Source: Oceanomicrobium pacificus
Lineage (GTDB): Bacteria; Pseudomonadota; Alphaproteobacteria; Rhodobacterales; Rhodobacteraceae
Assembly: GCF_009833495.1 (NCBI RefSeq)
Contig: NZ_WUWG01000001.1
Coordinates: forward strand, 62,001 to 126,000
Reading direction: 5' to 3'
DNA length: 64,000 bases
Shown: piece after piece, positions 1 to 64,000 of the stretch
How positions within the stretch are numbered: position 1 is the first letter of the stretch
How the letters are laid out: the number at the start of each line of letters is the position of its first letter
Program-made: the position numbers and the translations under genes
Notes under the pieces: generated by a model
The model's database searches: none
What the model was told of the DNA's origin: nothing
Seen by the model: only the letters and a program-made list of their open reading frames with translations

Positions 1-159
1 TCCGGCCTGTTCCATCGCCAGCATGAACCCGTCGCGCACATCCGTGCCCAGATGCGACCCACCACCCGAGAGCGTGGTGATCATCCCGATTTTCGTATCC
101 GCCTGCGCGGCGCTCGCCGCGATCAGTGCTGCCGTCGCGGCGCCCATCAGTTTCTTCAT
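1..159 (-). CDS. Periplasmic substrate-binding protein of an ABC transporter (N-terminal part only)
   Basis: Only the first 53 codons lie in the window; the gene continues past base 1. The start ATG is at 157-159. Residues 1-20 form a clear Sec signal peptide: a Lys-Lys start, an Ala-rich hydrophobic core and an AQA cleavage site. The mature start KIGMITTLSGGGSHLG and the following DVRDGFMLAMEQAG resemble the first strand and ligand loop of type I periplasmic binding proteins (branched-chain amino acid or amide, LivJ-like). The substrate cannot be told from this fragment. Family assignment is inferred from the N-terminus alone. Confidence 0.7.
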   Translation of the reverse strand, partial: MKKLMGAATAALIAASAAQADTKIGMITTLSGGGSHLGTDVRDGFMLAMEQAG

Positions 160-220
160 TCTCGTCACTTCCCTGTTGGTCTTGTCTTTGTTTTGGTGGT
201 TCCGGCCGGGCCGGTCCGGA

Positions 221-457
221 TCAGAAGGCCCGGAATGTCAGCGTGGTCAGCGACCGGCTGATCCCGTCTATATCGAGCAGCTTGTCATTGATGAATTTGC
301 CCACATCCTTGCCCTCGGGCACATAGACTTTCATCAGAAGGTCATAGTCGCCGCTGGTGGAATAGAGCTCGGACACGATCTCCCGCTCGTAGATCGCATC
401 GGCCACCTCGTAGGTGCGGCCGGGCGCACAGCGCAGCTGGATGAAAACACATTGCAT
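221..457 (-). CDS. Stand-alone Lrp/AsnC ligand-binding (RAM) domain protein
   Basis: This 78-residue protein has only the C-terminal RAM fold of Lrp/AsnC regulators, with no helix-turn-helix. The pattern fits: a first strand MQCVFIQLRCAPG, a helix with YEVADAIYE, and the STSGDYDLLMKVYVP strand-turn that corresponds to the conserved GxYDxxxxV segment, ending in LTTLTF. Such single-domain proteins form rings that bind amino acids; some act as partners for full-length Lrp proteins. It sits upstream of the binding-protein gene on the same strand, 61 bases away, so a role in sensing the transported ligand is possible but not shown. Confidence 0.85.
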   Translation of the reverse strand: MQCVFIQLRCAPGRTYEVADAIYEREIVSELYSTSGDYDLLMKVYVPEGKDVGKFINDKLLDIDGISRSLTTLTFRAF

Positions 458-570
458 GGGTCACGTCCTTTTCAAGCCGTCGGTCCGGTCGAGTCGCCGG
501 GCGACCGCGGGCGAGTAAACCGTGGTTCCGCGATCGGGGCAAGCCGCCCGGTCACGGGTGCGCTGGCCGG

Positions 571-1503
571 TCAGGGCCATCTGGCGGGCATCGCCGCGGC
601 GGGAATGATGGCGCCGGGATGGTTGATGACCGTCGCGCTCAGTTTCTGCGCCGCGCGGGCCGCGTCGAACGGATCGAGCCCGAGGAGCCGCGCCGACAGA
701 TAGCCCGCGTTGAAACTGTCGCCCGCACCGGTCGTGTCGCGCGGCCGCGCCACACCGTCAAAGGCGATCTCCGCCCGCGCACCATCCGCAGCCACCAGCA
801 TCGGCGCCGGCCCGTCGCGGAGCACCCATTCGCCGACAGAGGCTGCCGCCAGCCGCGCGGCAGTGTCCTCGGGGGTGCGGTCTCCGAAAATCGCCTCCTG
901 TTCCTCGACGGAGGTCAGCACGAGCGACGCGACCTCGAACGCCTCGGTTGCGGCGGCGGCGGCCGCTTCCGCGCCGGGCCAGAGCCGCGGCCTGTGATTC
1001 GGATCGAAGGCCACCTGCCCACCGGCCGCCCGAACGTCGCGGGCCAGTCCGAAGAGCGCCGCGCGCCCCTCGGCGCTCAGCACCGCCAGCGTGATGCCGG
1101 AAAAGAAGAACAGATCGGCACCGGACACAGCTGATTGCACCGCCGCATCCACCCCGTCGCGGAACATGTCGCGCACCGGCGCATTCTCGCGCCAGTATGT
1201 GAAACTGCGCTCGCCCATGGCATCGGTAGAAATGGCATAGAGGCCGATCGTGCGCCCCGGCACCGGCGTGGCGAGGTCGAGCCGGATGCCCTCGTCCGCC
1301 CAGGCTTGCGTCATCCGGGCGCTGAACGGGTCGTCCCCGACACGCGTCAGATAGGACAGGTCGGCCGCGTCGCCGAGCAGGCGCTTCATGTAGACGGACG
1401 TGTTCAACGTGTCGCCACCGAAGCCGAACGCCCAGCCGCTGTCCGCATTGCCCGAAATTTCCGCCATACATTCGCCGGCGATCACGATCCGCCGCGCCGT
1501 CAT
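571..1503 (-). CDS. kdgK: 2-keto-3-deoxygluconate kinase (PfkB family sugar kinase)
   Basis: The product would phosphorylate 2-dehydro-3-deoxygluconate at C6 with ATP, feeding the lower Entner-Doudoroff pathway. The 310-residue protein starts with MTARRIVIAGECMAE and has an FGGDTLNTSVY segment near residue 30, a PfkB substrate-binding element. GERSFTYWRENAPVR follows near residue 100; GERSFTYWR is typical of KDG kinases. The PfkB signature DTTGAGDSFNAGYL, with the catalytic Asp, lies near residue 255. The start at 1503 matches family length; upstream in-frame sequence is not protein-like. It is divergent from the Mrp operon and no other uronate gene is nearby. Specificity is inferred from motif similarity. 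Confidence 0.85.
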   Translation of the reverse strand: MTARRIVIAGECMAEISGNADSGWAFGFGGDTLNTSVYMKRLLGDAADLSYLTRVGDDPFSARMTQAWADEGIRLDLATPVPGRTIGLYAISTDAMGERSFTYWRENAPVRDMFRDGVDAAVQSAVSGADLFFFSGITLAVLSAEGRAALFGLARDVRAAGGQVAFDPNHRPRLWPGAEAAAAAATEAFEVASLVLTSVEEQEAIFGDRTPEDTAARLAAASVGEWVLRDGPAPMLVAADGARAEIAFDGVARPRDTTGAGDSFNAGYLSARLLGLDPFDAARAAQKLSATVINHPGAIIPAAAMPARWP

Positions 1504-1768
1504 TGACCCTTGCCCATGAAAATCTGGTCCGTCCCTGTCGTTTTCCGGCCTCCGGACGGTTGCCCGGTGCCACCTGTCGGCCAATCCATACAAGTGCGGA
1601 CCCGTGCTGACCAGTCCGCCGGTCTGAAAGCTGCGCAATTCCTGCGAAAAAGGCCCCGGGACACATTGGCAATCCGGTTTCCTTTCCGTAAGTTCGACCG
1701 CCAAACGGCCAGCGATACGGGGACAGGTTTTGCCGACTGCCTTTACCAGGGATTCACAGCCCAGTTTC

Positions 1769-3970
1769 ATGCGCTTCCTGCCCGCGCTTCTGGCCTTCAT
1801 GGCCACGGCGTGGTTCTGGAGCTTCCTGCCGGCGATTTCCGCCGGTGAAACCCGCAGCTGGGCCTGGGCCTGGCTGCCGGATCAGGGGGTCGAGCTGGCG
1901 CTGCGGATCGACGGGCTGTCGCTCCTCTTCGCGCTGCTGATCACCGGGATCGGGACGCTCATCTTCCTTTATACCGCAGCCTATTTCCGCAACGATGACA
2001 GGCTGCCGCGCCTGCTCACGCTCCTGATGCTCTTCGGCATCTCGATGCTGGGACTGGTTCTGGCCGACGATGCGATCTCGCTCTTCGTCTTCTGGGAGGG
2101 CACGACCGTGACCTCCTTCCTGCTGGTGGGCTTCGACCATAACCGCCGTTATGCCCGCGCGAGTGCGCTTCAGGCGCTGATCATCACCGGGCTGGGCGGG
2201 CTGGCGCTGCTCGCCGGGCTCATCATCCTCGGCCAGTTCGCGGGCACCTATAGGCTGAGCGAAATGGTCCTGATGGGTGATGCGATCCGCGCGTCCGAGA
2301 TCTACATTGCCGCGACCATTTTCGTGCTGCTCGGCTGCTTCACCAAATCGGCCCAGTTCCCGTTCCACTTCTGGCTTCCCGGCGCCATGGCCGCGCCCAC
2401 GCCGGTCAGCGCCTATCTCCATTCGGCGACGATGGTGAAGGCCGGCGTCTACCTGCTGATGCGGATGAGCCCCGCGCTCGGCGGCACCGAGATCTGGATG
2501 TGGAGCCTGACCATCTGTGGCGCGATCACGATGATCGTCGGGTCGGTCTGGGCGATGAAGCAGGACGACCTGAAACTGATGCTGGCCCACACCACGCTGA
2601 TGGGTCTCGGTGCGCTCGTGATGCTGCTCGGCTCGGGCACCAAAGAAGCGGCGAAGGCGGCCGTTCTGTTCCTGCTTGTCCATGCGCTCTACAAGGCCGC
2701 GCTCTTCCTGTCCGTCGGCATTCTCGACAAGCAGGCCGGGTCGCGGATGGTCGACGATCTCGGTGGTCTGCGCGGCGCGATGCCGCTCAGCTTCGCCATT
2801 GCCGCGCTGGCGGCCCTGTCCATGGCAGGCTTCCCGCCCTTCATCGGCTTCATCGGCAAGGAAGTGATCTACGAGAGCGCGCTCCACAGCGCGGCATCCC
2901 CGCTTCTGGTGACCGGATCGGCGCTGGCGGCCAACATCATGATGGTGGCCTGTGCCGGACTGGTGGCAATCAAACCCTATTTTGGCGAGCGGCGGGCACA
3001 GAAAAACCCCGGCGATCCGGTCTTCGGCCTCTGGTTCGGGCCGGCGGTGCTCGCGGCTCTCGGCCTCTGGTTCGGGCTATTTCCCGCCGCCCTTGGCCAT
3101 GACCTGCTCGAACCCGCGCTCGGCGCGGTGACGGGCAAGGCGGCAGAGGTGAAACTCTACCTTTGGCACGGGGTCAACCTGCCCTTCCTGCTCAGCCTGC
3201 TGACATTCGCGGCCGGGATCGGGCTCTTCCTCGTGATCGGTGCCGTGCGGCGCGCGCTTCAGGCCGCCCGCGTGCCGGGCGCAGAGGATGGCTATGACCT
3301 CGGGCTGGCGGGGATCGACCGGTTGTCCGCATGGGTCACGCGGTCGCTGCAGGGCGGCCGGATGACGGTCTACCTCAAGCTAAGCTTCGCGGTCTTTGCC
3401 GGTGTCATCTGGATGGCGATCCTGATGAGCAACACCGAACTGAGCCGCCCGGACTTCCGGGTGCCGCTTTTCCAGTTCGGCGTCGTCGTCCTGATCCTTG
3501 TCTCGACGGTGGTCGTGACCTTCACGCCGTCGCGGCTGATCGCGATCTGTGCGCTTGGCGGTGTCGGCTCGGGCATCGCCATGCTGTTCGTGATGTATGG
3601 CGCCATCGACGTCGCCATGACCCAGCTACTGGTGGAAATCCTCGTGGTCGTCTTCTTCGCCATCGCGCTTCTGCAATTGCCGCGCACGCCGATCTCGCTC
3701 GGGTTCCGCCCGTTCGACATGGCGCTGAGCGTGGCGCTGGGGCTTGGCGTTATTGTTACGCTCTGGGCCGTGCTCGGGACCGAGCTGAACCTCTACCTGA
3801 CCGAATATTTCGAGAAATACTCGGCACCGAAAGCGCTGGGACGCAACATCGTCAACGTGATCCTCGTTGATTTCCGCGCGCTCGACACGCTCGGTGAAGT
3901 GTCGGTGGTGCTGATCGCCGCCATCGCTGCTGTCGCGGTGATGCGCGCCGGACGGGAGGCCCGCAAATGA
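1769..3970 (+). CDS. mrpA: Mrp-type Na+/H+ antiporter subunit A
   Basis: Largest subunit of the Mrp cation/proton antiporter, homologous to complex I subunit NuoL, in the inner membrane. The 733-residue product has many membrane segments. Core family motifs include [52 protein letters not shown] and [14 protein letters not shown], read in pieces. The last third (from about residue 535) contains the DUF4040-type domain with [13 protein letters not shown] and MTQLLVEI, followed by the [18 protein letters not shown] segment shared by MrpA C-termini. ATG 1769 is the first ATG of the frame; a TTG at 1730 adds 13 unconvincing residues. The N-terminus is about 25 residues shorter than that of Bacillus MrpA. 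Confidence 0.95.
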
Positions 3971-4437
3971 AGTCGCTCATCCTCTCCGTCGCGTCCCGCG
4001 CGTTGATGCCGACGCTCCTGATCGTGTCCTTCTATGTGCTCTGGCGTGGCCATAACGAACCGGGTGGCGGGTTCATCGGCGGTCTGGTCGCCGTGCTGGG
4101 CCTTGTCATCATGTCCAAGGCCGAAGGTGTGCGCGCCGCCCGCGACTTCCTGCGGATCGAGCCGCTGTCGCTGGCGGCCATCGGGCTCGGCTGTTCCGTT
4201 GTATCGGGCGTCTGGGGCTATATCGTTTACGGCACGGTCCTGAAGGGCGTCTGGCCCTTCATCACCGTCGCCGCGGACGGATCGAAATCCGGCCTGCCGG
4301 TCGGTTCGATCTTCCTCTTCGACCTCGGCGTCTACCTTGTGGTGATCGGCGGCGTGCTGGGCATGCTCTTCGCCATGGAAGAAGTGGTCGCCCCGGAACC
4401 GGACGAGGACGAAACCCGGGACGGAGGCGCAGGCTGA
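3967..4437 (+). CDS. mrpB: Mrp antiporter subunit B
   Basis: Small membrane subunit of the Mrp complex, 156 residues with about four hydrophobic helices. Diagnostic sequence is the N-terminal [20 protein letters not shown] followed by [10 protein letters not shown], the conserved PGGGF signature of MnhB/MrpB. The charged C-terminus ([12 protein letters not shown]) is probably cytoplasmic. Its ATG overlaps the mrpA stop by four bases (ATGA), implying coupled translation and equal stoichiometry with subunit A. Confidence 0.95.
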
Positions 4438-4796
4438 TGGATTTTCTTTTCGTTCTGATCGTCGGACTTCTGGTCACATCGGGCGCCTACCTGATGATGT
4501 CGGGGCACCTTGTGCGGTTCCTCTATGGGCTGGCGCTCTTCTCCAATGCGGCCAACCTCGCGATTTTCGTGTCCGGCGGGCTCTCCTACGGGGCGCCGGC
4601 GCTGATCGCGGAGGGCGAAAAAGCGCCGCTCGAACCGGTGGCCAATGCGCTGCCGCAAGCGCTGGTGCTGACCGCGATCGTCATCGGCTTCGGCCTGACG
4701 GTGTTTGCGCTGGCGCTCGCGAAACGCGCCTTTGCCTCGGAAGGCACGGCGCTGATGGATGATATGCGAAGCGCCGAACCGCGCGCGGAGGACTGA
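4437..4796 (+). CDS. mrpC: Mrp antiporter subunit C (NuoK-like)
   Basis: A 119-residue membrane protein homologous to complex I subunit NuoK. Three hydrophobic helices are visible, and the second carries RFLYGLALFSNAANLAIF, the conserved NuoK/MrpC helix. The third is followed by DPLPQALVLTAIVIGF-like sequence (here ANALPQALVLTAIVIGF), a hallmark of MrpC. The start ATG at 4437 overlaps the mrpB stop by one base (TGATG). Confidence 0.95.
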   Translation: MDFLFVLIVGLLVTSGAYLMMSGHLVRFLYGLALFSNAANLAIFVSGGLSYGAPALIAEGEKAPLEPVANALPQALVLTAIVIGFGLTVFALALAKRAFASEGTALMDDMRSAEPRAED

Positions 4797-4802
4797 GCCT
4801 TT

Positions 4803-6281
4803 ATGCTGGTAGCCTTTCCGATCCTCACGGCCCTGGGCACGGCCGTTTTCTGTTTCCTTATGCGCGACCAGCGGCAGGGACAGATGCTGGCGTCGCTCGG
4901 CGGCGCGCTCATTCAGGTGGCGCTCGCCGTGGCGCTTCTGTGGACCGTGACCACCTCCGGCCCGCTTTCGGCGCAGATGGGCGGCTGGCCCGCGCCTTTC
5001 GGGATCACGCTTGTGGCCGACACGCTGTCGGCGCTTCTCGTTCTGTCGACCGCCATCGTGCTTCTGTGCGTGGTGATCTTCAGCCTGTCGGAAATCGAGC
5101 GCGAACAGGAGCGGCTGGGCTATCAGGCGCTGGTACATGCGCTTGTCGCCGGTGTCATGGGGGCGTTCCTGACCGGCGATATCTTCAACCTCTATGTCTG
5201 GTTCGAGGTGCTGCTCATCTCCTCCTTCGGTCTTCTGGTGATCGGCGGCGGCAAGGCGCAGCTCGACGGGGCGGTGAAATATGTCGGTCTCAACCTGATT
5301 GCGACGCTGGCCTTCCTGACCGGCGTGGGCCTGCTCTACGGCGCGACCGGCACGCTCAACATGGCCGACCTCAATCAGGCCGTCAGCGGCCGGATGACGG
5401 AGACGGCGATCCTTGCCTCGGCCGGGTTCCTGCTCTTTGCCTACGGGGCCAAATCGGCGCTCTTCCCGGTCTATTTCTGGCTGCCGGCTTCCTACCATAC
5501 GCCTGCGGCGGCGACCTCCGCGCTTTTCGCGGCGCTTCTGACCAAGGTGGGCGTCTATTCGATCCTCCGGGTCTTCACGCTGGTGTTCGAGACCGACGGC
5601 ACACCGCTGGCGCCGGTGCTCATCGTCGCCGGTGCGATCACCGCCGTGGTCGGCGTGCTCGGCGCCGTCACCCACCGCGAGATCCGGCGCATCCTGTCCT
5701 ACAACATCATCTCGTCCATCGGCCTGCTCATCATGGCCATCGGGATCGACACGCCGCTCGCGATCACCGCGGCGATCTTCTATCTGGTGCACAATATGCT
5801 GGTGAAGGCGGCGCTCTTCCTGCATGCGGGACTGGTGCTGAAAATCAAGGGATCGGAGGAATTCGACAAGGTGGGCGGCATCTACGAACAGGCCCCGTGG
5901 ATCGCGGTTCTGTTCCTTGTGCCCGCGCTGTCGCTGGCTGGCATCCCGCCGCTGTCGGGCTTCTGGGGCAAGTTCCTGATCCTGCGGGCCACGATCGACC
6001 TGCCGTCGCTCGCGCTCACCGTCCTTGTGCTCGTCGTCAGCTTGCTGACCATCTATTCGGTCGCCCGCATCTGGCTTGAGATCTTCTGGAAATCCGACGA
6101 GCGCGGAGAAGGCTGTGCCCCCGCCCCTGCCCTCATGGTCGCGCCGATCGTCCTGCTGACGATCCTGACGGTCGGCATCGGTCTCTATCCCGACCTGCTC
6201 TATAGCTGGTCGGACAGTGCAGCTGCCGGCATTGCCGATCCGTCGACCTATATTTCCGCCGTGATGGAGGACCCGTCATGA
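4803..6281 (+). CDS. mrpD: Mrp antiporter subunit D (NuoN/NuoM-like)
   Basis: Second large proton-channel-type subunit, 492 residues, homologous to NuoM/NuoN. Typical features are the FNLYVWFEVLLISSFGLLV helix with the conserved Glu, GAKSALFPVYFWLPASYHTP (key Lys and Pro positions), LLTKVGVYSILR, and LAGIPPLSGFWGKF near residue 385. The start is six bases after the mrpC stop, and mrpE starts inside its last codons. Together with MrpA it forms the antiporter membrane core; this is known for the family and not tested here. Confidence 0.95.
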   Translation: MLVAFPILTALGTAVFCFLMRDQRQGQMLASLGGALIQVALAVALLWTVTTSGPLSAQMGGWPAPFGITLVADTLSALLVLSTAIVLLCVVIFSLSEIEREQERLGYQALVHALVAGVMGAFLTGDIFNLYVWFEVLLISSFGLLVIGGGKAQLDGAVKYVGLNLIATLAFLTGVGLLYGATGTLNMADLNQAVSGRMTETAILASAGFLLFAYGAKSALFPVYFWLPASYHTPAAATSALFAALLTKVGVYSILRVFTLVFETDGTPLAPVLIVAGAITAVVGVLGAVTHREIRRILSYNIISSIGLLIMAIGIDTPLAITAAIFYLVHNMLVKAALFLHAGLVLKIKGSEEFDKVGGIYEQAPWIAVLFLVPALSLAGIPPLSGFWGKFLILRATIDLPSLALTVLVLVVSLLTIYSVARIWLEIFWKSDERGEGCAPAPALMVAPIVLLTILTVGIGLYPDLLYSWSDSAAAGIADPSTYISAVMEDPS

Positions 6282-6616
6282 GTTTCTTCCGCCGCCTGTT
6301 GGGCACGATCCGGCTGACGCTCTATTTCCTGTACGATCTGCTCTCCTCGTCGGTGCGGATCGCTTATGACGTTGTGACTCCATCGATCAACTCCAAGCCG
6401 CGTCTGGTGGTGATGCCGCTCGACGCCAAGAGCGACACGGAAATCCTGCTGACCGCGAACCTGATCTCGCTGACGCCCGGCACGCTGACCGTGGATGTGA
6501 GCGAGGATCGCAGCTGCCTGCTCATCCACTCCATGTTCGACGCCAAGGACAATATGGACGCGGTCCAGCCGCTCAAGGACGGGATCGAGGCGCGCGTGAT
6601 CGGAGCAACACGATGA
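6278..6616 (+). CDS. mrpE: Mrp antiporter subunit E (short form)
   Basis: The 112-residue product matches the C-terminal soluble part of MrpE: TEILLTANLISLTPGTLTVD is the family core, followed by a strand with ILIH-like residues (CLLIHSMF). Only one hydrophobic stretch, LTLYFLYDLLSSSVRIAYDV, precedes it, whereas Bacillus MrpE is about 158 residues with two N-terminal membrane helices. No lost N-terminus is visible, because the ATG overlaps the mrpD stop by four bases. It is therefore a naturally short version. Confidence 0.9.
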   Translation: MSFFRRLLGTIRLTLYFLYDLLSSSVRIAYDVVTPSINSKPRLVVMPLDAKSDTEILLTANLISLTPGTLTVDVSEDRSCLLIHSMFDAKDNMDAVQPLKDGIEARVIGATR

Positions 6617-6969
6617 CCATCTTGCAAAAATCCGTCGACGGGTTCCTCGGGCTCTGCATCGAGATTTCCGCCGCCTTCATCCTGATCGGCCTGCTCTGCG
6701 CGCTCTACCGGCTGGTGGCGGGCAAGTCGCTGGCCGACCGGGTGGTGGCACTCGACCTGATCTCCATGCTGCTCGTGGCCTTCCTTGCGCTCTTCGCGCT
6801 GGCCACCGCGAAACCCGCCTATCTCGACGCGGCCATCGCGCTGGCGCTGACCTCATTCCTGGCCACCGTCGCCTATGCGCGGTTCATCGACCGCAGCGCC
6901 CATCAGGCGCGCGAGGACGAGGCCGCGGAGACGGCCGCCACCGCAGCCGATGCCGGGGGGGATGCGTGA
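6613..6969 (+). CDS. mrpF: Mrp antiporter subunit F
   Basis: Small membrane subunit of 118 residues with three predicted helices and an acidic Ala-rich tail (AREDEAAETAATAADAGG). The central ADRVVALDLISMLLVAFLAL segment, with the conserved DR and D residues in a helix, is the recognisable MrpF core. It overlaps mrpE by four bases (ATGA). Confidence 0.93.
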   Translation: MTILQKSVDGFLGLCIEISAAFILIGLLCALYRLVAGKSLADRVVALDLISMLLVAFLALFALATAKPAYLDAAIALALTSFLATVAYARFIDRSAHQAREDEAAETAATAADAGGDA

Positions 6970-7325
6970 TGGAACAGGCGCTTGAAATCATTGCCGGTCT
7001 GATGGTGCTGGCGGGCGGATTCTTCTGCCTCGTGGCCGGGATCGGGGTCGTGAAACTGCCCGACCTGTTCATGCGGATGCATGCCTCGACCAAGGCGGGT
7101 ACGGTCGGCGTGGGCCTGACCTGCCTGTCGCTGGTGCTGGTCGGCCCGACATGGATCGTGGCCGGCAAGGCCGTGGCCGTGACATTATTCATGATCGCGA
7201 CAGCCCCGATCGGCTCGCACCTGATCGGCCGCGCAGCCTACCGCGCCGGCTTCACTTTCTGGGAGCCGACGATCATCGAACCGATCGCCACCGAAACCTT
7301 CCCGGTCGACGACGATCAGGCCTGA
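6969..7325 (+). CDS. mrpG: Mrp antiporter subunit G
   Basis: Last Mrp subunit, 118 residues. The core GIGVVKLPDLFMRMHASTKAG contains the PDxYxRxHAxTKxxTxG motif that defines MnhG/MrpG; TVGVGLTCLSL and TAPIGSHLIGRAAYR follow. The ATG at 6969 shares its A with the mrpF stop (TGATG); a GTG codon directly before it is an alternative. The convergent sulfotransferase-like gene ends six bases downstream, leaving little room for a terminator. Confidence 0.95.
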   Translation: MEQALEIIAGLMVLAGGFFCLVAGIGVVKLPDLFMRMHASTKAGTVGVGLTCLSLVLVGPTWIVAGKAVAVTLFMIATAPIGSHLIGRAAYRAGFTFWEPTIIEPIATETFPVDDDQA

Positions 7326-7331
7326 CCGCGC

Positions 7332-8057
7332 TCAGCCCACAAGGGCATGAGCGGCGAGATGCGCATAATGCGGCCGGGCACCGTCTGCCAGACGCGCCAG
7401 ATCGCCGTCCAGTTCGGGCAGGTCGCCCTCCGGTCCGGCAAAGCCGGTCGATCCCTCGACAGCGCCGTACCAGTGCGCGGCCCAGACGCCATCATCCGGC
7501 CGGCGTCCGGGCGCCCAGCCCAGCATGGACGCACGCCCTTCGATGCCAAGCGCCGCGCAGAGCGCCTTCAGCATCCGCTCGGGTGCGGCCCTGATCGCGG
7601 CACTGTCGATCACGATAGGCGGCCGGCCCTGCCGGACTGACAGTTGGTCGAAGAGCCGCGCCTGCTGCGCAAATCCGATATCCTCCGCGCGCGGCGCCTC
7701 GCGTTTCGCCGCGTAGGATGCGATCACCCGCTCGGGCGCGCGGATCAGGAAAAAATGCGTCAGCCCGTCCGTCCAGCCCAGATCGCTGTCGTCCAGCATG
7801 TGCTGTGTCATGTGTTTCTGGAACAGGAGCGGCGTTGCGACCTCCTCCTGCGCGCAATCCCGCGCCACGGTCGGATAGTCACGCGGATCGGCCGCGAGGA
7901 TCTCTGCCCGCATCGGGTGGGTCAGGCCGGTCTTCCGCAAATAGGCGGCATAGAATGGTTCGTCACGCACCGTGCAATCTCCGCGCGCCTCGAAGCTGCG
8001 CATCATCGCGGTCGACAGGTTCCGCGGCCCCGACCACATGGCGATGCGGCGGGTCAC
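7332..8057 (-). CDS. Sulfotransferase-like P-loop protein coupled to an aminotransferase
   Basis: A 241-residue protein. The N-terminal MWSGPRNLSTAMMRSF fits the sulfotransferase-type phosphate loop that binds PAPS, with an SR/RN-type loop in place of a Walker GKT. THFFLIRAPERVIASY near residue 90 matches the family 3'-phosphate-binding segment (LIRxPxxVIxSY). The GTG start at 8055-8057 overlaps the stop of the upstream aminotransferase gene (GTGA), so the two are translated together; related proteins are often linked or fused to class IV aminotransferases. The acceptor substrate is unknown. Confidence 0.75.
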   Translation of the reverse strand: MTRRIAMWSGPRNLSTAMMRSFEARGDCTVRDEPFYAAYLRKTGLTHPMRAEILAADPRDYPTVARDCAQEEVATPLLFQKHMTQHMLDDSDLGWTDGLTHFFLIRAPERVIASYAAKREAPRAEDIGFAQQARLFDQLSVRQGRPPIVIDSAAIRAAPERMLKALCAALGIEGRASMLGWAPGRRPDDGVWAAHWYGAVEGSTGFAGPEGDLPELDGDLARLADGARPHYAHLAAHALVG

Positions 8058-8974
8058 GCGCAGGTCTCCGCCGCGATCAGATCGGCATAAAGGCCGCGGA
8101 TCCGTCGTGTGACGGGTCCGGCGCCGCCCGTCCCGATCGTTCGCCCGTCGATCTCGGCCACAGGGGTTTGCGCGCCGAATGTGCCGGTCAGGAACGCCTC
8201 GTCCGCGCCGTAAGTATCGACGAGCGAGAAATTGCGTTCGTGTACCGGAATGCCGTTCGCGCGGCACAGGTCGATCACCTTGGCCCGCGTGATGCCGTTC
8301 ATGCAGTAATCCCCGGTCGAGGTCCAAACCTCCCCCTTGCGGACGATGAAGAAATTGCAGGCATTGGTCGTGTTGACGAACCCGTGCGGGTCGAGCATCA
8401 GCGCCTCGTCCGCACCGGCTTTTTCCGCCTGAATGCAAGCCAGGATGCAGTTGAGCTTGCTGTGGGAATTGAGCTTCGGATCCTGGCTCATCGGCAGCCC
8501 ACGCACCTGCGGCACGGTGGCAAGCCGGATGCCGCCTGTCTCGGGTAACGGGCGTGGCACGGAATGTTCCATGATGATGACCATGGTCGGACCGGAGCGC
8601 GACAGGGACGGATGCTGGAAGGGCCGCTCCTTCACGCCGCGGGTGACCATCAGGCGGGCATGGGCATCAGTCTCCATGCCGTTCGCGGCGCGGGTCCGCT
8701 CCAGCGCGTCGACAACGCCCGCACGGTCCATCCCGATATCGAGGTCGAGCGCGGCAGCCGCCTCGAACAACCGGTCGAGATGGTCGCCCAGAAACGCCCA
8801 GCGCCCGTCATGGAGGCGCAGCCCCTCCCAGATCCCGTCGCCCAGCATGAAGCCGCTGTCATAGACCGACACGGTCGCCTCGGCGCGCGGGCGCAACGCT
8901 CCGTCGACATAGATCAGAATGTCGGCGTTGCGCGGGTCTTCCAGCGCGTCATGGGTGGTGCGGGTGTCTGGCAT
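8054..8974 (-). CDS. Class IV PLP aminotransferase (D-amino acid / branched-chain type)
   Basis: Fold type IV aminotransferase of 306 residues. Recognisable parts are SVYDSGFMLGDGIWEGLRLH (N-terminal YDxGFxxGDGxxE motif), the presumed PLP lysine in SHSKLNCILA, and DEALMLDPHGFVNTTNACNFF, the family signature for the cofactor ring and phosphate. The ATG at 8972-8974 follows a strong GGAGGAG ribosome site six bases upstream; a longer start at 9007 is less likely. Substrate (D-alanine, branched-chain or 4-amino-4-deoxychorismate) cannot be fixed from sequence. It is coupled to the sulfotransferase-like gene. Confidence 0.85.
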   Translation of the reverse strand: MPDTRTTHDALEDPRNADILIYVDGALRPRAEATVSVYDSGFMLGDGIWEGLRLHDGRWAFLGDHLDRLFEAAAALDLDIGMDRAGVVDALERTRAANGMETDAHARLMVTRGVKERPFQHPSLSRSGPTMVIIMEHSVPRPLPETGGIRLATVPQVRGLPMSQDPKLNSHSKLNCILACIQAEKAGADEALMLDPHGFVNTTNACNFFIVRKGEVWTSTGDYCMNGITRAKVIDLCRANGIPVHERNFSLVDTYGADEAFLTGTFGAQTPVAEIDGRTIGTGGAGPVTRRIRGLYADLIAAETCA

Positions 8975-9067
8975 GGCGGGCTCCTCCGGCGTCGGTGCTA
9001 CGGGCACGCGGCGACCGTTTCAGACTTCCCGCCGCGCTGCAACCGTCGCCCGCGTGCGGGGCGCCGC

Positions 9068-9928
9068 TCAGAAATCGAGGCCGAGATCGAGCGTCCGCGC
9101 CGAATGCGTGAGCGCCCCGGCCGAGATGTAATCCACGCCGGTCGCCGCGACCTCCGCAATCCGGTCGAGCGACATGTTGCCCGACGCTTCCGTCACAAGG
9201 CGGCCGCCCACCAGTTCGACCGCGCGGGCAAGCGTGGGCGTGTCCATATTGTCGAGCAGGACGACATGGGCGGTGCCCGCGTCCAGCACCTCCTGCAACT
9301 GGTCGAGCCGGTCGACCTCGATCTCCACCCGCACCATATGGCCCGCGCGCGCGGCCACGCGGTCGAGCACAGGCCGCACACCGCCCGCGGCCGCGATATG
9401 ATTGTCCTTGATCAGGATCGCATCGCTCAGCGCGAACCGGTGGTTTGCACCGCCGCCATGCAGGACGGCGCGCTTCTCCACGACCCGCAGACCGGGTGTC
9501 GTCTTGCGCGTGCAGGTGATCCGCGTCGGGTGACCGCCCGTTTCCGCCACAAAAGCGGCGGTCAGGGTGGCGATGCCCGACAGGCGGCCGGCAAAGTTGA
9601 GTGCGACACGCTCGGCCATCAGGATCGAGGCAGCAGCGCCCTCGATCTCCATCAGGCAGGTGCCGCGCTCGACCGCGGCCCCCTCGCCTACATGCTGGGT
9701 GATGGTCAGCGACGGGTCGACGGCGGCAAAAGTCAGCCGCGCCACCTGCAAGCCCGAAACACGGCCCGTTTCGCGTGCATTGAGCTGCGCACGGTAGCGG
9801 GTCGCAGGGTCGATGGTCGCCGCCGTGGTCAGGTCGCCCGCCTGGCCGAAATCCTCCTCCAGCGCGCGGGCGATGAGCGGGGTGAGCATCAGGTCGGGCA
9901 GATCGGGCACGGGCTGGGCTGCAGACAT
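9068..9928 (-). CDS. nadC: Nicotinate-nucleotide pyrophosphorylase (quinolinate phosphoribosyltransferase)
   Basis: Converts quinolinate and PRPP to nicotinate mononucleotide, CO2 and pyrophosphate, the third step of NAD synthesis from aspartate. The 286-residue protein has the expected EEDFGQAGDLTTAA start, the RKTTPGLRVVEKRAVLHGGG active-site segment with quinolinate-binding Arg/Lys/His, and LIKDNHI. VVLLDNMDTP and EASGNMSLDRI follow near the end. ATG 9926-9928 is preceded by GAGGAG. It follows nadB by one base, completing a nadA-nadB-nadC operon. Confidence 0.97.
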   Translation of the reverse strand: MSAAQPVPDLPDLMLTPLIARALEEDFGQAGDLTTAATIDPATRYRAQLNARETGRVSGLQVARLTFAAVDPSLTITQHVGEGAAVERGTCLMEIEGAAASILMAERVALNFAGRLSGIATLTAAFVAETGGHPTRITCTRKTTPGLRVVEKRAVLHGGGANHRFALSDAILIKDNHIAAAGGVRPVLDRVAARAGHMVRVEIEVDRLDQLQEVLDAGTAHVVLLDNMDTPTLARAVELVGGRLVTEASGNMSLDRIAEVAATGVDYISAGALTHSARTLDLGLDF

Positions 9929-9929
9929 G

Positions 9930-11507
9930 TCAGTCTCCTCGGGCGGCGTCTCGGATGGCGATGGCGTCGGCGAGCCGCAACCGTGTGCGGGCGGCCTGCG
10001 CCGGATCGGGGGTCGGAAAATCGCTGCGATAATGGCCGCCACGCGATTCCCGCCGCTGCAGGGCTGCCGCAGTGATGAGGGTCGCGGTCGCAATCATCGT
10101 GGCAAAGACAGGGTCGCGGCCCTCGGGCGCCGCGTCGAGGTCGGCGAGCAGGCGCAATGCTTCGCGCAAGCCTGCCGCATCGCGGACCACGCCGACATGG
10201 TCGGTCATGGCCTGCCGCAGACGCATCGTGGCGGCAGTCGTGTCGATTGCGGGTGCCGGCGGAAAATCGGGCTTGGGCACCGGTGGAACATTGTTCGCCG
10301 CAGGCGCCGCGCCAAGGCTGGCTGCGATATCCGCCGCGCAGGCGCGGCCGTAGACCAGCGCTTCCAGCAGGCCGTTCGACGCCAGGCGGTTCGCTCCGTG
10401 CAACCCGGTGGAGCTTGCCTCTCCGCAGACCCAGAGCCTGTCGAGACCGGCACGCCCCGATGCGTCCACGGCGACGCCGCCCATATGGTAATGCGCGGCG
10501 GCCGCCACGGGGATCGCCTCGGTCACCGGATCGATGCCCGCGGCCGCACAGGCCGCGGCCACATAGGGAAAGCGGGTCCCGATCTCCGCGCCGACGGCGC
10601 TGCGCGTGTCGAGGCAGGGCCGCATCCCGGCTTGTGTCTGGGCAAAGATGGCGCGGGCCACAACATCGCGCGGCGCCAGTTCGGCATCGGGATGGACCTC
10701 CGGCATGAACCGGTGGCCATTGCGGTCGATGAGCACCGCCCCCTCGCCGCGCAACGCTTCGGTTGCAAGCGGCGCCGGGTCGAGCCCGACATCCATGGCC
10801 GTGGGGTGGAACTGGACGAATTCGGGATCGGCAATCACAGCGCCAGCACGGGCCGCCGCGCCGATCACCTGCCCGCGAATGCGCGACGGGTTGGTGGTGA
10901 GCGCGTAGAGCCCGCCCGATCCGCCGCCCGCGAGCAGCACCGCAGGTGCCGTCAGGCGAACGGGCTCGCCGCCGCCCGCAGCCGGCAGCAGGTCCACGCC
11001 GGTGACGCCCCCGTCCCCGGTCGCCAGCCCGCAGACGAGCACCCCGTCCATGACCTGCACCGAGGGGCAGTCGCGAACCTCCTCGATCAGCGTTTCCATA
11101 ATTTCACGGCCCGCCTGGTCGCCCTTCACACGGACCACGCGGGCGATGGAATGGGCCGCCTCGCGCGACAGGACATAGCGCCCGGCATCGTCGCGGTCGA
11201 AGGGCGTTCCGAAATCCGTGAGTTGCGCAATATGGTCCGGTGCTTCGCCGGTGACGCTCGCAGCCACCTGCGCATCGACAATACCGGCGCCCGCCGCGAC
11301 CGTATCGGCCGCATGGGCCGCGGGGCTGTCGCTGCGGTCCATCGCCGCCGCAACACCGCCCTGCGCCCAGGCGGAACTCGCCCCGGTGCCGAGCGGATCG
11401 GGTGTCAGCACAAGAACCGGGCGCGGCGCAAGGTGAAGCGCGGCATAGAGCCCCGCCAGCCCCGCCCCGACGATGACGACGCGGTCGGTCGCCAGCGCGG
11501 CGCTCAC
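9930..11507 (-). CDS. nadB: L-aspartate oxidase
   Basis: FAD enzyme that oxidises L-aspartate to iminoaspartate, the substrate of NadA. The 525-residue protein begins with the dinucleotide fold [16 protein letters not shown]. Characteristic segments are [41 protein letters not shown] and [14 protein letters not shown], all features of the succinate dehydrogenase/aspartate oxidase flavoprotein family. The GTG start at 11505-11507 overlaps the nadA stop by four bases (GTGA). Confidence 0.97.
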
Positions 11508-12553
11508 ACGTTCAGCCGCTGGCTGAGGTCGATCATCCGCTCCACTGCGGCGCGCGCGGGCTCCAGATGCTCTGCCGGCACGGTCACTTCCTCCCCCATG
11601 CGGTGAAGCGACCAGAGGATCTTCTCCAGCGTGATTTTCTTCATGTAGGGGCAGAGGTTACAGGGCTTCGCAAATTCCACATCCGGCACGCTGTCGGCAA
11701 TGTTGGAGGCCATGGAACATTCGGTCACCAGCATGACTTTTTCGGGCCGGTTGTCACGCACCCAGTCGATCATGCCGCTGGTGGAGCCGGTATAGTCCGC
11801 TTCCTCGGCCACCTCGGGCTGGCATTCGGGATGGGCGATGATCTTCAGGCCCGGATCGTGGGCCCGGTATTCACGCAGTTCCGCTGCGGTATACTGCTCA
11901 TGCACGATGCAACTGCCCTGCCAGTAGACGACCCGCTTGCGGCTTTCGCGGGCCACGTTCTGGGCTAGGAACCCGTCCGGCGTCATGATGACCGTATCGC
12001 CCTCCATCGCATCGACGATCTGCACTGCGTTTGCGCTGGTGCAGCAGATATCAGACGCCGCCTTCACCGCCGCCGTGGTGTTCACGTAGGACACGACCGG
12101 CGCACCGGGATATTCCGCGCGCATCCGCGCAATGTCGGCGGACGTGACCGAGGCCGCGAGCGAACAGCCGGCGGTCGCATCGGGGATCAGCACGGTTTTC
12201 TGCGGGTTCAGGATTTTCGAGGTCTCGGCCATGAAATGTACGCCGCATTGCACGATCACCTCGGCATCGACCTTGGTCGCCGCAATGGCCAGTTGCAGAC
12301 TGTCGCCGACCACATCGGCTACCCCGTGATAGATCTGCGGGGTCATGTAATTGTGCGCGAGGATGACGGCGTTCCGCTCGGCTTTCAGCCGGTTGATCGC
12401 GCGGATATAGGGTGCGTATCCGGCAAATTCGACCTCTGGCAGGACCCTGTCGACGCGCTCGTAAATGTCGCGCATCTCGTCCACGAGGGTCAGCGACGGT
12501 TCAAGGTCATAGCTGGCCGCAAGTTCGGCCGACATGTCCTGCAGGTTCAGCAT
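11504..12553 (-). CDS. nadA: Quinolinate synthase
   Basis: [4Fe-4S] enzyme that condenses iminoaspartate with dihydroxyacetone phosphate to quinolinate. In the 349-residue product, [20 protein letters not shown] holds the catalytic HxYM region, and the three cluster cysteines are expected in [17 protein letters not shown] and [12 protein letters not shown]. It is the first gene of the nadABC operon, 66 bases downstream of nasA on the same strand, so readthrough from the nitrate operon is possible. Confidence 0.97.
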
Positions 12554-12619
12554 GAAATGCCCTTTCGCGAGGTTCCCGCCTGCCTTCTACATGGCTGACG
12601 GCGGGAAGCAAAGGGGCGG

Positions 12620-15271
12620 CTATTCCGCCGCCAGTCTCGCAGTTGAACGCGCCAGCAGCGCGTCCAGTTCCGGCTTGCAGGAGCCGCAATTGGTACCGGC
12701 TTGCAGGGCGGCGCCGATCTCGTCCACCGATGACAGGCCCTGCTCGGCAATCGCCTGCCGGATCGTGTTCATCCCGACGCCGAAACAGGCACAGACCGTC
12801 GGCCCCGGATCGGGTCGGTCGGCACCGGGCCGGCCGGCAAGAAGGTCCGCCGGTCCGGTATCGCCATAGGCATCCCGCAGCCATGCACGGCTGACCGGCA
12901 CCGGCTCGGCCGCCGTGAAGATCGCGGCCACGACCCGCCCGTCCTTGCGGCACACGGCGCGATAGCCGCCGCCCGACCTATCCTCCACCTCGATCAGATC
13001 GGCACCCGCCGGCAAGCCGGCAAGCCTGCGAAAGAAGGCGGCCATGTCGGCGGGCGCTTCTGGTGCGGCAAACTCCATCTGCGCGCCGCCTGCCAGCGCG
13101 GCCCGGGCCCAGTATGGCGTGTCGGGGGCGACGAGCCCCGCGCCCAGCGCAAAGCCGTAGAAGGACCAGGCACATTTCGACAGATGGACGGGCGCGGATT
13201 TCAGCGCCGGCTGGCCCGAGACCGGATCGCGGTCGGGCGCGACCAGCGCGTCGACGCGGGCATCGGCTGCGAACTGTCCCGACCAGTGCATCGGGGCAAA
13301 GAGCGTGCCGGGCCGCACACGGGACGTGACGAGCGCACGCAGCGTGGCCGTGGAGCCCTGCCCCGAGACGGTCACGATATCGGCCGGACCGATGCCGCGC
13401 CGCGCCGCATCCTCGGGATGGATTTCAAGGAAAGGTTCGGCAATGTGACGGGTGAGCACCTCGGCCTGCCCGCTGCGGGTCATCGTGTGCCACTGGTCCC
13501 GGATGCGCCCTGTGTTGAGCAGAAGCGCCCCCCCCTGCGGCTCAAGCTCGGGCCCTGCGGCCACCGCAACCGCCCGCGGACGGCCCGATGGGGTGAAATA
13601 GTCGCCGTCACCAAACATCCGGTCGGTGCCCGCTCCGCCCGGTGCCACCGGCCATTGCACAGGCCGGAGCGCGTCATATCCCGCACGGTCGAGCCCGGCG
13701 AGCCCGGTCAGATCGAGGTCGCGGCCGAAACGGCGGCTTAGCGCCGTCATGCCGGCATATTCCGCGAAAATCGCGTGCGGACCGCCAAAGTCGAAACCCG
13801 CGCCGAACCCCATCGCCCGCGCCACGTCACAGATGATCTGCCAGTCGGGGCGCGCCTGACCGGGCGCGGGGCAGAATGCCCGCTGGCGCGAGATGCGGCG
13901 CTCCGAATTTGTCACCGTGCCGTCCTTCTCGCCCCATCCGGCGGCAGGCAGGAGCACATCGGCCAGTTCGGCCGTGTCGGTGTCGGCTGTCACGTCGCTG
14001 ACGACGGTGAAGTCACAGGCCGCAATCGCGTCCCGCACATGGTCGGCCCGTGGCAGCGACACGGCCGGATTCGTTCCCATGATCCAGAGCGCGCGCACCT
14101 GCCCGCTGGCACAGGCATCGAAAAGGTCCACCGCCTTCAGTCCGGCGCTTTGCGGCAGCGGCCCGCAGGACCAGTAATCCTGCACAGCGGCGCGATGCGC
14201 GGCATTTTCAAGATCGAGATGACAGGCGAGCATGTTGGCAAGCCCGCCAACCTCGCGCCCGCCCATCGCGTTGGGCTGGCCGGTGACCGAAAACGGCCCC
14301 ATCCCGACCCGTCCGATCCGGCCCGTGGCAAGGTGGCAGTTCAGGATCGCATTGACCTTGTCGGTCCCGTTGCGCGCCTGGTTGACCCCTTGCGAATAGA
14401 CGGTGACGACGCGCTCCGTCCCGGCCCATTCCGCGAAGAAGGCCGCGATTTCGCCTGTCGACAGGCCGCACCGCTCGGCCAGTCCGGCAGCCGCGTCGGA
14501 TGCGGCAAGTGCGAGCGCATCAGCCAGCCCTTCGACCGCATCGATCGCGCCTGCCGCCAGATGGCCGCGATCGGCCAGATGGTGCAGGAGCCCGTTGAAC
14601 AGGCTCGTATCACTGCCGGGTCGCAGCGCCAGATGCAGGTCCGACTGGTCGGCTGTCACGGTCCGGCGGGGGTCGATGGTCACGATCCGCGTGCCGCGCT
14701 TGTCCCGCGCCGCCATGAGCCGTTGGTGCAGCACCGGATGACACCAGGCAAGGTTCGATCCGACCAAGACGACCAGATCGGCTTCCTCCAGATCCTCGTA
14801 GCAGCCGGGAACGGTGTCCGAGCCGAAGGCGCGCTTGTGCCCCGCCACCGAGGACGCCATGCAAAGCCTTGAATTCGTGTCGATATTCGCCGAGCCGATA
14901 AAACCCTTCATCAGCTTGTTGGCGACATAATAATCCTCGGTCAGCAACTGGCCCGAGACATAGAAAGCGACGCTGTCGGGCCCATGTCGGGCGATCGTGT
15001 CCGCAAACCGAGCGGCGACAAGGGCGGTCGCATCCACCCAGCTCGACCGCTGACCGGCGATCAGCGGATCGAGAAGCCGGCCCTCAGCCCCGAGCGTCGC
15101 GCCCAGTGCCGATCCCTTGGAACAGAGCCGCCCGAAATTGGCCGGATGGTCCGGGTCACCGGCAATCGCGGTCCCACCGTCCGCCTCGGGCGTCGCCAGA
15201 ACCCCGCACCCGACACCGCAATAGGCGCAGGTCGTGCGGACCGGCGCGCCGGTGCCTGCCGGTCCGCTCAT
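12620..15271 (-). CDS. nasA: Assimilatory nitrate reductase, molybdopterin catalytic subunit
   Basis: Reduces nitrate to nitrite in the cytoplasm with a Mo-bis-MGD cofactor. The N-terminal cluster motif is TCAYCGVGCGV, then a distant Cys in RLCSKG (residues about 15-50). Typical features follow: SGQLLTEDYYVANKLMKGF, NSRLCMASSVAGHKRAFG, VTVYSQGVNQARNGTD and the C-terminal molydopterin dinucleotide domain with LLLNTGRIRDQWHTMTRSG. Residues about 825-870 form an extra BFD-like [2Fe-2S] domain (VCACFGVGMNTIRQAI, TNCGSCKPEL). No dedicated NAD(P)H-dependent reductase subunit (NasB/NasC type) is encoded beside it. It overlaps nirD by four bases. Confidence 0.95.
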   Translation of the reverse strand: MSGPAGTGAPVRTTCAYCGVGCGVLATPEADGGTAIAGDPDHPANFGRLCSKGSALGATLGAEGRLLDPLIAGQRSSWVDATALVAARFADTIARHGPDSVAFYVSGQLLTEDYYVANKLMKGFIGSANIDTNSRLCMASSVAGHKRAFGSDTVPGCYEDLEEADLVVLVGSNLAWCHPVLHQRLMAARDKRGTRIVTIDPRRTVTADQSDLHLALRPGSDTSLFNGLLHHLADRGHLAAGAIDAVEGLADALALAASDAAAGLAERCGLSTGEIAAFFAEWAGTERVVTVYSQGVNQARNGTDKVNAILNCHLATGRIGRVGMGPFSVTGQPNAMGGREVGGLANMLACHLDLENAAHRAAVQDYWSCGPLPQSAGLKAVDLFDACASGQVRALWIMGTNPAVSLPRADHVRDAIAACDFTVVSDVTADTDTAELADVLLPAAGWGEKDGTVTNSERRISRQRAFCPAPGQARPDWQIICDVARAMGFGAGFDFGGPHAIFAEYAGMTALSRRFGRDLDLTGLAGLDRAGYDALRPVQWPVAPGGAGTDRMFGDGDYFTPSGRPRAVAVAAGPELEPQGGALLLNTGRIRDQWHTMTRSGQAEVLTRHIAEPFLEIHPEDAARRGIGPADIVTVSGQGSTATLRALVTSRVRPGTLFAPMHWSGQFAADARVDALVAPDRDPVSGQPALKSAPVHLSKCAWSFYGFALGAGLVAPDTPYWARAALAGGAQMEFAAPEAPADMAAFFRRLAGLPAGADLIEVEDRSGGGYRAVCRKDGRVVAAIFTAAEPVPVSRAWLRDAYGDTGPADLLAGRPGADRPDPGPTVCACFGVGMNTIRQAIAEQGLSSVDEIGAALQAGTNCGSCKPELDALLARSTARLAAE

Positions 15272-15606
15272 TCCGCGGCGACCTGTGGTGCAAGTGCCGC
15301 GCGGTCGAGCAGGATGCGCCCGGCCTCCACCCGCACCGGATAGGTGCGCACCGCGCCCTCGTCGGCGCCCTGCGCCTGACCGGTGTTGAGGTCGAAAACC
15401 CAGTTGTGGAGCGGGCAGGTCACCTGCTCGCCATGCTGGATGCCGTTCGACAGGGGCCCGCCCTTGTGCGGACAGGCATCGTCAAGCGCAAAGACCTTGT
15501 CCTCGGCGGTGCGGAAGACGGCGATACAGCCGAAATGCGTCTTCACCAGCCGGGCGGCCTGACGCGGGATATCCTCCAGCGCGCCGATATCGATCGCGGT
15601 CGTCAT
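15268..15606 (-). CDS. nirD: Nitrite reductase [NAD(P)H] small subunit, Rieske-like
   Basis: The 112-residue partner of NirB. Unlike many enterobacterial NirD proteins it keeps a complete Rieske [2Fe-2S] binding pair: DDACPHKGGP and TCPLHNWVFDLNTG, the CxH...CxxH pattern. Start ATG 15604-15606 overlaps the nirB stop (ATGA), and its own stop overlaps the nasA start. Confidence 0.95.
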   Translation of the reverse strand: MTTAIDIGALEDIPRQAARLVKTHFGCIAVFRTAEDKVFALDDACPHKGGPLSNGIQHGEQVTCPLHNWVFDLNTGQAQGADEGAVRTYPVRVEAGRILLDRAALAPQVAAE

Positions 15607-18044
15607 TCTGCTGCCACCTGTGTCAGGTCCGCCAACGGGCGGTATTCATGAGAATCCGTGCCGGCAACACGTGCTGCCCACGGGTCTTTCTGGAAGATGC
15701 GCTGGGCATGGAAGAACCGGTCGGCGAGTGCCTTGCGGCTGTCCGCATCCTCGACCACGCGCGCCTTGACCCAGTCGAGCCCGACCTTGGCGATCCATTT
15801 GTAAGGCCGGTGCAGATATTGCGCATTCTCGCGGTAGAGCTGGTAGAAAGCCGCGCAATATTCGATGGCTTCTTCCTCGGTTTCCACCTGTGCGAGCAGG
15901 TCGGTCTGGCGCACGTCCATGCCGGCCGCCCCGCCAACATGCAGCTGGTAGCCCGAATCCACGCAAACCACGCCGAAATCCTTGCAGGTCGCTTCCGCAC
16001 AGTTGCGCGGACAGCCCGACACGGCGAGTTTGAACTTGTGCGGCGACCAGGCACCCCAGAGCGCCTTTTCAAGCTTGATGCCAAGCCCCGTGCTGTCCTG
16101 CGTCCCGAAACGGCAATGTTCCGAACCGACGCAGGTTTTCACGGTGCGCAGCCCCTTGGCATAGGCATGGCCTGACACCATGCCGGCGTCGTTCAGATCG
16201 GACCAGATTGCGGGCAGGTCCTCCTTGCGGACGCCGAGCAGATCGATCCGCTGGCCGCCCGTGACCTTCACGGTCGGCACGTTGAACTTCTCCGCCGCAT
16301 CCGCGATGGCGCGCAGTTCCTGCGGCGTGGTGATCCCGCCCCACATGCGCGGCACGACCGAATAGGTGCCATCTTTCTGGATGTTGGCGTGGACGCGCTC
16401 GTTGATGAACCGGCTTTGGCCGTGATCGCGGTAGTCGTCGGGCCATGCGCAGAGCAGGTAATAGTTGAGCGCCGGGCGGCAGGAGGCGCAGCCGCCCGAG
16501 CTTTTCCAGCCCATCGCCTGCATCACCGCCGGGATCGACTTCAACGCCTGTGCGACGATCATCCGGCGCACATCGTCATGGCTGTGATCGGTGCATTTGC
16601 ACATGCCCGCCGCCTGCGGCAGCACGAAATCGTCGCCGAGCGTGAGCGCGACCACCTGTTCTGTCAGACCCGCGCAGGTCCCGCAGGATGTGCTGGCCTT
16701 GGTGACCGCCTTGACCGCGTCGAGCGAGGTCGCGCCCGCCTCGATTGCCGCGATGATCGTGCCTTTGGATACGCCGTTGCAACCGCAAATCTCTGCCTCA
16801 TCCGGCAAGGCTGCAACGGCTGCCATAGGGTCCGCGTCGGCCCCCGCGGCAAATCCCGGTCCGAAGATGAGCACATCGCGGATCTCGGAGATATCCTCCT
16901 TGTCCTTCAGCTTCTGCAGGAACCAGGCGCCGTCGCTCGTGTCGCCATACATGACGACACCGATGATCCGGTTGTCGCGGATCACGAGCCGCTTGTAGAT
17001 GCCTTGCGTGGCGTCGCGGTAGACGATTTCCTCTCGGCCGCCGCCTTCGGCAAAGTCGCCGGCGGAGAAGAGATCCACGCCCGTGACCTTCAGCTTGGTG
17101 GAGATTTCCACCGGCTCGAACCGTTCATGGAACCCCAGCATGTTGCGCGCGGCCACGCGGGCCATGTCATAGAGCGGTGCGACCAGCCCGTAGCAGCTTC
17201 CCGCATGTTCCACGCATTCGCCGATCGCGAACACTTCGGGATCGTCGGTCTTCATCTCGTCATTGACCAGAAGCCCGCGATTGTATTTCAGGCCCGCCGC
17301 CTGGGCGAGGCCGAAATTCGGCCGGATGCCGACCGCCATGACGACCATGTCGGCGGCGAGCACGGTCCCGTCTTCGAGATGCACCGCCTCGACCTTGCCC
17401 TCGCCCACGATCTCTTTCGTGTTGGCGCCGCAGAGCACACGGATGCCGCGGTTCTCCAGTTCGCGCTGCAAGAGATAGCCCGCAGATGCGTCGAGCTGGC
17501 GCTCCATCAGGTGTCCCATCAGATGCACGACGGTCACCTCCATACCGCGCATCGACAGGCCTGCGGCCGCCTCCAGCCCCAGAAGTCCGCCGCCGATCAC
17601 CACGGCCTTGGCACCCGGGCGCTCGGCATAGCCGATCATCCGGTTCACGTCGCCGAGGTCGCGATAGGCGAGCACGCCGTCGAGGTCCCGCCCCGGCACC
17701 GGGATGATGAAGGGCGAGGATCCGGTGGCGATCAGGAGCTTGTCATAGGGCGTCTCGCCCTTCTCGCTTATGACAACCTTGCGCATCCGGTCGATGCCCG
17801 TGACCAGTTCGCCGAACCGGCAGGTGACGCCGTGGCTTTCATACCAGTCCGCATCGTGGGTCACGATTTCCTCGAACTGCTTTTCGCCCGAGAGCACCGG
17901 CGAGAGCATGATGCGGTTGTAATTGCCCCGCGGCTCGGCGCCGAAAAGCGTGATGTCGTAGATTTCGTCATTGGCTTCGAGCAGATGTTCCATCGCCCGG
18001 CCCGACGCCATACCGGCGCCGATGACAACCAGTTTCATCGCCAT
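15603..18044 (-). CDS. nirB: Nitrite reductase [NAD(P)H] large subunit (siroheme enzyme)
   Basis: Six-electron reduction of nitrite to ammonium. The 813-residue protein opens with a pyridine-nucleotide disulfide oxidoreductase half (VVIGAGMASG; a second fold at KAVVIGGGLLGLEAAAGL). Two BFD-like [2Fe-2S] elements follow: EICGCNGVSKG with STSCGTCAGL, and GMCKCTDHSH with GGCASCRPAL. The C-terminal half binds [4Fe-4S]-siroheme through KTCVGSEHCRFG and VSGCPRNCAEATC (CxxxxxC and CxxxC). The ATG at 18042-18044 overlaps the nrtCD stop; ATG 18036-18038 is an alternative. No siroheme synthase gene is in the window. Confidence 0.96.
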   Translation of the reverse strand: MAMKLVVIGAGMASGRAMEHLLEANDEIYDITLFGAEPRGNYNRIMLSPVLSGEKQFEEIVTHDADWYESHGVTCRFGELVTGIDRMRKVVISEKGETPYDKLLIATGSSPFIIPVPGRDLDGVLAYRDLGDVNRMIGYAERPGAKAVVIGGGLLGLEAAAGLSMRGMEVTVVHLMGHLMERQLDASAGYLLQRELENRGIRVLCGANTKEIVGEGKVEAVHLEDGTVLAADMVVMAVGIRPNFGLAQAAGLKYNRGLLVNDEMKTDDPEVFAIGECVEHAGSCYGLVAPLYDMARVAARNMLGFHERFEPVEISTKLKVTGVDLFSAGDFAEGGGREEIVYRDATQGIYKRLVIRDNRIIGVVMYGDTSDGAWFLQKLKDKEDISEIRDVLIFGPGFAAGADADPMAAVAALPDEAEICGCNGVSKGTIIAAIEAGATSLDAVKAVTKASTSCGTCAGLTEQVVALTLGDDFVLPQAAGMCKCTDHSHDDVRRMIVAQALKSIPAVMQAMGWKSSGGCASCRPALNYYLLCAWPDDYRDHGQSRFINERVHANIQKDGTYSVVPRMWGGITTPQELRAIADAAEKFNVPTVKVTGGQRIDLLGVRKEDLPAIWSDLNDAGMVSGHAYAKGLRTVKTCVGSEHCRFGTQDSTGLGIKLEKALWGAWSPHKFKLAVSGCPRNCAEATCKDFGVVCVDSGYQLHVGGAAGMDVRQTDLLAQVETEEEAIEYCAAFYQLYRENAQYLHRPYKWIAKVGLDWVKARVVEDADSRKALADRFFHAQRIFQKDPWAARVAGTDSHEYRPLADLTQVAAE

Positions 18045-19708
18045 CAGGCTGCGTCCTTCTTCTTGGTATGGCCGTGTTCGTAATCCTCGAGGAATTGCAG
18101 AACCTCGGCCCGGTAGCGGTAGTAATCGGGATGTTCCAGAAGCGCCTTGCGGCTGCGCGGGCGCGGCAGGGTCACGTCCATGACCTTGCCGATCCGGGCG
18201 CGCGGTCCGTTCGTCATCATCACCACCCGGTCGGACAGGAGCACCGCTTCGTCCACGTCATGGGTGACGCAGATAGCCGTGACCTTGGTGCGCGACCAGA
18301 CCTCCATCAGCACGTCCTGCAACTCCCAGCGCGTCAGGCTGTCGAGCATACCGAACGGTTCGTCGAGCAGCAGGAGCTTCGGGCTGAGCGCAAAGGCCCG
18401 CGCGATGCCGACCCGCTGTTTCATCCCGTTGGACAGGCTGTCGGCGGGCTGGTGCATCGCATCGGCCAGACCGACACGTTCAAGGTAATATTCCACCACA
18501 TCCTGCCGCTCGGCGCGGCTCGCGGAGGGATAGACCTTGTCCACCCCGATCGCGACATTCTCCCGCGCGGTGAGCCAGGGAAAGAGGTTCGGCGACTGGA
18601 AGACAACGGCGCGTTCCGGGTCGGCTCCTTCGACATGTTTGCCGTCGAGCACGATCCCGCCCTTGGAAATCGGGTTGAGCCCCGCCGCCATCGTCAGGAC
18701 CGTGGACTTGCCACAGCCCGAATGGCCGATGACGGAAATGAACTCGCCCTTGTTCACGGTCATGTCGAAATCCTCGACCACCGTCAGCGGGCCTTTCGGC
18801 GTCGGATAGATCTTGTGGACCTGGCTGAACTGGAGGTAGCGCGCATCGAGGCTCGCGGCCGACGCCTCGCGATAGGCCTTGGGCGCCATCTGGTGCACCG
18901 CCGTCACGTCGGGCAGCAAGCGTGTGCCGGCCTCGCGCGCTTCGAACCCGACCTCCATCAGATACTGGGTGACATCCGCACGGAGCTTTTTGAACGCCGT
19001 ATTGTCGTTCATCGCCGTGCGGTCGCGCGGGCGGGGAATGTTGACTTCGAACCCCGGACCGAAGGCGGCACCGGGACCCGGGTTCAGCGGGATGATCCGG
19101 TCGGCCAGCAGGATCGCCTCGTCCACGTCATTGGTGATGAGGATGATCGTCTTCTTCTCGATCTGGCTGATCCGCTCGATTTCATCCTGCAGGTTGGCGC
19201 GGGTCAGCGCATCGAGCGCCGACAGGGGCTCGTCGAGCAGAAGCACTTCGGGCTGCATCGCAAGCGCGCGCGCAACCGACACGCGCTGGCGCATCCCGCC
19301 CGACAGTTCCGCAGGCCGCCGGTCGGTCGCATGGGACAGGCCCACCATGTCGACATAGTGCTTCACGATGTCCGCGCGGTCCGCTCGGCTTTTCTTGCCA
19401 TGCACCGCGTCGACCGCGAGCGCCACATTGCCCGTCACCGTCAGCCAGGGCATCAGCGAATAGGACTGGAAGACCAGTCCCCGCTCCGGTCCCGGTCCGG
19501 TGATTTCCTTGTTGCGGAAAAGCGCAGCCCCCGTGTCGGGCATTTCCAGACCCGACAGGATGTTCATCAGCGTCGTCTTGCCGGAGCCCGAGAAGCCGAC
19601 GATGGCCACGAACTCGCCTTCCTCGACCGCCAGGTCGATCCCGTCGAGCACATGCGCCTCGCCATAGGACTTGCAGACATTTTCCAGTTTCAGAATGGGA
19701 CGTTTCAT
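18044..19708 (-). CDS. nrtCD: Nitrate ABC transporter, two ATPase domains fused in one chain (NrtC/NrtD-like)
   Basis: The 554-residue chain carries two ATPase domains of the NrtD/SsuB/TauB type. Domain 1 (about 1-265): Walker A GFSGSGKTT at 38-46, Q-loop FQSYSLMPW, signature LSGGMRQRVSVARA, Walker B LLLDEPLSALD, and a switch segment LITNDVDEA with Asn in place of the usual His. Domain 2 (about 305-554): GHSGCGKST, FQSPNLFPW, signature LSNGMKQRVGIARA, LLLDEPFGMLD and a normal VTHDVDEA. There is no NrtA-like C-terminal domain as in cyanobacterial NrtC. It follows nrtB by five bases; the start gives MKRPILKLENV. Confidence 0.93.
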   Translation of the reverse strand: MKRPILKLENVCKSYGEAHVLDGIDLAVEEGEFVAIVGFSGSGKTTLMNILSGLEMPDTGAALFRNKEITGPGPERGLVFQSYSLMPWLTVTGNVALAVDAVHGKKSRADRADIVKHYVDMVGLSHATDRRPAELSGGMRQRVSVARALAMQPEVLLLDEPLSALDALTRANLQDEIERISQIEKKTIILITNDVDEAILLADRIIPLNPGPGAAFGPGFEVNIPRPRDRTAMNDNTAFKKLRADVTQYLMEVGFEAREAGTRLLPDVTAVHQMAPKAYREASAASLDARYLQFSQVHKIYPTPKGPLTVVEDFDMTVNKGEFISVIGHSGCGKSTVLTMAAGLNPISKGGIVLDGKHVEGADPERAVVFQSPNLFPWLTARENVAIGVDKVYPSASRAERQDVVEYYLERVGLADAMHQPADSLSNGMKQRVGIARAFALSPKLLLLDEPFGMLDSLTRWELQDVLMEVWSRTKVTAICVTHDVDEAVLLSDRVVMMTNGPRARIGKVMDVTLPRPRSRKALLEHPDYYRYRAEVLQFLEDYEHGHTKKKDAA

Positions 19709-19713
19709 CGCGC

Positions 19714-20787
19714 TCACCGTGTCGCCGAATAGGTGAACATGGACTGGAGCGCGAACATCAGCCGGTCGAGCAGATAGCCGATGATCCCGATGGTCAGCAC
19801 CGCAACCATGATCTTGGCGAGCGAGCTGGAGGAGCCGTTCTGGAACTCGTCCCAGACGAATTTGCCCAGACCCGGGTTCTGCGCCAGCATCTCGGCGGCG
19901 ATCAGCACCATCCAGCCGACACCGAGCGACAGGCGCAGACCGGTGAAGATGAGCGGCAGGGCCGAGGGCAGCACCAGCTTGGAAATCTTGGTCCGCGTGT
20001 TCAGCTTCAGCACCTTGGAGACGCTGATCAGGTCCTTGTCGATGGAAGCCACACCGAGCGCGGTGTTGATGAGCGTCGGCCAGAGCGAACAAAGCGTCAC
20101 CGTGATGGCCGAGGTCAGGAACGCCTTGGAGAACATGCCGTCATTCGTCACGTAAACGGCCGAGACAACCATGGTGACGATGGGCAGCCAGGCCAATGGC
20201 GAAACCGGCTTGAAAATCTGGATGATCGGGTTCATCGCCGCGTTGAAACTCGGCGACAGGCCGCACATGATCCCGATCGGCACCGCGACCACGGTCGCGA
20301 TCAGGAAGCCGAAAAAGACGGTCTGGAGCGAGGTCCAGATCTGGTCATAGTAGGTCGGCGCTCCGGTATAGGCCCGCCATTTGACCTTGTCGGACTGGCC
20401 GTTGGCTTCCAACTTGGCGTTGCGCGCCTCCTGCCGCTCGTAGAAAGCTTCTTCCTTGGCTTTCTGCTTCAGGAACTCCTGATGCAGGCCGCGTGCCTCT
20501 TCCCAGACCTGCGCCGGACCCGGCACCGCCCCGAGGCTCGTCTGGACCTTCGGCGCGAGCGTGCCCCAGGCCATCAGGAAGACGAGGATCGCCAGAACCG
20601 GGATACCGAGCAGGCGCCAGATCTCGCGCCCGTTGCGCTTCGGGTCGTCGCCCGCAAGGATCCGCAGAAGCGGCGTCATCCAGCTCAGGCCGAGCACCGT
20701 GAAATAGCGGTCGGCGGCGGTGATCCGGCTGAACAGCCGTTCGCGTCGGTCGGTCTTGCTGGGGCTGGGGTCGACAATGGCGGTCAT
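19714..20787 (-). CDS. nrtB: Nitrate ABC transporter permease
   Basis: Inner-membrane subunit of 357 residues. The C-terminal two thirds is a standard BPD_transp_1 permease (SLQTVFFGFLIATVVAVPIG; the EAA-like loop around SVSKVLKLNTRTKISKLVLPSALP; RLSLGVGWMVLIAAEML, a nitrate/taurine-type signature). Between the first helix (LLGIPVLAILVFLMAWGTLA, about residues 60-80) and the next is a charged stretch of some 60 residues rich in Glu/Lys/Gln (residues about 90-150), probably periplasmic. This makes it longer than the usual roughly 280-residue NrtB. Confidence 0.93.
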   Translation of the reverse strand: MTAIVDPSPSKTDRRERLFSRITAADRYFTVLGLSWMTPLLRILAGDDPKRNGREIWRLLGIPVLAILVFLMAWGTLAPKVQTSLGAVPGPAQVWEEARGLHQEFLKQKAKEEAFYERQEARNAKLEANGQSDKVKWRAYTGAPTYYDQIWTSLQTVFFGFLIATVVAVPIGIMCGLSPSFNAAMNPIIQIFKPVSPLAWLPIVTMVVSAVYVTNDGMFSKAFLTSAITVTLCSLWPTLINTALGVASIDKDLISVSKVLKLNTRTKISKLVLPSALPLIFTGLRLSLGVGWMVLIAAEMLAQNPGLGKFVWDEFQNGSSSSLAKIMVAVLTIGIIGYLLDRLMFALQSMFTYSATR

Positions 20788-20856
20788 GTCTCGATGTCTT
20801 TCCGTTGCATGTGTGGCAGACGGAAGCGCCCGACCGGGCGCTCCCTGTTGTGGGCG

Positions 20857-22203
20857 TCAGCCTTCGGCGCCCTGCAGGCCGATGGCGAACTGGCCGAGAT
20901 AGGCGTTGGGCGTGCGGCCGTCATAGGCGACACCGTCGATGAATTCGTCGGTCGCGGGTTTGTAGCCGTCGCTGTCCCAGGGGAAATCGGCCGCATCGGC
21001 CAAGCCCTCATCGACCAGCATCTGCGCGGCTTCCAGATAGATGCCCGGCAGGTACACGGACTTGGCCACGTCGTGATACCATTCATCCGTCTGCGGCTCG
21101 GAAATCTGGCCCCAGCGGCGCATCTGGGTCAGGTACCAGATCGCGTCGGAATAGAAGGGATAGGTGGCGTTGTAGCGGAAGAAGACGTTGAAGTCGGGAA
21201 TGTCGCGCACATCGCCCTTCTCGAACTCGAACGTGCCCGTCATCGAAGCCCCGATCACTTCGGCGTCCGCGCCGACATATTCCGCGCCCGACAGGATCTC
21301 CACAGCTTCCTCGCGGTTGGCATTGTCATTCTCGTCGAGCCACATGGCTGCGCGGATCAGCGCCTTGGTCAGCGCCAGCGTGGTGTTGGGATAGGTCTCG
21401 GAGAAGTCCTTCGTCAGACCGAAAACCTTCTCGGGATTGTTCTTCCAGATTTGGTAGTCGGTGATGACCGGCACGCCGATCCCCTTGAACACGGCCTGCT
21501 GGTTCCACGGCTCGCCGACGCAATAGCCTTCGATCGTGCCGGCTTCCATCGTCGCGGGCATCTGCGGAGGCGGGGTCACCGACAGGAGCACATCGGCGTC
21601 GATCTGGCCCGATGTGTTGTCCGGCGAATAGTAGCCGGGGTTCAGGCCGCCCGCGGCCAGCCAGTAGCGCAGTTCGTAATTGTGGGTGGAGACCGGAAAC
21701 ACCATGCCCATGTTGAAGGGCTTGCCGGCATCCTTGTAACTGTCGACCACCGGCTTCAGGGCGGCGGCGCTGATCGGGTGGACCGGTTTGCCGTCGGCAT
21801 CGGCGGGGATATTGGGCTTCATCTGCTCCCAGACCGAGTTGGAGACCGTGATCCCGTTGCCGTTCAGGTCCATCGAGAAGGGCGTCACGATATGCGCCTC
21901 GGTTCCGTAGCCGATCGTGGCGGCGAGCGGCTGGCCGGCGAGCATATGCGCCCCGTCGAGCTGGCCGTCGATCACTCGGTCGAGCAGCACCTTCCAGTTG
22001 GCCTGCGGCTCCAACGTGACGAAGAGCCCCTCATCCTCGAAAAAGCCCATCTCGTAGGCGATGGCGAGCGGCGCCATGTCGGTGAGCTTGATGAAGCCGA
22101 AGGTCAGCTCGTCCTTCTCCACATCCAGCATTTCGGCCTGCGCCGCCGGTGCCACAAGCGCCAGAAGCGCCGCGCCGGTAAGAATTGAGGTTCTGATCGT
22201 CAT
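20857..22203 (-). CDS. nrtA: Nitrate ABC transporter, periplasmic nitrate-binding protein
   Basis: The 448-residue precursor starts with a Sec signal peptide ending AQAEML (cleavage near residue 23) and lacks a lipobox Cys. The mature protein follows the NrtA/CmpA pattern: [56 protein letters not shown] and [14 protein letters not shown] (the nitrate-pocket loop). It is the first gene of the structural operon and is preceded by a 284-base leader with an ANTAR-type antitermination switch. Nitrite or cyanate transport cannot be excluded. Confidence 0.95.
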
Positions 22204-22221
22204 TCCACATCTCCTGAAACC

Positions 22222-22281
22222 AAAAGCCGCCCGACCCTTGAACCGGTCGCGGGGGATGCGGCCTGTTCAGGATCGAGCGGC
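22222..22281 (-). terminator. Conditional intrinsic terminator in the nrtA leader
   Basis: On the transcript, GCCGCUCGAUCCUGAAC (22281-22265) pairs with GUUCAAGGGUCGGGCGGC (22243-22226), with G-U pairs and one bulge, followed by UUUUGG. The loop is about 21 bases. It lies immediately upstream of the nrtA ribosome site (CAGGAGAU), the expected position for an attenuator. Confidence 0.85.
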
Positions 22282-22289
22282 TTTGCTCG
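22274..22289 (-). promoter_or_regulatory. ANTAR hairpin P2 (hexaloop AAAGCC)
   Basis: RNA stem CGAGC/GCUCG (5 perfect bp) closing a six-base loop AAAGCC, again A1 and G4. Its 3' half and loop bases GCC (22274-22281) are part of the terminator's 5' arm, which makes the two structures alternatives. Confidence 0.8.
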
Positions 22290-22315
22290 CAACCATGCCC
22301 CTCGCGGAGCGGTCG

Positions 22316-22335
22316 GGCCGACCTCCTTGTCGACC
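22316..22335 (-). promoter_or_regulatory. ANTAR hairpin P1 (hexaloop AAGGAG)
   Basis: RNA stem GGUCGAC paired with GUCGGCC (7 bp, one G-U) closing a six-base loop AAGGAG, with A at loop position 1 and G at position 4 as required for ANTAR recognition. Confidence 0.8.
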
Positions 22336-22487
22336 GTTGCCCTGACCATAGCTCATGCTGCGGCGCAGTAAAGATGCGCTGTATCAAAAATTGGCATCGC
22401 ACCAAAAGTGCAAAAATTATGTGCAAAAAATTCGGAATCGGCGCCCAATAAACAGGCAAAAAGGTCAGGGAGCAGCAAATGGGCGGG

Positions 22488-23510
22488 TCAGAGCGGCGCC
22501 AGAACCCGCTGTTCGAAGCCGTCCAAAACAGAATCGAGCGGCCGACGGTCAAACAGGTCGTACACCGATTCTTCCGCACGCTCCCCGCCCATACGCGGTG
22601 GAATCCAGTCCGCCGCCGTGTCGAGCAGGTCGGGCCAGCGGTTGCCGCCGAGCCGCAGGACAGGCCGGCCCGCCTGCCCGGCCATGACCGTCAGATCGGG
22701 ATCGAAAGCCCGCCGGATCGCCTCCGGCGGCAGATTGAGGAAATCCGGCCGCGACAGGATATCGGCCAGTTCCGCCGTCGCACCGGGCTGGGTCAGCCAG
22801 AGTTCTGTGCGCAAGAAGGCCCGCCCGATGGCCGCGAGCGCTTCGGGATGGGCTGCGCACCAGTCGCGCCGCAGGCCGAGCAGTTTCTCCGGCAGATCCT
22901 GCCCCAGAGCCCGCACCGGCATCAGAAGTGTCGCGCGCCCGCGCGCCTGCGCCAGCGAGCCGTAGGGCTCGCCGACCATGAATGCGTCGATCTCGCCCTC
23001 GTCCATCACGTCGCCCAGCATCGAGGGCGGCGCTACGACGGTCGACAGCCCGTCGCCCGCCTCCGGCCCGAGCCAGTCGAGCAGTTGCAGGCGGTGCATC
23101 GATGCGCCGAATGGCACGCCCACGCGGAGCGGCCGCACCCCGGCCCAGGCCCGCAGCGCCTGCGCCAGCCCGGCCGGATCGTCCGCGCCGGCCAGATGGG
23201 TTGCGCAATGGTCGGCAAGAGCCGGCGTCGCCGCCAGCGTGTTTCCGTCCCGCCCGAGGATGAAGGGCGCGACCAGATCGGCCTGCAAGGGCATGGCGCC
23301 GCTCTGGATCGCAAGCGCGAGCGGCGACAGGAGATGGGCGGCATCGAACAGGCCGGTGGCGAGCCGATCCGCAAGGCTCGACCAACTGGCACAGCGCTGC
23401 AGCGTGACGGCAACGCCTTCCTCCGCCAGAAACCCCTGCTCGACGGCCGCTATCAGCAATCCGGCATCGGCAAGCGGCACGAAACCGCAGGTGAGCGACA
23501 CATCCGTCAT
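22488..23510 (-). CDS. nasS: NasS, cytoplasmic nitrate sensor
   Basis: A 340-residue homologue of the NrtA-type binding protein, but with no signal peptide, so it stays in the cytoplasm. It keeps the binding-protein core: CGFVPLADAGLLIAAVEQGF, FDAAHLLSPLALAIQ, DAFMVGEPYGSLAQARG and RTELWLTQ. In related bacteria NasS binds NasT when nitrate is absent and releases it on binding nitrate or nitrite. Its ATG at 23508-23510 overlaps the nasT stop by four bases. It lies 284 bases upstream of nrtA, with the attenuator between them. Confidence 0.92.
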   Translation of the reverse strand: MTDVSLTCGFVPLADAGLLIAAVEQGFLAEEGVAVTLQRCASWSSLADRLATGLFDAAHLLSPLALAIQSGAMPLQADLVAPFILGRDGNTLAATPALADHCATHLAGADDPAGLAQALRAWAGVRPLRVGVPFGASMHRLQLLDWLGPEAGDGLSTVVAPPSMLGDVMDEGEIDAFMVGEPYGSLAQARGRATLLMPVRALGQDLPEKLLGLRRDWCAAHPEALAAIGRAFLRTELWLTQPGATAELADILSRPDFLNLPPEAIRRAFDPDLTVMAGQAGRPVLRLGGNRWPDLLDTAADWIPPRMGGERAEESVYDLFDRRPLDSVLDGFEQRVLAPL

Positions 23511-24088
23511 GACAGAAGCCCCGCCGCGGTCACCAGCCCTTCGGCCACTTCCACAACCTTCTTGCCGCGGTCCATCGCGGTCTTGCGCAGAAGCGCGTAA
23601 GCCTCGTCCTCGTTCAGCCCGCGCGCGGCCATCAAGAGCCCCTTGGCGCGGTCGATCGTCTTGCGATCCTCAAGCGCCGCACGGGTCGTCGCCAGTTCGC
23701 TGCGCAATTTCGCGAAACTGTCGAAGCGGGCCATTGCGGCTTCCAGCACCGGGCGGACCCGATCCTTTCGCAGGCCGTCGACCACATAGGCACTGACCCC
23801 GGATTCGATGGCCGCGCGCATCATTTCCTTGTCCGACCGGTCGACGAACATGGCCACCGGCCGTTCTGTCGGGCCGGACGCGAGCGTCAGGGCACTCAAG
23901 ACGTCGCGGCTGGGATGCTCCAGATCGACGAGCACGATGTCGGGCGCAAGATCGGCCAGCCGGCGCACGATGCCGGTCATGTCTCCGATCAGGCTGACGC
24001 GCACCGACCCCATCGCGCCAAGCGCGTCGAGGATCATCTCGGCTCGCTCGGGATTCTGGTCGATGACGGCAATGTGCAGGTCGGACAT
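23507..24088 (-). CDS. nasT: NasT, ANTAR-domain RNA-binding antiterminator
   Basis: The 193-residue protein has an N-terminal receiver-like domain (HIAVIDQNPERAEMIL; the Asp in PDIVLVDLEHPSRD sits at the phospho-acceptor position) and a C-terminal ANTAR domain (about residues 130-190: TIDRAKGLLMAARGLNEDEA, then AYALLRKTAMDRGKKVVEVA). NasT proteins bind tandem hexaloop hairpins in leader RNA and prevent termination. The start at 24088 follows AAAGGG; upstream in-frame sequence is not conserved-looking. It is the first gene of the nasT-nasS unit. Confidence 0.94.
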   Translation of the reverse strand: MSDLHIAVIDQNPERAEMILDALGAMGSVRVSLIGDMTGIVRRLADLAPDIVLVDLEHPSRDVLSALTLASGPTERPVAMFVDRSDKEMMRAAIESGVSAYVVDGLRKDRVRPVLEAAMARFDSFAKLRSELATTRAALEDRKTIDRAKGLLMAARGLNEDEAYALLRKTAMDRGKKVVEVAEGLVTAAGLLS

Positions 24089-24159
24089 GGGCACCCTTTC
24101 GGCGCCCGATGCTGCAATGGCGAGATTTCTATTGCAATGCACAACAGACCGGAACCGGT

Positions 24160-24945
24160 TCAGCTCGCCCAGCTTGGCCTGCGTTTGCTGAAAAATGCGG
24201 CAATTCCCTCCCGCGCATCTTCGGTTTCCCACGTGTCGGCCAGGCGCGAGACGGTCATCTCGACCGTCGCATCGTCAATCGGGGGCGAGAGATCGCGCAA
24301 CAGCGCCTTTGCCGCGCGGACCGCAACCGGCGAGGCGTCGAGATAGGGGGCCACTTCCGCTTCGACCGCGGCGTCGAGATCAGCATCATCGACCACCCGC
24401 GCCGCAAGGTTCAAACCGACAAGTTCCTCCGACGACCAGAGCTTCGGGCTGGCAAAGACCCGCCGCGCCTGCGCAGGCCCGATGCGGGCCACGACGTACG
24501 GGGAAATCGTCGCCGGGATGAGACCGAGCCGCGTCTCGGTCAGGCCGAAACGCCGTCCGGTCACGGCAATCGCACTATCGCAGACCGACATCATGCCGAT
24601 CCCGCCGCCAAAGGCCTGTCCGTTGATCCGCCCGACGAGCGGAACGGCCAGCCGGTCGAGTGCGCGCAACATGTGGGCCAGCCGGCGCGCCTCTGCGATG
24701 CGCTGCGCACGGTCGCCGTCGAACTGCGCCCGCATCCATCCCAGATCGCCGCCGGCACAGAAACTCTTGCCCGCGCCGGTCAGGATCACGGCGCGCAGGC
24801 TCTCGTCCGCATTGATCTCCGCGGCCGCAGCGGTCAAAGCGTCGGCCATCGCGGGGCTGAGCGCATTATGCGTATCCGGCTGGTCGAGCGTCAGGGTTGC
24901 GATGCCGCGCGGGTCGCGGTCGAGCCTTATGGTCGGCTGGCTCAT
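24160..24945 (-). CDS. liuC: Enoyl-CoA hydratase family, probable methylglutaconyl-CoA hydratase
   Basis: A 261-residue crotonase-fold protein. The oxyanion-hole segments are NALSPAMADAL and GAGKSFCAGGDLGWMR; the second oxyanion loop lies around INGQAFGGGIGMMSVCDSAIA, read in parts. Its position, overlapping the HMG-CoA lyase gene and at the end of a leucine degradation cluster, supports hydration of 3-methylglutaconyl-CoA to HMG-CoA. Sequence alone would only say enoyl-CoA hydratase/isomerase. Its stop lies 71 bases from the nasT start. Confidence 0.85.
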   Translation of the reverse strand: MSQPTIRLDRDPRGIATLTLDQPDTHNALSPAMADALTAAAAEINADESLRAVILTGAGKSFCAGGDLGWMRAQFDGDRAQRIAEARRLAHMLRALDRLAVPLVGRINGQAFGGGIGMMSVCDSAIAVTGRRFGLTETRLGLIPATISPYVVARIGPAQARRVFASPKLWSSEELVGLNLAARVVDDADLDAAVEAEVAPYLDASPVAVRAAKALLRDLSPPIDDATVEMTVSRLADTWETEDAREGIAAFFSKRRPSWAS

Positions 24946-25802
24946 GGCAGATCCTTTCTGAGGCTGCGCGCGAAGGTTGCGGCGCGGTCGAGCGCCGCCC
25001 GGTCGAGGCCCGTGTCGAAGCCGCGGTCGCGCAGGTAGCTGTCGAGTGTCTCGGTCGCCAGATTGCCCGCGGCCCCCGGCGCATAGGGGCAGCCGCCAAG
25101 ACCACCCGCAGCACTGTCGAAGACCCGCAACCCGTGGTCGAGCGCAACGCCCACATTTTCGACGGCGCGGCCGGATGTATCATGGAAATGGCCCGCCAGA
25201 CGGTCAGCCGGAACGTCGCGCAAGACCGCCTGCAACATCGCGTCCACCCGCTCGGGCGTGCCGCGCCCGAGCGTGTCGCCGAGCGACACTTCGCGGCAGC
25301 CTGCCTCCATCAGCGCGACGGCGACCCGCGCAACGGCCTCGGGCGCGATCTCCCCCTCGAAGGGGCAATCGGTCACGCAGGACACATAGCCCCGCACCGT
25401 GATCCCGTCCTGCGCGGCCGCATCGAGGATCGGGGCGAACCGCTCGAAACTCTCGGCGATCGAACAGTTGATGTTCTTCCGGCTGAAACTCTCCGACGCG
25501 GCGGCGAAGACCGCCACTTCGTCGGCGCCGGCATCCCGCGCCGCGATATAGCCCCGCATGTTGGGTGCAAGCGCGGCATATGCCGTACCGGGGCGGCGCG
25601 CGATGGCCCCCATCACCTCGGCCGCGTCGGCCAGTTGCGGGACCCATTTGGGCGACACGAAACTCGTCACCTCGATCCGTGCGAACCCCGCCTGGCTCAG
25701 CAGATCGACAAGCCGCACCTTGTCGGGCGTCGCGATCATCGCCTTCTCGTTCTGCAGCCCGTCGCGCGGGGCCATCTCGTAGATGGTGACCCGCTCAGCC
25801 AT
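24942..25802 (-). CDS. liuE: Hydroxymethylglutaryl-CoA lyase
   Basis: Cleaves HMG-CoA to acetyl-CoA and acetoacetate, the last step of leucine breakdown. The 286-residue product starts MAERVTIYEMAPRDGLQNEK, with the catalytic RDGLQ segment. VTSFVSPKWVPQLADA, LGDTLGRGTP, FHDTSGRAVENV (metal-binding His) and the signature GGLGGCPYAPGAAGN with the catalytic Cys follow. The start at 25802 overlaps the liuD stop; ATG 25806-25808 is possible. Confidence 0.95.
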   Translation of the reverse strand: MAERVTIYEMAPRDGLQNEKAMIATPDKVRLVDLLSQAGFARIEVTSFVSPKWVPQLADAAEVMGAIARRPGTAYAALAPNMRGYIAARDAGADEVAVFAAASESFSRKNINCSIAESFERFAPILDAAAQDGITVRGYVSCVTDCPFEGEIAPEAVARVAVALMEAGCREVSLGDTLGRGTPERVDAMLQAVLRDVPADRLAGHFHDTSGRAVENVGVALDHGLRVFDSAAGGLGGCPYAPGAAGNLATETLDSYLRDRGFDTGLDRAALDRAATFARSLRKDLP

Positions 25803-27756
25803 CGGCATCTTCCAGCCGTGCAAGAAGCGTCCCATCCGTGACGGTCGCCCCTTCGGCGGCCGGCAGGCTGGCGATCCGGCCCGCGCGCGGCGCGGTCAGC
25901 GTATGTTCCATCTTCATCGCTTCAAGGATGAGAAGCGGTGCGCCTTTCTCGACCTCGGCCCCTTCCTCGGTCAGCACTGCCTTCACCAGTCCGGGCATCG
26001 GCGCGCGGATATCGCCGCCAGCATGATCCCCTTCATCGCCCCTGCCCTGCAACGGGTCGCGGCGCTCGAACCGGAAGGGCTGCGCACCCGCCAGCACCGT
26101 CACCATCGTGTCGGACCGCAGGCAGGTGACGGCCGCGGTGACACCTGTATTCGTCTCCAGCCGGTAGCGGTTGCCCTCCTGCCGGATCGACAGGCGGAAC
26201 CGGTCCTCTTCCAACGTGACGCGGTAGCGATCGGCACCGAGCCGCTCGATCTGGACGGTGATTTCCTCGTCATCATGGACGAGCGCCACTTCTTGCACGA
26301 GCGGCTTCCATAGGTGGAACCCGGCGAGCGGATCATCCGTGCCGCCCTGCGCCACGATGGCGGCCAGACCGATCACCGCATCCGAACAGGGCGGGCTGTC
26401 GGTGAGGTCCTCCAGATCGCGGTCGATCAGGCCCGTATCCATCTCCGCCGCGCGGAACCCCGGGTGGCGCACGAGCGTCGCCAGAAACGGCAGGTTGGTG
26501 ACCGTTCCCGCGATGGCCGTGTCGCTCAGCGCGCGGTGCATCTGCGTGAGCGCCGTGTCCCGCGTCGGGCCGTGCACGATCAGTTTCGCGATCATCGGAT
26601 CATAGTGCGGGCTGATCGCATCGCCAGCCACGACACCGCTGTCCGCCCGCGCCGCGGCGGGAAATTCCAGATGGGTGAGCGTGCCGATCGCGGGCAGGAA
26701 GCCGCGCGACGGATCTTCGGCATAAAGCCGGGCTTCCATCGCATGCCCGGAAATCGACAGATCGGACTGGCGGGCGGGCAGCGGCTCGCCGGACGCGACC
26801 CGCAACTGCCATTCGACCAGATCCACACCGGTGATCGCCTCCGTTACCGGATGTTCGACCTGCAGGCGGGTGTTCATCTCCATGAACCAGAACCGGTCGG
26901 CGCGCAGACCGTCGGACCCGTCGACGATGAACTCGACCGTGCCCGCCCCGTGATAGTCGATGGCTTCCGCCGCCGCGACCGCTGCCGCGCCCATGGCGGC
27001 GCGCACCTGCGGCGTCATGCCGGGCGCCGGCGCCTCCTCGATGACCTTCTGGTGACGGCGCTGCAACGTGCAGTCGCGCTCGAACAGATGCACGACATTG
27101 CCGTGGCGGTCGCCAAAGACCTGAATTTCAATGTGGCGGGGGCTCTGGATGAATTTCTCGATCAGGACGGCGTCATTGCCGAAGGCCGTGCGCGCCTCGC
27201 CGCGGGCCGAGGCCAGCGCCGCGGCAAATCCGTCCGGCGTATCGACGCGGCGCATCCCCTTGCCGCCACCGCCGGCCACCGCCTTGATGAGCACCGGGTA
27301 GCCGACCTCCTCGGCCGCCGCGGCGAGCACCTCGTCGGACTGGTCGGCCTCGTGATAGCCCGGCACGACCGGCACGCCGGCCTCGGCCATCAGCGCCTTG
27401 GCGGCATCCTTCAGCCCCATGGCGCGGATCGCGGTGCCCGACGGGCCGATGAATGTCAGGCCCGCGGCCTCTACCGCGTCCACAAATTCCGGGTTTTCAG
27501 ACAGGAACCCGTAGCCCGGATGGATCGCCTGAGCGCCGGTCTCCTTGGCGGCGGCGATGATCGCCTCGCCGCGCAAGTAGCTCTGCGCCACCGGCGCGGG
27601 GCCGATCCGCACCGCCTGATCAGCCAGCGCCACATGCTGTGCCGTCGCATCGGCATCCGAATAGACCGCCACCGTCGCCACGCCGAGGCGGCGCGCGGTG
27701 CGGATGATGCGGCAGGCGATTTCGCCGCGATTGGCAATGAGGATCTTGTCAAACAC
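25795..27756 (-). CDS. liuD: Methylcrotonyl-CoA carboxylase, biotin-carrying alpha subunit
   Basis: Carries biotin carboxylase and biotin carrier functions for carboxylation of 3-methylcrotonyl-CoA. Biotin carboxylase occupies residues 1 to about 445 (FDKILIANRGEIACRIIRTA, GGGGKGMRRV, QRRHQKVIEEAPAPG, EMNTRLQVEHPVTEAITGVD in parts). The C-terminal biotinyl domain has ILEAMKMEHTL, with the lysine that is biotinylated. GTG at 27754-27756 gives the family N-terminus MFDKILI; a GTG nine bases upstream (27765) would add three residues. Operon context separates it from propionyl- or acetyl-CoA carboxylases. Confidence 0.93.
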   Translation of the reverse strand: MFDKILIANRGEIACRIIRTARRLGVATVAVYSDADATAQHVALADQAVRIGPAPVAQSYLRGEAIIAAAKETGAQAIHPGYGFLSENPEFVDAVEAAGLTFIGPSGTAIRAMGLKDAAKALMAEAGVPVVPGYHEADQSDEVLAAAAEEVGYPVLIKAVAGGGGKGMRRVDTPDGFAAALASARGEARTAFGNDAVLIEKFIQSPRHIEIQVFGDRHGNVVHLFERDCTLQRRHQKVIEEAPAPGMTPQVRAAMGAAAVAAAEAIDYHGAGTVEFIVDGSDGLRADRFWFMEMNTRLQVEHPVTEAITGVDLVEWQLRVASGEPLPARQSDLSISGHAMEARLYAEDPSRGFLPAIGTLTHLEFPAAARADSGVVAGDAISPHYDPMIAKLIVHGPTRDTALTQMHRALSDTAIAGTVTNLPFLATLVRHPGFRAAEMDTGLIDRDLEDLTDSPPCSDAVIGLAAIVAQGGTDDPLAGFHLWKPLVQEVALVHDDEEITVQIERLGADRYRVTLEEDRFRLSIRQEGNRYRLETNTGVTAAVTCLRSDTMVTVLAGAQPFRFERRDPLQGRGDEGDHAGGDIRAPMPGLVKAVLTEEGAEVEKGAPLLILEAMKMEHTLTAPRAGRIASLPAAEGATVTDGTLLARLEDADG

Positions 27757-27810
27757 GGGCGGCACCTGTGCGGTCGGTCAGGGAAAGAGATCGGTTGCGG
27801 GACATGGGCA

Positions 27811-29411
<1,601 letters not shown>

Positions 29412-29415
<4 letters not shown>

Positions 29416-30170
29416 GCGCGATGCTCCGGATTTGCATAGTCGAACCGGCACCCTGCCTTCCATGCGCGGCGGTCGTTGCCATGCGACGGCAAACCGCCCG
29501 CATCTTTCAGCATCCGCGCGAGATGGAGGAGGTTCCAACTCATGATTGTTGTGTTTCTCTGGGTGAATTCATTGTCGAACCCGGCCCGTGACCCGTCGTC
29601 CAGAGCATCGCCGTAGGATGGCCCCGGACCGGCCTCTCCGATCCAGCCGCAATCGGCCTGTGGCGGGATCGTATAGCCGAGGTGGCTGAGCGCGAAGCCG
29701 ATCGTCATGGCGGCATGCTTGATCCCGTCTTCATTGCCGGTGATCACGCACCCGCCGGTCTTGCCATAGAAGATCGACTGGCCCTTGTCGTTCAACTCGC
29801 CCGACATGGCATAGAGCCGCTCGATCAGAACGCGGCAGACGGAGCTTTCCTCCCCGAGCCAGAGCGGCGAGCCGATCACCAGAATGTCGGCGGCCAGCAC
29901 CTTCTGCCAGATGTCTGGCCAGTCATCGCGGTCCCAGCCATGCTCGGTCATGTCGGGATAGACGCCGGGCGGCACTTGGTGGTCGAGAAGGTGCAGCATC
30001 TCTGCCTGCATGCCGTTGCGGGAGAAGATCTCGCGCACAACGGACATGAGCGTTGCCGTGTGGCTCTGCGCGCTGTCGCGGGTGAGCGATGTGTTGATAA
30101 GAAGCGCCTTCAGGTCGGAATAGTCGGTCCGGTTCGCCGCGCAGAGCGCTTCCTGCCTGTCGTTCAGCAT
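29412..30170 (-). CDS. Flavodoxin-like NAD(P)H-dependent FMN reductase family protein within the liu operon
   Basis: A 252-residue protein with a flavodoxin-like fold. [20 protein letters not shown] near residue 20 is the FMN phosphate loop, and [20 protein letters not shown] near residue 90 fits the second flavin loop of the NADPH-dependent FMN reductase/NAD(P)H oxidoreductase family. [17 protein letters not shown] follows. Start and stop both overlap neighbours (TGATG with the EcsC gene, GTGA with liuB), so it is translated as part of the leucine operon. It has no known step in leucine breakdown; electron transfer or a redox side role is speculative. Confidence 0.75.
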
Positions 30171-31006
30171 CAGCCCGTCCCCCCGTCCCCGTCCGGCGGC
30201 GGCAGGGCCTGCCGTGCCATCAGCCAGCGCTGGCGGTAGGCATAGCGCGCCGCACGCGACACGTCGGTCTGGAAGCTTGCATTGACACCGGCCGCGATGA
30301 CCCCGCCGAGGACCGGCACGATCTGCGCGGCCTTGCGCCCCAGAAGCCCCGCACCGACCTGACGCGACACACGTTCCACCGCCGTCTCGATCACCCAGTC
30401 CGTCGCGCTGGCGGCGGCACATCCGCCGCCCCCCGTCAGACCGCGGGCCATGCGGTTGATCCGGCCGAGCGCCTGCGCCCGTCCCTCCATCCCCGTGGTG
30501 GCAGCCATTTCGAGAATGGCCAGCCGGAAGGCGCGCTCCTCGGCCCCGTCGCCCGTGAACCCGTAGGCCGCGCCGGTCGCCCGCACATTGCGGGCCGCGA
30601 CCGCGATCGTCGTGGGGATATCGACCGTCATGCCGATCCCGCCGAACCAGCCGGCAGCCCCGCCGCTGGCGGCGTTGGAGCCCGCCGACAGTGCCTGCAC
30701 CCGCAGGGCGGCGGCATCGCAGGCGGCAATATCGTCAAGGTCATGGGCGGGCCGGTCACCAAGCGCGATCCCCGCCGCGCGATCCGCCGCGTCGAGCCCG
30801 CGCCGCACCAGCGCCGGCGGCACCATCCGGCTGATCCCACGGCCCAAAGGCGCGGTCAGTTTCTCTGCACCACGCCCGAGCACAGTGCTGCGCTGGTGCT
30901 CGAACGCCGCCTGCTCGGCCAGCACGGCGTCGAGGCTTCGCGCCAGATCGGCGCGGGCAGGCGGCGTTGCCCTTGCCCTGTCCTGTTTCGAAGTCGGTCG
31001 GGCCAT
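30170..31006 (-). CDS. EcsC family protein
   Basis: A 278-residue protein of the EcsC family, whose biochemical role is unknown. Family-like features are the Ala/Gly-rich amphipathic segments around GGAAGWFGGIGMTVDIPTTI, the ELPxxT-like MTVDIPTTIAVAARNVRA stretch and a C-terminal GAGLLGRKAAQIVPVLGGVIAAGVNA-type hydrophobic region with SFQTDVSRAARYAYRQRWL. The start region is rich in Arg, Ala and Asp. It lies between liuA and liuB, eight bases after liuA, and overlaps the next gene by one base. Confidence 0.75.
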   Translation of the reverse strand: MARPTSKQDRARATPPARADLARSLDAVLAEQAAFEHQRSTVLGRGAEKLTAPLGRGISRMVPPALVRRGLDAADRAAGIALGDRPAHDLDDIAACDAAALRVQALSAGSNAASGGAAGWFGGIGMTVDIPTTIAVAARNVRATGAAYGFTGDGAEERAFRLAILEMAATTGMEGRAQALGRINRMARGLTGGGGCAAASATDWVIETAVERVSRQVGAGLLGRKAAQIVPVLGGVIAAGVNASFQTDVSRAARYAYRQRWLMARQALPPPDGDGGTG

Positions 31007-31014
31007 GGCGGCTC

Positions 31015-32178
31015 CTATCCGGTTTCCTTCATCAGTTCGCGGCCGATCAGCATACGCCGGATTTCCGACGTGCCGGCGCCGATTTCCATCAGCTTCGCGT
31101 CGCGCATGATCCGCGACAGCGGACTGTCATTCATATATCCCGCGCCGCCCATGGCCTGCACACCCTGCACGGCGATCTCCATCGCCTTTTCAGACGCATA
31201 GAGCACGCAAGCCGCTGCATCCTGCCGCGTGACCTCGCCCCGGTCACAAGCGCCGGCCACGGCATAGACATAGGCACGGGCGGAATTCATCGCGGTGTAG
31301 ATATCGGCAATCTTGCCCTGCATCAGCTGGAAGTTCCCGATGCTCTGACCGAACTGCTTGCGTTCATGCATATAGGGCATCAGATGGTCGAGCACCGCAT
31401 GCATGATGCCCACGCCGATGCCCGAGAGCACCACCCGTTCATAGTCGAGCCCGGACATGAGCACATTGACACCGCGCCCCTCCTCGCCGAGCACATTCTC
31501 GAACGGCACTTCGACATCCTCGAACACCAGTTCGGCCGTGTTGGACCCGCGCATGCCGAGCTTGTCGAAATGCGGACTGGTGGAAAAGCCCTTCATTTCG
31601 CGTTCGATGATGAAGGCCGTCATGCCACGCGGACCGGCTTCCGGGTCGGTCTTGGCATAGACGACGAGCGTGTCGGCGTCCGGGCCGTTGGTGATCCAGT
31701 ATTTCGTACCGTTAAGCACGTAGCGGTCGTTGCGCTTCTCCGCCCGCAGGCGCATCGAGACGACATCCGATCCGGCGCCCGCTTCGGACATAGCAAGCGC
31801 GCCCACATGTTCACCCGAGATGAGCCGCGGCAGATATTTCGCCTTCTGCTCGGCCGACCCGTTCAGCTTGATCTGGTTGACGCAGAGGTTGGAATGCGCG
31901 CCGTAGGAGAGCGAGACGGAGGCGCTGGCCCGTCCGATCTCCTCCACCGCGATCGTGTGGGCGAGGTAGCCCATGCCGGCGCCGCCATATTCCTCATCCA
32001 CGGTGATCCCGAGCAGGCCCAGATCGCCCATTTCCCGCCAAAGCTCCGGCGGGAAGGCGTTCTTCGCGTCAATCTCGGCCGCCATCGGCGCGACACGGTC
32101 CTGCGCCCAGCGATGGACCATCTCGCGCAGCGCCTCGATCTCTTCTCCGCAGGCGAAATTCATGGACGCGGTGAACAT
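31015..32178 (-). CDS. liuA: Isovaleryl-CoA dehydrogenase
   Basis: FAD acyl-CoA dehydrogenase of 387 residues that oxidises isovaleryl-CoA to 3-methylcrotonyl-CoA. Supporting features: [50 protein letters not shown] and [15 protein letters not shown]. The catalytic base of this subfamily is a Glu in helix G, matched by [11 protein letters not shown]; the alternative position used by medium-chain enzymes is Gly here (EIGAGTSEI). It is the first gene of the liu cluster, with a 20-bp palindrome 27 bases upstream of the ATG. Confidence 0.94.
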
Positions 32179-32204
32179 GGACGATTCCTCCTCTGACCCG
32201 CGTT

Positions 32205-32224
32205 AACTGAACACATGTTCAGTT
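32205..32224. promoter_or_regulatory. Perfect palindrome upstream of liuA, probable TetR-type operator
   Basis: AACTGAACACATGTTCAGTT: two 9-base arms in perfect inverted repeat around a central CA, 27 bases upstream of the liuA ATG. On the minus strand a TTGCAC sits just upstream and could be a -35 element, so the palindrome would lie between -35 and -10. Symmetry and length suit a TetR-family dimer; the protein is not encoded in the window. Confidence 0.7.
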
Positions 32225-32311
32225 TTGGTGCAAGCCTTCTGTCCGCCCCGCAATCCCGCCATATCGGCCCGGCCGGCGGCCCGGCGCGTCGGCCGGACCA
32301 CCGCAGATGGA

Positions 32312-32860
32312 TCAGGCCGGCGGTTGCGGCGTCATCTGCAACTGCGACAGATCATAGCCGTTGCGCGCCAGAACGTCGCGGGCCGTCTGCAGGGTCTCCG
32401 CGTCGATCATCGGGTCGCGGGCCAGAATCCAGCCTGTATTGCCTTTCGGATCGCCCACGACGGCAAGGCTGTAATCTTCCGCCAGACCAAGGATCAGGTA
32501 ATCGCCCGCAAAAGGCAGCCACTGGACGAATTTAACCTTCAGCCAGGCCCCGTTTGACCCGTCCTTGACGGTTGCGATCCCTTCGGCACGCTCGACCTCG
32601 CCATCAAGCGCGTTCTTCCGGCAGGTGTTGATGACCGTGACGCTGCCATCTGCGCGCGGCAGATATTCCGCCGTCACACCGACGCAATTGCGCTCGAAAC
32701 TGTTGGGGAAACGGGCGATCTCGTACCAGAGACCCGCATAGCGCTCCAGATCGACCCGCTCCACCGTGGAGATCGGCACCGATGTGTCGCGATAGTTGCC
32801 GCTGCCCGAGCAGGCGGCAATGAGGAGGGCGGCGGCACCGGTGAGGACGGATCTGAGCAT
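32312..32860 (-). CDS. blc: Outer-membrane lipocalin lipoprotein (Blc-like)
   Basis: A 182-residue lipocalin with a lipoprotein signal peptide: [20 protein letters not shown], where the Cys is the probable lipid attachment site. The GxW motif is in [49 protein letters not shown] and [11 protein letters not shown] follow the bacterial lipocalin pattern. It probably binds lipids in the periplasm, attached to the outer membrane. It is divergent from hisB. Confidence 0.88.
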
Positions 32861-32908
32861 CTCTGTGTTCCCTTTGCTATGCTTGTCTTTTCCTGAACCC
32901 AAAGGGAC

Positions 32909-32937
32909 TTGGAACGGTTCCATGCCCGCCATATAAG
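32909..32937 (+). promoter_or_regulatory. Probable sigma-70-type promoter of hisB
   Basis: TTGGAA (32909-32914), a 17-base spacer and TATAAG (32932-32937), 30 bases upstream of the hisB ATG. Confidence 0.6.
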
Positions 32938-32967
32938 AACGCTGCTTCCGGCAAAAAGGATCATCCG

Positions 32968-33555
32968 ATGCGGACCGCGAGAATAGCACGCCAGACGGCC
33001 GAGACGAAGATCTCGGTGGAAATCGACCTCGACGGGTCGGGCCGTTACGACAATGAAACGGGCGTCGGCTTCTTCGACCACATGCTCGACCAGCTCGCAC
33101 GCCACGCGCTGATCGACACGAAGATCCGTGCCGAGGGCGACACGCATATCGACGACCACCACACGGTCGAGGATGTCGGCATCGCGCTCGGCCGCGCCCT
33201 GTCGGAAGCCGTGGGCGACAAGCGCGGCATCCGCCGCTACGGGTCTTGCCTGCTGGCGATGGACGATGCGCTGGTGCGCAGCGCGCTCGACATCTCCGGC
33301 CGGCCCTATCTCGTCTGGAAGGTCGATTTCGAAGCCGAGAAAATCGGCACGTTCGACACGCAACTGGTGCGTGAGTTCTTCACCGCACTCGCGATGAACA
33401 GCGGCCTGACGCTGCATGTGGAGTGTCTCGACGGGTTCAACGCCCATCACGTGGCCGAGGCCGCCTTCAAGTCGGTGGCCCGCGCACTGCGCGACGCGCT
33501 GGAGACCGATCCGCGCAAGGCGGATGACATTCCGTCCACCAAGGGCACGCTCTGA
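32968..33555 (+). CDS. hisB: Imidazoleglycerol-phosphate dehydratase
   Basis: Histidine biosynthesis, dehydration of imidazoleglycerol phosphate. This is the 195-residue monofunctional form without the phosphatase domain. Diagnostic metal-binding segments: [28 protein letters not shown] and, near the end, [20 protein letters not shown]. First gene of the his cluster, three bases before hisH. Confidence 0.97.
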
Positions 33556-33558
33556 GCG

Positions 33559-34197
33559 ATGAACACCGTCATCATCGACTATAATTCCGGCAACCTGCGC
33601 TCGGCGGCCAAGAGCTTCGAGCGCATGGCCGCCGAAACCGGCGCCGGCACCATCACGGTCACATCCGACCCCGACACGGTGCGCCACGCGGACCGGATCG
33701 TGCTGCCGGGCGTTGGCGCCTTCGCCGATTGCCGCGCCGGGCTGGGCAGCTTCCCGGGCCTCTTCGAGGCCATCGAGGAACGTGTGCAGGCCGGCGTGCC
33801 CTTCCTTGGCATCTGCGTCGGCATGCAGATGATGGCCACGATCGGCCGCGAGCATGGGCAGGACTGTGCAGGCTTCGACTGGATCAAGGGAGAGGTCGTA
33901 GGCCTGGCACCTTCCGATCCTGCGCTCAAAGTGCCGCATATGGGCTGGAACGCGCTTGAGATCCGGCACGATCACCCTGTGCTGGCGGGGCTCGACCATG
34001 GCGCACACGCCTATTTCGTCCATTCCTACCATATGGTGGTGGAGGATGAGGCGCTGCGGCTCGCCACGGTCGACTATGCGCAGGATGTGACGGCAGTGGT
34101 CGGGCGCGACAATATTATCGGCACCCAGTTCCACCCCGAAAAAAGCCAGGCCACCGGCCTGCGCCTGATCGCCAACTTCCTGACCTGGGCGCCCTGA
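33559..34197 (+). CDS. hisH: Imidazole glycerol phosphate synthase, glutaminase subunit
   Basis: Class I glutamine amidotransferase that supplies ammonia to HisF. In the 212-residue protein the nucleophile Cys is in PFLGICVGMQMM (about residue 85), and the His-Glu pair is in FHPEKSQATGLRLI near the C-terminus. IDYNSGNLRSAAKSFER and VLPGVGAFADC at the start are typical. It lies upstream of hisA, separated by the oppositely oriented DUF2147 gene. Confidence 0.97.
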   Translation: MNTVIIDYNSGNLRSAAKSFERMAAETGAGTITVTSDPDTVRHADRIVLPGVGAFADCRAGLGSFPGLFEAIEERVQAGVPFLGICVGMQMMATIGREHGQDCAGFDWIKGEVVGLAPSDPALKVPHMGWNALEIRHDHPVLAGLDHGAHAYFVHSYHMVVEDEALRLATVDYAQDVTAVVGRDNIIGTQFHPEKSQATGLRLIANFLTWAP

Positions 34198-34213
34198 CGG
34201 GCTTCAGCGCATG

Positions 34214-34244
34214 AAAAAGCCGGCCCGCGGCGCGCGGACCGGCT
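34214..34244 (-). terminator. Intrinsic terminator of the DUF2147 gene
   Basis: Reading the minus strand, AGCCGGTCCGCG and CGCGGGCCGGCT pair around a short loop with one mismatch, followed by TTTTT (34214-34218). It lies 27 bases after the stop of the DUF2147 gene. Confidence 0.8.
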
Positions 34245-34270
34245 CTCACGAGGTTAGCCGTTCGCGCGAC

Positions 34271-34648
34271 TTACTTCACGCGGGTCCAGTTCTGACCGCG
34301 GCAGATGATGGCCACGCAGCCCTCCACCTTCAGCACATCGCCGTTCAGTTCCATCTTGGACTTGTAGGTCTTGTCATCGTCGGGCGCCCAGATGGTGCCC
34401 TTGTGCCAGCGGTTGCCGTCGCGGGCCGCCATGTTCTTGATGATCGCCTTGCCCACGATGCCCTGATTTTCGGTGTTCTTCGCTTCCTTGATCCAGCCGC
34501 AGATCAGGTCCGATCCGGCCGAGCAGGGTTTGACATCGACGAGCAGGTAGGCGCCGGTGTCGGAGGTCTGCGTTTTCCAGGTGCCGGTGACATCGGCAAA
34601 TGCAGCGGTCGGCAGGGCCAGAGCCAGTGCCAGAAGTGCGGTTTTCAT
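34271..34648 (-). CDS. DUF2147 family secreted protein
   Basis: The 125-residue precursor has a signal peptide (MKTALLALALALPTAAFADV, cleavage after AFA). The mature part shows the DUF2147 pattern: VTGTWKTQTSDTGAYLLVDV at the start, then a Cys pair with LICGWIKEAKNTENQG, GNRWHKGTIWAPDDDKTYKS and CVAIICRGQNWTRVK at the end. Function is unknown; it is probably a small periplasmic beta-rich protein. It lies on the opposite strand, between hisH and hisA. Confidence 0.85.
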   Translation of the reverse strand: MKTALLALALALPTAAFADVTGTWKTQTSDTGAYLLVDVKPCSAGSDLICGWIKEAKNTENQGIVGKAIIKNMAARDGNRWHKGTIWAPDDDKTYKSKMELNGDVLKVEGCVAIICRGQNWTRVK

Positions 34649-34788
34649 CTGTTCCTCCCCAGAGAATGGTGCGGGCCGATCCTGCGGCGCAGCGCCGCAT
34701 CCGGTCAACGGTGACGTAACGTCGAAACTCGGCTTTTGCATCGCGCCCGTGAACGCGGTAGAGGGCATGCAGACTGAAAGGAGTGCCC

Positions 34789-35511
34789 ATGATCCTCTAC
34801 CCCGCCATCGACCTGAAGGATGGTGCCTGCGTCCGCCTTTACAAAGGTGAAATGGATCAGGCGACCGTGTTCAACGACGACCCGGCCGCACAAGCCGCGG
34901 CTTTCGAGGCGGCGGGCTGCGCCTGGCTGCATCTGGTCGACCTGAACGGGGCCTTTGCGGGCGCGCCTGTCAATGCAGCCGCGGTGGAAGCGATCCTCGA
35001 TTGCTGTTCGGTGCCCGCCCAGCTTGGCGGCGGGATCCGCGACATGGCCACCATCGAAAGCTGGCTGGAGCGCGGACTGGCGCGCGTGATCCTCGGCACT
35101 GTGGCCGTGCGCGACCCCGCCCTCGTGAAGGACGCCGCAGCCGCCTTCCCCGGCAAGGTCGCGGTCGGCATCGACGCGCGCGACGGCCGGGTCGCCGTTG
35201 AAGGCTGGGCGGAAACCACGGATGTGACCGCGCTCGACCTTGCCCGCCGCTTCGAGGATGCGGGCGTGGCGGCCATCATCTACACCGATATCGACCGCGA
35301 CGGCGCGATGCAGGGACCGAATGTCGACGCGACCGCAGCACTCGCCAACGCCGTCTCGATCCCGGTCATCGCCTCCGGCGGCGTCTCCTCGCTCGACGAT
35401 CTGCGCGCGCTCAAGGCCAGCGGCGCGCCGCTCGACGGGGTGATCTCGGGCCGTGCGCTCTATGACGGGCAGATCGACGTGCCGTCCGCGGTCGAGATCC
35501 TGTCCGCCTGA
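34789..35511 (+). CDS. hisA: Phosphoribosylformimino-5-aminoimidazole carboxamide ribotide isomerase
   Basis: TIM-barrel isomerase of histidine synthesis, 240 residues. [20 protein letters not shown] holds the N-terminal catalytic Asp, and the second catalytic Asp is in [16 protein letters not shown]. Phosphate-binding GGGIRD and [13 protein letters not shown] loops are present. ATG 34789 has an AAGGAG site five bases upstream; a GTG six bases earlier is less likely. Confidence 0.96.
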
Positions 35512-35609
35512 CGGGACGGCAACGCCGCGCGGCTTTCGGATGCGAAGGGCTGGATCGGTCCCGTCGTCTGTGCAAGCTGTAAATCCAAGATCAGGGGCGG
35601 ATTCGCCCC
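35510..35609 (+). other. Hairpin-rich gap between hisA and hisF
   Basis: Two inverted repeats: GACGGGAC (35510-35517) with GTCCCGTC (35558-35565), and GGGGCG-GATT-CGCCCC (35594-35609), a 6-bp stem with a four-base loop. There is no T-tract, so these look like mRNA stability or processing elements rather than terminators. Confidence 0.5.
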
Positions 35610-35625
35610 GCCACCGAGGGCCGCA

Positions 35626-36387
35626 ATGCTCAAGACCCGCATCATCCCCTGCCTCGACGTCAAGGACGGCCGCGTGGTCAAGGGCGTCAATTTCGTCGAC
35701 CTGATCGATGCCGGCGACCCGGTGGAAGCCGCCCGCGCCTATGATGCCGCGGGCGCCGACGAGCTTTGCTTCCTCGACATCGCCGCGACGCTGGAAAACC
35801 GCAGCACCATGTATGACGTGGCACGCCGCACGGCCGAGCAATGTTTCATGCCGCTCACGATCGGGGGCGGCGTGCGCGGGCCGGTCGATGTGCGCAACCT
35901 GCTGCTCGCAGGCGCGGACAAGGTGTCCTTCAACTCCGCCGCGGTGGCCGATCCGGACGTGGTTTCCCAGAGCGCCAACAAGTTCGGCAACCAGTGCATC
36001 GTGGTGGCCATCGACGCGAAGACGGTCGCGCCCGGCAAGTGGGAGATATTCACCCACGGCGGCAGCCGCCCGACCGGCATCGACGCGCTTGAATTTGCCC
36101 GAGAGATGGAACGCCGCGGCGCGGGGGAGATCCTCCTGACCTCGATGGACCGCGACGGCACGCGCGCGGGCTTCAACCTGCCGCTGACCCGTGCGGTCGC
36201 GGACGCGGTGCATATCCCGGTCATCGCCTCGGGCGGGGTCGGCACGCTCGACCATCTGGTCGAGGGCGTCACCGAAGGCCATGCAAGCGCCGTACTTGCC
36301 GCATCGATCTTTCATTTCGGCGATCACACGATTCAGGAAGCCAAGGCGCATATGGCCGCCGCCGGCATACCCGTGAGGATGACATGA
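35626..36387 (+). CDS. hisF: Imidazole glycerol phosphate synthase, cyclase subunit
   Basis: Forms imidazoleglycerol phosphate and AICAR using ammonia from HisH. The 253-residue barrel starts [20 protein letters not shown] with catalytic Asp 11; the second acid is in [32 protein letters not shown] and [14 protein letters not shown] are the C-terminal phosphate-binding half. It overlaps hisE by four bases (ATGA). Confidence 0.97.
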
Positions 36388-36710
36388 GCGACATCGAAGT
36401 CCTGGCCCGTCTGGCCAAAACCATCGAGAGCCGGCAGGGCGCGGATGTGAAGAAATCCTATGCCGCGAAGCTCTTTTCGCGCGGCAAGAGCAAATGCGCG
36501 GAGAAATTCGGCGAGGAAGCGATCGAGGCGATCATCGCCGCCGCCAAGGGCAACCGCAAGAACCTGACCGAGGAAGCGGCAGACGTGCTCTTCCACATGC
36601 TCGTCATGCTGACCGCCTGCGGCGTGTCGCTCGACGATGTGATGAAGGAACTGCAGCGCCGCGAAGGCACGTCCGGCATCGAGGAAAAGCGCGCCCGCGC
36701 GACGGGCTGA
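36384..36710 (+). CDS. hisE: Phosphoribosyl-ATP pyrophosphatase
   Basis: A 108-residue all-helical MazG-like enzyme for the second step of histidine synthesis. The acidic metal-binding motifs are [16 protein letters not shown] and [19 protein letters not shown]. It is a single-domain HisE; hisI, hisG, hisZ and hisD are not in the window. Confidence 0.96.
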
Positions 36711-36735
36711 CATACGCGTCTTTGCCCACGGGGCT

Positions 36736-37764
36736 CTAGCGCAGCCAGAGCCCGTGATTGCGCAACCGCTTGCGCATCATGTCTTCCGGCAGGTCCCGCC
36801 GGCCCTTGAAGAGCCGCCGCGCCTTAGCCCCGCCGCCCTGATAAACGAGCTTCCGGATCGGCTCATGCGGTTTCAGAAGCTTTTTCAGCTTGTTGGGCGC
36901 GCAGATCTCTTCCAGAAGCGCGACCGTTTCATCCGCTTCCCGCGCATAGAGGAGCGGCAGTGTCCGGTAGTGGCAGGTCACAGAACCGTCGAGATAGCCC
37001 GGCGCGAGACTGTCCCGCCCGCCGCCCAGCGCATGGATGACGAGCGGCAGGGTGATCTGGTCGAGCCACGGATAGAGCGCTTGCCCGTCCAGTTCCGGCG
37101 GCGGGTCGTTTTCCACCATCAGCGCCAGTTCGCGGTAGAGCGCGCCGAAGTCCCGCGGGCAGCGGTAGTAGAAGTAACCTGCGTTGAAATAGAGGTAGCG
37201 GCGCCAGTAATCCTCGGGCTGGGACAGGTCGAGCGAACTTTCGAAATCAAGACCGGCGCGGTCATAGAGCGACTTCCAGATGTCCCCGATCTCCGGGCCG
37301 TAGAGGTCCGGCACGGGCCATGTGCCCGACACGCGCGCGGATGCACCGGGCCGGTCGAAGTCGAACGGCACGCCGAGCGGGTCGTCCTGAATGAGCGTAT
37401 CGGTGTCGAGAAACAGGAACGGCTCGCCTTCCGGCAGGATACTGAGGGCCGCAATCTTGTTGCCATGCGGATAGCGCGCGCCGAACGGGTGCGCATCGAA
37501 CGGCACGATCTCGGTGCCGAGATCGACGAGCATCTGCCGCGTCTCGGCATCCGCGATCGACGGGTCCTCGGTCCAGGCGTCGTTCAGCACCGGCTCGGCC
37601 AGAACCACCCTGACGGCACTGTCGGGCGCCCGCGCCTTCAGCGATGCCATAAGCAGGAGCGCCTCATATTGCAGGCGCCCGCCCTGCACCACCGCCAGAA
37701 GCGTGAAGGGCGCGGTCTCGGTTCGGCTTGTCAGGGTGCAATCCTCCTGCCCCATCAGGACCAT
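36736..37764 (-). CDS. Putative glycosyltransferase with a DxD-type motif
   Basis: A 342-residue cytoplasmic protein without a signal peptide. FLFLDTDTLIQDDP near residue 115 resembles the metal/sugar-nucleotide binding DxD of GT-A enzymes (GT8-like), and YLYFNAGYFYYRCPRDFG near residue 195 resembles the acceptor-side FNAG loop of the same group. The C-terminus is strongly basic (KLKKLLKPHEPIRKL, KARRLFKGRRDL), which may bring it to membranes. Start 37764 is the first ATG; 37753-37755 is equally possible. Donor and acceptor are unknown. Confidence 0.65.
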   Translation of the reverse strand: MVLMGQEDCTLTSRTETAPFTLLAVVQGGRLQYEALLLMASLKARAPDSAVRVVLAEPVLNDAWTEDPSIADAETRQMLVDLGTEIVPFDAHPFGARYPHGNKIAALSILPEGEPFLFLDTDTLIQDDPLGVPFDFDRPGASARVSGTWPVPDLYGPEIGDIWKSLYDRAGLDFESSLDLSQPEDYWRRYLYFNAGYFYYRCPRDFGALYRELALMVENDPPPELDGQALYPWLDQITLPLVIHALGGGRDSLAPGYLDGSVTCHYRTLPLLYAREADETVALLEEICAPNKLKKLLKPHEPIRKLVYQGGGAKARRLFKGRRDLPEDMMRKRLRNHGLWLR

Positions 37765-37797
37765 AGACGGACGCGCATCCGCAAGTGATTATCGCGA

Positions 37798-37826
37798 TTG
37801 CGCAGGCCGGTCGCAGCCGCTATAGA
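37798..37826 (+). promoter_or_regulatory. Promoter of tRNA-Arg
   Basis: TTGCGC (37798-37803), a 17-base spacer and TATAGA (37821-37826), ending ten bases before the tRNA 5' end. Confidence 0.7.
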
Positions 37827-37836
37827 AAGCCCCGAC

Positions 37837-37913
<77 letters not shown>

Positions 37914-38001
37914 ATTCCCTAGGAATTCGAGCACCAAAGAACGCGGGTAAACCAGCATCCAGCTCAAAAACCGGGTTGCAAATCTGCGTCATCGACAGAG
38001 C

Positions 38002-38916
38002 TCAATGTCGATTGGTCGCGCCGGATCCAACCATCGCCTGAGCTTCAAACCCCCTCAAACTGCGGCAGGCCATCGGCACGGGTGGTGCGCCGGCGGCGAG
38101 TTCCGGAAACAATTCCTGCAATTCGCTCCGGCTTGCCTCGGGGATGGCGCGCAGGGCCATTTCTCCGGGGTAGAGGGATTCGACAGGCAAGCCCTCGGCC
38201 CAGACGATCTGGTGCGTCCGGCAGGCGAAATGGACGTAGGTGACGGCGCCGTCCGGTTCCGGCCGAGTGATCCGCTCGCCGTCGCACAGATGCACAGCAT
38301 GGGCCAGCACGTCATGGCTGCCGAAACAGAGTTCCGCCCAGGCCGAGCCGATCAGCACCCGATGCTGGGGTGACAGGAATAGCGGGCGCGCGGGACGGCC
38401 CGGCCCGAACCGGTCGGCGGCGATCCGGACCGGCCAAAGCCAGGGTGCTGCCGCGATCCGCCCAGCTTCGAACCTGCGCTCCGCCCGCCAGACAACCGGC
38501 TGGGGACCCGCATCGCGGGTCAGCACCATGTCCCCGACCGAAATCTCCTCGACCCGTCGCAGGCCGTCCGGCGTCGCGATTAATGTGCCCGCGACGAAAC
38601 AGGGCACGGCATCCTCGTCCACCCTGACGCGGACGACCTTGAAGCCGTTATTGCCCTGACCCGGCCCTGTGGAGGCACGTATGACAACGATGATATTGGC
38701 ACCCCCGGGCGGCACATCCGCACCGGGCTCCAGGTTGACCGTCAGGACCCCCAAATCGCTGATCGAAACAGTATAGTCATCCGGCCCCAGCGTTCCGGAA
38801 CTGCTGGAGACAATGAACCAGTCGGCGCCCGTCTTGGACGAAACATACTGGGCGGATGTGCTGTTCTGCCCCGCATCGATGGAAATGGAACTCGGTCCAG
38901 TGATGTTGAGGGCCAT
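38002..38916 (-). CDS. Hint (Hedgehog/intein) domain protein with an N-terminal beta domain
   Basis: A 304-residue protein. Residues 1 to about 105 are Ser/Thr/Gly/Val-rich with alternating hydrophobics (SISIDAGQNSTSAQYVSS, GPDDYTVSISDLGVLTVNLE), suggesting an Ig- or cadherin-like beta sandwich. The Hint domain starts at CFVAGTLIATPDGLRRVEEI with the nucleophilic Cys (about residue 109). VGDMVLTRDAGPQPVVW and LFLSPQHRVLIGS follow, the latter matching the S/TxxH block needed for the N-S acyl shift. No C-terminal intein HN motif or second splice junction is seen, so cleavage rather than splicing is expected. No classical signal peptide is present. Confidence 0.85.
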   Translation of the reverse strand: MALNITGPSSISIDAGQNSTSAQYVSSKTGADWFIVSSSSGTLGPDDYTVSISDLGVLTVNLEPGADVPPGGANIIVVIRASTGPGQGNNGFKVVRVRVDEDAVPCFVAGTLIATPDGLRRVEEISVGDMVLTRDAGPQPVVWRAERRFEAGRIAAAPWLWPVRIAADRFGPGRPARPLFLSPQHRVLIGSAWAELCFGSHDVLAHAVHLCDGERITRPEPDGAVTYVHFACRTHQIVWAEGLPVESLYPGEMALRAIPEASRSELQELFPELAAGAPPVPMACRSLRGFEAQAMVGSGATNRH

Positions 38917-38932
38917 AGCGTCCGCCGTCTTG

Positions 38933-38975
38933 CCGTTCGGTCACGTGGGGACGGTAGGATCATATCACCGAACGG
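38933..38975. repeat. Inverted repeat between the Hint gene and the divergent secreted-protein gene
   Basis: CCGTTCGGT (38933-38941) and ACCGAACGG (38967-38975), perfect 9-base arms 25 bases apart, beginning 17 bases upstream of the Hint-gene ATG. It could be an operator pair or a 5' leader hairpin. Confidence 0.5.
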
Positions 38976-39123
38976 GACCAACCCGAAATGCGGCAGATTT
39001 GCTTCAGATTTGATATGGCCGCATGACAGCCCTATTGGCGCCATAAAAACTTGTGATAAATTTAACAGTGTTCGCGCCGCGTTGGCGCTTTGTGTGACGT
39101 GTAACGAGTATCCGGAGGTTCCC

Positions 39124-39552
39124 ATGGCCAAAGCCATGCCCTTGCCCTGCACCCTTGTGAAACAGACATTCGGTCGCGCTCTTGCCCTGTCGGCACTGGC
39201 GATCTGCGCCCCCGTGGCAGCCATCGCGCAGCCGGTGGCGAGCCCGTCGGAACTGGCCACCGACATATTGCCGGACCGCGCGCCGGAGATGACCTGCCGC
39301 GACGGATCCGCTTTCGAGCCGCTGATCGGCACCGTGGTCATCGGTCGAGACGATGAAGTGCTCGGCATCGTGCAGGATGCCACGCTGGATGCGCGGGGCC
39401 GCGTGGTCGAGATGCGCTTCATGCTCGCCCGTGACTTTGCCGCCGAGCCGACCTGCGGGCTGGTCCGCGTCGATCTGACCGCACAGCCTGTCGACCGCGT
39501 CCAGATCAACCTGCGGGGCACAAGCCTTCAGGCGAAACTCGCCGGGCTCTGA
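39124..39552 (+). CDS. Secreted PRC-barrel-like protein of unknown function
   Basis: The 142-residue precursor has a long signal peptide ending in APVAAIAQ (about residue 34). The mature part contains GTVVIGRDDEVLGIVQDATL followed by RGRVVEMRFMLAR, the look of a PRC-barrel strand set, with two Cys (MTCRDG, PTCGLV) that could form a disulfide. ATG 39124 has GGAGG seven bases upstream; the frame is open further upstream but that sequence is not signal-like. Function unknown. Confidence 0.7.
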   Translation: MAKAMPLPCTLVKQTFGRALALSALAICAPVAAIAQPVASPSELATDILPDRAPEMTCRDGSAFEPLIGTVVIGRDDEVLGIVQDATLDARGRVVEMRFMLARDFAAEPTCGLVRVDLTAQPVDRVQINLRGTSLQAKLAGL

Positions 39553-39567
39553 CGCCCGGCAAGGGCG

Positions 39568-42500
39568 TCAGCCCTGCGACAGGGCCGCCAGTGCCGGATG
39601 GTCCGCCATGTCGGCGCTGTGCAGGCCACCGATCAGGTCGGGCAGGTCCGCTTCTCCACGGTCGTCCAGCGCCGCGCGGTCGGCATAGATGCGGGCCAGC
39701 CAGGCCCGCGCGCCCTGTGCTTCGGCCATGGCGGCTGCCTCGTCGAGCCGTGCCTTCGCGCCCGCATCATGCCCGCGCGCCGCGCACAGCCGGGCGGCAA
39801 CACGCAGAACCTCGGGCCCGTAGCAGAGTTGCTGGTCCGCGCGGCAATCGGCCAGCGCGGGCGCCAGCGCGGCCTCGGCATCTTCCAGTTCACCCGCCTC
39901 GATGAAGGACAGCGCCAGCCCGGCCTCGTGAATGGGTGCGGTCAGGCGCAGACCGGCGCCGCCGAGCATCGCCACAGCCTGCATCTGGTCGGGAAGCGCG
40001 GCTGCGCCGCCTTCGAGCTGGCGGCGGGACAGGGACGCCCATGCCGAACCGGCCAGAAGCCAGAAGGGCTGGCCGAGCGTCTCTGCGAGACCCATCGCGT
40101 CGAGAATATCCGACAGCGCGGCCGGCGGGGGCGTGCCATAGGCATGTGGCGCCTTGGAGAAGATGCGCGTATAGGGTTCCAGCGGTTTCAGGTCGAGCGC
40201 CGCCATGTGCCGGTCGATCTTTTCCGACAGGGACAGGAAGCCGGTATAATTGCCGGTGATCCAGCGGCCATGCGCCCCGAAAAGCTGCGCCAGTTGCAAA
40301 CTGTCCATCTGGTAGACGAGAGCCTGCATCCGGTGGGCATCAAGGTCGTAAAGCGCCGCGGTGCGGGCGAGCATCTTTTCCTGCAATGCGAAATCGCCCG
40401 CGGTGAAGGCCGTGACCGAGGCTGCGCTGCAAGCGAGCACCTCCAGCTCGGGATTGTCCTCCGCGATGGCCTGCATCCGCTCGACCAGCACTTCCGCATC
40501 GCGCTGGTCGCCGCGCACCAGCTTGTGCGCCCAGATGCCCCATGCGGTCTGAAACTCGGCCAGCCCGCCAGCTTCGTGTTTCAGGCTGAGTTGGAGGGCT
40601 CGGTCGAATGCCGCGCCCACGGAATCGTCGTTGAAGCCCCGCGACTGGACGAGCAGATTTCCCTGGCTGACGCGTGTGGTGATTTCCAGCTGTTCGCGCG
40701 CCTGTCCCTGTTCGAGCCGCTCCAGCGCGCCTTCGGCCTGCTCCAGCAGCCGCCCGGCCGCTGCCAGATCGCCCGACATGAGGCTGAGTTGCGAGGCCCC
40801 GTTCAGTGCGGGAATGGCGGCGGCGAAATCCTCCGCCCCGAGCAGGTGGTGCGCGGCGATGCCGGGCGCGGCCGCCAAGCCTTCGGGGTCGATACTGTGA
40901 TAGGCGGCAAGCGCCTTGCCGTGCAAAGCGCGCCGGTCGCGTGAATGGAGCGTCTCCAGCACCGCTTCCTGAATGAGCGCATGGTCGAATGTCACGGTGC
41001 CCTTGGGTCCGGACGCGAAAAGCCGCCGCCGGACCAGTTCGGCGATCTGGCCCTGCACGACCTCCTCGGGCTGGCCGATCATCTCGGCCAGAAGCGCGCT
41101 GCGCAACTCGCCGCCGAGAACGGCCGCTGCCTCGACCAGCGGCTGGGCATCCTCGACCCGGTCGAACCGCTCCAGCAGCGCCTCGATCAGGCTCGGCGGG
41201 ATACCCTGTGCAACGCCTCCTTCGGGACGTTCGAGAACGGCTTGCGTGATATGGCGCAGATAGAGCGGCACGCCGCGCGCCTGCGTCACGATCCGGTCGC
41301 GCACCTCTGCCGGCAGGCGGTTGTCGGCGTCGATATGGGCGACCATCGTGGCCGCATCCTTGGCGTCCAGTTCGGCCAAATCGAGCGTCTCGGCCGCGTC
41401 CCCGCCGAACCCCTCCATCAGTTCGGGGCGGCGGGCGTTCAGGATCAGCACCGGCTTGCTGGCGAGCCCCTCTACCAGATCCCGCATCAGGTCGAACGAG
41501 GCCTGATCGATCCAGTGCCCGTCCTCGATGAAAAGGACAGAGGGTGTGTCGGGCACAAGTTCGAGCATCAGGAGCCGCAGCGCCTCGGTGATCCGCTGGG
41601 CACGGACAAGCGGGGCAAGCGGCGTCGGGTCGAGCCCGAGCAGAAGCGACAGGCCCGGCACCACCGCAGGCGGCGCCCATGCCGCCAGCCGTTCGGCCAG
41701 ATCGGTCGGCGCGTCGCCCGGATGCAGGCCAAGCCGTTCGCGGATCATCCGGCGGAAGGGTGCGAAGCTCTGGAACCGGCGGTGCTGCAACCCGCGCAAT
41801 TCGAGGATCAACCCGTCCGGCACGGTCTGGCGCAGGAACTCGCGCACAAGCGTTGTCTTCCCGAACCCGCCGCGGGCCACCACGTCGAGGAGCACCGGCG
41901 CGCCGCCGGCCGCCCGGTCCCACGCCGCGTTCAGACGGGCCAGATCGCCGCGCCGTCCGATCAGGTCCTGCATGTCCACCGGGCGCTCGACCGGATGAGC
42001 AAACCAGACCTGAAGCGGCTCCGACAGGCCCTTGACCTCCCGCGTGCCGCCCGCGTCGAGCGTCACCCGCGCCGGATCGACCTTGCGCACGATATCCTCG
42101 GCCACGGCCACGCGTCCGGCCCCGGCCAGCGCCTGCAACCGCGCCGCCGTGTTGACCGTATCGCCGATGGCGAGCGCTTCCTGCGCCGGCTTGCCCTCGT
42201 GCATCTCGCCGACCATGGTCCAGCCGGCCGCGATCCCGGCGCTGGCGTTCAGCGCATGGCCGTCTGGCACATCCATGGCCTGCACGGCCCGGATCACGCG
42301 ATCGGCCGCCTGGATGGCCAGCTCCGCGCTGTTCTTTACCGCTTCGGGATAGCCGAAATAGGCCAGCACGCCGTCTCCCATGAACCGGGCGACATAGCCG
42401 CCGGCACTGGTGATGACCTCCTGGCACAGTTGCTGGTAGTGGGACACCATGTCGAACATGGCTTCATTGCCAAGCGCCGCCGTCAGGCTGGTCGACTCCG

Positions 42501-42633
42501 ACAGATCGATGAACAGGACAGTCAGGTAACGTGGCCGCGCCCGTCCGGGGTTGAGCAGCTTGGCGCCACAGATGGAACAAAACCGGTCTTCAGCGCGGAC
42601 CGGGTTGGAGCAGGACGGGCATTCGGCAGTCAA
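39568..42633 (-). CDS. Class III adenylate/guanylate cyclase with zinc ribbon, AAA-type ATPase and TPR-like region
   Basis: A signalling protein of about 1021 residues. Order: double-Cys zinc ribbon (CPSC at 5-8, CSIC at 19-22); class III cyclase domain (about 35-190) with metal Asp in LTVLFIDLSEST, second Asp in RFMGDGVLAYFG and GDTVNTAARL, so probably active; an ATPase domain with Walker A ARGGFGKTTLVREF (about 245) and Walker B-like TPSVLFIEDGHWID; then a long helical repeat region (about 600-1015) like MalT/TPR proteins. The TTG start at 42631-42633 overlaps the stop of the upstream gene; no in-frame ATG precedes the cyclase domain, so TTG is preferred. The input signal is unknown. Confidence 0.85.
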   Translation of the reverse strand: MTAECPSCSNPVRAEDRFCSICGAKLLNPGRARPRYLTVLFIDLSESTSLTAALGNEAMFDMVSHYQQLCQEVITSAGGYVARFMGDGVLAYFGYPEAVKNSAELAIQAADRVIRAVQAMDVPDGHALNASAGIAAGWTMVGEMHEGKPAQEALAIGDTVNTAARLQALAGAGRVAVAEDIVRKVDPARVTLDAGGTREVKGLSEPLQVWFAHPVERPVDMQDLIGRRGDLARLNAAWDRAAGGAPVLLDVVARGGFGKTTLVREFLRQTVPDGLILELRGLQHRRFQSFAPFRRMIRERLGLHPGDAPTDLAERLAAWAPPAVVPGLSLLLGLDPTPLAPLVRAQRITEALRLLMLELVPDTPSVLFIEDGHWIDQASFDLMRDLVEGLASKPVLILNARRPELMEGFGGDAAETLDLAELDAKDAATMVAHIDADNRLPAEVRDRIVTQARGVPLYLRHITQAVLERPEGGVAQGIPPSLIEALLERFDRVEDAQPLVEAAAVLGGELRSALLAEMIGQPEEVVQGQIAELVRRRLFASGPKGTVTFDHALIQEAVLETLHSRDRRALHGKALAAYHSIDPEGLAAAPGIAAHHLLGAEDFAAAIPALNGASQLSLMSGDLAAAGRLLEQAEGALERLEQGQAREQLEITTRVSQGNLLVQSRGFNDDSVGAAFDRALQLSLKHEAGGLAEFQTAWGIWAHKLVRGDQRDAEVLVERMQAIAEDNPELEVLACSAASVTAFTAGDFALQEKMLARTAALYDLDAHRMQALVYQMDSLQLAQLFGAHGRWITGNYTGFLSLSEKIDRHMAALDLKPLEPYTRIFSKAPHAYGTPPPAALSDILDAMGLAETLGQPFWLLAGSAWASLSRRQLEGGAAALPDQMQAVAMLGGAGLRLTAPIHEAGLALSFIEAGELEDAEAALAPALADCRADQQLCYGPEVLRVAARLCAARGHDAGAKARLDEAAAMAEAQGARAWLARIYADRAALDDRGEADLPDLIGGLHSADMADHPALAALSQG

Positions 42634-45518
42634 CTCTTTATCTTTCGCAGTGTATCCCTGAGCTCGAAACTTTGCAGCGGATTGTTGATGGTCGCCGCGC
42701 TTGTCAGGAAGAAACCGCCCAGGGGACTGTCTTTTACCGATGGCGGTTTCAATACGCAGGGCTCGAGCCCGAAGCAATCCGAATAGACTTTAATCTCCAT
42801 GTCAAGGGGCTGAACAAGCGCCTGTCCCAGCGAAAAGTCGTAATATGCGTACTGCCACATCCCCAGTTTGTTCTTGTTGACCATTGCCATTTCATAGGCC
42901 GGGCGGACCCGTGCCATCGGCTCATAGTCCTCCGCCCGCGCCTGCGGGCCGGAAAACTTGAACTCGCAGGAGATGATCGGGCTGCCGTCGCGCGGGTCGC
43001 ACACTTCGTAGCAGGAGGCATCCGAACTCATCCGGGCACGCAATTTCGGGAAGCCGTAGCCGTAGACGCCGAGCAGGATCGGCGGCAAGGCATTCAGGTA
43101 GAGCCGCGTCGGGGTGATAAGCGGCGGCATGTCCTGCAACGCGGGGTCGGTGTGGCGCACATAGGGCACCGCGCAAATGAATTCGAGATAATCCATTCCG
43201 ATGGGAAGCAGGTTCGGCCGCACGTCGCGTTGCCGTCCGAAAAGCAGGATGATCGGATGCTGGTCAGGACCGGTCAGGTCCTGCGGCGCCAGTTCCAGCC
43301 CTTCGGGCAGGAGCTTCTCCACTTCAGCGCGCGGGCGACCCAGCATCACCGTCGGGCCCGTCGTCTGGGCCATGCCATAGGCGCCGGACCATGGGAATTT
43401 CGTGTTCTGCGGACGCAGCGTTGTCAATGTCGGGTAGACGGGCTTCGACTTCGGCATCGCGCCCGGCACTTCGTTTTCGCCGACGATCTTCATGTCGACG
43501 CCGGTCAGCCCCTCGGCCGCGCGCAGACCGGACATGGTCGCGGCCTCGACGCAGCCGGCATTGATGCCGGTATAGGTCCAGTCCCCGGCGAGCCAGAGAT
43601 TGTCAAAGCCGCTTTCGTCGGCCCGCAGCCGTGCAGATGTGGAGCCCGGGGCCGACAGGACATAGCGTTCGTTCGGGTCGATATTGCCGCGGAAATATTG
43701 CGCGTCCCACGCGTCGGCCGCCTTCGTCCCTTTCGGCACGCACAGGCTCGACGGTTTGAACTTCCCCTTGGCGTCATAGGCTTTGGGGAAAAGGAACGCG
43801 CCCTCCTTCTCCATCCAGTCGCGGCAGCGGGCGACGACCTCGGCTTTCACGCGGGCCGGATAGCCGTGATCTGTGAACGGCGGGATAACATCGGGATCGG
43901 CGAGCGGTCCGCAGAAATAGGCGATCGAGCCGGGTTTGTTGTCCTCTGGCCAGTCCTCGGTCGGATCGAGATGGGTCATGTCGGCCCATGTGTTCAGATC
44001 GTCGGCATAGGCGGTGAGGATCGAATCCCCGTGCGGCCAGCCCAGATCCTCCACACTGTCCTTGAACCAGAGCTGGAAGCTCTGCGTGCTGTCGGTCTTG
44101 ACCTTGTCGAACATGCGCTTCCAGCGCGGGTCATTGTCGGCCAGATCCTTGCACAGATAGGGCAGCGCGCCGAGCGAGATGCCGAGGATCACCTCGTCGA
44201 AATCCTGCCCGCGCACCAGATCGCGCCTGGCCTTCGGTTCCCAGTCCGACCACCAGCTTTCCAGATTGATGCCGCGCGTCTTCAGCGCCTCCCCCTCTAC
44301 AATCTGGTCATAGAGCGGGTCGGAGGGCCAGCAATCGAGGTCGCCGACGCGCACGAACGGATCGTAGCTGCCGGATTTCAGCGTCACCTGTCGGTCCATG
44401 GAAATGGTCTCGATGGCGGATTTCCGGGCGTCGAGGCCGAGCGCCGTGACCTTGTGGAAGAATTCGAACTTCACCCCGCGCTGTTCCAGGATGCGGTAGA
44501 AGGGGGTGAAGATCGTGTCGCCCATACCGGCGCGCATCTTGTAGAAAATCGCACCCTTGTAGGTGAAGAAGAGCCGGAAACAGCCCCGAATGAACGTGCC
44601 CGCACCGATGGCACGGTTCTCGTCCGTCGTGCGGCCATGCATGAAGCCGAACGCGTAGTCGTAAATCGCCCGGATCAGGCCGCTGTCGAGCGAGGTGTCC
44701 GACGCCCCGTAGCGTTTCAGGAAGGGGGTGATCTCCTCGTCGTCGATCACGTCGAACCCCTGACGGAACACGTCATTCTCCAGCATCCCGCGCATCACCG
44801 CGAAGCCGAGGTCGAGCATGATGCCCGCGCGGCGCAGGTCGTCGTCGAGATCGGCTTCCAGCCCTTCTTCGTCGGTCAGGATGGTGCGGGCAATATCGCG
44901 GTCGTCGGCCATTTCGACGAAAGAGCGGCCCAGATGCGCGCCGAGACGCACCATGTCCTGCGGGTCGTGGTTGGCGGCGTCCTTGGGCATGGCGGCGACA
45001 TGGGCGTTCAACCGCTGCAGGTCACCGGCCCCGCGCCCGCCGGCCTTCGCCTGTGTCTCGGCCACCTCCGTCAGGAATTTCACCAGCATCTGGAAATATT
45101 CGAAGGGCGACAGGGTGACCCCGTCCGATCCGGGATCCGCATCGTTCATCGGCGGTTCCAGCACCCAGGGCTTCCATTCGCCGTTCACCCTGTCGCCGAG
45201 CGCGATATTATTGTGCGGGATGAAGGCCTCGTCGAAGGAATGGTAGACGCCCGGCGTGCCGTTCAACTCGCCCAGCATCTCCTTCATCACCCGGATCGCA
45301 TTGTCATAGAAGCCCGACCAGACATGGAGCCCATGCTCCTCGATCCGCTGGGCGATGGCCGGGTTCCGGCCGCTCGCGCCCTTGCCGCCGAGACGCCAAC
45401 CCATCTGGTAAACGGTCACCTCGTATTTTTCAGCCGCACCCGGCACCGATGTCAGCGCATATGCGGCCGCCATCGCTCCGACGCCACCGCCCAGAACCGC
45501 GATCTTCTTCTTCGCCAT
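42630..45518 (-). CDS. FAD-dependent oxidoreductase fused to an acetoacetate-decarboxylase-like domain
   Basis: A 962-residue protein. Residues 1 to about 690 are an amine-oxidase/phytoene-desaturase-type flavoprotein: KKIAVLGGGVGAMAAAYAL (FAD fold), YQMGWRLGGKGASGRN and, near the end, NLWLAGDWTYTGINAGCVEA (second FAD-binding block). Residues about 730-930 resemble the acetoacetate decarboxylase superfamily: VMLGRPRAEVEKLLPEGL, DYLEFICAVPYVRH, GVYGYGFPKLRARM. No signal peptide or membrane helix. The substrate is unknown; carotenoid- or terpenoid-like chemistry is only suggested by the first half. The stop overlaps the TTG start of the cyclase gene. Confidence 0.75.
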   Translation of the reverse strand: MAKKKIAVLGGGVGAMAAAYALTSVPGAAEKYEVTVYQMGWRLGGKGASGRNPAIAQRIEEHGLHVWSGFYDNAIRVMKEMLGELNGTPGVYHSFDEAFIPHNNIALGDRVNGEWKPWVLEPPMNDADPGSDGVTLSPFEYFQMLVKFLTEVAETQAKAGGRGAGDLQRLNAHVAAMPKDAANHDPQDMVRLGAHLGRSFVEMADDRDIARTILTDEEGLEADLDDDLRRAGIMLDLGFAVMRGMLENDVFRQGFDVIDDEEITPFLKRYGASDTSLDSGLIRAIYDYAFGFMHGRTTDENRAIGAGTFIRGCFRLFFTYKGAIFYKMRAGMGDTIFTPFYRILEQRGVKFEFFHKVTALGLDARKSAIETISMDRQVTLKSGSYDPFVRVGDLDCWPSDPLYDQIVEGEALKTRGINLESWWSDWEPKARRDLVRGQDFDEVILGISLGALPYLCKDLADNDPRWKRMFDKVKTDSTQSFQLWFKDSVEDLGWPHGDSILTAYADDLNTWADMTHLDPTEDWPEDNKPGSIAYFCGPLADPDVIPPFTDHGYPARVKAEVVARCRDWMEKEGAFLFPKAYDAKGKFKPSSLCVPKGTKAADAWDAQYFRGNIDPNERYVLSAPGSTSARLRADESGFDNLWLAGDWTYTGINAGCVEAATMSGLRAAEGLTGVDMKIVGENEVPGAMPKSKPVYPTLTTLRPQNTKFPWSGAYGMAQTTGPTVMLGRPRAEVEKLLPEGLELAPQDLTGPDQHPIILLFGRQRDVRPNLLPIGMDYLEFICAVPYVRHTDPALQDMPPLITPTRLYLNALPPILLGVYGYGFPKLRARMSSDASCYEVCDPRDGSPIISCEFKFSGPQARAEDYEPMARVRPAYEMAMVNKNKLGMWQYAYYDFSLGQALVQPLDMEIKVYSDCFGLEPCVLKPPSVKDSPLGGFFLTSAATINNPLQSFELRDTLRKIKS

Positions 45519-45625
45519 CGAATGCCCCTTTTGCTGTTGCGGGGCACTCTACCGCAACGCGATCCGATGTGAACAGAATTGGTTAACCATTTGACGCCGC
45601 GAGGGACCGCGCCGGTGCTGGCAGC

Positions 45626-45655
45626 AAAAAGGCCGGTCCGCCACGCGAACCGGCC
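45626..45655 (-). terminator. Intrinsic terminator of the small membrane protein gene
   Basis: On the minus strand GGCCGGTTCGC-GTG-GCGGACCGGCC (one mismatch) is followed by TTTTT (45630-45626). It lies 26 bases after the stop at 45682 and insulates the FAD/cyclase operon from upstream transcription. Confidence 0.85.
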
Positions 45656-45681
45656 CTGCGCAGGTCAGAAGACCTATTCGA

Positions 45682-45936
45682 TCAGGTCGGCGGCGCCGGC
45701 GGCGGCGATGCCGGCGTGTCGTCATCATCGTCGTCATTGTTCTGGGTCACGGCATAGGCCACAGCGGCCAGCGCCAGAACCGGGATCACCCAGCCCCAGG
45801 ACCCGGCGGAGGACCCGGCGGGCTCTTCGACCACGACCACTTCCTCGATGGGCTCTTCGAAACTCATGTTGCCGGCCTGCGCGGCCGTGCCGGCCAGAAC
45901 GGCGGCAATGGCGAGGGACGCCTTCAGTTTCATCAT
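45682..45936 (-). CDS. Small exported membrane protein with an acidic, Pro-rich tail
   Basis: An 84-residue protein. A signal peptide (MMKLKASLAIAAVLAGTAAQAG) is followed by an acidic segment (FEEPIEEVVVVEEPAG), one hydrophobic helix (WGWVIPVLALAAVAYAV), six consecutive Asp and a PASPPPAPP tail. No known family is recognised, though small proteins of this design are common in Rhodobacteraceae. A strong inverted repeat overlaps its ribosome-binding site. A terminator follows. Confidence 0.7.
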   Translation of the reverse strand: MMKLKASLAIAAVLAGTAAQAGNMSFEEPIEEVVVVEEPAGSSAGSWGWVIPVLALAAVAYAVTQNNDDDDDDTPASPPPAPPT

Positions 45937-45948
45937 CGGCTCGATACT

Positions 45949-45981
45949 CCTTGCGATGCATGTTTTCTATACATCGCAAGG
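45949..45981 (-). promoter_or_regulatory. Inverted repeat covering the ribosome-binding site of the small membrane protein gene
   Basis: On the minus strand CCTTGCGATG and CATCGCAAGG (10 perfect bp), extendable to 13 bp with one G-U, enclose AGAAAAC. The 3' arm contains the AAGG of the AAGGAG Shine-Dalgarno, so the RNA hairpin would hide it. The arms also flank TATAGA, a possible -10 box, so an operator is the alternative reading. Confidence 0.6.
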
Positions 45982-46045
45982 TGTTAGCGGAAGACTCTGA
46001 GTCGAAATGTGCGGATTGTCACATCCAGCTTACGTAAAGGAAAGG

Positions 46046-47074
46046 TTACGCCGTCAGATCGAGCACGACCTTGTTCGCCGCGCCGCTGCCGATCGCCTCG
46101 AACCCGTCCGCGAAACGTTCGAACGGCAATGTGTGGGAGATGACGGGCGCCACATCGAGCCCACTTTCCAGCATCCCGTACATCTTGTGCCAGGTCTCGA
46201 ACATGCGCCGGCCATAGATGCCCTTCATCGACAGGCCCTTGAAGATCGCCTTGTTCAGGTCGACCTCGGGCCGTTTCCCGAAAAGGCCCAGAAGCGCGAT
46301 ATTGCCGCCGGTGATCATCGCCTCGATCAGCGCATCGAGCGCGGGTGCCGCGCCCGACATCTCGAGCCCCACATCGAACCCTTCCCGCATGCCGATCTCG
46401 GTCATCACATCGCGCAGGTCCTCGCGGTCGGCGCGGACCGTGCGACTGGCGCCCATCCGCGAGGCGAGTGCCAGACGGTCGTCGTTGAGGTCAGTCACGA
46501 CGATGCGGCGCGCGCCCACATGGCGGCAGACCGCAGCCGCCATGCAGCCGATCGGACCCGCCCCGGTGATGAGCACATCCTCTCCGGTCAGATCGAAGGC
46601 CAACGCGGTGTGGACCGCATTGCCGAGCGGGTCGAGGATCGAGGCAATATCGTCCGACACGAAATCGGGCAGCGGGCGCACATTGGCGGCGGGCAGGACC
46701 AGATAATCGGCGAATGCACCAGGCACATTGACCCCGATGGAGCGCGTCCGCGCGCAGATATGCGCTCGGCCGGTCTGGCAGTTGCGGCAGCTGCCGCAGG
46801 GAATATGCCCCTCGCCCGAGACACGCTGGCCCGGCTCCAGTCCGGTCACGCCCGCGCCCACCGCGTCGATCACACCGGCATATTCATGGCCCACGACCAT
46901 CGGCACCGGGATCGTCGCCTCGGCCCAGGCATCCCATTTCCAGATATGCATGTCCGTCCCGCAAATCGACACTTTGCGAATGCGGATGCGCACCTCGCCC
47001 GGTCCCGGCTCGGGCATGGCCACATCGACCAGATCGAGGCCCGGACCGGCGGTCTGTTTGACAAGCGCCCTCAT
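46046..47074 (-). CDS. tdh: L-threonine 3-dehydrogenase
   Basis: Zinc-dependent medium-chain dehydrogenase that oxidises threonine to 2-amino-3-ketobutyrate using NAD+. The length of 342 residues is normal. Catalytic zinc ligands: [13 protein letters not shown] and GHEYAG; structural zinc cysteines: [15 protein letters not shown]. The NAD fold is [30 protein letters not shown] is a Tdh feature. The start overlaps the kbl stop by four bases, linking the two steps of threonine-to-glycine conversion. Confidence 0.96.
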
Positions 47075-48258
47075 GCGATCACCCCCAGCTTGCGCCCGGC
47101 AGCCGTGAAGGCGGCGATGGCGCGGTCGATCTCCGCCGGACTGTGGGCCGCGTTCATCTGCGTGCGGATCCGGGCCTGTCCCTTGGGCACGACCGGATAG
47201 GAGAAGGCGGTCACGTATATGCCGGCGCTGCGCAACTCGGCAGCCATGTCTGCTGCCAGTCGGGCCTCTCCGAGCATCACCGGTATGATCGCATGTTCGC
47301 CGGGCACAAGATCGAAGCCGGCCGCTTCCATGCCCGCGCGGAACCGTTTGGCATTGTCGGCCAGACGGGCGCGGGACCCGGCGCTGTCCTGCACCAGTTG
47401 CAGCGCGCGGCGCGTGGCCTCCACCACGGCCGGCGGCAGCGCGTTGGAAAAGAGGTAGGGCCGCGCCCGCTGGCGCAACATGTCGACGACAGGCTGCGAT
47501 GCGGCCACATAGCCGCCCGCCGCGCCGCCCAGCGCCTTGCCGAACGTGCCGGTCAGGATCTGAACCCGGTCGGCCACACCCCAATGGTCGGGCGTGCCCG
47601 CGCCGCGCGGCCCGACAAAGCCGACCGCATGGCTGTCATCGACCATCACGATCGCATCGTGGCGTTCGGCCAGATCGCAGATCGCCGGCAGGTTGGCGAG
47701 AATCCCGTCCATCGAGAAGACCCCGTCGGTGACGATGAGCCGCGTCCGGGCGTCGGCGGCCTCCTTCAGGCGCGCCTCCAGCTCGGCCATGTCATTGTTG
47801 GCATAGCGGTAACGCCGCGCCTTGCAGAGCCGCACACCGTCGATGATCGACGCATGGTTGAGCGCATCGGAGATGATCGCATCCTCCGGCCCCAGCAGGC
47901 TTTCAAACAGCCCGGCATTCGCATCGAAGCAGGAGGCAAACAGGATCGTGTCCTCGGTCCCGAGGAACGCCGACAGTTCCGCTTCCAGCGCCTTGTGAAT
48001 GTCTTGCGTGCCGCAGATGAACCGCACCGACGCCATCCCCAGCCCGTGGCTGTCGATCGCGGCTTTGGCGGCGTCGCGCAGCACCGGATCATTGGCAAGG
48101 CCCAGATAGTTGTTGGCGCAGAAATTGAGGAGCGCGCCTGCGTCCGTGCGGACCTCCGCCGCCTGCGGCGAACGGATCGCAAGCTCGGACTTGGTCAGCC
48201 CCTGCGCTTCAATATCGGCCAGTTCCGCCCGCAGGCGCTCGTCGAGGGTCCGGGACAT
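47071..48258 (-). CDS. kbl: 2-amino-3-ketobutyrate CoA ligase (glycine C-acetyltransferase)
   Basis: PLP enzyme that cleaves 2-amino-3-ketobutyrate with CoA to glycine and acetyl-CoA. The 395-residue product matches E. coli Kbl in length. Key segments: [31 protein letters not shown] and the PLP lysine in [21 protein letters not shown] 48256-48258 gives [13 protein letters not shown]; the longer upstream frame is not conserved-looking. Confidence 0.96.
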
Positions 48259-48363
48259 GGGTGCCGCACTCCTTTGCTGTCGATGGTCACCACCTGAGGG
48301 CCGCGCGAAGTCGCGCGTCCGCAAGTCTAGGCTTCGCTGCCTGCCTTGTCAGGCGTGATTCGT

Positions 48364-49137
48364 CTAGCGGCGCGGGAGCGTCAGCGGCTGGCCACTCGCC
48401 CGTTGGCGCTCGATCCGGTCCGCGGTGGCCGCGACAGTGGCGAGCCGCTGGCCCGAAGCCGGGTGGGTCGACAGCCCGCCCCCGCCGCCCGCAATGCGAG
48501 CAAAGGACTGCGCACCCCGGCGCGCATCATAGCCGGCCAGTTCCGTGATATAGGTGCCGACCACATCGGCCTCCAGCTCATAGGTCTGGGAATAGGCCCG
48601 TCCGCCGAGGAAGGTGCCCGTCTCGATTGCCTGCTGGATCAGCGCATCCGACGCCCCGCCGCTCGCCGCCACCAGTCCGCCGAGCGCGATGCCGGCCAGC
48701 GCCTGCTGCTGGCTGCGTTTGACAAGATGGTTGGAAATCTGGTGCCCGACCTCATGCCCGAGGATGAAGGCAAACTCGTCGTCATTTTCCAGCGACCGCA
48801 TCAGCGACATGGTCATCACCACGATCGGCTGGCCCTGACGGTTGATCGTCTGGTAGGCGTTCGCTGGCAGGCGCGGATCGGGATCGGCAAAGAACCGGTA
48901 GTTGCAATAGGCGCGGCCCGCGCTCGGGTTCTGGCTCTGGCAGACCTGTTCAGCCACCCGTTCGACCCGCGGCGCGACCCGCTCGTAAGCCGCGATGGCA
49001 CTTGCCTCGCTGCGCACGACCCGCGCTTTCTGCTGGCCCTGCGGCAGGGGCGTGTTCGCGGCCACCTCGGGCACGTCATATTGCGTCCCGCAGGCGCCGA
49101 GCGCCAATCCCGCCGTCAACAGCAACACAAACCGCAT
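48364..49137 (-). CDS. M48 family metallopeptidase lipoprotein (Oma1/LoiP-like)
   Basis: A 257-residue protein with a lipobox (VLLLTAGLALGACGTQ, lipidated Cys near residue 16) and a zinc peptidase domain: FILGHEVGHQISNH holds HExxH, and YELEADVVGTYI provides the third ligand (ExxxD). NAYQTINRQGQPIVVMTMSL is the conserved beta segment before the helix. HPASGQRLATV at the end is also family-typical. Expected in the periplasm, anchored to a membrane, in envelope protein quality control; its targets are unknown. Confidence 0.88.
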   Translation of the reverse strand: MRFVLLLTAGLALGACGTQYDVPEVAANTPLPQGQQKARVVRSEASAIAAYERVAPRVERVAEQVCQSQNPSAGRAYCNYRFFADPDPRLPANAYQTINRQGQPIVVMTMSLMRSLENDDEFAFILGHEVGHQISNHLVKRSQQQALAGIALGGLVAASGGASDALIQQAIETGTFLGGRAYSQTYELEADVVGTYITELAGYDARRGAQSFARIAGGGGGLSTHPASGQRLATVAATADRIERQRASGQPLTLPRR

Positions 49138-49235
49138 TCGGAACCCTCCCGTCCGTTCGTCCGACAGGGACAAATGCAAAACGCGGCGGCAAGGTTCCCC
49201 AAGCCGCCGCGCCATTTCAATGACTGCCTGCCCTG

Positions 49236-50747
49236 TCAGACCGATGCCAGATCGTCCGGCAGGACGGATCCGGGAATGTTCTGGTAGCAGACCGGGCGCA
49301 GGAACCGGCGGATCGACAGGGTGCCGACCGAGGTCGCGCCGAAATTGGTCGAGGCCGGATAGGGTCCGCCATGGACCATCGTGTCGCTCACTTCCACGCC
49401 GGTCGGGAACCCGTTGGCCAGCAGGCGTCCGGCCTTGCGCTCGAGGATCGGCAGAAGCGCACGCGCTGCTTCCGCATCGCCACCATCCATATGGAGCGTG
49501 CAGGTCAGCTGCCCTTGCAGGCTGCGGGCGATTTCCTCGACCTGATCCGCGTCTTTTGCGACGATCACCATGCCGAGCGGTCCGAACACCTCCTCGCCCA
49601 GAACCTCTTCGGCCAGCCATTCGTCACCGGAGGCCACGAAGAGATAGGGCGTTGCCATGCGCAGATCGCAGGTCGTGGTCAGCACCTCGCGGACACTGGC
49701 CTCGGCCCGGATCCGGTCGCGACCGGCGCGATAGGCCGCCGCGATTCCGTCGGTCAGCATGACTTGCGGATCGACCGCTTCCAGCGCCGCCTTGGAGGCC
49801 TCGATGAAGGCTTGCGCGTCGGGACCGTCGATCACGATAGCGAGGCCGGGATTGGTGCAGAACTGGCCAGCGCCCATGGTCAGCGACCCGGCCCAGCCCT
49901 GAGCGATCTCGGCCCCGCGGGCAGAAAGCGCCTGCGGCAGGAGGAACATCGGGTTGACCGAACCAAGCTCGCCGAAGAAGGGGATCGGTTCGGGCCGCGC
50001 GGCACACAGGTCGAAAAGCGCGCGCCCGCCGCCGAGAGAGCCGGTGAAGCCGACCGCCTTGATCAGCGGGTGCTGCACCACGGCCTGTCCGACGGCGCGG
50101 TTGCCGCCCTGAATCTGGCTGAATACGCCGGGGTGGATGTCGCAGGCGCGGATCGCCGCCTCGATGGCCTGCGCCACGATGTCCGACACGCCGGGATGGG
50201 CGGAATGGCCCTTGACCACGACCGGGCAACCGGCAGCCAGTGCGGCCGCCGTGTCGCCACCCGCGGTCGAGAAGGCGAGCGGGAAGTTCGACGCGCCGAA
50301 CACAGCGACCGGACCGACCGGGCGCTGCATCATGCGCAGATCCGGGCGCGGCAGCGGGGCGCGGTCGGGCAGTGCTTCGTCATGGCGGCGGTCGAGATAG
50401 TCGCCCGCCTCGATATGGTCGGCAAAGAGCCGAAGCTGGCCGGTGGTGCGGCCGCGCTCGCCCTCAAGTCGGGCTGCCGGCAAACCGGTTTCGCGGGTGC
50501 CGATTTCGGTAATCTCGGCGCCGCGCGCCTCGATCTCGTCGGCAATCTTGCGCAGGAAGGCAGCCCGGGCGCTGCGGCTCAGCGCGGAATAGCTCCAGAA
50601 CGCCGCTTCTGCCGCCTTGGCGGCGCGGTCGACCAGTTCCGGAGTGCCGACGGCGAAACTCTGGGCCTCCCCGCTCACCGGCATGTTCTCAAAACTCTGG
50701 TCCGACCCGACCCATTCGCCGGCGATCAAGTGTTTTCCGATTATCAT
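49236..50747 (-). CDS. NADP-type aldehyde dehydrogenase, probable 2-oxoglutarate semialdehyde dehydrogenase
   Basis: A 503-residue aldehyde dehydrogenase. Catalytic parts: FGASNFPLAFSTAGGDTAAA (cofactor site), VGFTGSLGGGRALFDL, FFGELGSVNPMF (general-base Glu) and MGAGQFCTNPG (nucleophilic Cys). TRETGLPAARLEGERGRTTGQ is characteristic of the alpha-ketoglutaric semialdehyde dehydrogenase group. The ATG is preceded by ACAGGAAA. It is divergent from the DUF302 gene. No other pentose or hydroxyproline gene is adjacent, so the pathway is uncertain. Confidence 0.85.
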   Translation of the reverse strand: MIIGKHLIAGEWVGSDQSFENMPVSGEAQSFAVGTPELVDRAAKAAEAAFWSYSALSRSARAAFLRKIADEIEARGAEITEIGTRETGLPAARLEGERGRTTGQLRLFADHIEAGDYLDRRHDEALPDRAPLPRPDLRMMQRPVGPVAVFGASNFPLAFSTAGGDTAAALAAGCPVVVKGHSAHPGVSDIVAQAIEAAIRACDIHPGVFSQIQGGNRAVGQAVVQHPLIKAVGFTGSLGGGRALFDLCAARPEPIPFFGELGSVNPMFLLPQALSARGAEIAQGWAGSLTMGAGQFCTNPGLAIVIDGPDAQAFIEASKAALEAVDPQVMLTDGIAAAYRAGRDRIRAEASVREVLTTTCDLRMATPYLFVASGDEWLAEEVLGEEVFGPLGMVIVAKDADQVEEIARSLQGQLTCTLHMDGGDAEAARALLPILERKAGRLLANGFPTGVEVSDTMVHGGPYPASTNFGATSVGTLSIRRFLRPVCYQNIPGSVLPDDLASV

Positions 50748-50892
50748 GATTTCCTGTTTCCAATGATTGGTCTGCGTCCCGGTGCCCCTGATATGCCAGT
50801 TGACCGGCGGTTTGCCCAGCGTCAACTTGGGACACGCCGCGGCAATTCCTATCTCTGGATTGGAAACGGGGTGTCCGAGACGGAGACAGAGC

Positions 50893-51279
50893 ATGAACTA
50901 CACGATCGACAAGGTGATTTCAGGCGCGGCGCTCGACAAGGTGGACGAGGCTGTGCGCGCGGCCCTCGCCGAAGAAGGGTTCGGCGTCCTGACGGAGATC
51001 GACGTCCAGTCGGTGATGAAGGCCAAGATCGGGGAAGATATGGCGGGCTACCGCATCCTCGGGGCCTGCAACCCGAAACTGGCCTTCGCCGCGATCGGGG
51101 CCGAGCCGCGCGTCGGCGCGATGCTGCCCTGCAACGTGATCCTGCGCGAGACGCCCGAGGGCGTGATGGTGAGTGCGGTGGACCCGGCGGCGTCGATGCA
51201 GGCGATCGACAATCCCGGCCTCGCTGATCTGGCACGCGACGTGCGCAGCCGGCTGGAACGGGTGATCGCCGCGGTCTGA
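50893..51279 (+). CDS. DUF302 domain protein
   Basis: A 128-residue protein of the DUF302 family. Typical features: AALAEEGFGVLTEIDVQSVM near residue 25, RILGACNPKLAFAAI near residue 55 (the GACNP-like Cys is conserved in the family) and MLPCNVILRE near 80. The fold is thought to bind small ligands or metals as a dimer; function is unknown. No signal peptide. It converges on the AI-2E family gene with a six-base gap. Confidence 0.88.
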   Translation: MNYTIDKVISGAALDKVDEAVRAALAEEGFGVLTEIDVQSVMKAKIGEDMAGYRILGACNPKLAFAAIGAEPRVGAMLPCNVILRETPEGVMVSAVDPAASMQAIDNPGLADLARDVRSRLERVIAAV

Positions 51280-51285
51280 CCGGGG

Positions 51286-52389
51286 TCAGGTGTTGTCGGA
51301 CGATCCCTCGCCGGCGGTGACATCGCCCATACCGCCCGCCGCCTCGATCTGCGCGTTGCGGGCGGCGAACATCGACCAGCTGACAAGGAAAAGCGAGGCG
51401 ATGACCGGACCGACGACAAAACCGGTCAGGCCGATCAGGCTGAGCCCGCCCAGCGTGGTGAAGAGCACCAGATAATCCGGCATCTGCGTGTCGCGCCCTA
51501 CAAGGATCGGGCGCAGCACATTGTCGACCATCGAGATGACGAATGTGCCGAAGGCCAGCAGGATCAGCCCCTTCATCCAGTCGCCGGTGGCCATCAGGAT
51601 GATCGCCGCCGGCGCCCAGATCAGGGTTGCGCCGAAGGCCGGCAGCACGGAGATGAGCGCCATCACCGCGCCCCAGAAGACCGCGCCGTCGATCCCGAGC
51701 ACGGCAAAGGCGATCCCGCCGAGCGTGCCCTGCACCGCCCCCACGACCACCGTGCCCTTGATCGTGGCGATGGATACGGTCGCGAACTGGTTGAAGAACC
51801 GCTCCTTCTCGGCATGCGGCAGCGGCACGGCGTCGAACAGGGACCGGAACATGGACGGCCCGTCGCGCAGCACGAAGAAGAGCAGGTAGAGCATCAGGAA
51901 AATCTGCACGACGACGATCGCCGCATTCTCCCCGACATTGACCAGAAGCGATAGCGCGAACTGGCTGCCCTTCAGCGCGACCTCGCTCAGGCGTGACAGA
52001 AGCTGGTCGATCTCGATCCCGAACGGCTCCAGCCGCGAGGCGAGGCGCGGCACGACATCGCTCACCCGCTGCAGGAACTGTGCCGGATCGAGCTGCCCGT
52101 TCTGCAGGTTTTCATAGACATTGAGCGCACTGCCCGCGATCAGCCCGACGAGCAGGAGCGCGGGCAGAAGCACGCAGAAGAGGATGACGGCCACAAGGAA
52201 CCCCGCCGCACGGTTGCGCCCGCCATTCATCCGCGCCGCCAACCGTTCCTGCGCGCCGCGAAAGAGAATGCCGAAGACCGCTGCCCAGAAGATCGACTTC
52301 CAGAAGGGCGTGAGGATGATGAGAAAGGCAAGCGTGACGGCAACCAGCACCGATATCGCGAAAAGATTGCGCTTTGGACCGTCGCTCAT
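51286..52389 (-). CDS. AI-2E family (TqsA/PerM-like) membrane transporter
   Basis: A 367-residue polytopic membrane protein with about seven to eight hydrophobic helices. The N-terminal two helices (FAISVLVAVTLAFLIILTPF, FWKSIFWAAVFGILF), a soluble helical region (about 95-150) and the C-terminal cluster GTVVVGAVQGTLGGIAFAVLG, LPAFGATLIWAPAAI and DNVLRPILVG match the family. Members export AI-2 or act in Na+/H+ exchange; the substrate here is not predictable. Confidence 0.88.
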   Translation of the reverse strand: MSDGPKRNLFAISVLVAVTLAFLIILTPFWKSIFWAAVFGILFRGAQERLAARMNGGRNRAAGFLVAVILFCVLLPALLLVGLIAGSALNVYENLQNGQLDPAQFLQRVSDVVPRLASRLEPFGIEIDQLLSRLSEVALKGSQFALSLLVNVGENAAIVVVQIFLMLYLLFFVLRDGPSMFRSLFDAVPLPHAEKERFFNQFATVSIATIKGTVVVGAVQGTLGGIAFAVLGIDGAVFWGAVMALISVLPAFGATLIWAPAAIILMATGDWMKGLILLAFGTFVISMVDNVLRPILVGRDTQMPDYLVLFTTLGGLSLIGLTGFVVGPVIASLFLVSWSMFAARNAQIEAAGGMGDVTAGEGSSDNT

Positions 52390-52564
52390 GCTGCCTGCTC
52401 CCTGCCGGCCCCGTCCGGACCTGTTCGCCTGTCAGTGAACCCGAAACCGGCGCGACTTGTCCAGCAGCAGCGCGCGGACGGCGCAAATCATGCTAGTCTG
52501 ATCTGCACGCCCCTGCACCTGCCTGCCCCTGACTAAGTTCGCCCCCTGACCGGAGGAGGAGAAG

Positions 52565-53344
52565 ATGCTCACGTTTGACGATGCAATGGTGAAGCGGCTC
52601 AACCGCGCCTACAAGGGGCCGGATGTCACGGCGCGGCGGCTGGCCAATCTCCGGGCGCTCGACCTGCGCCCCGGCCATCACGTGCTGGACCTCGGATGCG
52701 GTCAAGGGCTGCTCACGGTCGATCTGGCCGGCATCGTCGGGCCAGCGGGCAAGGTTCTGGCCATCGACCCAAGCCCCGACATGCGCAAAGCGGCCACAAT
52801 GACCTGCAAAGGGCTGGACCAGGTGGCGATCCTTGAAGGAGACGCGAGCGCCATTCCCGCCGACAGTGCCAGCCTCGACCGAGTGATCGCCGTGCAGGTC
52901 TTTGAATATGTGCCGGACATCGACGCCGCGCTGGCCGAAATTGCGCGGGTGCTGAAACCGGGCGGCCGCGTCGTGCTCGGCAACATGCTCTGGCCAAGCT
53001 TCCACTGGTTCAGCGACGATCCCGACCGGATGGACCGCATGTGCCGCCTGTGGGAGGACCATGTCCGCCATACGGACCTGCCGGCATGGCTCGCGGACGC
53101 AATGGCGCGCGCCGGTCTCGCACCCGATCCGGCGCAGCCCTTTCCTTTCGTCAACCAGTCGCTAAGTGAAACCGGACTGGCGCGCATGATGCTCGACCTG
53201 ATGGCAAATTTTGCCCGCAGCCGGGACGAGATCGCAACCGCCGAGGTTGACGCGTGGGTCGACGAGCAGCATGCGCTCGACGCCGCGGGTCGCTTCTTCT
53301 GGAGCCTGACCCATGTGATCCAGCCCGCCCGAAAACCCGGCTGA
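52565..53344 (+). CDS. SAM-dependent class I methyltransferase
   Basis: A 259-residue methyltransferase. Motif I is VLDLGCGQGLLTVDLAG (about residue 40), followed by a motif II acid in VLAIDPSPDMRKAA, and DRVIAVQVFEYVPDI plus LKPGGRVVLGNML as motifs IV and V. The substrate is unknown; UbiE- or phospholipid-like acceptors are only guesses. GGAGGAGAAG lies just upstream. It precedes the sqd genes by 217 bases, so common transcription is possible but not shown. Confidence 0.85.
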   Translation: MLTFDDAMVKRLNRAYKGPDVTARRLANLRALDLRPGHHVLDLGCGQGLLTVDLAGIVGPAGKVLAIDPSPDMRKAATMTCKGLDQVAILEGDASAIPADSASLDRVIAVQVFEYVPDIDAALAEIARVLKPGGRVVLGNMLWPSFHWFSDDPDRMDRMCRLWEDHVRHTDLPAWLADAMARAGLAPDPAQPFPFVNQSLSETGLARMMLDLMANFARSRDEIATAEVDAWVDEQHALDAAGRFFWSLTHVIQPARKPG

Positions 53345-53561
53345 TGCTGCGGCTTTTGGTGCTGCGCGCCGTCCGTGCCATAGTGGCCGCGCCCGGGTTG
53401 ATGACGATTGCGTGGCACCGGCCTGCCCCTGTGGTGTCACATGACATGGCGCTGACATGCGCCTGTCTCAAATCCGTTACCGAACCGGCATCTACTTTGC
53501 GCAGACCCGCGCCTGGCGGGCCGTTCCGGCCCCGGCGCTTCAGGATGACAAAGGAGACGGT

Positions 53562-54782
53562 ATGAAAATCGCCATTCTCGGAGGCGACGGGTTCGTCGGC
53601 TGGCCCACCGCGCTGCACCTGTCCGACCAGGGCCACGATATCCACATCATCGACAACCTGTCGCGCCGCTGGATCGACACGGAACTTGGCGTCCAGTCGC
53701 TGACCCCGATGGATTCGATCCAGGAGCGCTGCCGAATCTGGCATGAGGAAACCGGACGGCGCATCCATTTCCACCTGCTCGACCTCGCCGCGGAATATGA
53801 GCGGCTGAAAGCCTGGCTGGCGGAAGCTGCGCCTGATGCAGTCATCCATTTTGCCGAACAGCGGGCCGCGCCCTATTCGATGAAATCGGACCGGCACAAG
53901 GTCTACACGGTCAACAATAACGTCAACGCGACGCATAACCTGCTGACCGCGCTGGTGGAAACCGGCATCGACGCACATCTGCTGCATCTCGGCACGATGG
54001 GGGTCTATGGCTACAGCTCAGTGGGTGCCGCCATTCCCGAAGGCTATCTCGATGTCGGCATCGAAACCCTGACGGGAGAGACCGCGCGGCAGGAGATCCT
54101 CTATCCGACGCGGCCCGGTTCGGTCTATCACATGACCAAGAGCCTCGATCAGATCCTGTTCCAGTTCTACACCCAGAATGACGGGTTGCGGATCACCGAC
54201 CTGCATCAGGGGATCGTCTGGGGCACTCATACGGACCAGACCCGCCGCCATCCGCAACTGATCAACCGGTTCGACTATGACGGCGATTACGGCACCGTGC
54301 TGAACCGGTTCCTGATCCAGGCGGCGATCGGCTATCCGCTGACGGTCCACGGCACGGGCGGCCAGACCCGGGCTTTCATCCATATCCAGGACAGTGTGCG
54401 CTGTATCGAACTGGCTCTGAGCGACGCGCCGGTGCGCGGCGAACGGGTGCGCATCTTCAACCAGATGACCGAAACCCACCGCGTGCGCGATCTGGCGCAA
54501 CTTGTGGCGGACAAGACCGGGGCGGAAATCGCCTACCTGCCGAACCCCCGCAAGGAGGCGGAGGAGAACGAGCTTGTCGTGCGCAATGACCAGTTCCTCG
54601 CGCTCGGGCTCGACCCGATCCGGCTGGAAGCCGGACTGCTCGATGAAATCGTCGAGGTCGCAGGCAAATTCGCCCACCGGATCGACCGGAAACGCGTGCC
54701 GGCCGTGTCGGCCTGGACGCGCGACCTGGCCGCACAGGTCGAGCCGGATCCCGAAGCGACACGCCTGCGCTCGGTCTCCTGA
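53562..54782 (+). CDS. sqdB: UDP-sulfoquinovose synthase
   Basis: Makes UDP-sulfoquinovose from UDP-glucose and sulfite, the head-group donor of sulfolipid SQDG. The 406-residue SDR-type protein has an NAD loop ILGGDGFVGWPTALHL, IDNLSRRWIDTELGVQSLTP, HFAEQRAAPYSM and the catalytic SVYHMTKSLDQILFQF (YxxxK). DLHQGIVWGTHTDQT and NRFLIQAAIGYPLTVHGTGG are family features. ATG 53562 has AAAGGAG upstream. Confidence 0.97.
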   Translation: MKIAILGGDGFVGWPTALHLSDQGHDIHIIDNLSRRWIDTELGVQSLTPMDSIQERCRIWHEETGRRIHFHLLDLAAEYERLKAWLAEAAPDAVIHFAEQRAAPYSMKSDRHKVYTVNNNVNATHNLLTALVETGIDAHLLHLGTMGVYGYSSVGAAIPEGYLDVGIETLTGETARQEILYPTRPGSVYHMTKSLDQILFQFYTQNDGLRITDLHQGIVWGTHTDQTRRHPQLINRFDYDGDYGTVLNRFLIQAAIGYPLTVHGTGGQTRAFIHIQDSVRCIELALSDAPVRGERVRIFNQMTETHRVRDLAQLVADKTGAEIAYLPNPRKEAEENELVVRNDQFLALGLDPIRLEAGLLDEIVEVAGKFAHRIDRKRVPAVSAWTRDLAAQVEPDPEATRLRSVS

Positions 54783-54784
54783 CC

Positions 54785-55642
54785 TTGGAGACCGAAGGGA
54801 TCAGACGGGCCGCGCCCGCACGGAGCGACCGGGCCTGGGTGACGCTGGTGACCAATGCCGACTATGCGCGCGGCGCGCGGGCGCTTCTGCGCTCGGTCCG
54901 GGCCACGGGCAGCACCGCCGACCGTGTGGTGCTGCACACGGGCGGCGTGCCCGATGCGGCGCTGGCGGAACTGGCGGAGGAAGGCGCGCGCCCTGTCGCG
55001 GTGGACCTTTTGCCCACATCCGACGCGTTCAATGAACGCCATGCGCGCGACAGGCTCCATGCCAGGGCGCCTTTCACCAAAGGGGGCAAGCCGCCCTTCC
55101 ACACGCCGCTCGACAATTTCGCCAAGCTGCGCCTCTGGCAACTGACGGAATACCGCACGGCCGTATTCCTCGATGCGGACATGCTGATGCTGCGCAACAG
55201 CGACCGGCTGTTCGACTATCCGGAATTTTGCGCCGCGCCCAATGTCTACGAAAGCATGCGTGACTTCCACCGGATGAACAGCGGGGTCTTCACGGCGCGC
55301 CCGGATGAGGCCACTTTCGACCGGATGCTCGCGGCGCTCGACGGACCCGGCCGGTTCTGGCGGCGCACCGACCAGAGTTTCCTGCAGGACTTCTTTCCCG
55401 ACTGGCACGGGCTGCCCGTCACCTACAACATGCTGCAATATGTATGGTTCGCGCTGCCCGACCTCTGGGACTGGGACGCCATACACATCCTGCACTATCA
55501 GTATGAGAAACCGTGGCATGCAAACCACGAGCGGGCCCGTGAACTTGCGCCGCTCATCGCGCTCTGGAATGCGTTCGACGCGGGCGCGCCGGTCCCGAAC
55601 CTCGCCACCCTGCCCGCGCCGCCCGGCGCCAGCGCGGCGTGA
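54785..55642 (+). CDS. sqdD: SqdD-like glycosyltransferase of sulfolipid synthesis
   Basis: A 285-residue glycogenin-like GT8 enzyme: WVTLVTNADYARGARALLRS at the start, FLDADMLMLRN with the DxD metal site near residue 130, MNSGVFTARPDEATF, and LPVTYNMLQYVW. Position between sqdB and sqdC matches the Rhodobacter sqdBDC operon, in which SqdD is thought to transfer sulfoquinovose. The start is a TTG two bases after the sqdB stop; a GTG near 54838 is a shorter alternative. Its exact acceptor is inferred from context. Confidence 0.88.
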   Translation: METEGIRRAAPARSDRAWVTLVTNADYARGARALLRSVRATGSTADRVVLHTGGVPDAALAELAEEGARPVAVDLLPTSDAFNERHARDRLHARAPFTKGGKPPFHTPLDNFAKLRLWQLTEYRTAVFLDADMLMLRNSDRLFDYPEFCAAPNVYESMRDFHRMNSGVFTARPDEATFDRMLAALDGPGRFWRRTDQSFLQDFFPDWHGLPVTYNMLQYVWFALPDLWDWDAIHILHYQYEKPWHANHERARELAPLIALWNAFDAGAPVPNLATLPAPPGASAA

Positions 55643-56550
55643 GCACCGGCACAAGACGCATCGCGGTCACCGGACCGGGCGGGCGGATCGGACACGGGCT
55701 GTGCGCCGGTCTGACCGCACGCGGCTGGACGGTAATCCCGCTCGCGCGGCGCCCGGACCGGTTCGGACCAACCACCCGTCCTTTCGACCTTGGCCACGAG
55801 ACGCCGCCCGACCTGTCAAGCTGCGACGCGCTCGTCCATCTGGCGCTCGACCATTTGCCCGGGCGCTATCGCGGCGGCGAGGGCGATGATCCGGCCGGGT
55901 TCCTGCGCCGCAATCGCGACGGCACTGCGCGGCTCTTCGCCGCTGCCGAAGCGGCGGGCGTCGCGCGCGTGATCTTCCTGTCCTCGCGCGCCGTCTACGG
56001 ACCACAGCCGCGCGGCGCGCGCCTGACCGAGGCCACGCCCTGTGTGCCCGATACGCTCTACGGTCAGGTCAAGCTGGCGGGCGAAGCGCTTCTGCGCGGG
56101 CGGGCGTTCGACGGCGTTGCCCTGCGGGCGACCGGCATCTACGGCCCGCCGCCACCCGGCCAGCTGTTCAAATGGGCCGACCTGATCGCGGCATACGCTC
56201 ATGGTGTTCCGGTTGCGCCGCGACAGGGCACCGAACTGCATCTGGACGACCTGACGGCGGCCGTCGACCTCCTCTTGCGGCGCGCGCCGGCCGACCTGCC
56301 GCCCTGCCTCAACATCTCCGACCTGCTTCTGGATCGGCGCGACCTGCTGGCGCTCTGGACGCGGCTGACGGGCCAGACCGGTCCGCTTCCCCCGCGCTGC
56401 GACCCGAAGGATTTCAACGTGATGAACACGGATCGCGCGCGCGCTCTCGGATGGCGTCCGCAGGGTCAGGCGGGGCTGGAAGCGGCGCTCCGCGACCATG
56501 CAGACACGCTCGGCATCCGGCCGTTGCGTGGTCCCTGCCCGATCGACTAG
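55639..56550 (+). CDS. sqdC: SqdC-like NAD-dependent epimerase/dehydratase
   Basis: A 303-residue extended SDR protein: RRIAVTGPGGRIGHGLCAGL (NAD loop), RVIFLSSRAVYGPQPRGA and DTLYGQVKLAGEALL (YxxxK). LRATGIYGPPPPGQLFKW and LHLDDLTAAVDLLL follow. In Rhodobacter, sqdC is the third gene of the sulfolipid operon and its loss affects sulfolipid metabolism, but its reaction is not settled. The GTG start overlaps the sqdD stop (GTGA). Confidence 0.88.
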   Translation: MSTGTRRIAVTGPGGRIGHGLCAGLTARGWTVIPLARRPDRFGPTTRPFDLGHETPPDLSSCDALVHLALDHLPGRYRGGEGDDPAGFLRRNRDGTARLFAAAEAAGVARVIFLSSRAVYGPQPRGARLTEATPCVPDTLYGQVKLAGEALLRGRAFDGVALRATGIYGPPPPGQLFKWADLIAAYAHGVPVAPRQGTELHLDDLTAAVDLLLRRAPADLPPCLNISDLLLDRRDLLALWTRLTGQTGPLPPRCDPKDFNVMNTDRARALGWRPQGQAGLEAALRDHADTLGIRPLRGPCPID

Positions 56551-56580
56551 CGTGGTCCGGACAAAGTCGGAGGATCCGCT

Positions 56581-57348
56581 ATGGAATTGATAAGAAACAG
56601 GTTCAAAGCCGCCGTGAAGGAAGGCCGCCCGCAGATCGGGCTGTGGAATTCCATCGCCGGCACCGCCGTGACCGACATCATCGCGGGCGGCGGCTTCGAC
56701 TGGGTGCTCATCGACACGGAACATGCCGTGATCGAGCCGGGCGAGGTTCAGGTGGCCCTGCAGATCCTCAACGGCTACCCCGAGGTCGCGGCACTCGTCC
56801 GACCGCTCTCCAACGACGCGCCGCTCATCAAGCGCCATCTCGACATGGGTGCGCAGACCCTGCTCGTGCCCTTCGTCCAGACCGGGGCAGAGGCAGAGGC
56901 CGCCGCTCTGGCCTGCGCCTACCCGCCCGCGGGCATCCGTGGTGTCGCGGGCATGACCCGCGCCAGCCGCTACGGACGCATCACCGATTATGCGCGCCGC
57001 GCGAACGAGGAAATCTGCCTTCTGGTGCAGGTCGAAACCGCAAGCGCTCTCGACCATCTCGACGAGATCGCGCTCACACCCGGTGTGGACGGGGTTTTCA
57101 TCGGCCCTTCGGACCTCGCCGCCAGCCTCGGCCATCCGGGCAATCCGGGCCATGCGGAGGTGCAGGAGGCGATCGACCACACGCTCGACCGGCTCAAAAC
57201 GCTCGGCGTGCCGTCGGGCATTCTGGCCCTCGATCCGGAGAAGGCCCGCGCCTATCTGGAGCGCGGCGTGGGCTTCGTCGCGGTCGGGCTCGATCTGCTG
57301 ATGGTGGCGCAGGCTGTGGACCGGCTGCGGTCCGCATTTCCCCGCTGA
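56581..57348 (+). CDS. HpcH/HpaI family aldolase (4-hydroxy-2-oxoheptanedioate-type)
   Basis: A 255-residue class II pyruvate aldolase. Features: IGLWNSIAGTAVTDIIAGGG with FDWVLIDTEHAV (catalytic His), LVRPLSNDAPLIKRHLDMGA, QTLLVPFVQTGAEAEAAA, LVQVETASALDHLDEIA and GVFIGPSDLAASLG with metal-binding Glu and Asp. These cleave hydroxy-oxo-acids to pyruvate and an aldehyde. It lies 30 bases after sqdC; sharing a transcript with the sqd genes is likely but a role in sulfolipid metabolism is not evident. Confidence 0.9.
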   Translation: MELIRNRFKAAVKEGRPQIGLWNSIAGTAVTDIIAGGGFDWVLIDTEHAVIEPGEVQVALQILNGYPEVAALVRPLSNDAPLIKRHLDMGAQTLLVPFVQTGAEAEAAALACAYPPAGIRGVAGMTRASRYGRITDYARRANEEICLLVQVETASALDHLDEIALTPGVDGVFIGPSDLAASLGHPGNPGHAEVQEAIDHTLDRLKTLGVPSGILALDPEKARAYLERGVGFVAVGLDLLMVAQAVDRLRSAFPR

Positions 57349-57366
57349 GCGCCTGCGTGATAAAGT

Positions 57367-57435
57367 AAGGGCGCGGCATGTCCTGACCGCGCCCTTGAGC
57401 TAGGGACCGTGCACCTGGTGCTCTCACACGGTCCC
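57367..57435. other. Two strong inverted repeats between convergent genes (probable bidirectional terminator)
   Basis: AAGGGCGCGG (57367-57376) with CCGCGCCCTT (57387-57396), then GGGACCGTG (57403-57411) with CACGGTCCC (57427-57435). Both have perfect arms and lie between the stops of the aldolase gene and the convergent secreted-protein gene. T-tracts are weak. Confidence 0.55.
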
Positions 57436-57449
57436 AGCCAACCTTTGGG

Positions 57450-58370
57450 TCACTTGAAAATGTTGCCGAGCGCGCGGCCGATGGACCGGCCGACCTGCTC
57501 CACCTGCTGGCCTGCCTGCTGCAACCCTTCCTGAACCTCCTGCCCGGCTTCCTGCAGATCGTTTGCCACCGTCTGGCGCACGACGCCGAGGTCATCGGCC
57601 AGACCGTCGAGCAGATCCTCATTGCGTTCAGGCGTCAGCCGCTTGTTGCTGTCGTCGATGATCCGCTGCTCGGAATCGAGCAGGAACCTGTCGAGATCGG
57701 CTTGCAGGAAATCATCCTCCCGCTCGGCGTTCAGCGCGTCCACTTCCGCCTGGGCGATCGCCACGAGCGCGGCTTTCTCCACCGGATCCTCGGGGCAATT
57801 GTCGACGCAGCTGACGGTTCCGCTTGATACCGAAAAGACCGGTGCACCGTCGCCGCCATCGTTGATCGCTTCGGCCAGATCGTCATCTGTCAGGTCGCTG
57901 TCACGCGGCATGACGAAGGCGCCCAGCGCATCGCGCTCCGCGTCCGAAAGTTCTTCCCCGGCAGCGGCCCGCGCGGCCAGCTGATACTGCGCCAGCGCCC
58001 CGATCGTGCCGTTGAAATTCTGGTTGCGGATATGGGCATCGAGCGCCTTCTGGCTGGCATTGGACGCGTTCCAGCGCCCTTTCTCGTTCGGACGGAGCGG
58101 CGGCCTCACCTCGTCGCCATCCGAACTACGCGCCTGCCGGTTGCCGTTGCCGCGGTTGTCGCGATCCTTGTCCTTGCCGGCGCCGCGATTGCCACTACTG
58201 CCCTTGTTGCCGGAATTGCCCGCCTTGTCGTCCTTGTCCTTGGCGAAGGCCGCAGATCCGGCGACCCCGTCGACAGGTGCGAGGGCGGCAGGCGCGCAGA
58301 GCAATCCGGCACCCAGAAGCGCCGTGCAGGCGAGCTTCGGTGCGGTTTTTAGTGAGGGGCGTTTCATCAT
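57450..58370 (-). CDS. Secreted protein with a Gly/Asn/Lys/Asp low-complexity region
   Basis: A 306-residue protein with an N-terminal signal-like hydrophobic segment (LACTALLGAGLLCAPAALAP). It is followed by a low-complexity charged stretch (about residues 45-88) of Lys, Asp, Gly, Asn and Arg, then a helical region with an acidic character. A Cys pair (VSCVDNCPED) lies near residue 190. The C-terminal 50 residues form an amphipathic heptad-like helix rich in Gln/Val (NDLQEAGQEVQEGLQQAGQQ). No known family is recognised. ATGs at 58368-70 and 58365-67 follow AAGGAT. Confidence 0.65.
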   Translation of the reverse strand: MMKRPSLKTAPKLACTALLGAGLLCAPAALAPVDGVAGSAAFAKDKDDKAGNSGNKGSSGNRGAGKDKDRDNRGNGNRQARSSDGDEVRPPLRPNEKGRWNASNASQKALDAHIRNQNFNGTIGALAQYQLAARAAAGEELSDAERDALGAFVMPRDSDLTDDDLAEAINDGGDGAPVFSVSSGTVSCVDNCPEDPVEKAALVAIAQAEVDALNAEREDDFLQADLDRFLLDSEQRIIDDSNKRLTPERNEDLLDGLADDLGVVRQTVANDLQEAGQEVQEGLQQAGQQVEQVGRSIGRALGNIFK

Positions 58371-58411
58371 CTTATCCTTTGAAATTGCGGGGGAGGCGGA
58401 CATACCGGACG

Positions 58412-59755
58412 CTACTCAACCAATCGGTATATCCATTTGAAATACTTTACATCGGTATTGTCGGTGCAGTTCGGCGCGAAATCGTCCCCGAGCGCGGTCA
58501 GCTGAATGCTTTCCGCCTGGAAGGTCGCGCCGCGCATGCCCGACGATTGGGCGGCGATATGGATCGTTTCGCCGGCAATCACCTGCGCACCGTCAAAGCT
58601 GGTGCCGGAGGCGAAATGCACATCGCCCTCGGCCAGGATCTGCGACCCGCCACCGGGCAGGCAGCCGTCACCGTCGCCGACCTGCACATCCTGTCCGATC
58701 TTGACCGCGTTCTGGCCGCTGTTGGTGGTGGCAATCTCCGACCCCGACAGGACCGACCCGCGGCCAACCTCGATCGGGCAGTTGGTATAGACGGCCACAT
58801 TGTGCCATTCGCTGTCATCGGGCACGCGGATGCGCTTGCCATTGCCCTGACACTGCACCGAATAGGTGGTGGGCGTGGTCTGGTAATAGGTGCCGCGATG
58901 CGCGCCCTTCAGGAATTCGGGCTGTTCGATCAGCGCCTCGAAATCCGTCTCGTTCATCGTGTAGTCCGCCACCGCGCGGGCGGCATCCACGATGCTCGCC
59001 ACCTCGTCGATCATCATGGTGCGGTCCATCAGCGTGTTGACGCCGGGATAAACAGCCTGCTCCAGACCGGGGTTGAGGTCCGTGTCGAGCGTGGACCCGT
59101 TGGTGCGGATATTGTCCCGGCTGCTGGAGGTGACCTTCACACCCTCCTCGAATCTGTTGTTCCGGGAAATTTCCACCTCTTCGCTGCCATGAATGCAGTA
59201 ATCGTCGATGAAACTGTTGTTGGACGAGATTTTGACGTCCTTGCGCGCCACCATGCCGCTCAGGAAACATTCCCCGATCCGGCGGTGTGCGACCGCATCG
59301 ACCGAAACACCGACCTCGTCGATCCCGATCAGGCGCAGCAGATAGGTGCCGACCGAATTGCCGTTGAACTCGTTGCGCATGGTCGCCACGCGGATCGCGT
59401 CGGGGGATGTCGAGGTCGCAGTGAAGGCCCCGTTGGCCCATATGCCGCTCTCGACATAGCCGGCTTTCGTGGTGCCGTCATAGTTGAGGTTTCCATAGTA
59501 GAGCGCCACCGACTCGGCCGTTGCCGGTGTGTCAATGTCGATGATGCCTGACAGGGCAGCACTGTCCGCGGCCGCCTGCAGGCGCGCGCGTTCCCGCAAC
59601 GCATTGCCCATGTCGACCGACAGGCCGCCGAGCACGAGAAAGAGGACCGACCAGATGATGGCCGAGGCCGTCACCGTGCCGTCTTCCTCTGCACCAAACG
59701 CGCGGGCTTTGGCCAGCGCGCGTCCGACGCGGTCGGTGATCCAGCGGGCCACCAT
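58412..59755 (-). CDS. TadG-like pilus/secretion-associated protein
   Basis: A 447-residue protein. Near residue 30 a single N-terminal membrane helix (ASAIIWSVLFLVLGGLSVDMGN) leads into NALRERARLQAAADSAALSG, the TadG/Flp-associated pattern in which hydrophobic helix and ALQxAADAAALAG-like segment adjoin. The exported part has many Asn/Ser/Gly and short beta repeats (KDVKISSNNSFIDD, EEVEISRNNRFEEG, and DVHFASGTSFDGAQVIAGET near the end), suggesting a beta-helix-like region. It follows the TadE-like gene with a one-base overlap (TGATG). No other tad genes are in the window. Confidence 0.75.
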   Translation of the reverse strand: MVARWITDRVGRALAKARAFGAEEDGTVTASAIIWSVLFLVLGGLSVDMGNALRERARLQAAADSAALSGIIDIDTPATAESVALYYGNLNYDGTTKAGYVESGIWANGAFTATSTSPDAIRVATMRNEFNGNSVGTYLLRLIGIDEVGVSVDAVAHRRIGECFLSGMVARKDVKISSNNSFIDDYCIHGSEEVEISRNNRFEEGVKVTSSSRDNIRTNGSTLDTDLNPGLEQAVYPGVNTLMDRTMMIDEVASIVDAARAVADYTMNETDFEALIEQPEFLKGAHRGTYYQTTPTTYSVQCQGNGKRIRVPDDSEWHNVAVYTNCPIEVGRGSVLSGSEIATTNSGQNAVKIGQDVQVGDGDGCLPGGGSQILAEGDVHFASGTSFDGAQVIAGETIHIAAQSSGMRGATFQAESIQLTALGDDFAPNCTDNTDVKYFKWIYRLVE

Positions 59756-60201
59756 CAGCTCGGCTCCACGCGCTGGGTCACGCGGGCGCGCAGCGTGCCG
59801 TTGAAGACTACCGCGAAGATGCGCGAGAAACCGACATCGGCCATCGGGACCGACACTTCGGTATACACTTCCTCGCCAATGCCGGTGTAATCCACATCCG
59901 CCGTGTAGGTATGCCCGCCCACGAGCGCGTGGGTTTCCGCATAGGTTTCAGCTGCACTGAAGTTCGCGAACTCGCCCAGCGCCGTGCGCCGCGAGGTATC
60001 GCGCGCCACATCATACATGTTGGCATGGGTCAGGAAGAGCAGCGACACGTCGACCACCAGCATCAGGATCGCCACGAACAGCGGCAACCACAGAACATAT
60101 TCGACCGTCACGGATCCGTCCCGGTCGCGCGAAAATGAATCTACAGACGATTTGCCAGAACGCGCGAGCCGCACGCTCCCCCACCAGGCCCTGTAACACA
60201 T
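59755..60201 (-). CDS. TadE-like pseudopilin family protein
   Basis: A 148-residue protein with an N-terminal DGSVTVEYVLWLPLFVAILM segment, a TadE-type processing region with the conserved Glu at +5-like position, then one hydrophobic helix. The remainder is predicted extracytoplasmic with strands (HTYTADVDYTGIGEEVYTEV). It pairs with the TadG-like gene downstream, as in many alphaproteobacterial Tad loci, but without the secretion motor. Its ATG lies 167 bases from the divergent PepSY-like gene. Confidence 0.75.
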   Translation of the reverse strand: MCYRAWWGSVRLARSGKSSVDSFSRDRDGSVTVEYVLWLPLFVAILMLVVDVSLLFLTHANMYDVARDTSRRTALGEFANFSAAETYAETHALVGGHTYTADVDYTGIGEEVYTEVSVPMADVGFSRIFAVVFNGTLRARVTQRVEPS

Positions 60202-60368
60202 ACCGACTTTGCCCCTTTCTTGGCGCGGAGCCGCGCGTCAGGTTGCCCGCGCGGCCCATTAAGCGGACACACACACGTCCGCATAGAGCAGTGTCGCACA
60301 AGCTGGATGAACGACGGCAGAACAGCTTGTTCATTTTCAGTTCACCTTGATTGTGCTACCGTTCCGGT

Positions 60369-60914
60369 ATGAGAAAATGGTTCCGTTTCGGGCTCTTGGC
60401 AGCCGGTCTTGCGAGCCTGCCAGCCCTGGACGCCGCGGCAATGCAACCATTGTCGCGGGACGGGCTTGTGCAGGCCCAAAGTGATGGCCGGGCCATGCGC
60501 GTGAATCAGGTCCTGCCACGGATCGCCCGCAACGTCCCCGGCGAGGTGGTGGACATCCGCGCCTTCGGCGGGGAGATCGTCGCCTATCAGGTGATCATCC
60601 TGAAACCGAACGGATCGCTCGTGAACGTGATCGTCGACGGGGCGACCGGCCTGCTGCTGCCGTCAGACAGCCGCACGGCACGCGCGATCAGGGCCCTGCC
60701 CGCGAACCGCCTGTCCGAAGCCTCGTTGAAAAACGGCACCACCAGTGCCGTGCCGGGCGGCAATGCCTATGGCCAGAACGGCCAGGGCAATGCTGGAAAC
60801 GGCAACGGCGGCAACGCCGCCAGTTCCAAGGGTGCCAAGTCGAACAATGCCGGCGGCTCGGCCCGCTCGCAGGAACGGCGTCAGGATGACAAGCCCAATG
60901 GCAAGAACAAGTAG
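60369..60914 (+). CDS. Secreted PepSY-like protein with a Gly/Asn/Lys-rich tail
   Basis: A 181-residue protein with a signal peptide (FRFGLLAAGLASLPALDAAA, cleavage near residue 23). Residues about 45-105 resemble a PepSY domain: AMRVNQVLPRIARNVPGEVV followed by YQVIILKPNGSLVNVIVDGA and TGLLLP. From about residue 125 the sequence is low-complexity (Gly, Asn, Ala, Lys, Ser), ending very basic (RRQDDKPNGKNK). It lies 24 bases upstream of a response-regulator gene; PepSY proteins often accompany such systems as periplasmic modulators, which is inference here. Confidence 0.7.
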   Translation: MRKWFRFGLLAAGLASLPALDAAAMQPLSRDGLVQAQSDGRAMRVNQVLPRIARNVPGEVVDIRAFGGEIVAYQVIILKPNGSLVNVIVDGATGLLLPSDSRTARAIRALPANRLSEASLKNGTTSAVPGGNAYGQNGQGNAGNGNGGNAASSKGAKSNNAGGSARSQERRQDDKPNGKNK

Positions 60915-60938
60915 CCTCCGCCAGCCGGACCGGACCCG

Positions 60939-61598
60939 ATGCGCATTCTCGTAATCGAAGATGACGCGGTCCTGCGCAACCAGATCGTGCAGGCACTCAA
61001 GGGCCAGGGCATGGTCACCGACACGGCCGACAATGGCGAGGACGGGCTGCATCTGGCAGAGACGGAGGTCTACGACGCGATCGTGCTCGATCTGGGATTG
61101 CCGGTGCGCGACGGGTTGAGCGTGCTGCGGGCGCTGCGCGACGCCGGAGACAGCGTCCCTGTGGCAATTCTGACAGCGCGCGCGCGATGGACCGAACGGG
61201 TGGACGGGCTGGACGCGGGCGCTGACGACTATATCGTCAAACCCTTCCATATGGCCGAGTTGATGGCCCGGATCCGCGCGCTCGTCCGGCGCAGCCAGGG
61301 AGCCGTGTCCGACATGTTTGAACTCGGCGACGTCAGTGTGGACCTGTCGAACGGGACCGTGTTCCGCAACGGGCTGCCGGTGGACCTGACGCGGCACGAG
61401 CACAGCCTGCTCGCCCATCTGGTGCGCAATGCCGGGCGCTATATCTCAACCCATGAACTGGCCGACCATATCTATGGATATGACAGCGAACGCGACAGCA
61501 ACACGGTCGCCGTCTTCGTGGCACGGTTGCGCAAGAAACTCGGCGCGGACCTGATCCGCTCGTCCCGCGGGCGCGGCTATCAGGTGCCCGGCCCGTGA
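60939..61598 (+). CDS. Response regulator, OmpR/PhoP family
   Basis: A 219-residue DNA-binding response regulator. Receiver domain: RILVIEDDAVLRNQIVQAL with the acidic pocket, phospho-acceptor Asp in YDAIVLDLGLPVRDGLSVL (about residue 51), Lys in DDYIVKPFHMAELMARI. The C-terminal winged helix (about 125-218) includes LTRHEHSLLAHLVRNAGRYI and DSNTVAVFVARLRKKLGADL. It is closest in style to PhoP/QseB regulators. Its stop overlaps the kinase start (GTGA). Confidence 0.93.
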   Translation: MRILVIEDDAVLRNQIVQALKGQGMVTDTADNGEDGLHLAETEVYDAIVLDLGLPVRDGLSVLRALRDAGDSVPVAILTARARWTERVDGLDAGADDYIVKPFHMAELMARIRALVRRSQGAVSDMFELGDVSVDLSNGTVFRNGLPVDLTRHEHSLLAHLVRNAGRYISTHELADHIYGYDSERDSNTVAVFVARLRKKLGADLIRSSRGRGYQVPGP

Positions 61599-62986
61599 CC
61601 GACGGGGGCCACGCGCCGCGATCGTTGCGCAGCCGTGTGGTGGCAGGCAGCCTGATCTGGGCCGCGCTGATCCTGACCATTGGCGCGCTGATTCTCTTCT
61701 TCAGCGTGGAACGTATCCTGATCCGGCAGTTCGAAAGCCAGCTCAACTCGCGCTTCGGTGCGGTTCTGGCGCTGCTCGACGTCGAGGCGGAGATGCCCGG
61801 TGCCCTGTCCGAGCGGTTGACCGACCCGGTCTACAGCCAGCCCTTTTCCGGCGTCTACTGGCAGGTGGAGCGGCCCGACGGCACGATCCTCAGCGCGCCG
61901 TCCCTTCTCGATTTCCAGCTGCGCTGGCCGGATGCGGCCGGCACGCAAGCTGCGATCGTCCGGCTCGACGGGCCGCAATCACCGCTTCTGGCGCGCGTGC
62001 AGGCCATCCGGCGCGATGACGGCACGGTCTGGACGGTAGCGGTGGCCCAGAGCACGGTGGCGCTGTCGGACGCGCGGGTGACGATCATCCGCGGCTTTGC
62101 CCTTGCCTATCTGGTGATGGGCGGTCTGGCCGTGATCGGCACGCTGCTGGTGCTGAACCTCCTGTTCCGGCCGCTCAGCCAATTGCCGGAGGACATCAAC
62201 CGTGGACTGGCCTCGGGGGAAGATATCGACCCGTCGCGCTTCCCGGCGGAGGTCGGCCCGCTGGTGGGCGAACTCAACCATTTGCTGGAGCGCAATCGCG
62301 CGATCCTGACCCGCACGCGGCGTCAGGCGGCAGACCTTGCCCATGCGCTGAAGACGCCGAGCCTCATCATCCGCAACGATATCGACCGGCAAGGGGACGC
62401 CGCCGACCTGTCGGATGCGCGGGCCGCGCTTGACCGGATCGACGCGCTCGTCGCGCGCGGCCTTGGCCGAATGCAACTGGGCGGCGAGGGGCCGCGCGCC
62501 GCCCGGGCCGAGGTCGAGGCCTCCGTTGCGCGGCTGTTGCGCGCCTTCGACCGGCCCGAAGGCCACCTGCGGTTCGAGAGCGATCTGGAGCCCGGTCTTG
62601 TCGCCCGCACCGACCCCGGCGATCTGGAGGAATGCCTCGGCAATCTTGTCGAGAACGCCACCGGCTTTGCCCATGGTCGCGTGCGGATCACGGCGCGAGC
62701 GGACACCGGCGACATGCTGTCCCTGACGGTCGAGGATGATGGAGACGGGCTGCCCAAGGACAAGGTGGCAGAGGTTCTGGCACCGGGGCGCCGGCTGGAT
62801 GTCGGGCGGCCGGGCGCCGGGCTCGGGCTGACCCTCGTCCACGATATTGCCGAAGCCTATGGCGGCACGCTGACACTTGGCGCTTCGGCCGATCTGGGCG
62901 GGCTGGCGGCGCGGATCACCCTGCCGCGCGTGCGCGGGCAGGCCATTACAGGAGCCAGGTCACGGGGAGCCAGCCGATCAGCCTGA
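61595..62986 (+). CDS. Sensor histidine kinase (PhoQ/QseC style)
   Basis: A 463-residue membrane kinase with two helices (about residues 12-36 and 160-185) enclosing a roughly 120-residue periplasmic sensor segment. A HAMP-like linker follows, then the phosphorylated His in RRQAADLAHALKTPSLIIRN (HALKTP form rather than HELRTP). ATPase boxes: NLVENATGFAHG (N), VEDDGDGLPKD (G1) and GRPGAGLGLTLVHDIAEAYG (G2). The GTG start overlaps the regulator stop. The last 41 bases overlap the convergent phospholipase D gene. Confidence 0.92.
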   Translation: MTDGGHAPRSLRSRVVAGSLIWAALILTIGALILFFSVERILIRQFESQLNSRFGAVLALLDVEAEMPGALSERLTDPVYSQPFSGVYWQVERPDGTILSAPSLLDFQLRWPDAAGTQAAIVRLDGPQSPLLARVQAIRRDDGTVWTVAVAQSTVALSDARVTIIRGFALAYLVMGGLAVIGTLLVLNLLFRPLSQLPEDINRGLASGEDIDPSRFPAEVGPLVGELNHLLERNRAILTRTRRQAADLAHALKTPSLIIRNDIDRQGDAADLSDARAALDRIDALVARGLGRMQLGGEGPRAARAEVEASVARLLRAFDRPEGHLRFESDLEPGLVARTDPGDLEECLGNLVENATGFAHGRVRITARADTGDMLSLTVEDDGDGLPKDKVAEVLAPGRRLDVGRPGAGLGLTLVHDIAEAYGGTLTLGASADLGGLAARITLPRVRGQAITGARSRGASRSA

Positions 62987-64000
62987 CGAGGAACCGTCCG
63001 AAGGCCGTCGTGTTCGGCTCGGTGTCATGGACGATTGTCTGCCCGTCGGGCATCTGCTCCAGCCAGACCGTGCCGCCCTTGAGCGTCCGCTCCACCTTGT
63101 AGGCCGCTTCCGGCACGTCGGCGTCAAACCCGTCGACCATATCCGCCGCGAGCGTCGGGCTGTGGATCAGGAACCCCATCTCGGAGTTGAGGAGCGCCGA
63201 ACGCGGGTCGAAATTGAACGAGCCGATGAACGTCCGGTTACGGTCCATGGTGAAGGTCTTGGCATGCAGGCTCGATGCGGATTCGCCGAGCAGGCCAAGC
63301 TGGTCGACAATCCGGCGGTTCTCGACATCCGATTTCAATTCGCGCACGTCCACCCCGCCATCGAGCAGGGCGTCACGATACTGGATGTAGCCACCATGCA
63401 CCGGCAGCACATCGGTCGCGTCCTGCGAATTGGTCAGCGTGCGCACCCGGACGCCATTGGCCGCATGTTTGACAAGTATCTCCGTCAACAGGTCGCCGGG
63501 CACGAAATAGGCCGACACGAGATCGAGCGACTCCGTCGGCTGTTCCAGAATCTCCGCCAGCCGCCCGATCATCAGATCCTCGGCCGGCACCGGGCCGAGC
63601 CCCTTGGCCGGATCATCGGACACAAGGTCCATCGGCACCCATTCCACCGGCAATTCGCCTGACAGGAACCTGTCCACGATCTTCGTCTCGCGGATCGCAT
63701 TGGCGAAGATCACCGCATCCTCATCTTGGGCCAGTTCCTGCACCCGCGCGTCGAGCACGGCCAATCCATCGGGGTGGAGGTCGACGATCCGGTCCACCGG
63801 ATAGGCCGACCCGCTGGCCCAGTAACCGTCGAAATCCGTCCCGACCTCGGCCGCGGCCGCGCCCGTCGCGACAACGTCGAGATCGAAATAGTTCACCTTG
63901 CTGTCGCGGGCGAAATAGATGTCGCCGATATTGCGCCCGCCGACGACTGTGATCGCCCCGTCCACGGTGAAACTCTTGTTGTGCATCCGGCGGTTCAGAC
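62946..64000 (-). CDS. Phospholipase D family protein (cardiolipin-synthase-like), 5' end outside the window
   Basis: The C-terminal 351 codons are visible; the gene starts beyond base 64000. Both catalytic HKD motifs are present: NRRMHNKSFTVDGAITVVGG with GGRNIGD near the right edge, and SSLHAKTFTMDRNRTFIGSF with NFDPRSA near the C-terminus. The spacing and FGRFLVRLIGWLPVTWLL tail (a C-terminal hydrophobic helix) fit cardiolipin synthase-like or phospholipase D-like enzymes. Catalysis would be phosphatidyl transfer or hydrolysis; which one cannot be told. It is convergent with, and overlaps by 41 bases, the histidine kinase gene. Confidence 0.88.
   Translation of the reverse strand, partial: LNRRMHNKSFTVDGAITVVGGRNIGDIYFARDSKVNYFDLDVVATGAAAAEVGTDFDGYWASGSAYPVDRIVDLHPDGLAVLDARVQELAQDEDAVIFANAIRETKIVDRFLSGELPVEWVPMDLVSDDPAKGLGPVPAEDLMIGRLAEILEQPTESLDLVSAYFVPGDLLTEILVKHAANGVRVRTLTNSQDATDVLPVHGGYIQYRDALLDGGVDVRELKSDVENRRIVDQLGLLGESASSLHAKTFTMDRNRTFIGSFNFDPRSALLNSEMGFLIHSPTLAADMVDGFDADVPEAAYKVERTLKGGTVWLEQMPDGQTIVHDTEPNTTAFGRFLVRLIGWLPVTWLL

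Follow-up and report, generated by a model that had tools for sequence, protein, structure and literature searches.

Do a flavoenzyme and a nucleotide cyclase that share an operon form one system, in which a substrate or product of the enzyme is reported through a cyclic nucleotide? The question is raised by two genes on the minus strand of the window, i.e., the whole 64,000-nucleotide stretch of DNA that was analyzed.

Gene layout

The initial annotation described two ORFs of 962 and 1021 residues, the second with a TTG start overlapped by the stop of the first. This description was borne out, as both frames are open and the overlap can be read directly from the junction (AAG AGT TGA / TTG ACT). 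The main features of the locus are:

42630..45518, minus strand: gene 1, flavoprotein-acetoacetate decarboxylase (ADC)-like fusion of 962 aa with an ATG start (open ORF; homologues aligned)
39568..42633, minus strand: gene 2, zinc ribbon-class III cyclase-AAA_16 ATPase-presumed helical repeat protein of 1021 aa with a TTG start (open ORF)
42630..42633, minus strand: TTGA, 4-nt overlap of the gene 1 TGA stop and the gene 2 TTG start
45546..45573, minus strand: sigma-70-like promoter candidate 5' of gene 1, TTCACA-16-TAGAGT (9/12 matches, consensus only)
45626..45655, minus strand: terminator-like hairpin with T-run, GGCCGGT...ACCGGCC TTTTT, 3' of the upstream 84-aa gene (by eye)

A mechanical ORF finder places the start of gene 2 further out, at a TTG at 42777. 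The alignment of eight gene 2 homologues begins at the internal TTG, which is therefore taken as the correct start. Overlaps of 4 nt between the two genes are also found in loci L015, L016, L027, L030-L033, L038, L048 and L071 of our survey. The gene pair looks like its own transcription unit, since the promoter candidate and the terminator-like hairpin, which is absent from the list of the terminator scanner because its loop is too long, set it off from the small gene upstream. That gene (45682-45936, minus strand) encodes a predicted exported protein of 84 aa, whose tail is rich in Asp and Pro. Further upstream, 46046-48324 (minus strand) holds threonine dehydrogenase and glycine C-acetyltransferase genes of ordinary threonine catabolism. 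The next minus-strand gene past the pair, at 38002-38916, has a product of 304 aa in which Hint_2 is strongly matched (E 8.8e-50).

Gene 1 joins a flavoprotein to an ADC fold

The gene 1 protein consists of two domains and a linker:

43491..45512, minus strand: flavoprotein domain, residues ~3-676, phytoene-desaturase-like fold (model pLDDT 88.1; VIA Z 28.8)
43389..43466, minus strand: flexible linker, residues ~685-710 (pLDDT <50 at 685-703 and 707-710)
42633..43409, minus strand: ADC-fold domain, residues ~704-962 (AlphaFold model pLDDT 94.4; Z 20.1 to 3cmb)
43044..43046, minus strand: codon of K825, which corresponds to the Schiff-base lysine of ADC (unchanged in 39/39 aligned ADC-like domains)

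The Pfam families NAD_binding_8 and Amino_oxidase exceed their cut-offs in the gene 1 protein, and the flavoprotein half has the FAD Rossmann fold with both N- and C-terminal FAD motifs. In the homologue alignment, GGGVGA and GWRLGGK near the N-terminus and LAGDW...GINAGCVEAA near the end of the domain are invariant or nearly so. A sequence search of solved structures with the single fusion protein gave no match. At the level of structure, the closest solved relative is rice phytoene desaturase (5mog; Z 28.8 over 447 residues, 3.0 A), followed by a next match at Z 23.8 and, behind it, amine oxidases, protoporphyrinogen oxidase and renalase. A score far below the equivalog cut-off (TIGR03467, 51.7 vs 283 bits) speaks against identity with the hydroxysqualene dehydroxylase HpnE. 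Because the flavoprotein half resembles phytoene desaturase, we would guess that its substrate is hydrophobic, such as a polyene, an isoprenoid or a fatty acid. Separately, a gene annotated as outer membrane protein transport protein, which we take to be FadL-type, lies beside the Azospirillum flavoenzymes (L025, 13958-15337) and is a hint of a hydrophobic substrate.

The assignment of the C-terminal half required fold prediction, since the window protein scores below the Pfam gathering threshold for PF06314 (14.1 vs 29.8 bits, E 0.033); the relative at L086 exceeds this cut-off with 34.5 bits. The prediction (model m068ed1c7c8e5) covered the C-terminal 272 residues and matched twelve ADC-superfamily entries at Z 18.3-20.1, with the next unrelated entry at 6.4. 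The initial annotation had called this half decarboxylase-like, a claim that an unrelated fold would have contradicted, and the ADC fold of the model confirms it. K825 aligns with the first lysine of the GFPKK motif in solved ADC-family proteins, and alignment columns K135 and Y87/E89, which include the YxE glutamate, are invariant in the 39 ADC-like domains and match the YxE of solved family members. The second lysine, which perturbs the pKa in true acetoacetate decarboxylase, is absent, as this position is leucine in the window and variable in relatives. Decarboxylation is merely one possible chemistry for this domain because the superfamily also includes MppR and a Streptomyces aldolase-dehydratase. 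The same genome carries a separate, clear acetoacetate decarboxylase gene that is unlinked to the window (G000:C3:48476-49177, listed under L001; E 9e-58).

Gene 2 is probably an active class III cyclase

The following regions were delimited in the gene 2 protein:

42556..42627, minus strand: zinc ribbon, residues 3-26, with four Cys (Zn_ribbon_3 E 1.6e-5, under the curated Pfam cut-off)
41986..42534, minus strand: class III cyclase, residues 34-216, with D43, D87, N161 and R165 (Guanylate_cyc E 6.6e-12; PDB relatives)
41443..41964, minus strand: AAA_16 ATPase, residues 224-397, Walker A ARGGFGKT (AAA_16 E 3.3e-17)
39604..40716, minus strand: conserved C-terminal region, residues ~640-1010, presumed helical sensor repeats (kept across partners)

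The domain composition given by the initial annotation stands in most parts, i.e., a zinc ribbon just under the cut-off, a cyclase with an apparently intact active site and an ATPase. The P-loop domain agrees with a STAND-type signal ATPase. As to the winged-helix domain and TPR sensor of that type, neither TPR nor any other Pfam repeat was called in the window protein, and the C-terminal region is kept across partners. The metal-binding aspartates are present in 48/48 surveyed cyclase domains and the arginine in 47/48, while the transition-state Asn is kept in 27/48, including the window, and lost in the other 21/48. Judged by these residues, gene 2 probably encodes an active class III cyclase. 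The identity of the cyclic nucleotide is uncertain because the Asn is often lost and the base-selecting residues vary: relatives have any of K, E, Q and R at position 83, and the window protein has R83 and L154.

The two genes form a conserved pair

The enzyme is present in 8/198 genomes of the same family, window included. In the seven other genomes, and in one more found via the cyclase, the cyclase-ATPase gene adjoins every full-length fusion, and the flanks otherwise differ. One of these genomes has a shorter flavoprotein that lacks the ADC domain and is not adjoined by a cyclase.

A search for related loci with the single window protein found none, and a family-alignment search gave 538 relatives, from which 80 loci in several phyla were kept. 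Among 49 fusions in this survey, 47 are accompanied by a cyclase/ATPase partner at the same locus, and in 44 the partner lies directly 3' on the same strand, with its conserved domains beginning 15-169 bp past the enzyme stop (except L049, which is cut by the contig end). The partner appears as two ORFs at L060, one for the cyclase and one for the ATPase-repeat part, lies upstream of the fusion at L079 and L082, and adjoins it with a C-terminal cyclase domain at L089. The two fusions without a partner are L036, at a contig end, and L076, which has a Polyangium arrangement. The pair is therefore not a rare coincidence, which would have spoken against the initial annotation, and the operon linkage it proposed is upheld by the 44/49 loci.

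The association can also be seen from the side of the cyclase. When 292 genomes were searched with the window cyclase alone, two strong matches other than itself came up, both beside a fusion. Linked cyclases score at least 1170 bits and unlinked ones at most 573 bits with a profile, a gap that is partly circular as the profile was built from linked cyclases, so that the single-sequence search is the fair test. The distance matrices of enzyme and partner are strongly correlated (Mantel r 0.92, 0/2000 permutations), to which shared vertical descent contributes. Collectively, these results show that gene 1 and gene 2 are a conserved and tightly linked pair in scattered genomes with differing surroundings. 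The gene order is far beyond chance, since dozens of genomes share it in differing contexts, and the coupling of the genes is well supported.

A Crp/Fnr-type protein as proposed messenger reader

A Crp/Fnr-type gene is present in 27/49 survey loci, often directly after the cyclase. The phosphate cassette for cyclic-nucleotide binding was compared in 30 linked Crp/Fnr sequences, where RS is found in 30/30 and GE in 25/30; five Aliiroseovarius proteins carry GD in place of GE. In the public record of one such plasmid, the gene is independently annotated as a Crp/Fnr family regulator. No linked Crp/Fnr gene is found in the window, and the proteins of its genome that best match a linked Crp share only 23-30% identity with it.

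Possible Crp sites, with the exact sequence TGTG-N8-CACA, occur 5' of the enzyme gene in 4/26 Crp-linked loci (shuffles: mean 0.1, maximum 1), a count that represents about two independent lineages for a motif that was picked post hoc as the only one standing out in the operator search. The sites are those of L019 (at -173) and the related L046, L057 and L060; the window contains none. The proposal that enzyme and cyclic-nucleotide signaling belong to one system is supported, and the linked Crp/Fnr genes are its strongest independent sign.

Proposed circuit

The best reading of these observations is that the gene pair works as a single cassette, a cyclic-nucleotide circuit that is linked to a metabolite and read by Crp. 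We give this reading about an even chance of being correct. Counting against it are the lack of a linked Crp/Fnr gene in the window, the variable residues of the cyclase active site and the sparse signaling genes in an independent, mostly myxobacterial sample described below. The flavoprotein would oxidize or desaturate a hydrophobic substrate, probably polyene-, isoprenoid- or fatty-acid-like, and the ADC-like domain may act on a carbonyl intermediate via a lysine Schiff base. Substrate or product of the enzyme pair would then bind the ATPase/helical-repeat region of gene 2. There is a precedent in MalT, an ATPase with a helical sensor region encoded beside a metabolic operon, to which maltotriose binds. 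Binding of the ligand would turn the cyclase on, and the gene 2 protein would act as a receptor for the metabolite that answers with a second messenger. The cyclic nucleotide would activate a Crp/Fnr protein, which is linked in many relatives and presumably unlinked in the window genome, and Crp would adjust transcription, probably including that of the pair's own operon. Ligand, reaction and direction of control are inferred.

Relatives in other phyla and alternative explanations

In distant relatives of the enzyme the ADC-like part is C-terminal, N-terminal (L086) or encoded by a separate neighboring gene, and the signaling genes beside these relatives differ. They include kinase-ATPase-GAF-histidine kinases (L067, L025, L084), a kinase-ATPase-GAF-cyclase (L073), kinase-ATPases (L081, L083, L091), 7TMR-DISM histidine kinases (L086, L102, L105), 7TMR-DISM diguanylate cyclases (L090, L093) and kinases with PD40 repeats (L077, L088). 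In the 78 loci analyzed, 66/154 rank 1 positions hold a signaling gene, vs 23/667 at ranks 3-8. An independent sample of 22 loci, mostly myxobacterial, has signaling genes within two genes of the enzyme in 9/22, and at ranks 1-2 they take 14/86 positions vs 8/164 further out (Fisher p 0.004). It is thus ruled out that every relative is linked to signaling, and the enzymes can function without signaling genes since only 9/22 of the independent relatives have them close by. The association between enzyme and signaling is real, but beyond the fusion clade it is not a requirement.

The linked signaling output varies around enzymes that remain the same, and in the fusion clade enzyme and receptor are closely linked. 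This might be explained by an enzyme pair that makes a dedicated, possibly diffusible signal solely for the linked receptor, with receivers swapped in evolution, and the 7TMR-DISM sensors, which presumably read extracytoplasmic ligands, would fit such a role. However, a linked receptor is missing in many distant relatives, and no exporter was identified in linkage. In several genomes, moreover, flavoenzymes number two to four, in tandem or dispersed, which is more like a metabolic pathway. We regard this explanation as unlikely, though it is the best of the alternatives. In its broad form, the flavoenzyme-ADC pair would be a portable synthase of an undescribed small-molecule signal, used in several phyla with interchangeable receivers (cyclase-ATPase with Crp, kinase-ATPase-histidine kinase, 7TMR-DISM histidine kinase and diguanylate cyclase), a proposal that we consider speculative and rather doubtful. 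As a separate observation, L074, L080, L081, L155, L157 and L159, in planctomycete, acidobacterial, myxobacterial and proteobacterial records, hold two or three flavoenzyme paralogues in tandem, in several cases together with an ADC-like gene, and these could belong to a multi-step pathway.

The variety of sensors can also be read as ordinary regulation, where the signaling protein senses an unrelated cue, e.g., stress, and switches a catabolic or protective enzyme operon without feedback from a metabolite. Interchangeable sensors with input domains such as GAF, PAS, 7TMR-DISM and PD40 fit varied cues acting on one enzyme module, and a few loci have Crp-like sites 5' of the operon. However, one receptor subfamily tracks one enzyme subfamily in the fusion clade, and the near-constant position on the same transcript, often with overlapping frames, is more than shared control needs; we find this reading improbable. 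What separates these readings is whether the product of the enzyme, its substrate or an unrelated cue is sensed. A conflict or anti-phage system, with the ATPase-cyclase as sensor of invasion and the flavoenzyme-ADC protein as effector, is very improbable: the patchy distribution within the family and weak matches of PycC models to the cyclase domain would suit it, but these matches span only the generic cyclase domain, the enzyme has no PADLOC match, no Pycsar effector was identified beside the genes, the inspected surroundings are unlike defense islands, and a two-domain enzyme of biosynthetic type would be an odd effector.

Significance and comparison with known systems

No paper describing the fusion, the gene pair or the linkage was found in openly licensed full text, although such an absence is weak evidence. 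As all component folds are already known and the combination was not found described, we consider the pair a new enzyme-receptor combination built from known parts. If the metabolite-linked circuit is correct, it would be a conserved circuit whose enzyme, receptor, and maker and reader of the messenger are all identifiable from neighboring genes. A widespread flavoenzyme/ADC pair that has no name yet would also gain a biological role, as would one subfamily of the cyclase-ATPase proteins, which are very common but for most of which no ligand is known.

Gene 1 shares its FAD fold with plant-type phytoene desaturase, zeta-carotene desaturase and HpnE, and has weak matches to HpnE and desaturase profiles. 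It differs from them in a domain of ~680 residues with extra helical segments, in the added ADC domain and in scores far under the equivalog cut-offs. With the acetoacetate decarboxylase superfamily (PF06314: ADC, MppR, the Sbi00515 aldolase-dehydratase and Swit_4259) it has in common the fold, the position of the Schiff-base lysine and the YxE glutamate. In contrast to the ADC of this family, domains of the gene 1 type are joined to either end of a flavoenzyme or encoded apart from it, and lack the adjacent second lysine.

For gene 2, Pycsar cyclases (PycC) share the class III cyclase domain, but in gene 2 this domain is joined to an ATPase and repeats. Membership in Pycsar was rejected, as the neighbor is a flavoenzyme-ADC fusion, with neither a PADLOC match nor an adjoining Pycsar effector. 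The TOMM system kinase/cyclase fusions (TIGR03903) have the same order of cyclase, ATPase and helical repeats over residues 35-976 of gene 2. However, gene 2 has no kinase domain and its partner is not a TOMM peptide system; the score of 240 bits vs a cut-off of 706 bits, with a match that begins only at position 286 of TIGR03903, speaks against this identity. MalT-type signal-transduction ATPases resemble gene 2 in that the ATPase precedes a helical sensor region and a metabolic operon lies alongside, but where these proteins end in a LuxR DNA-binding domain, the output of gene 2 is a nucleotide cyclase.
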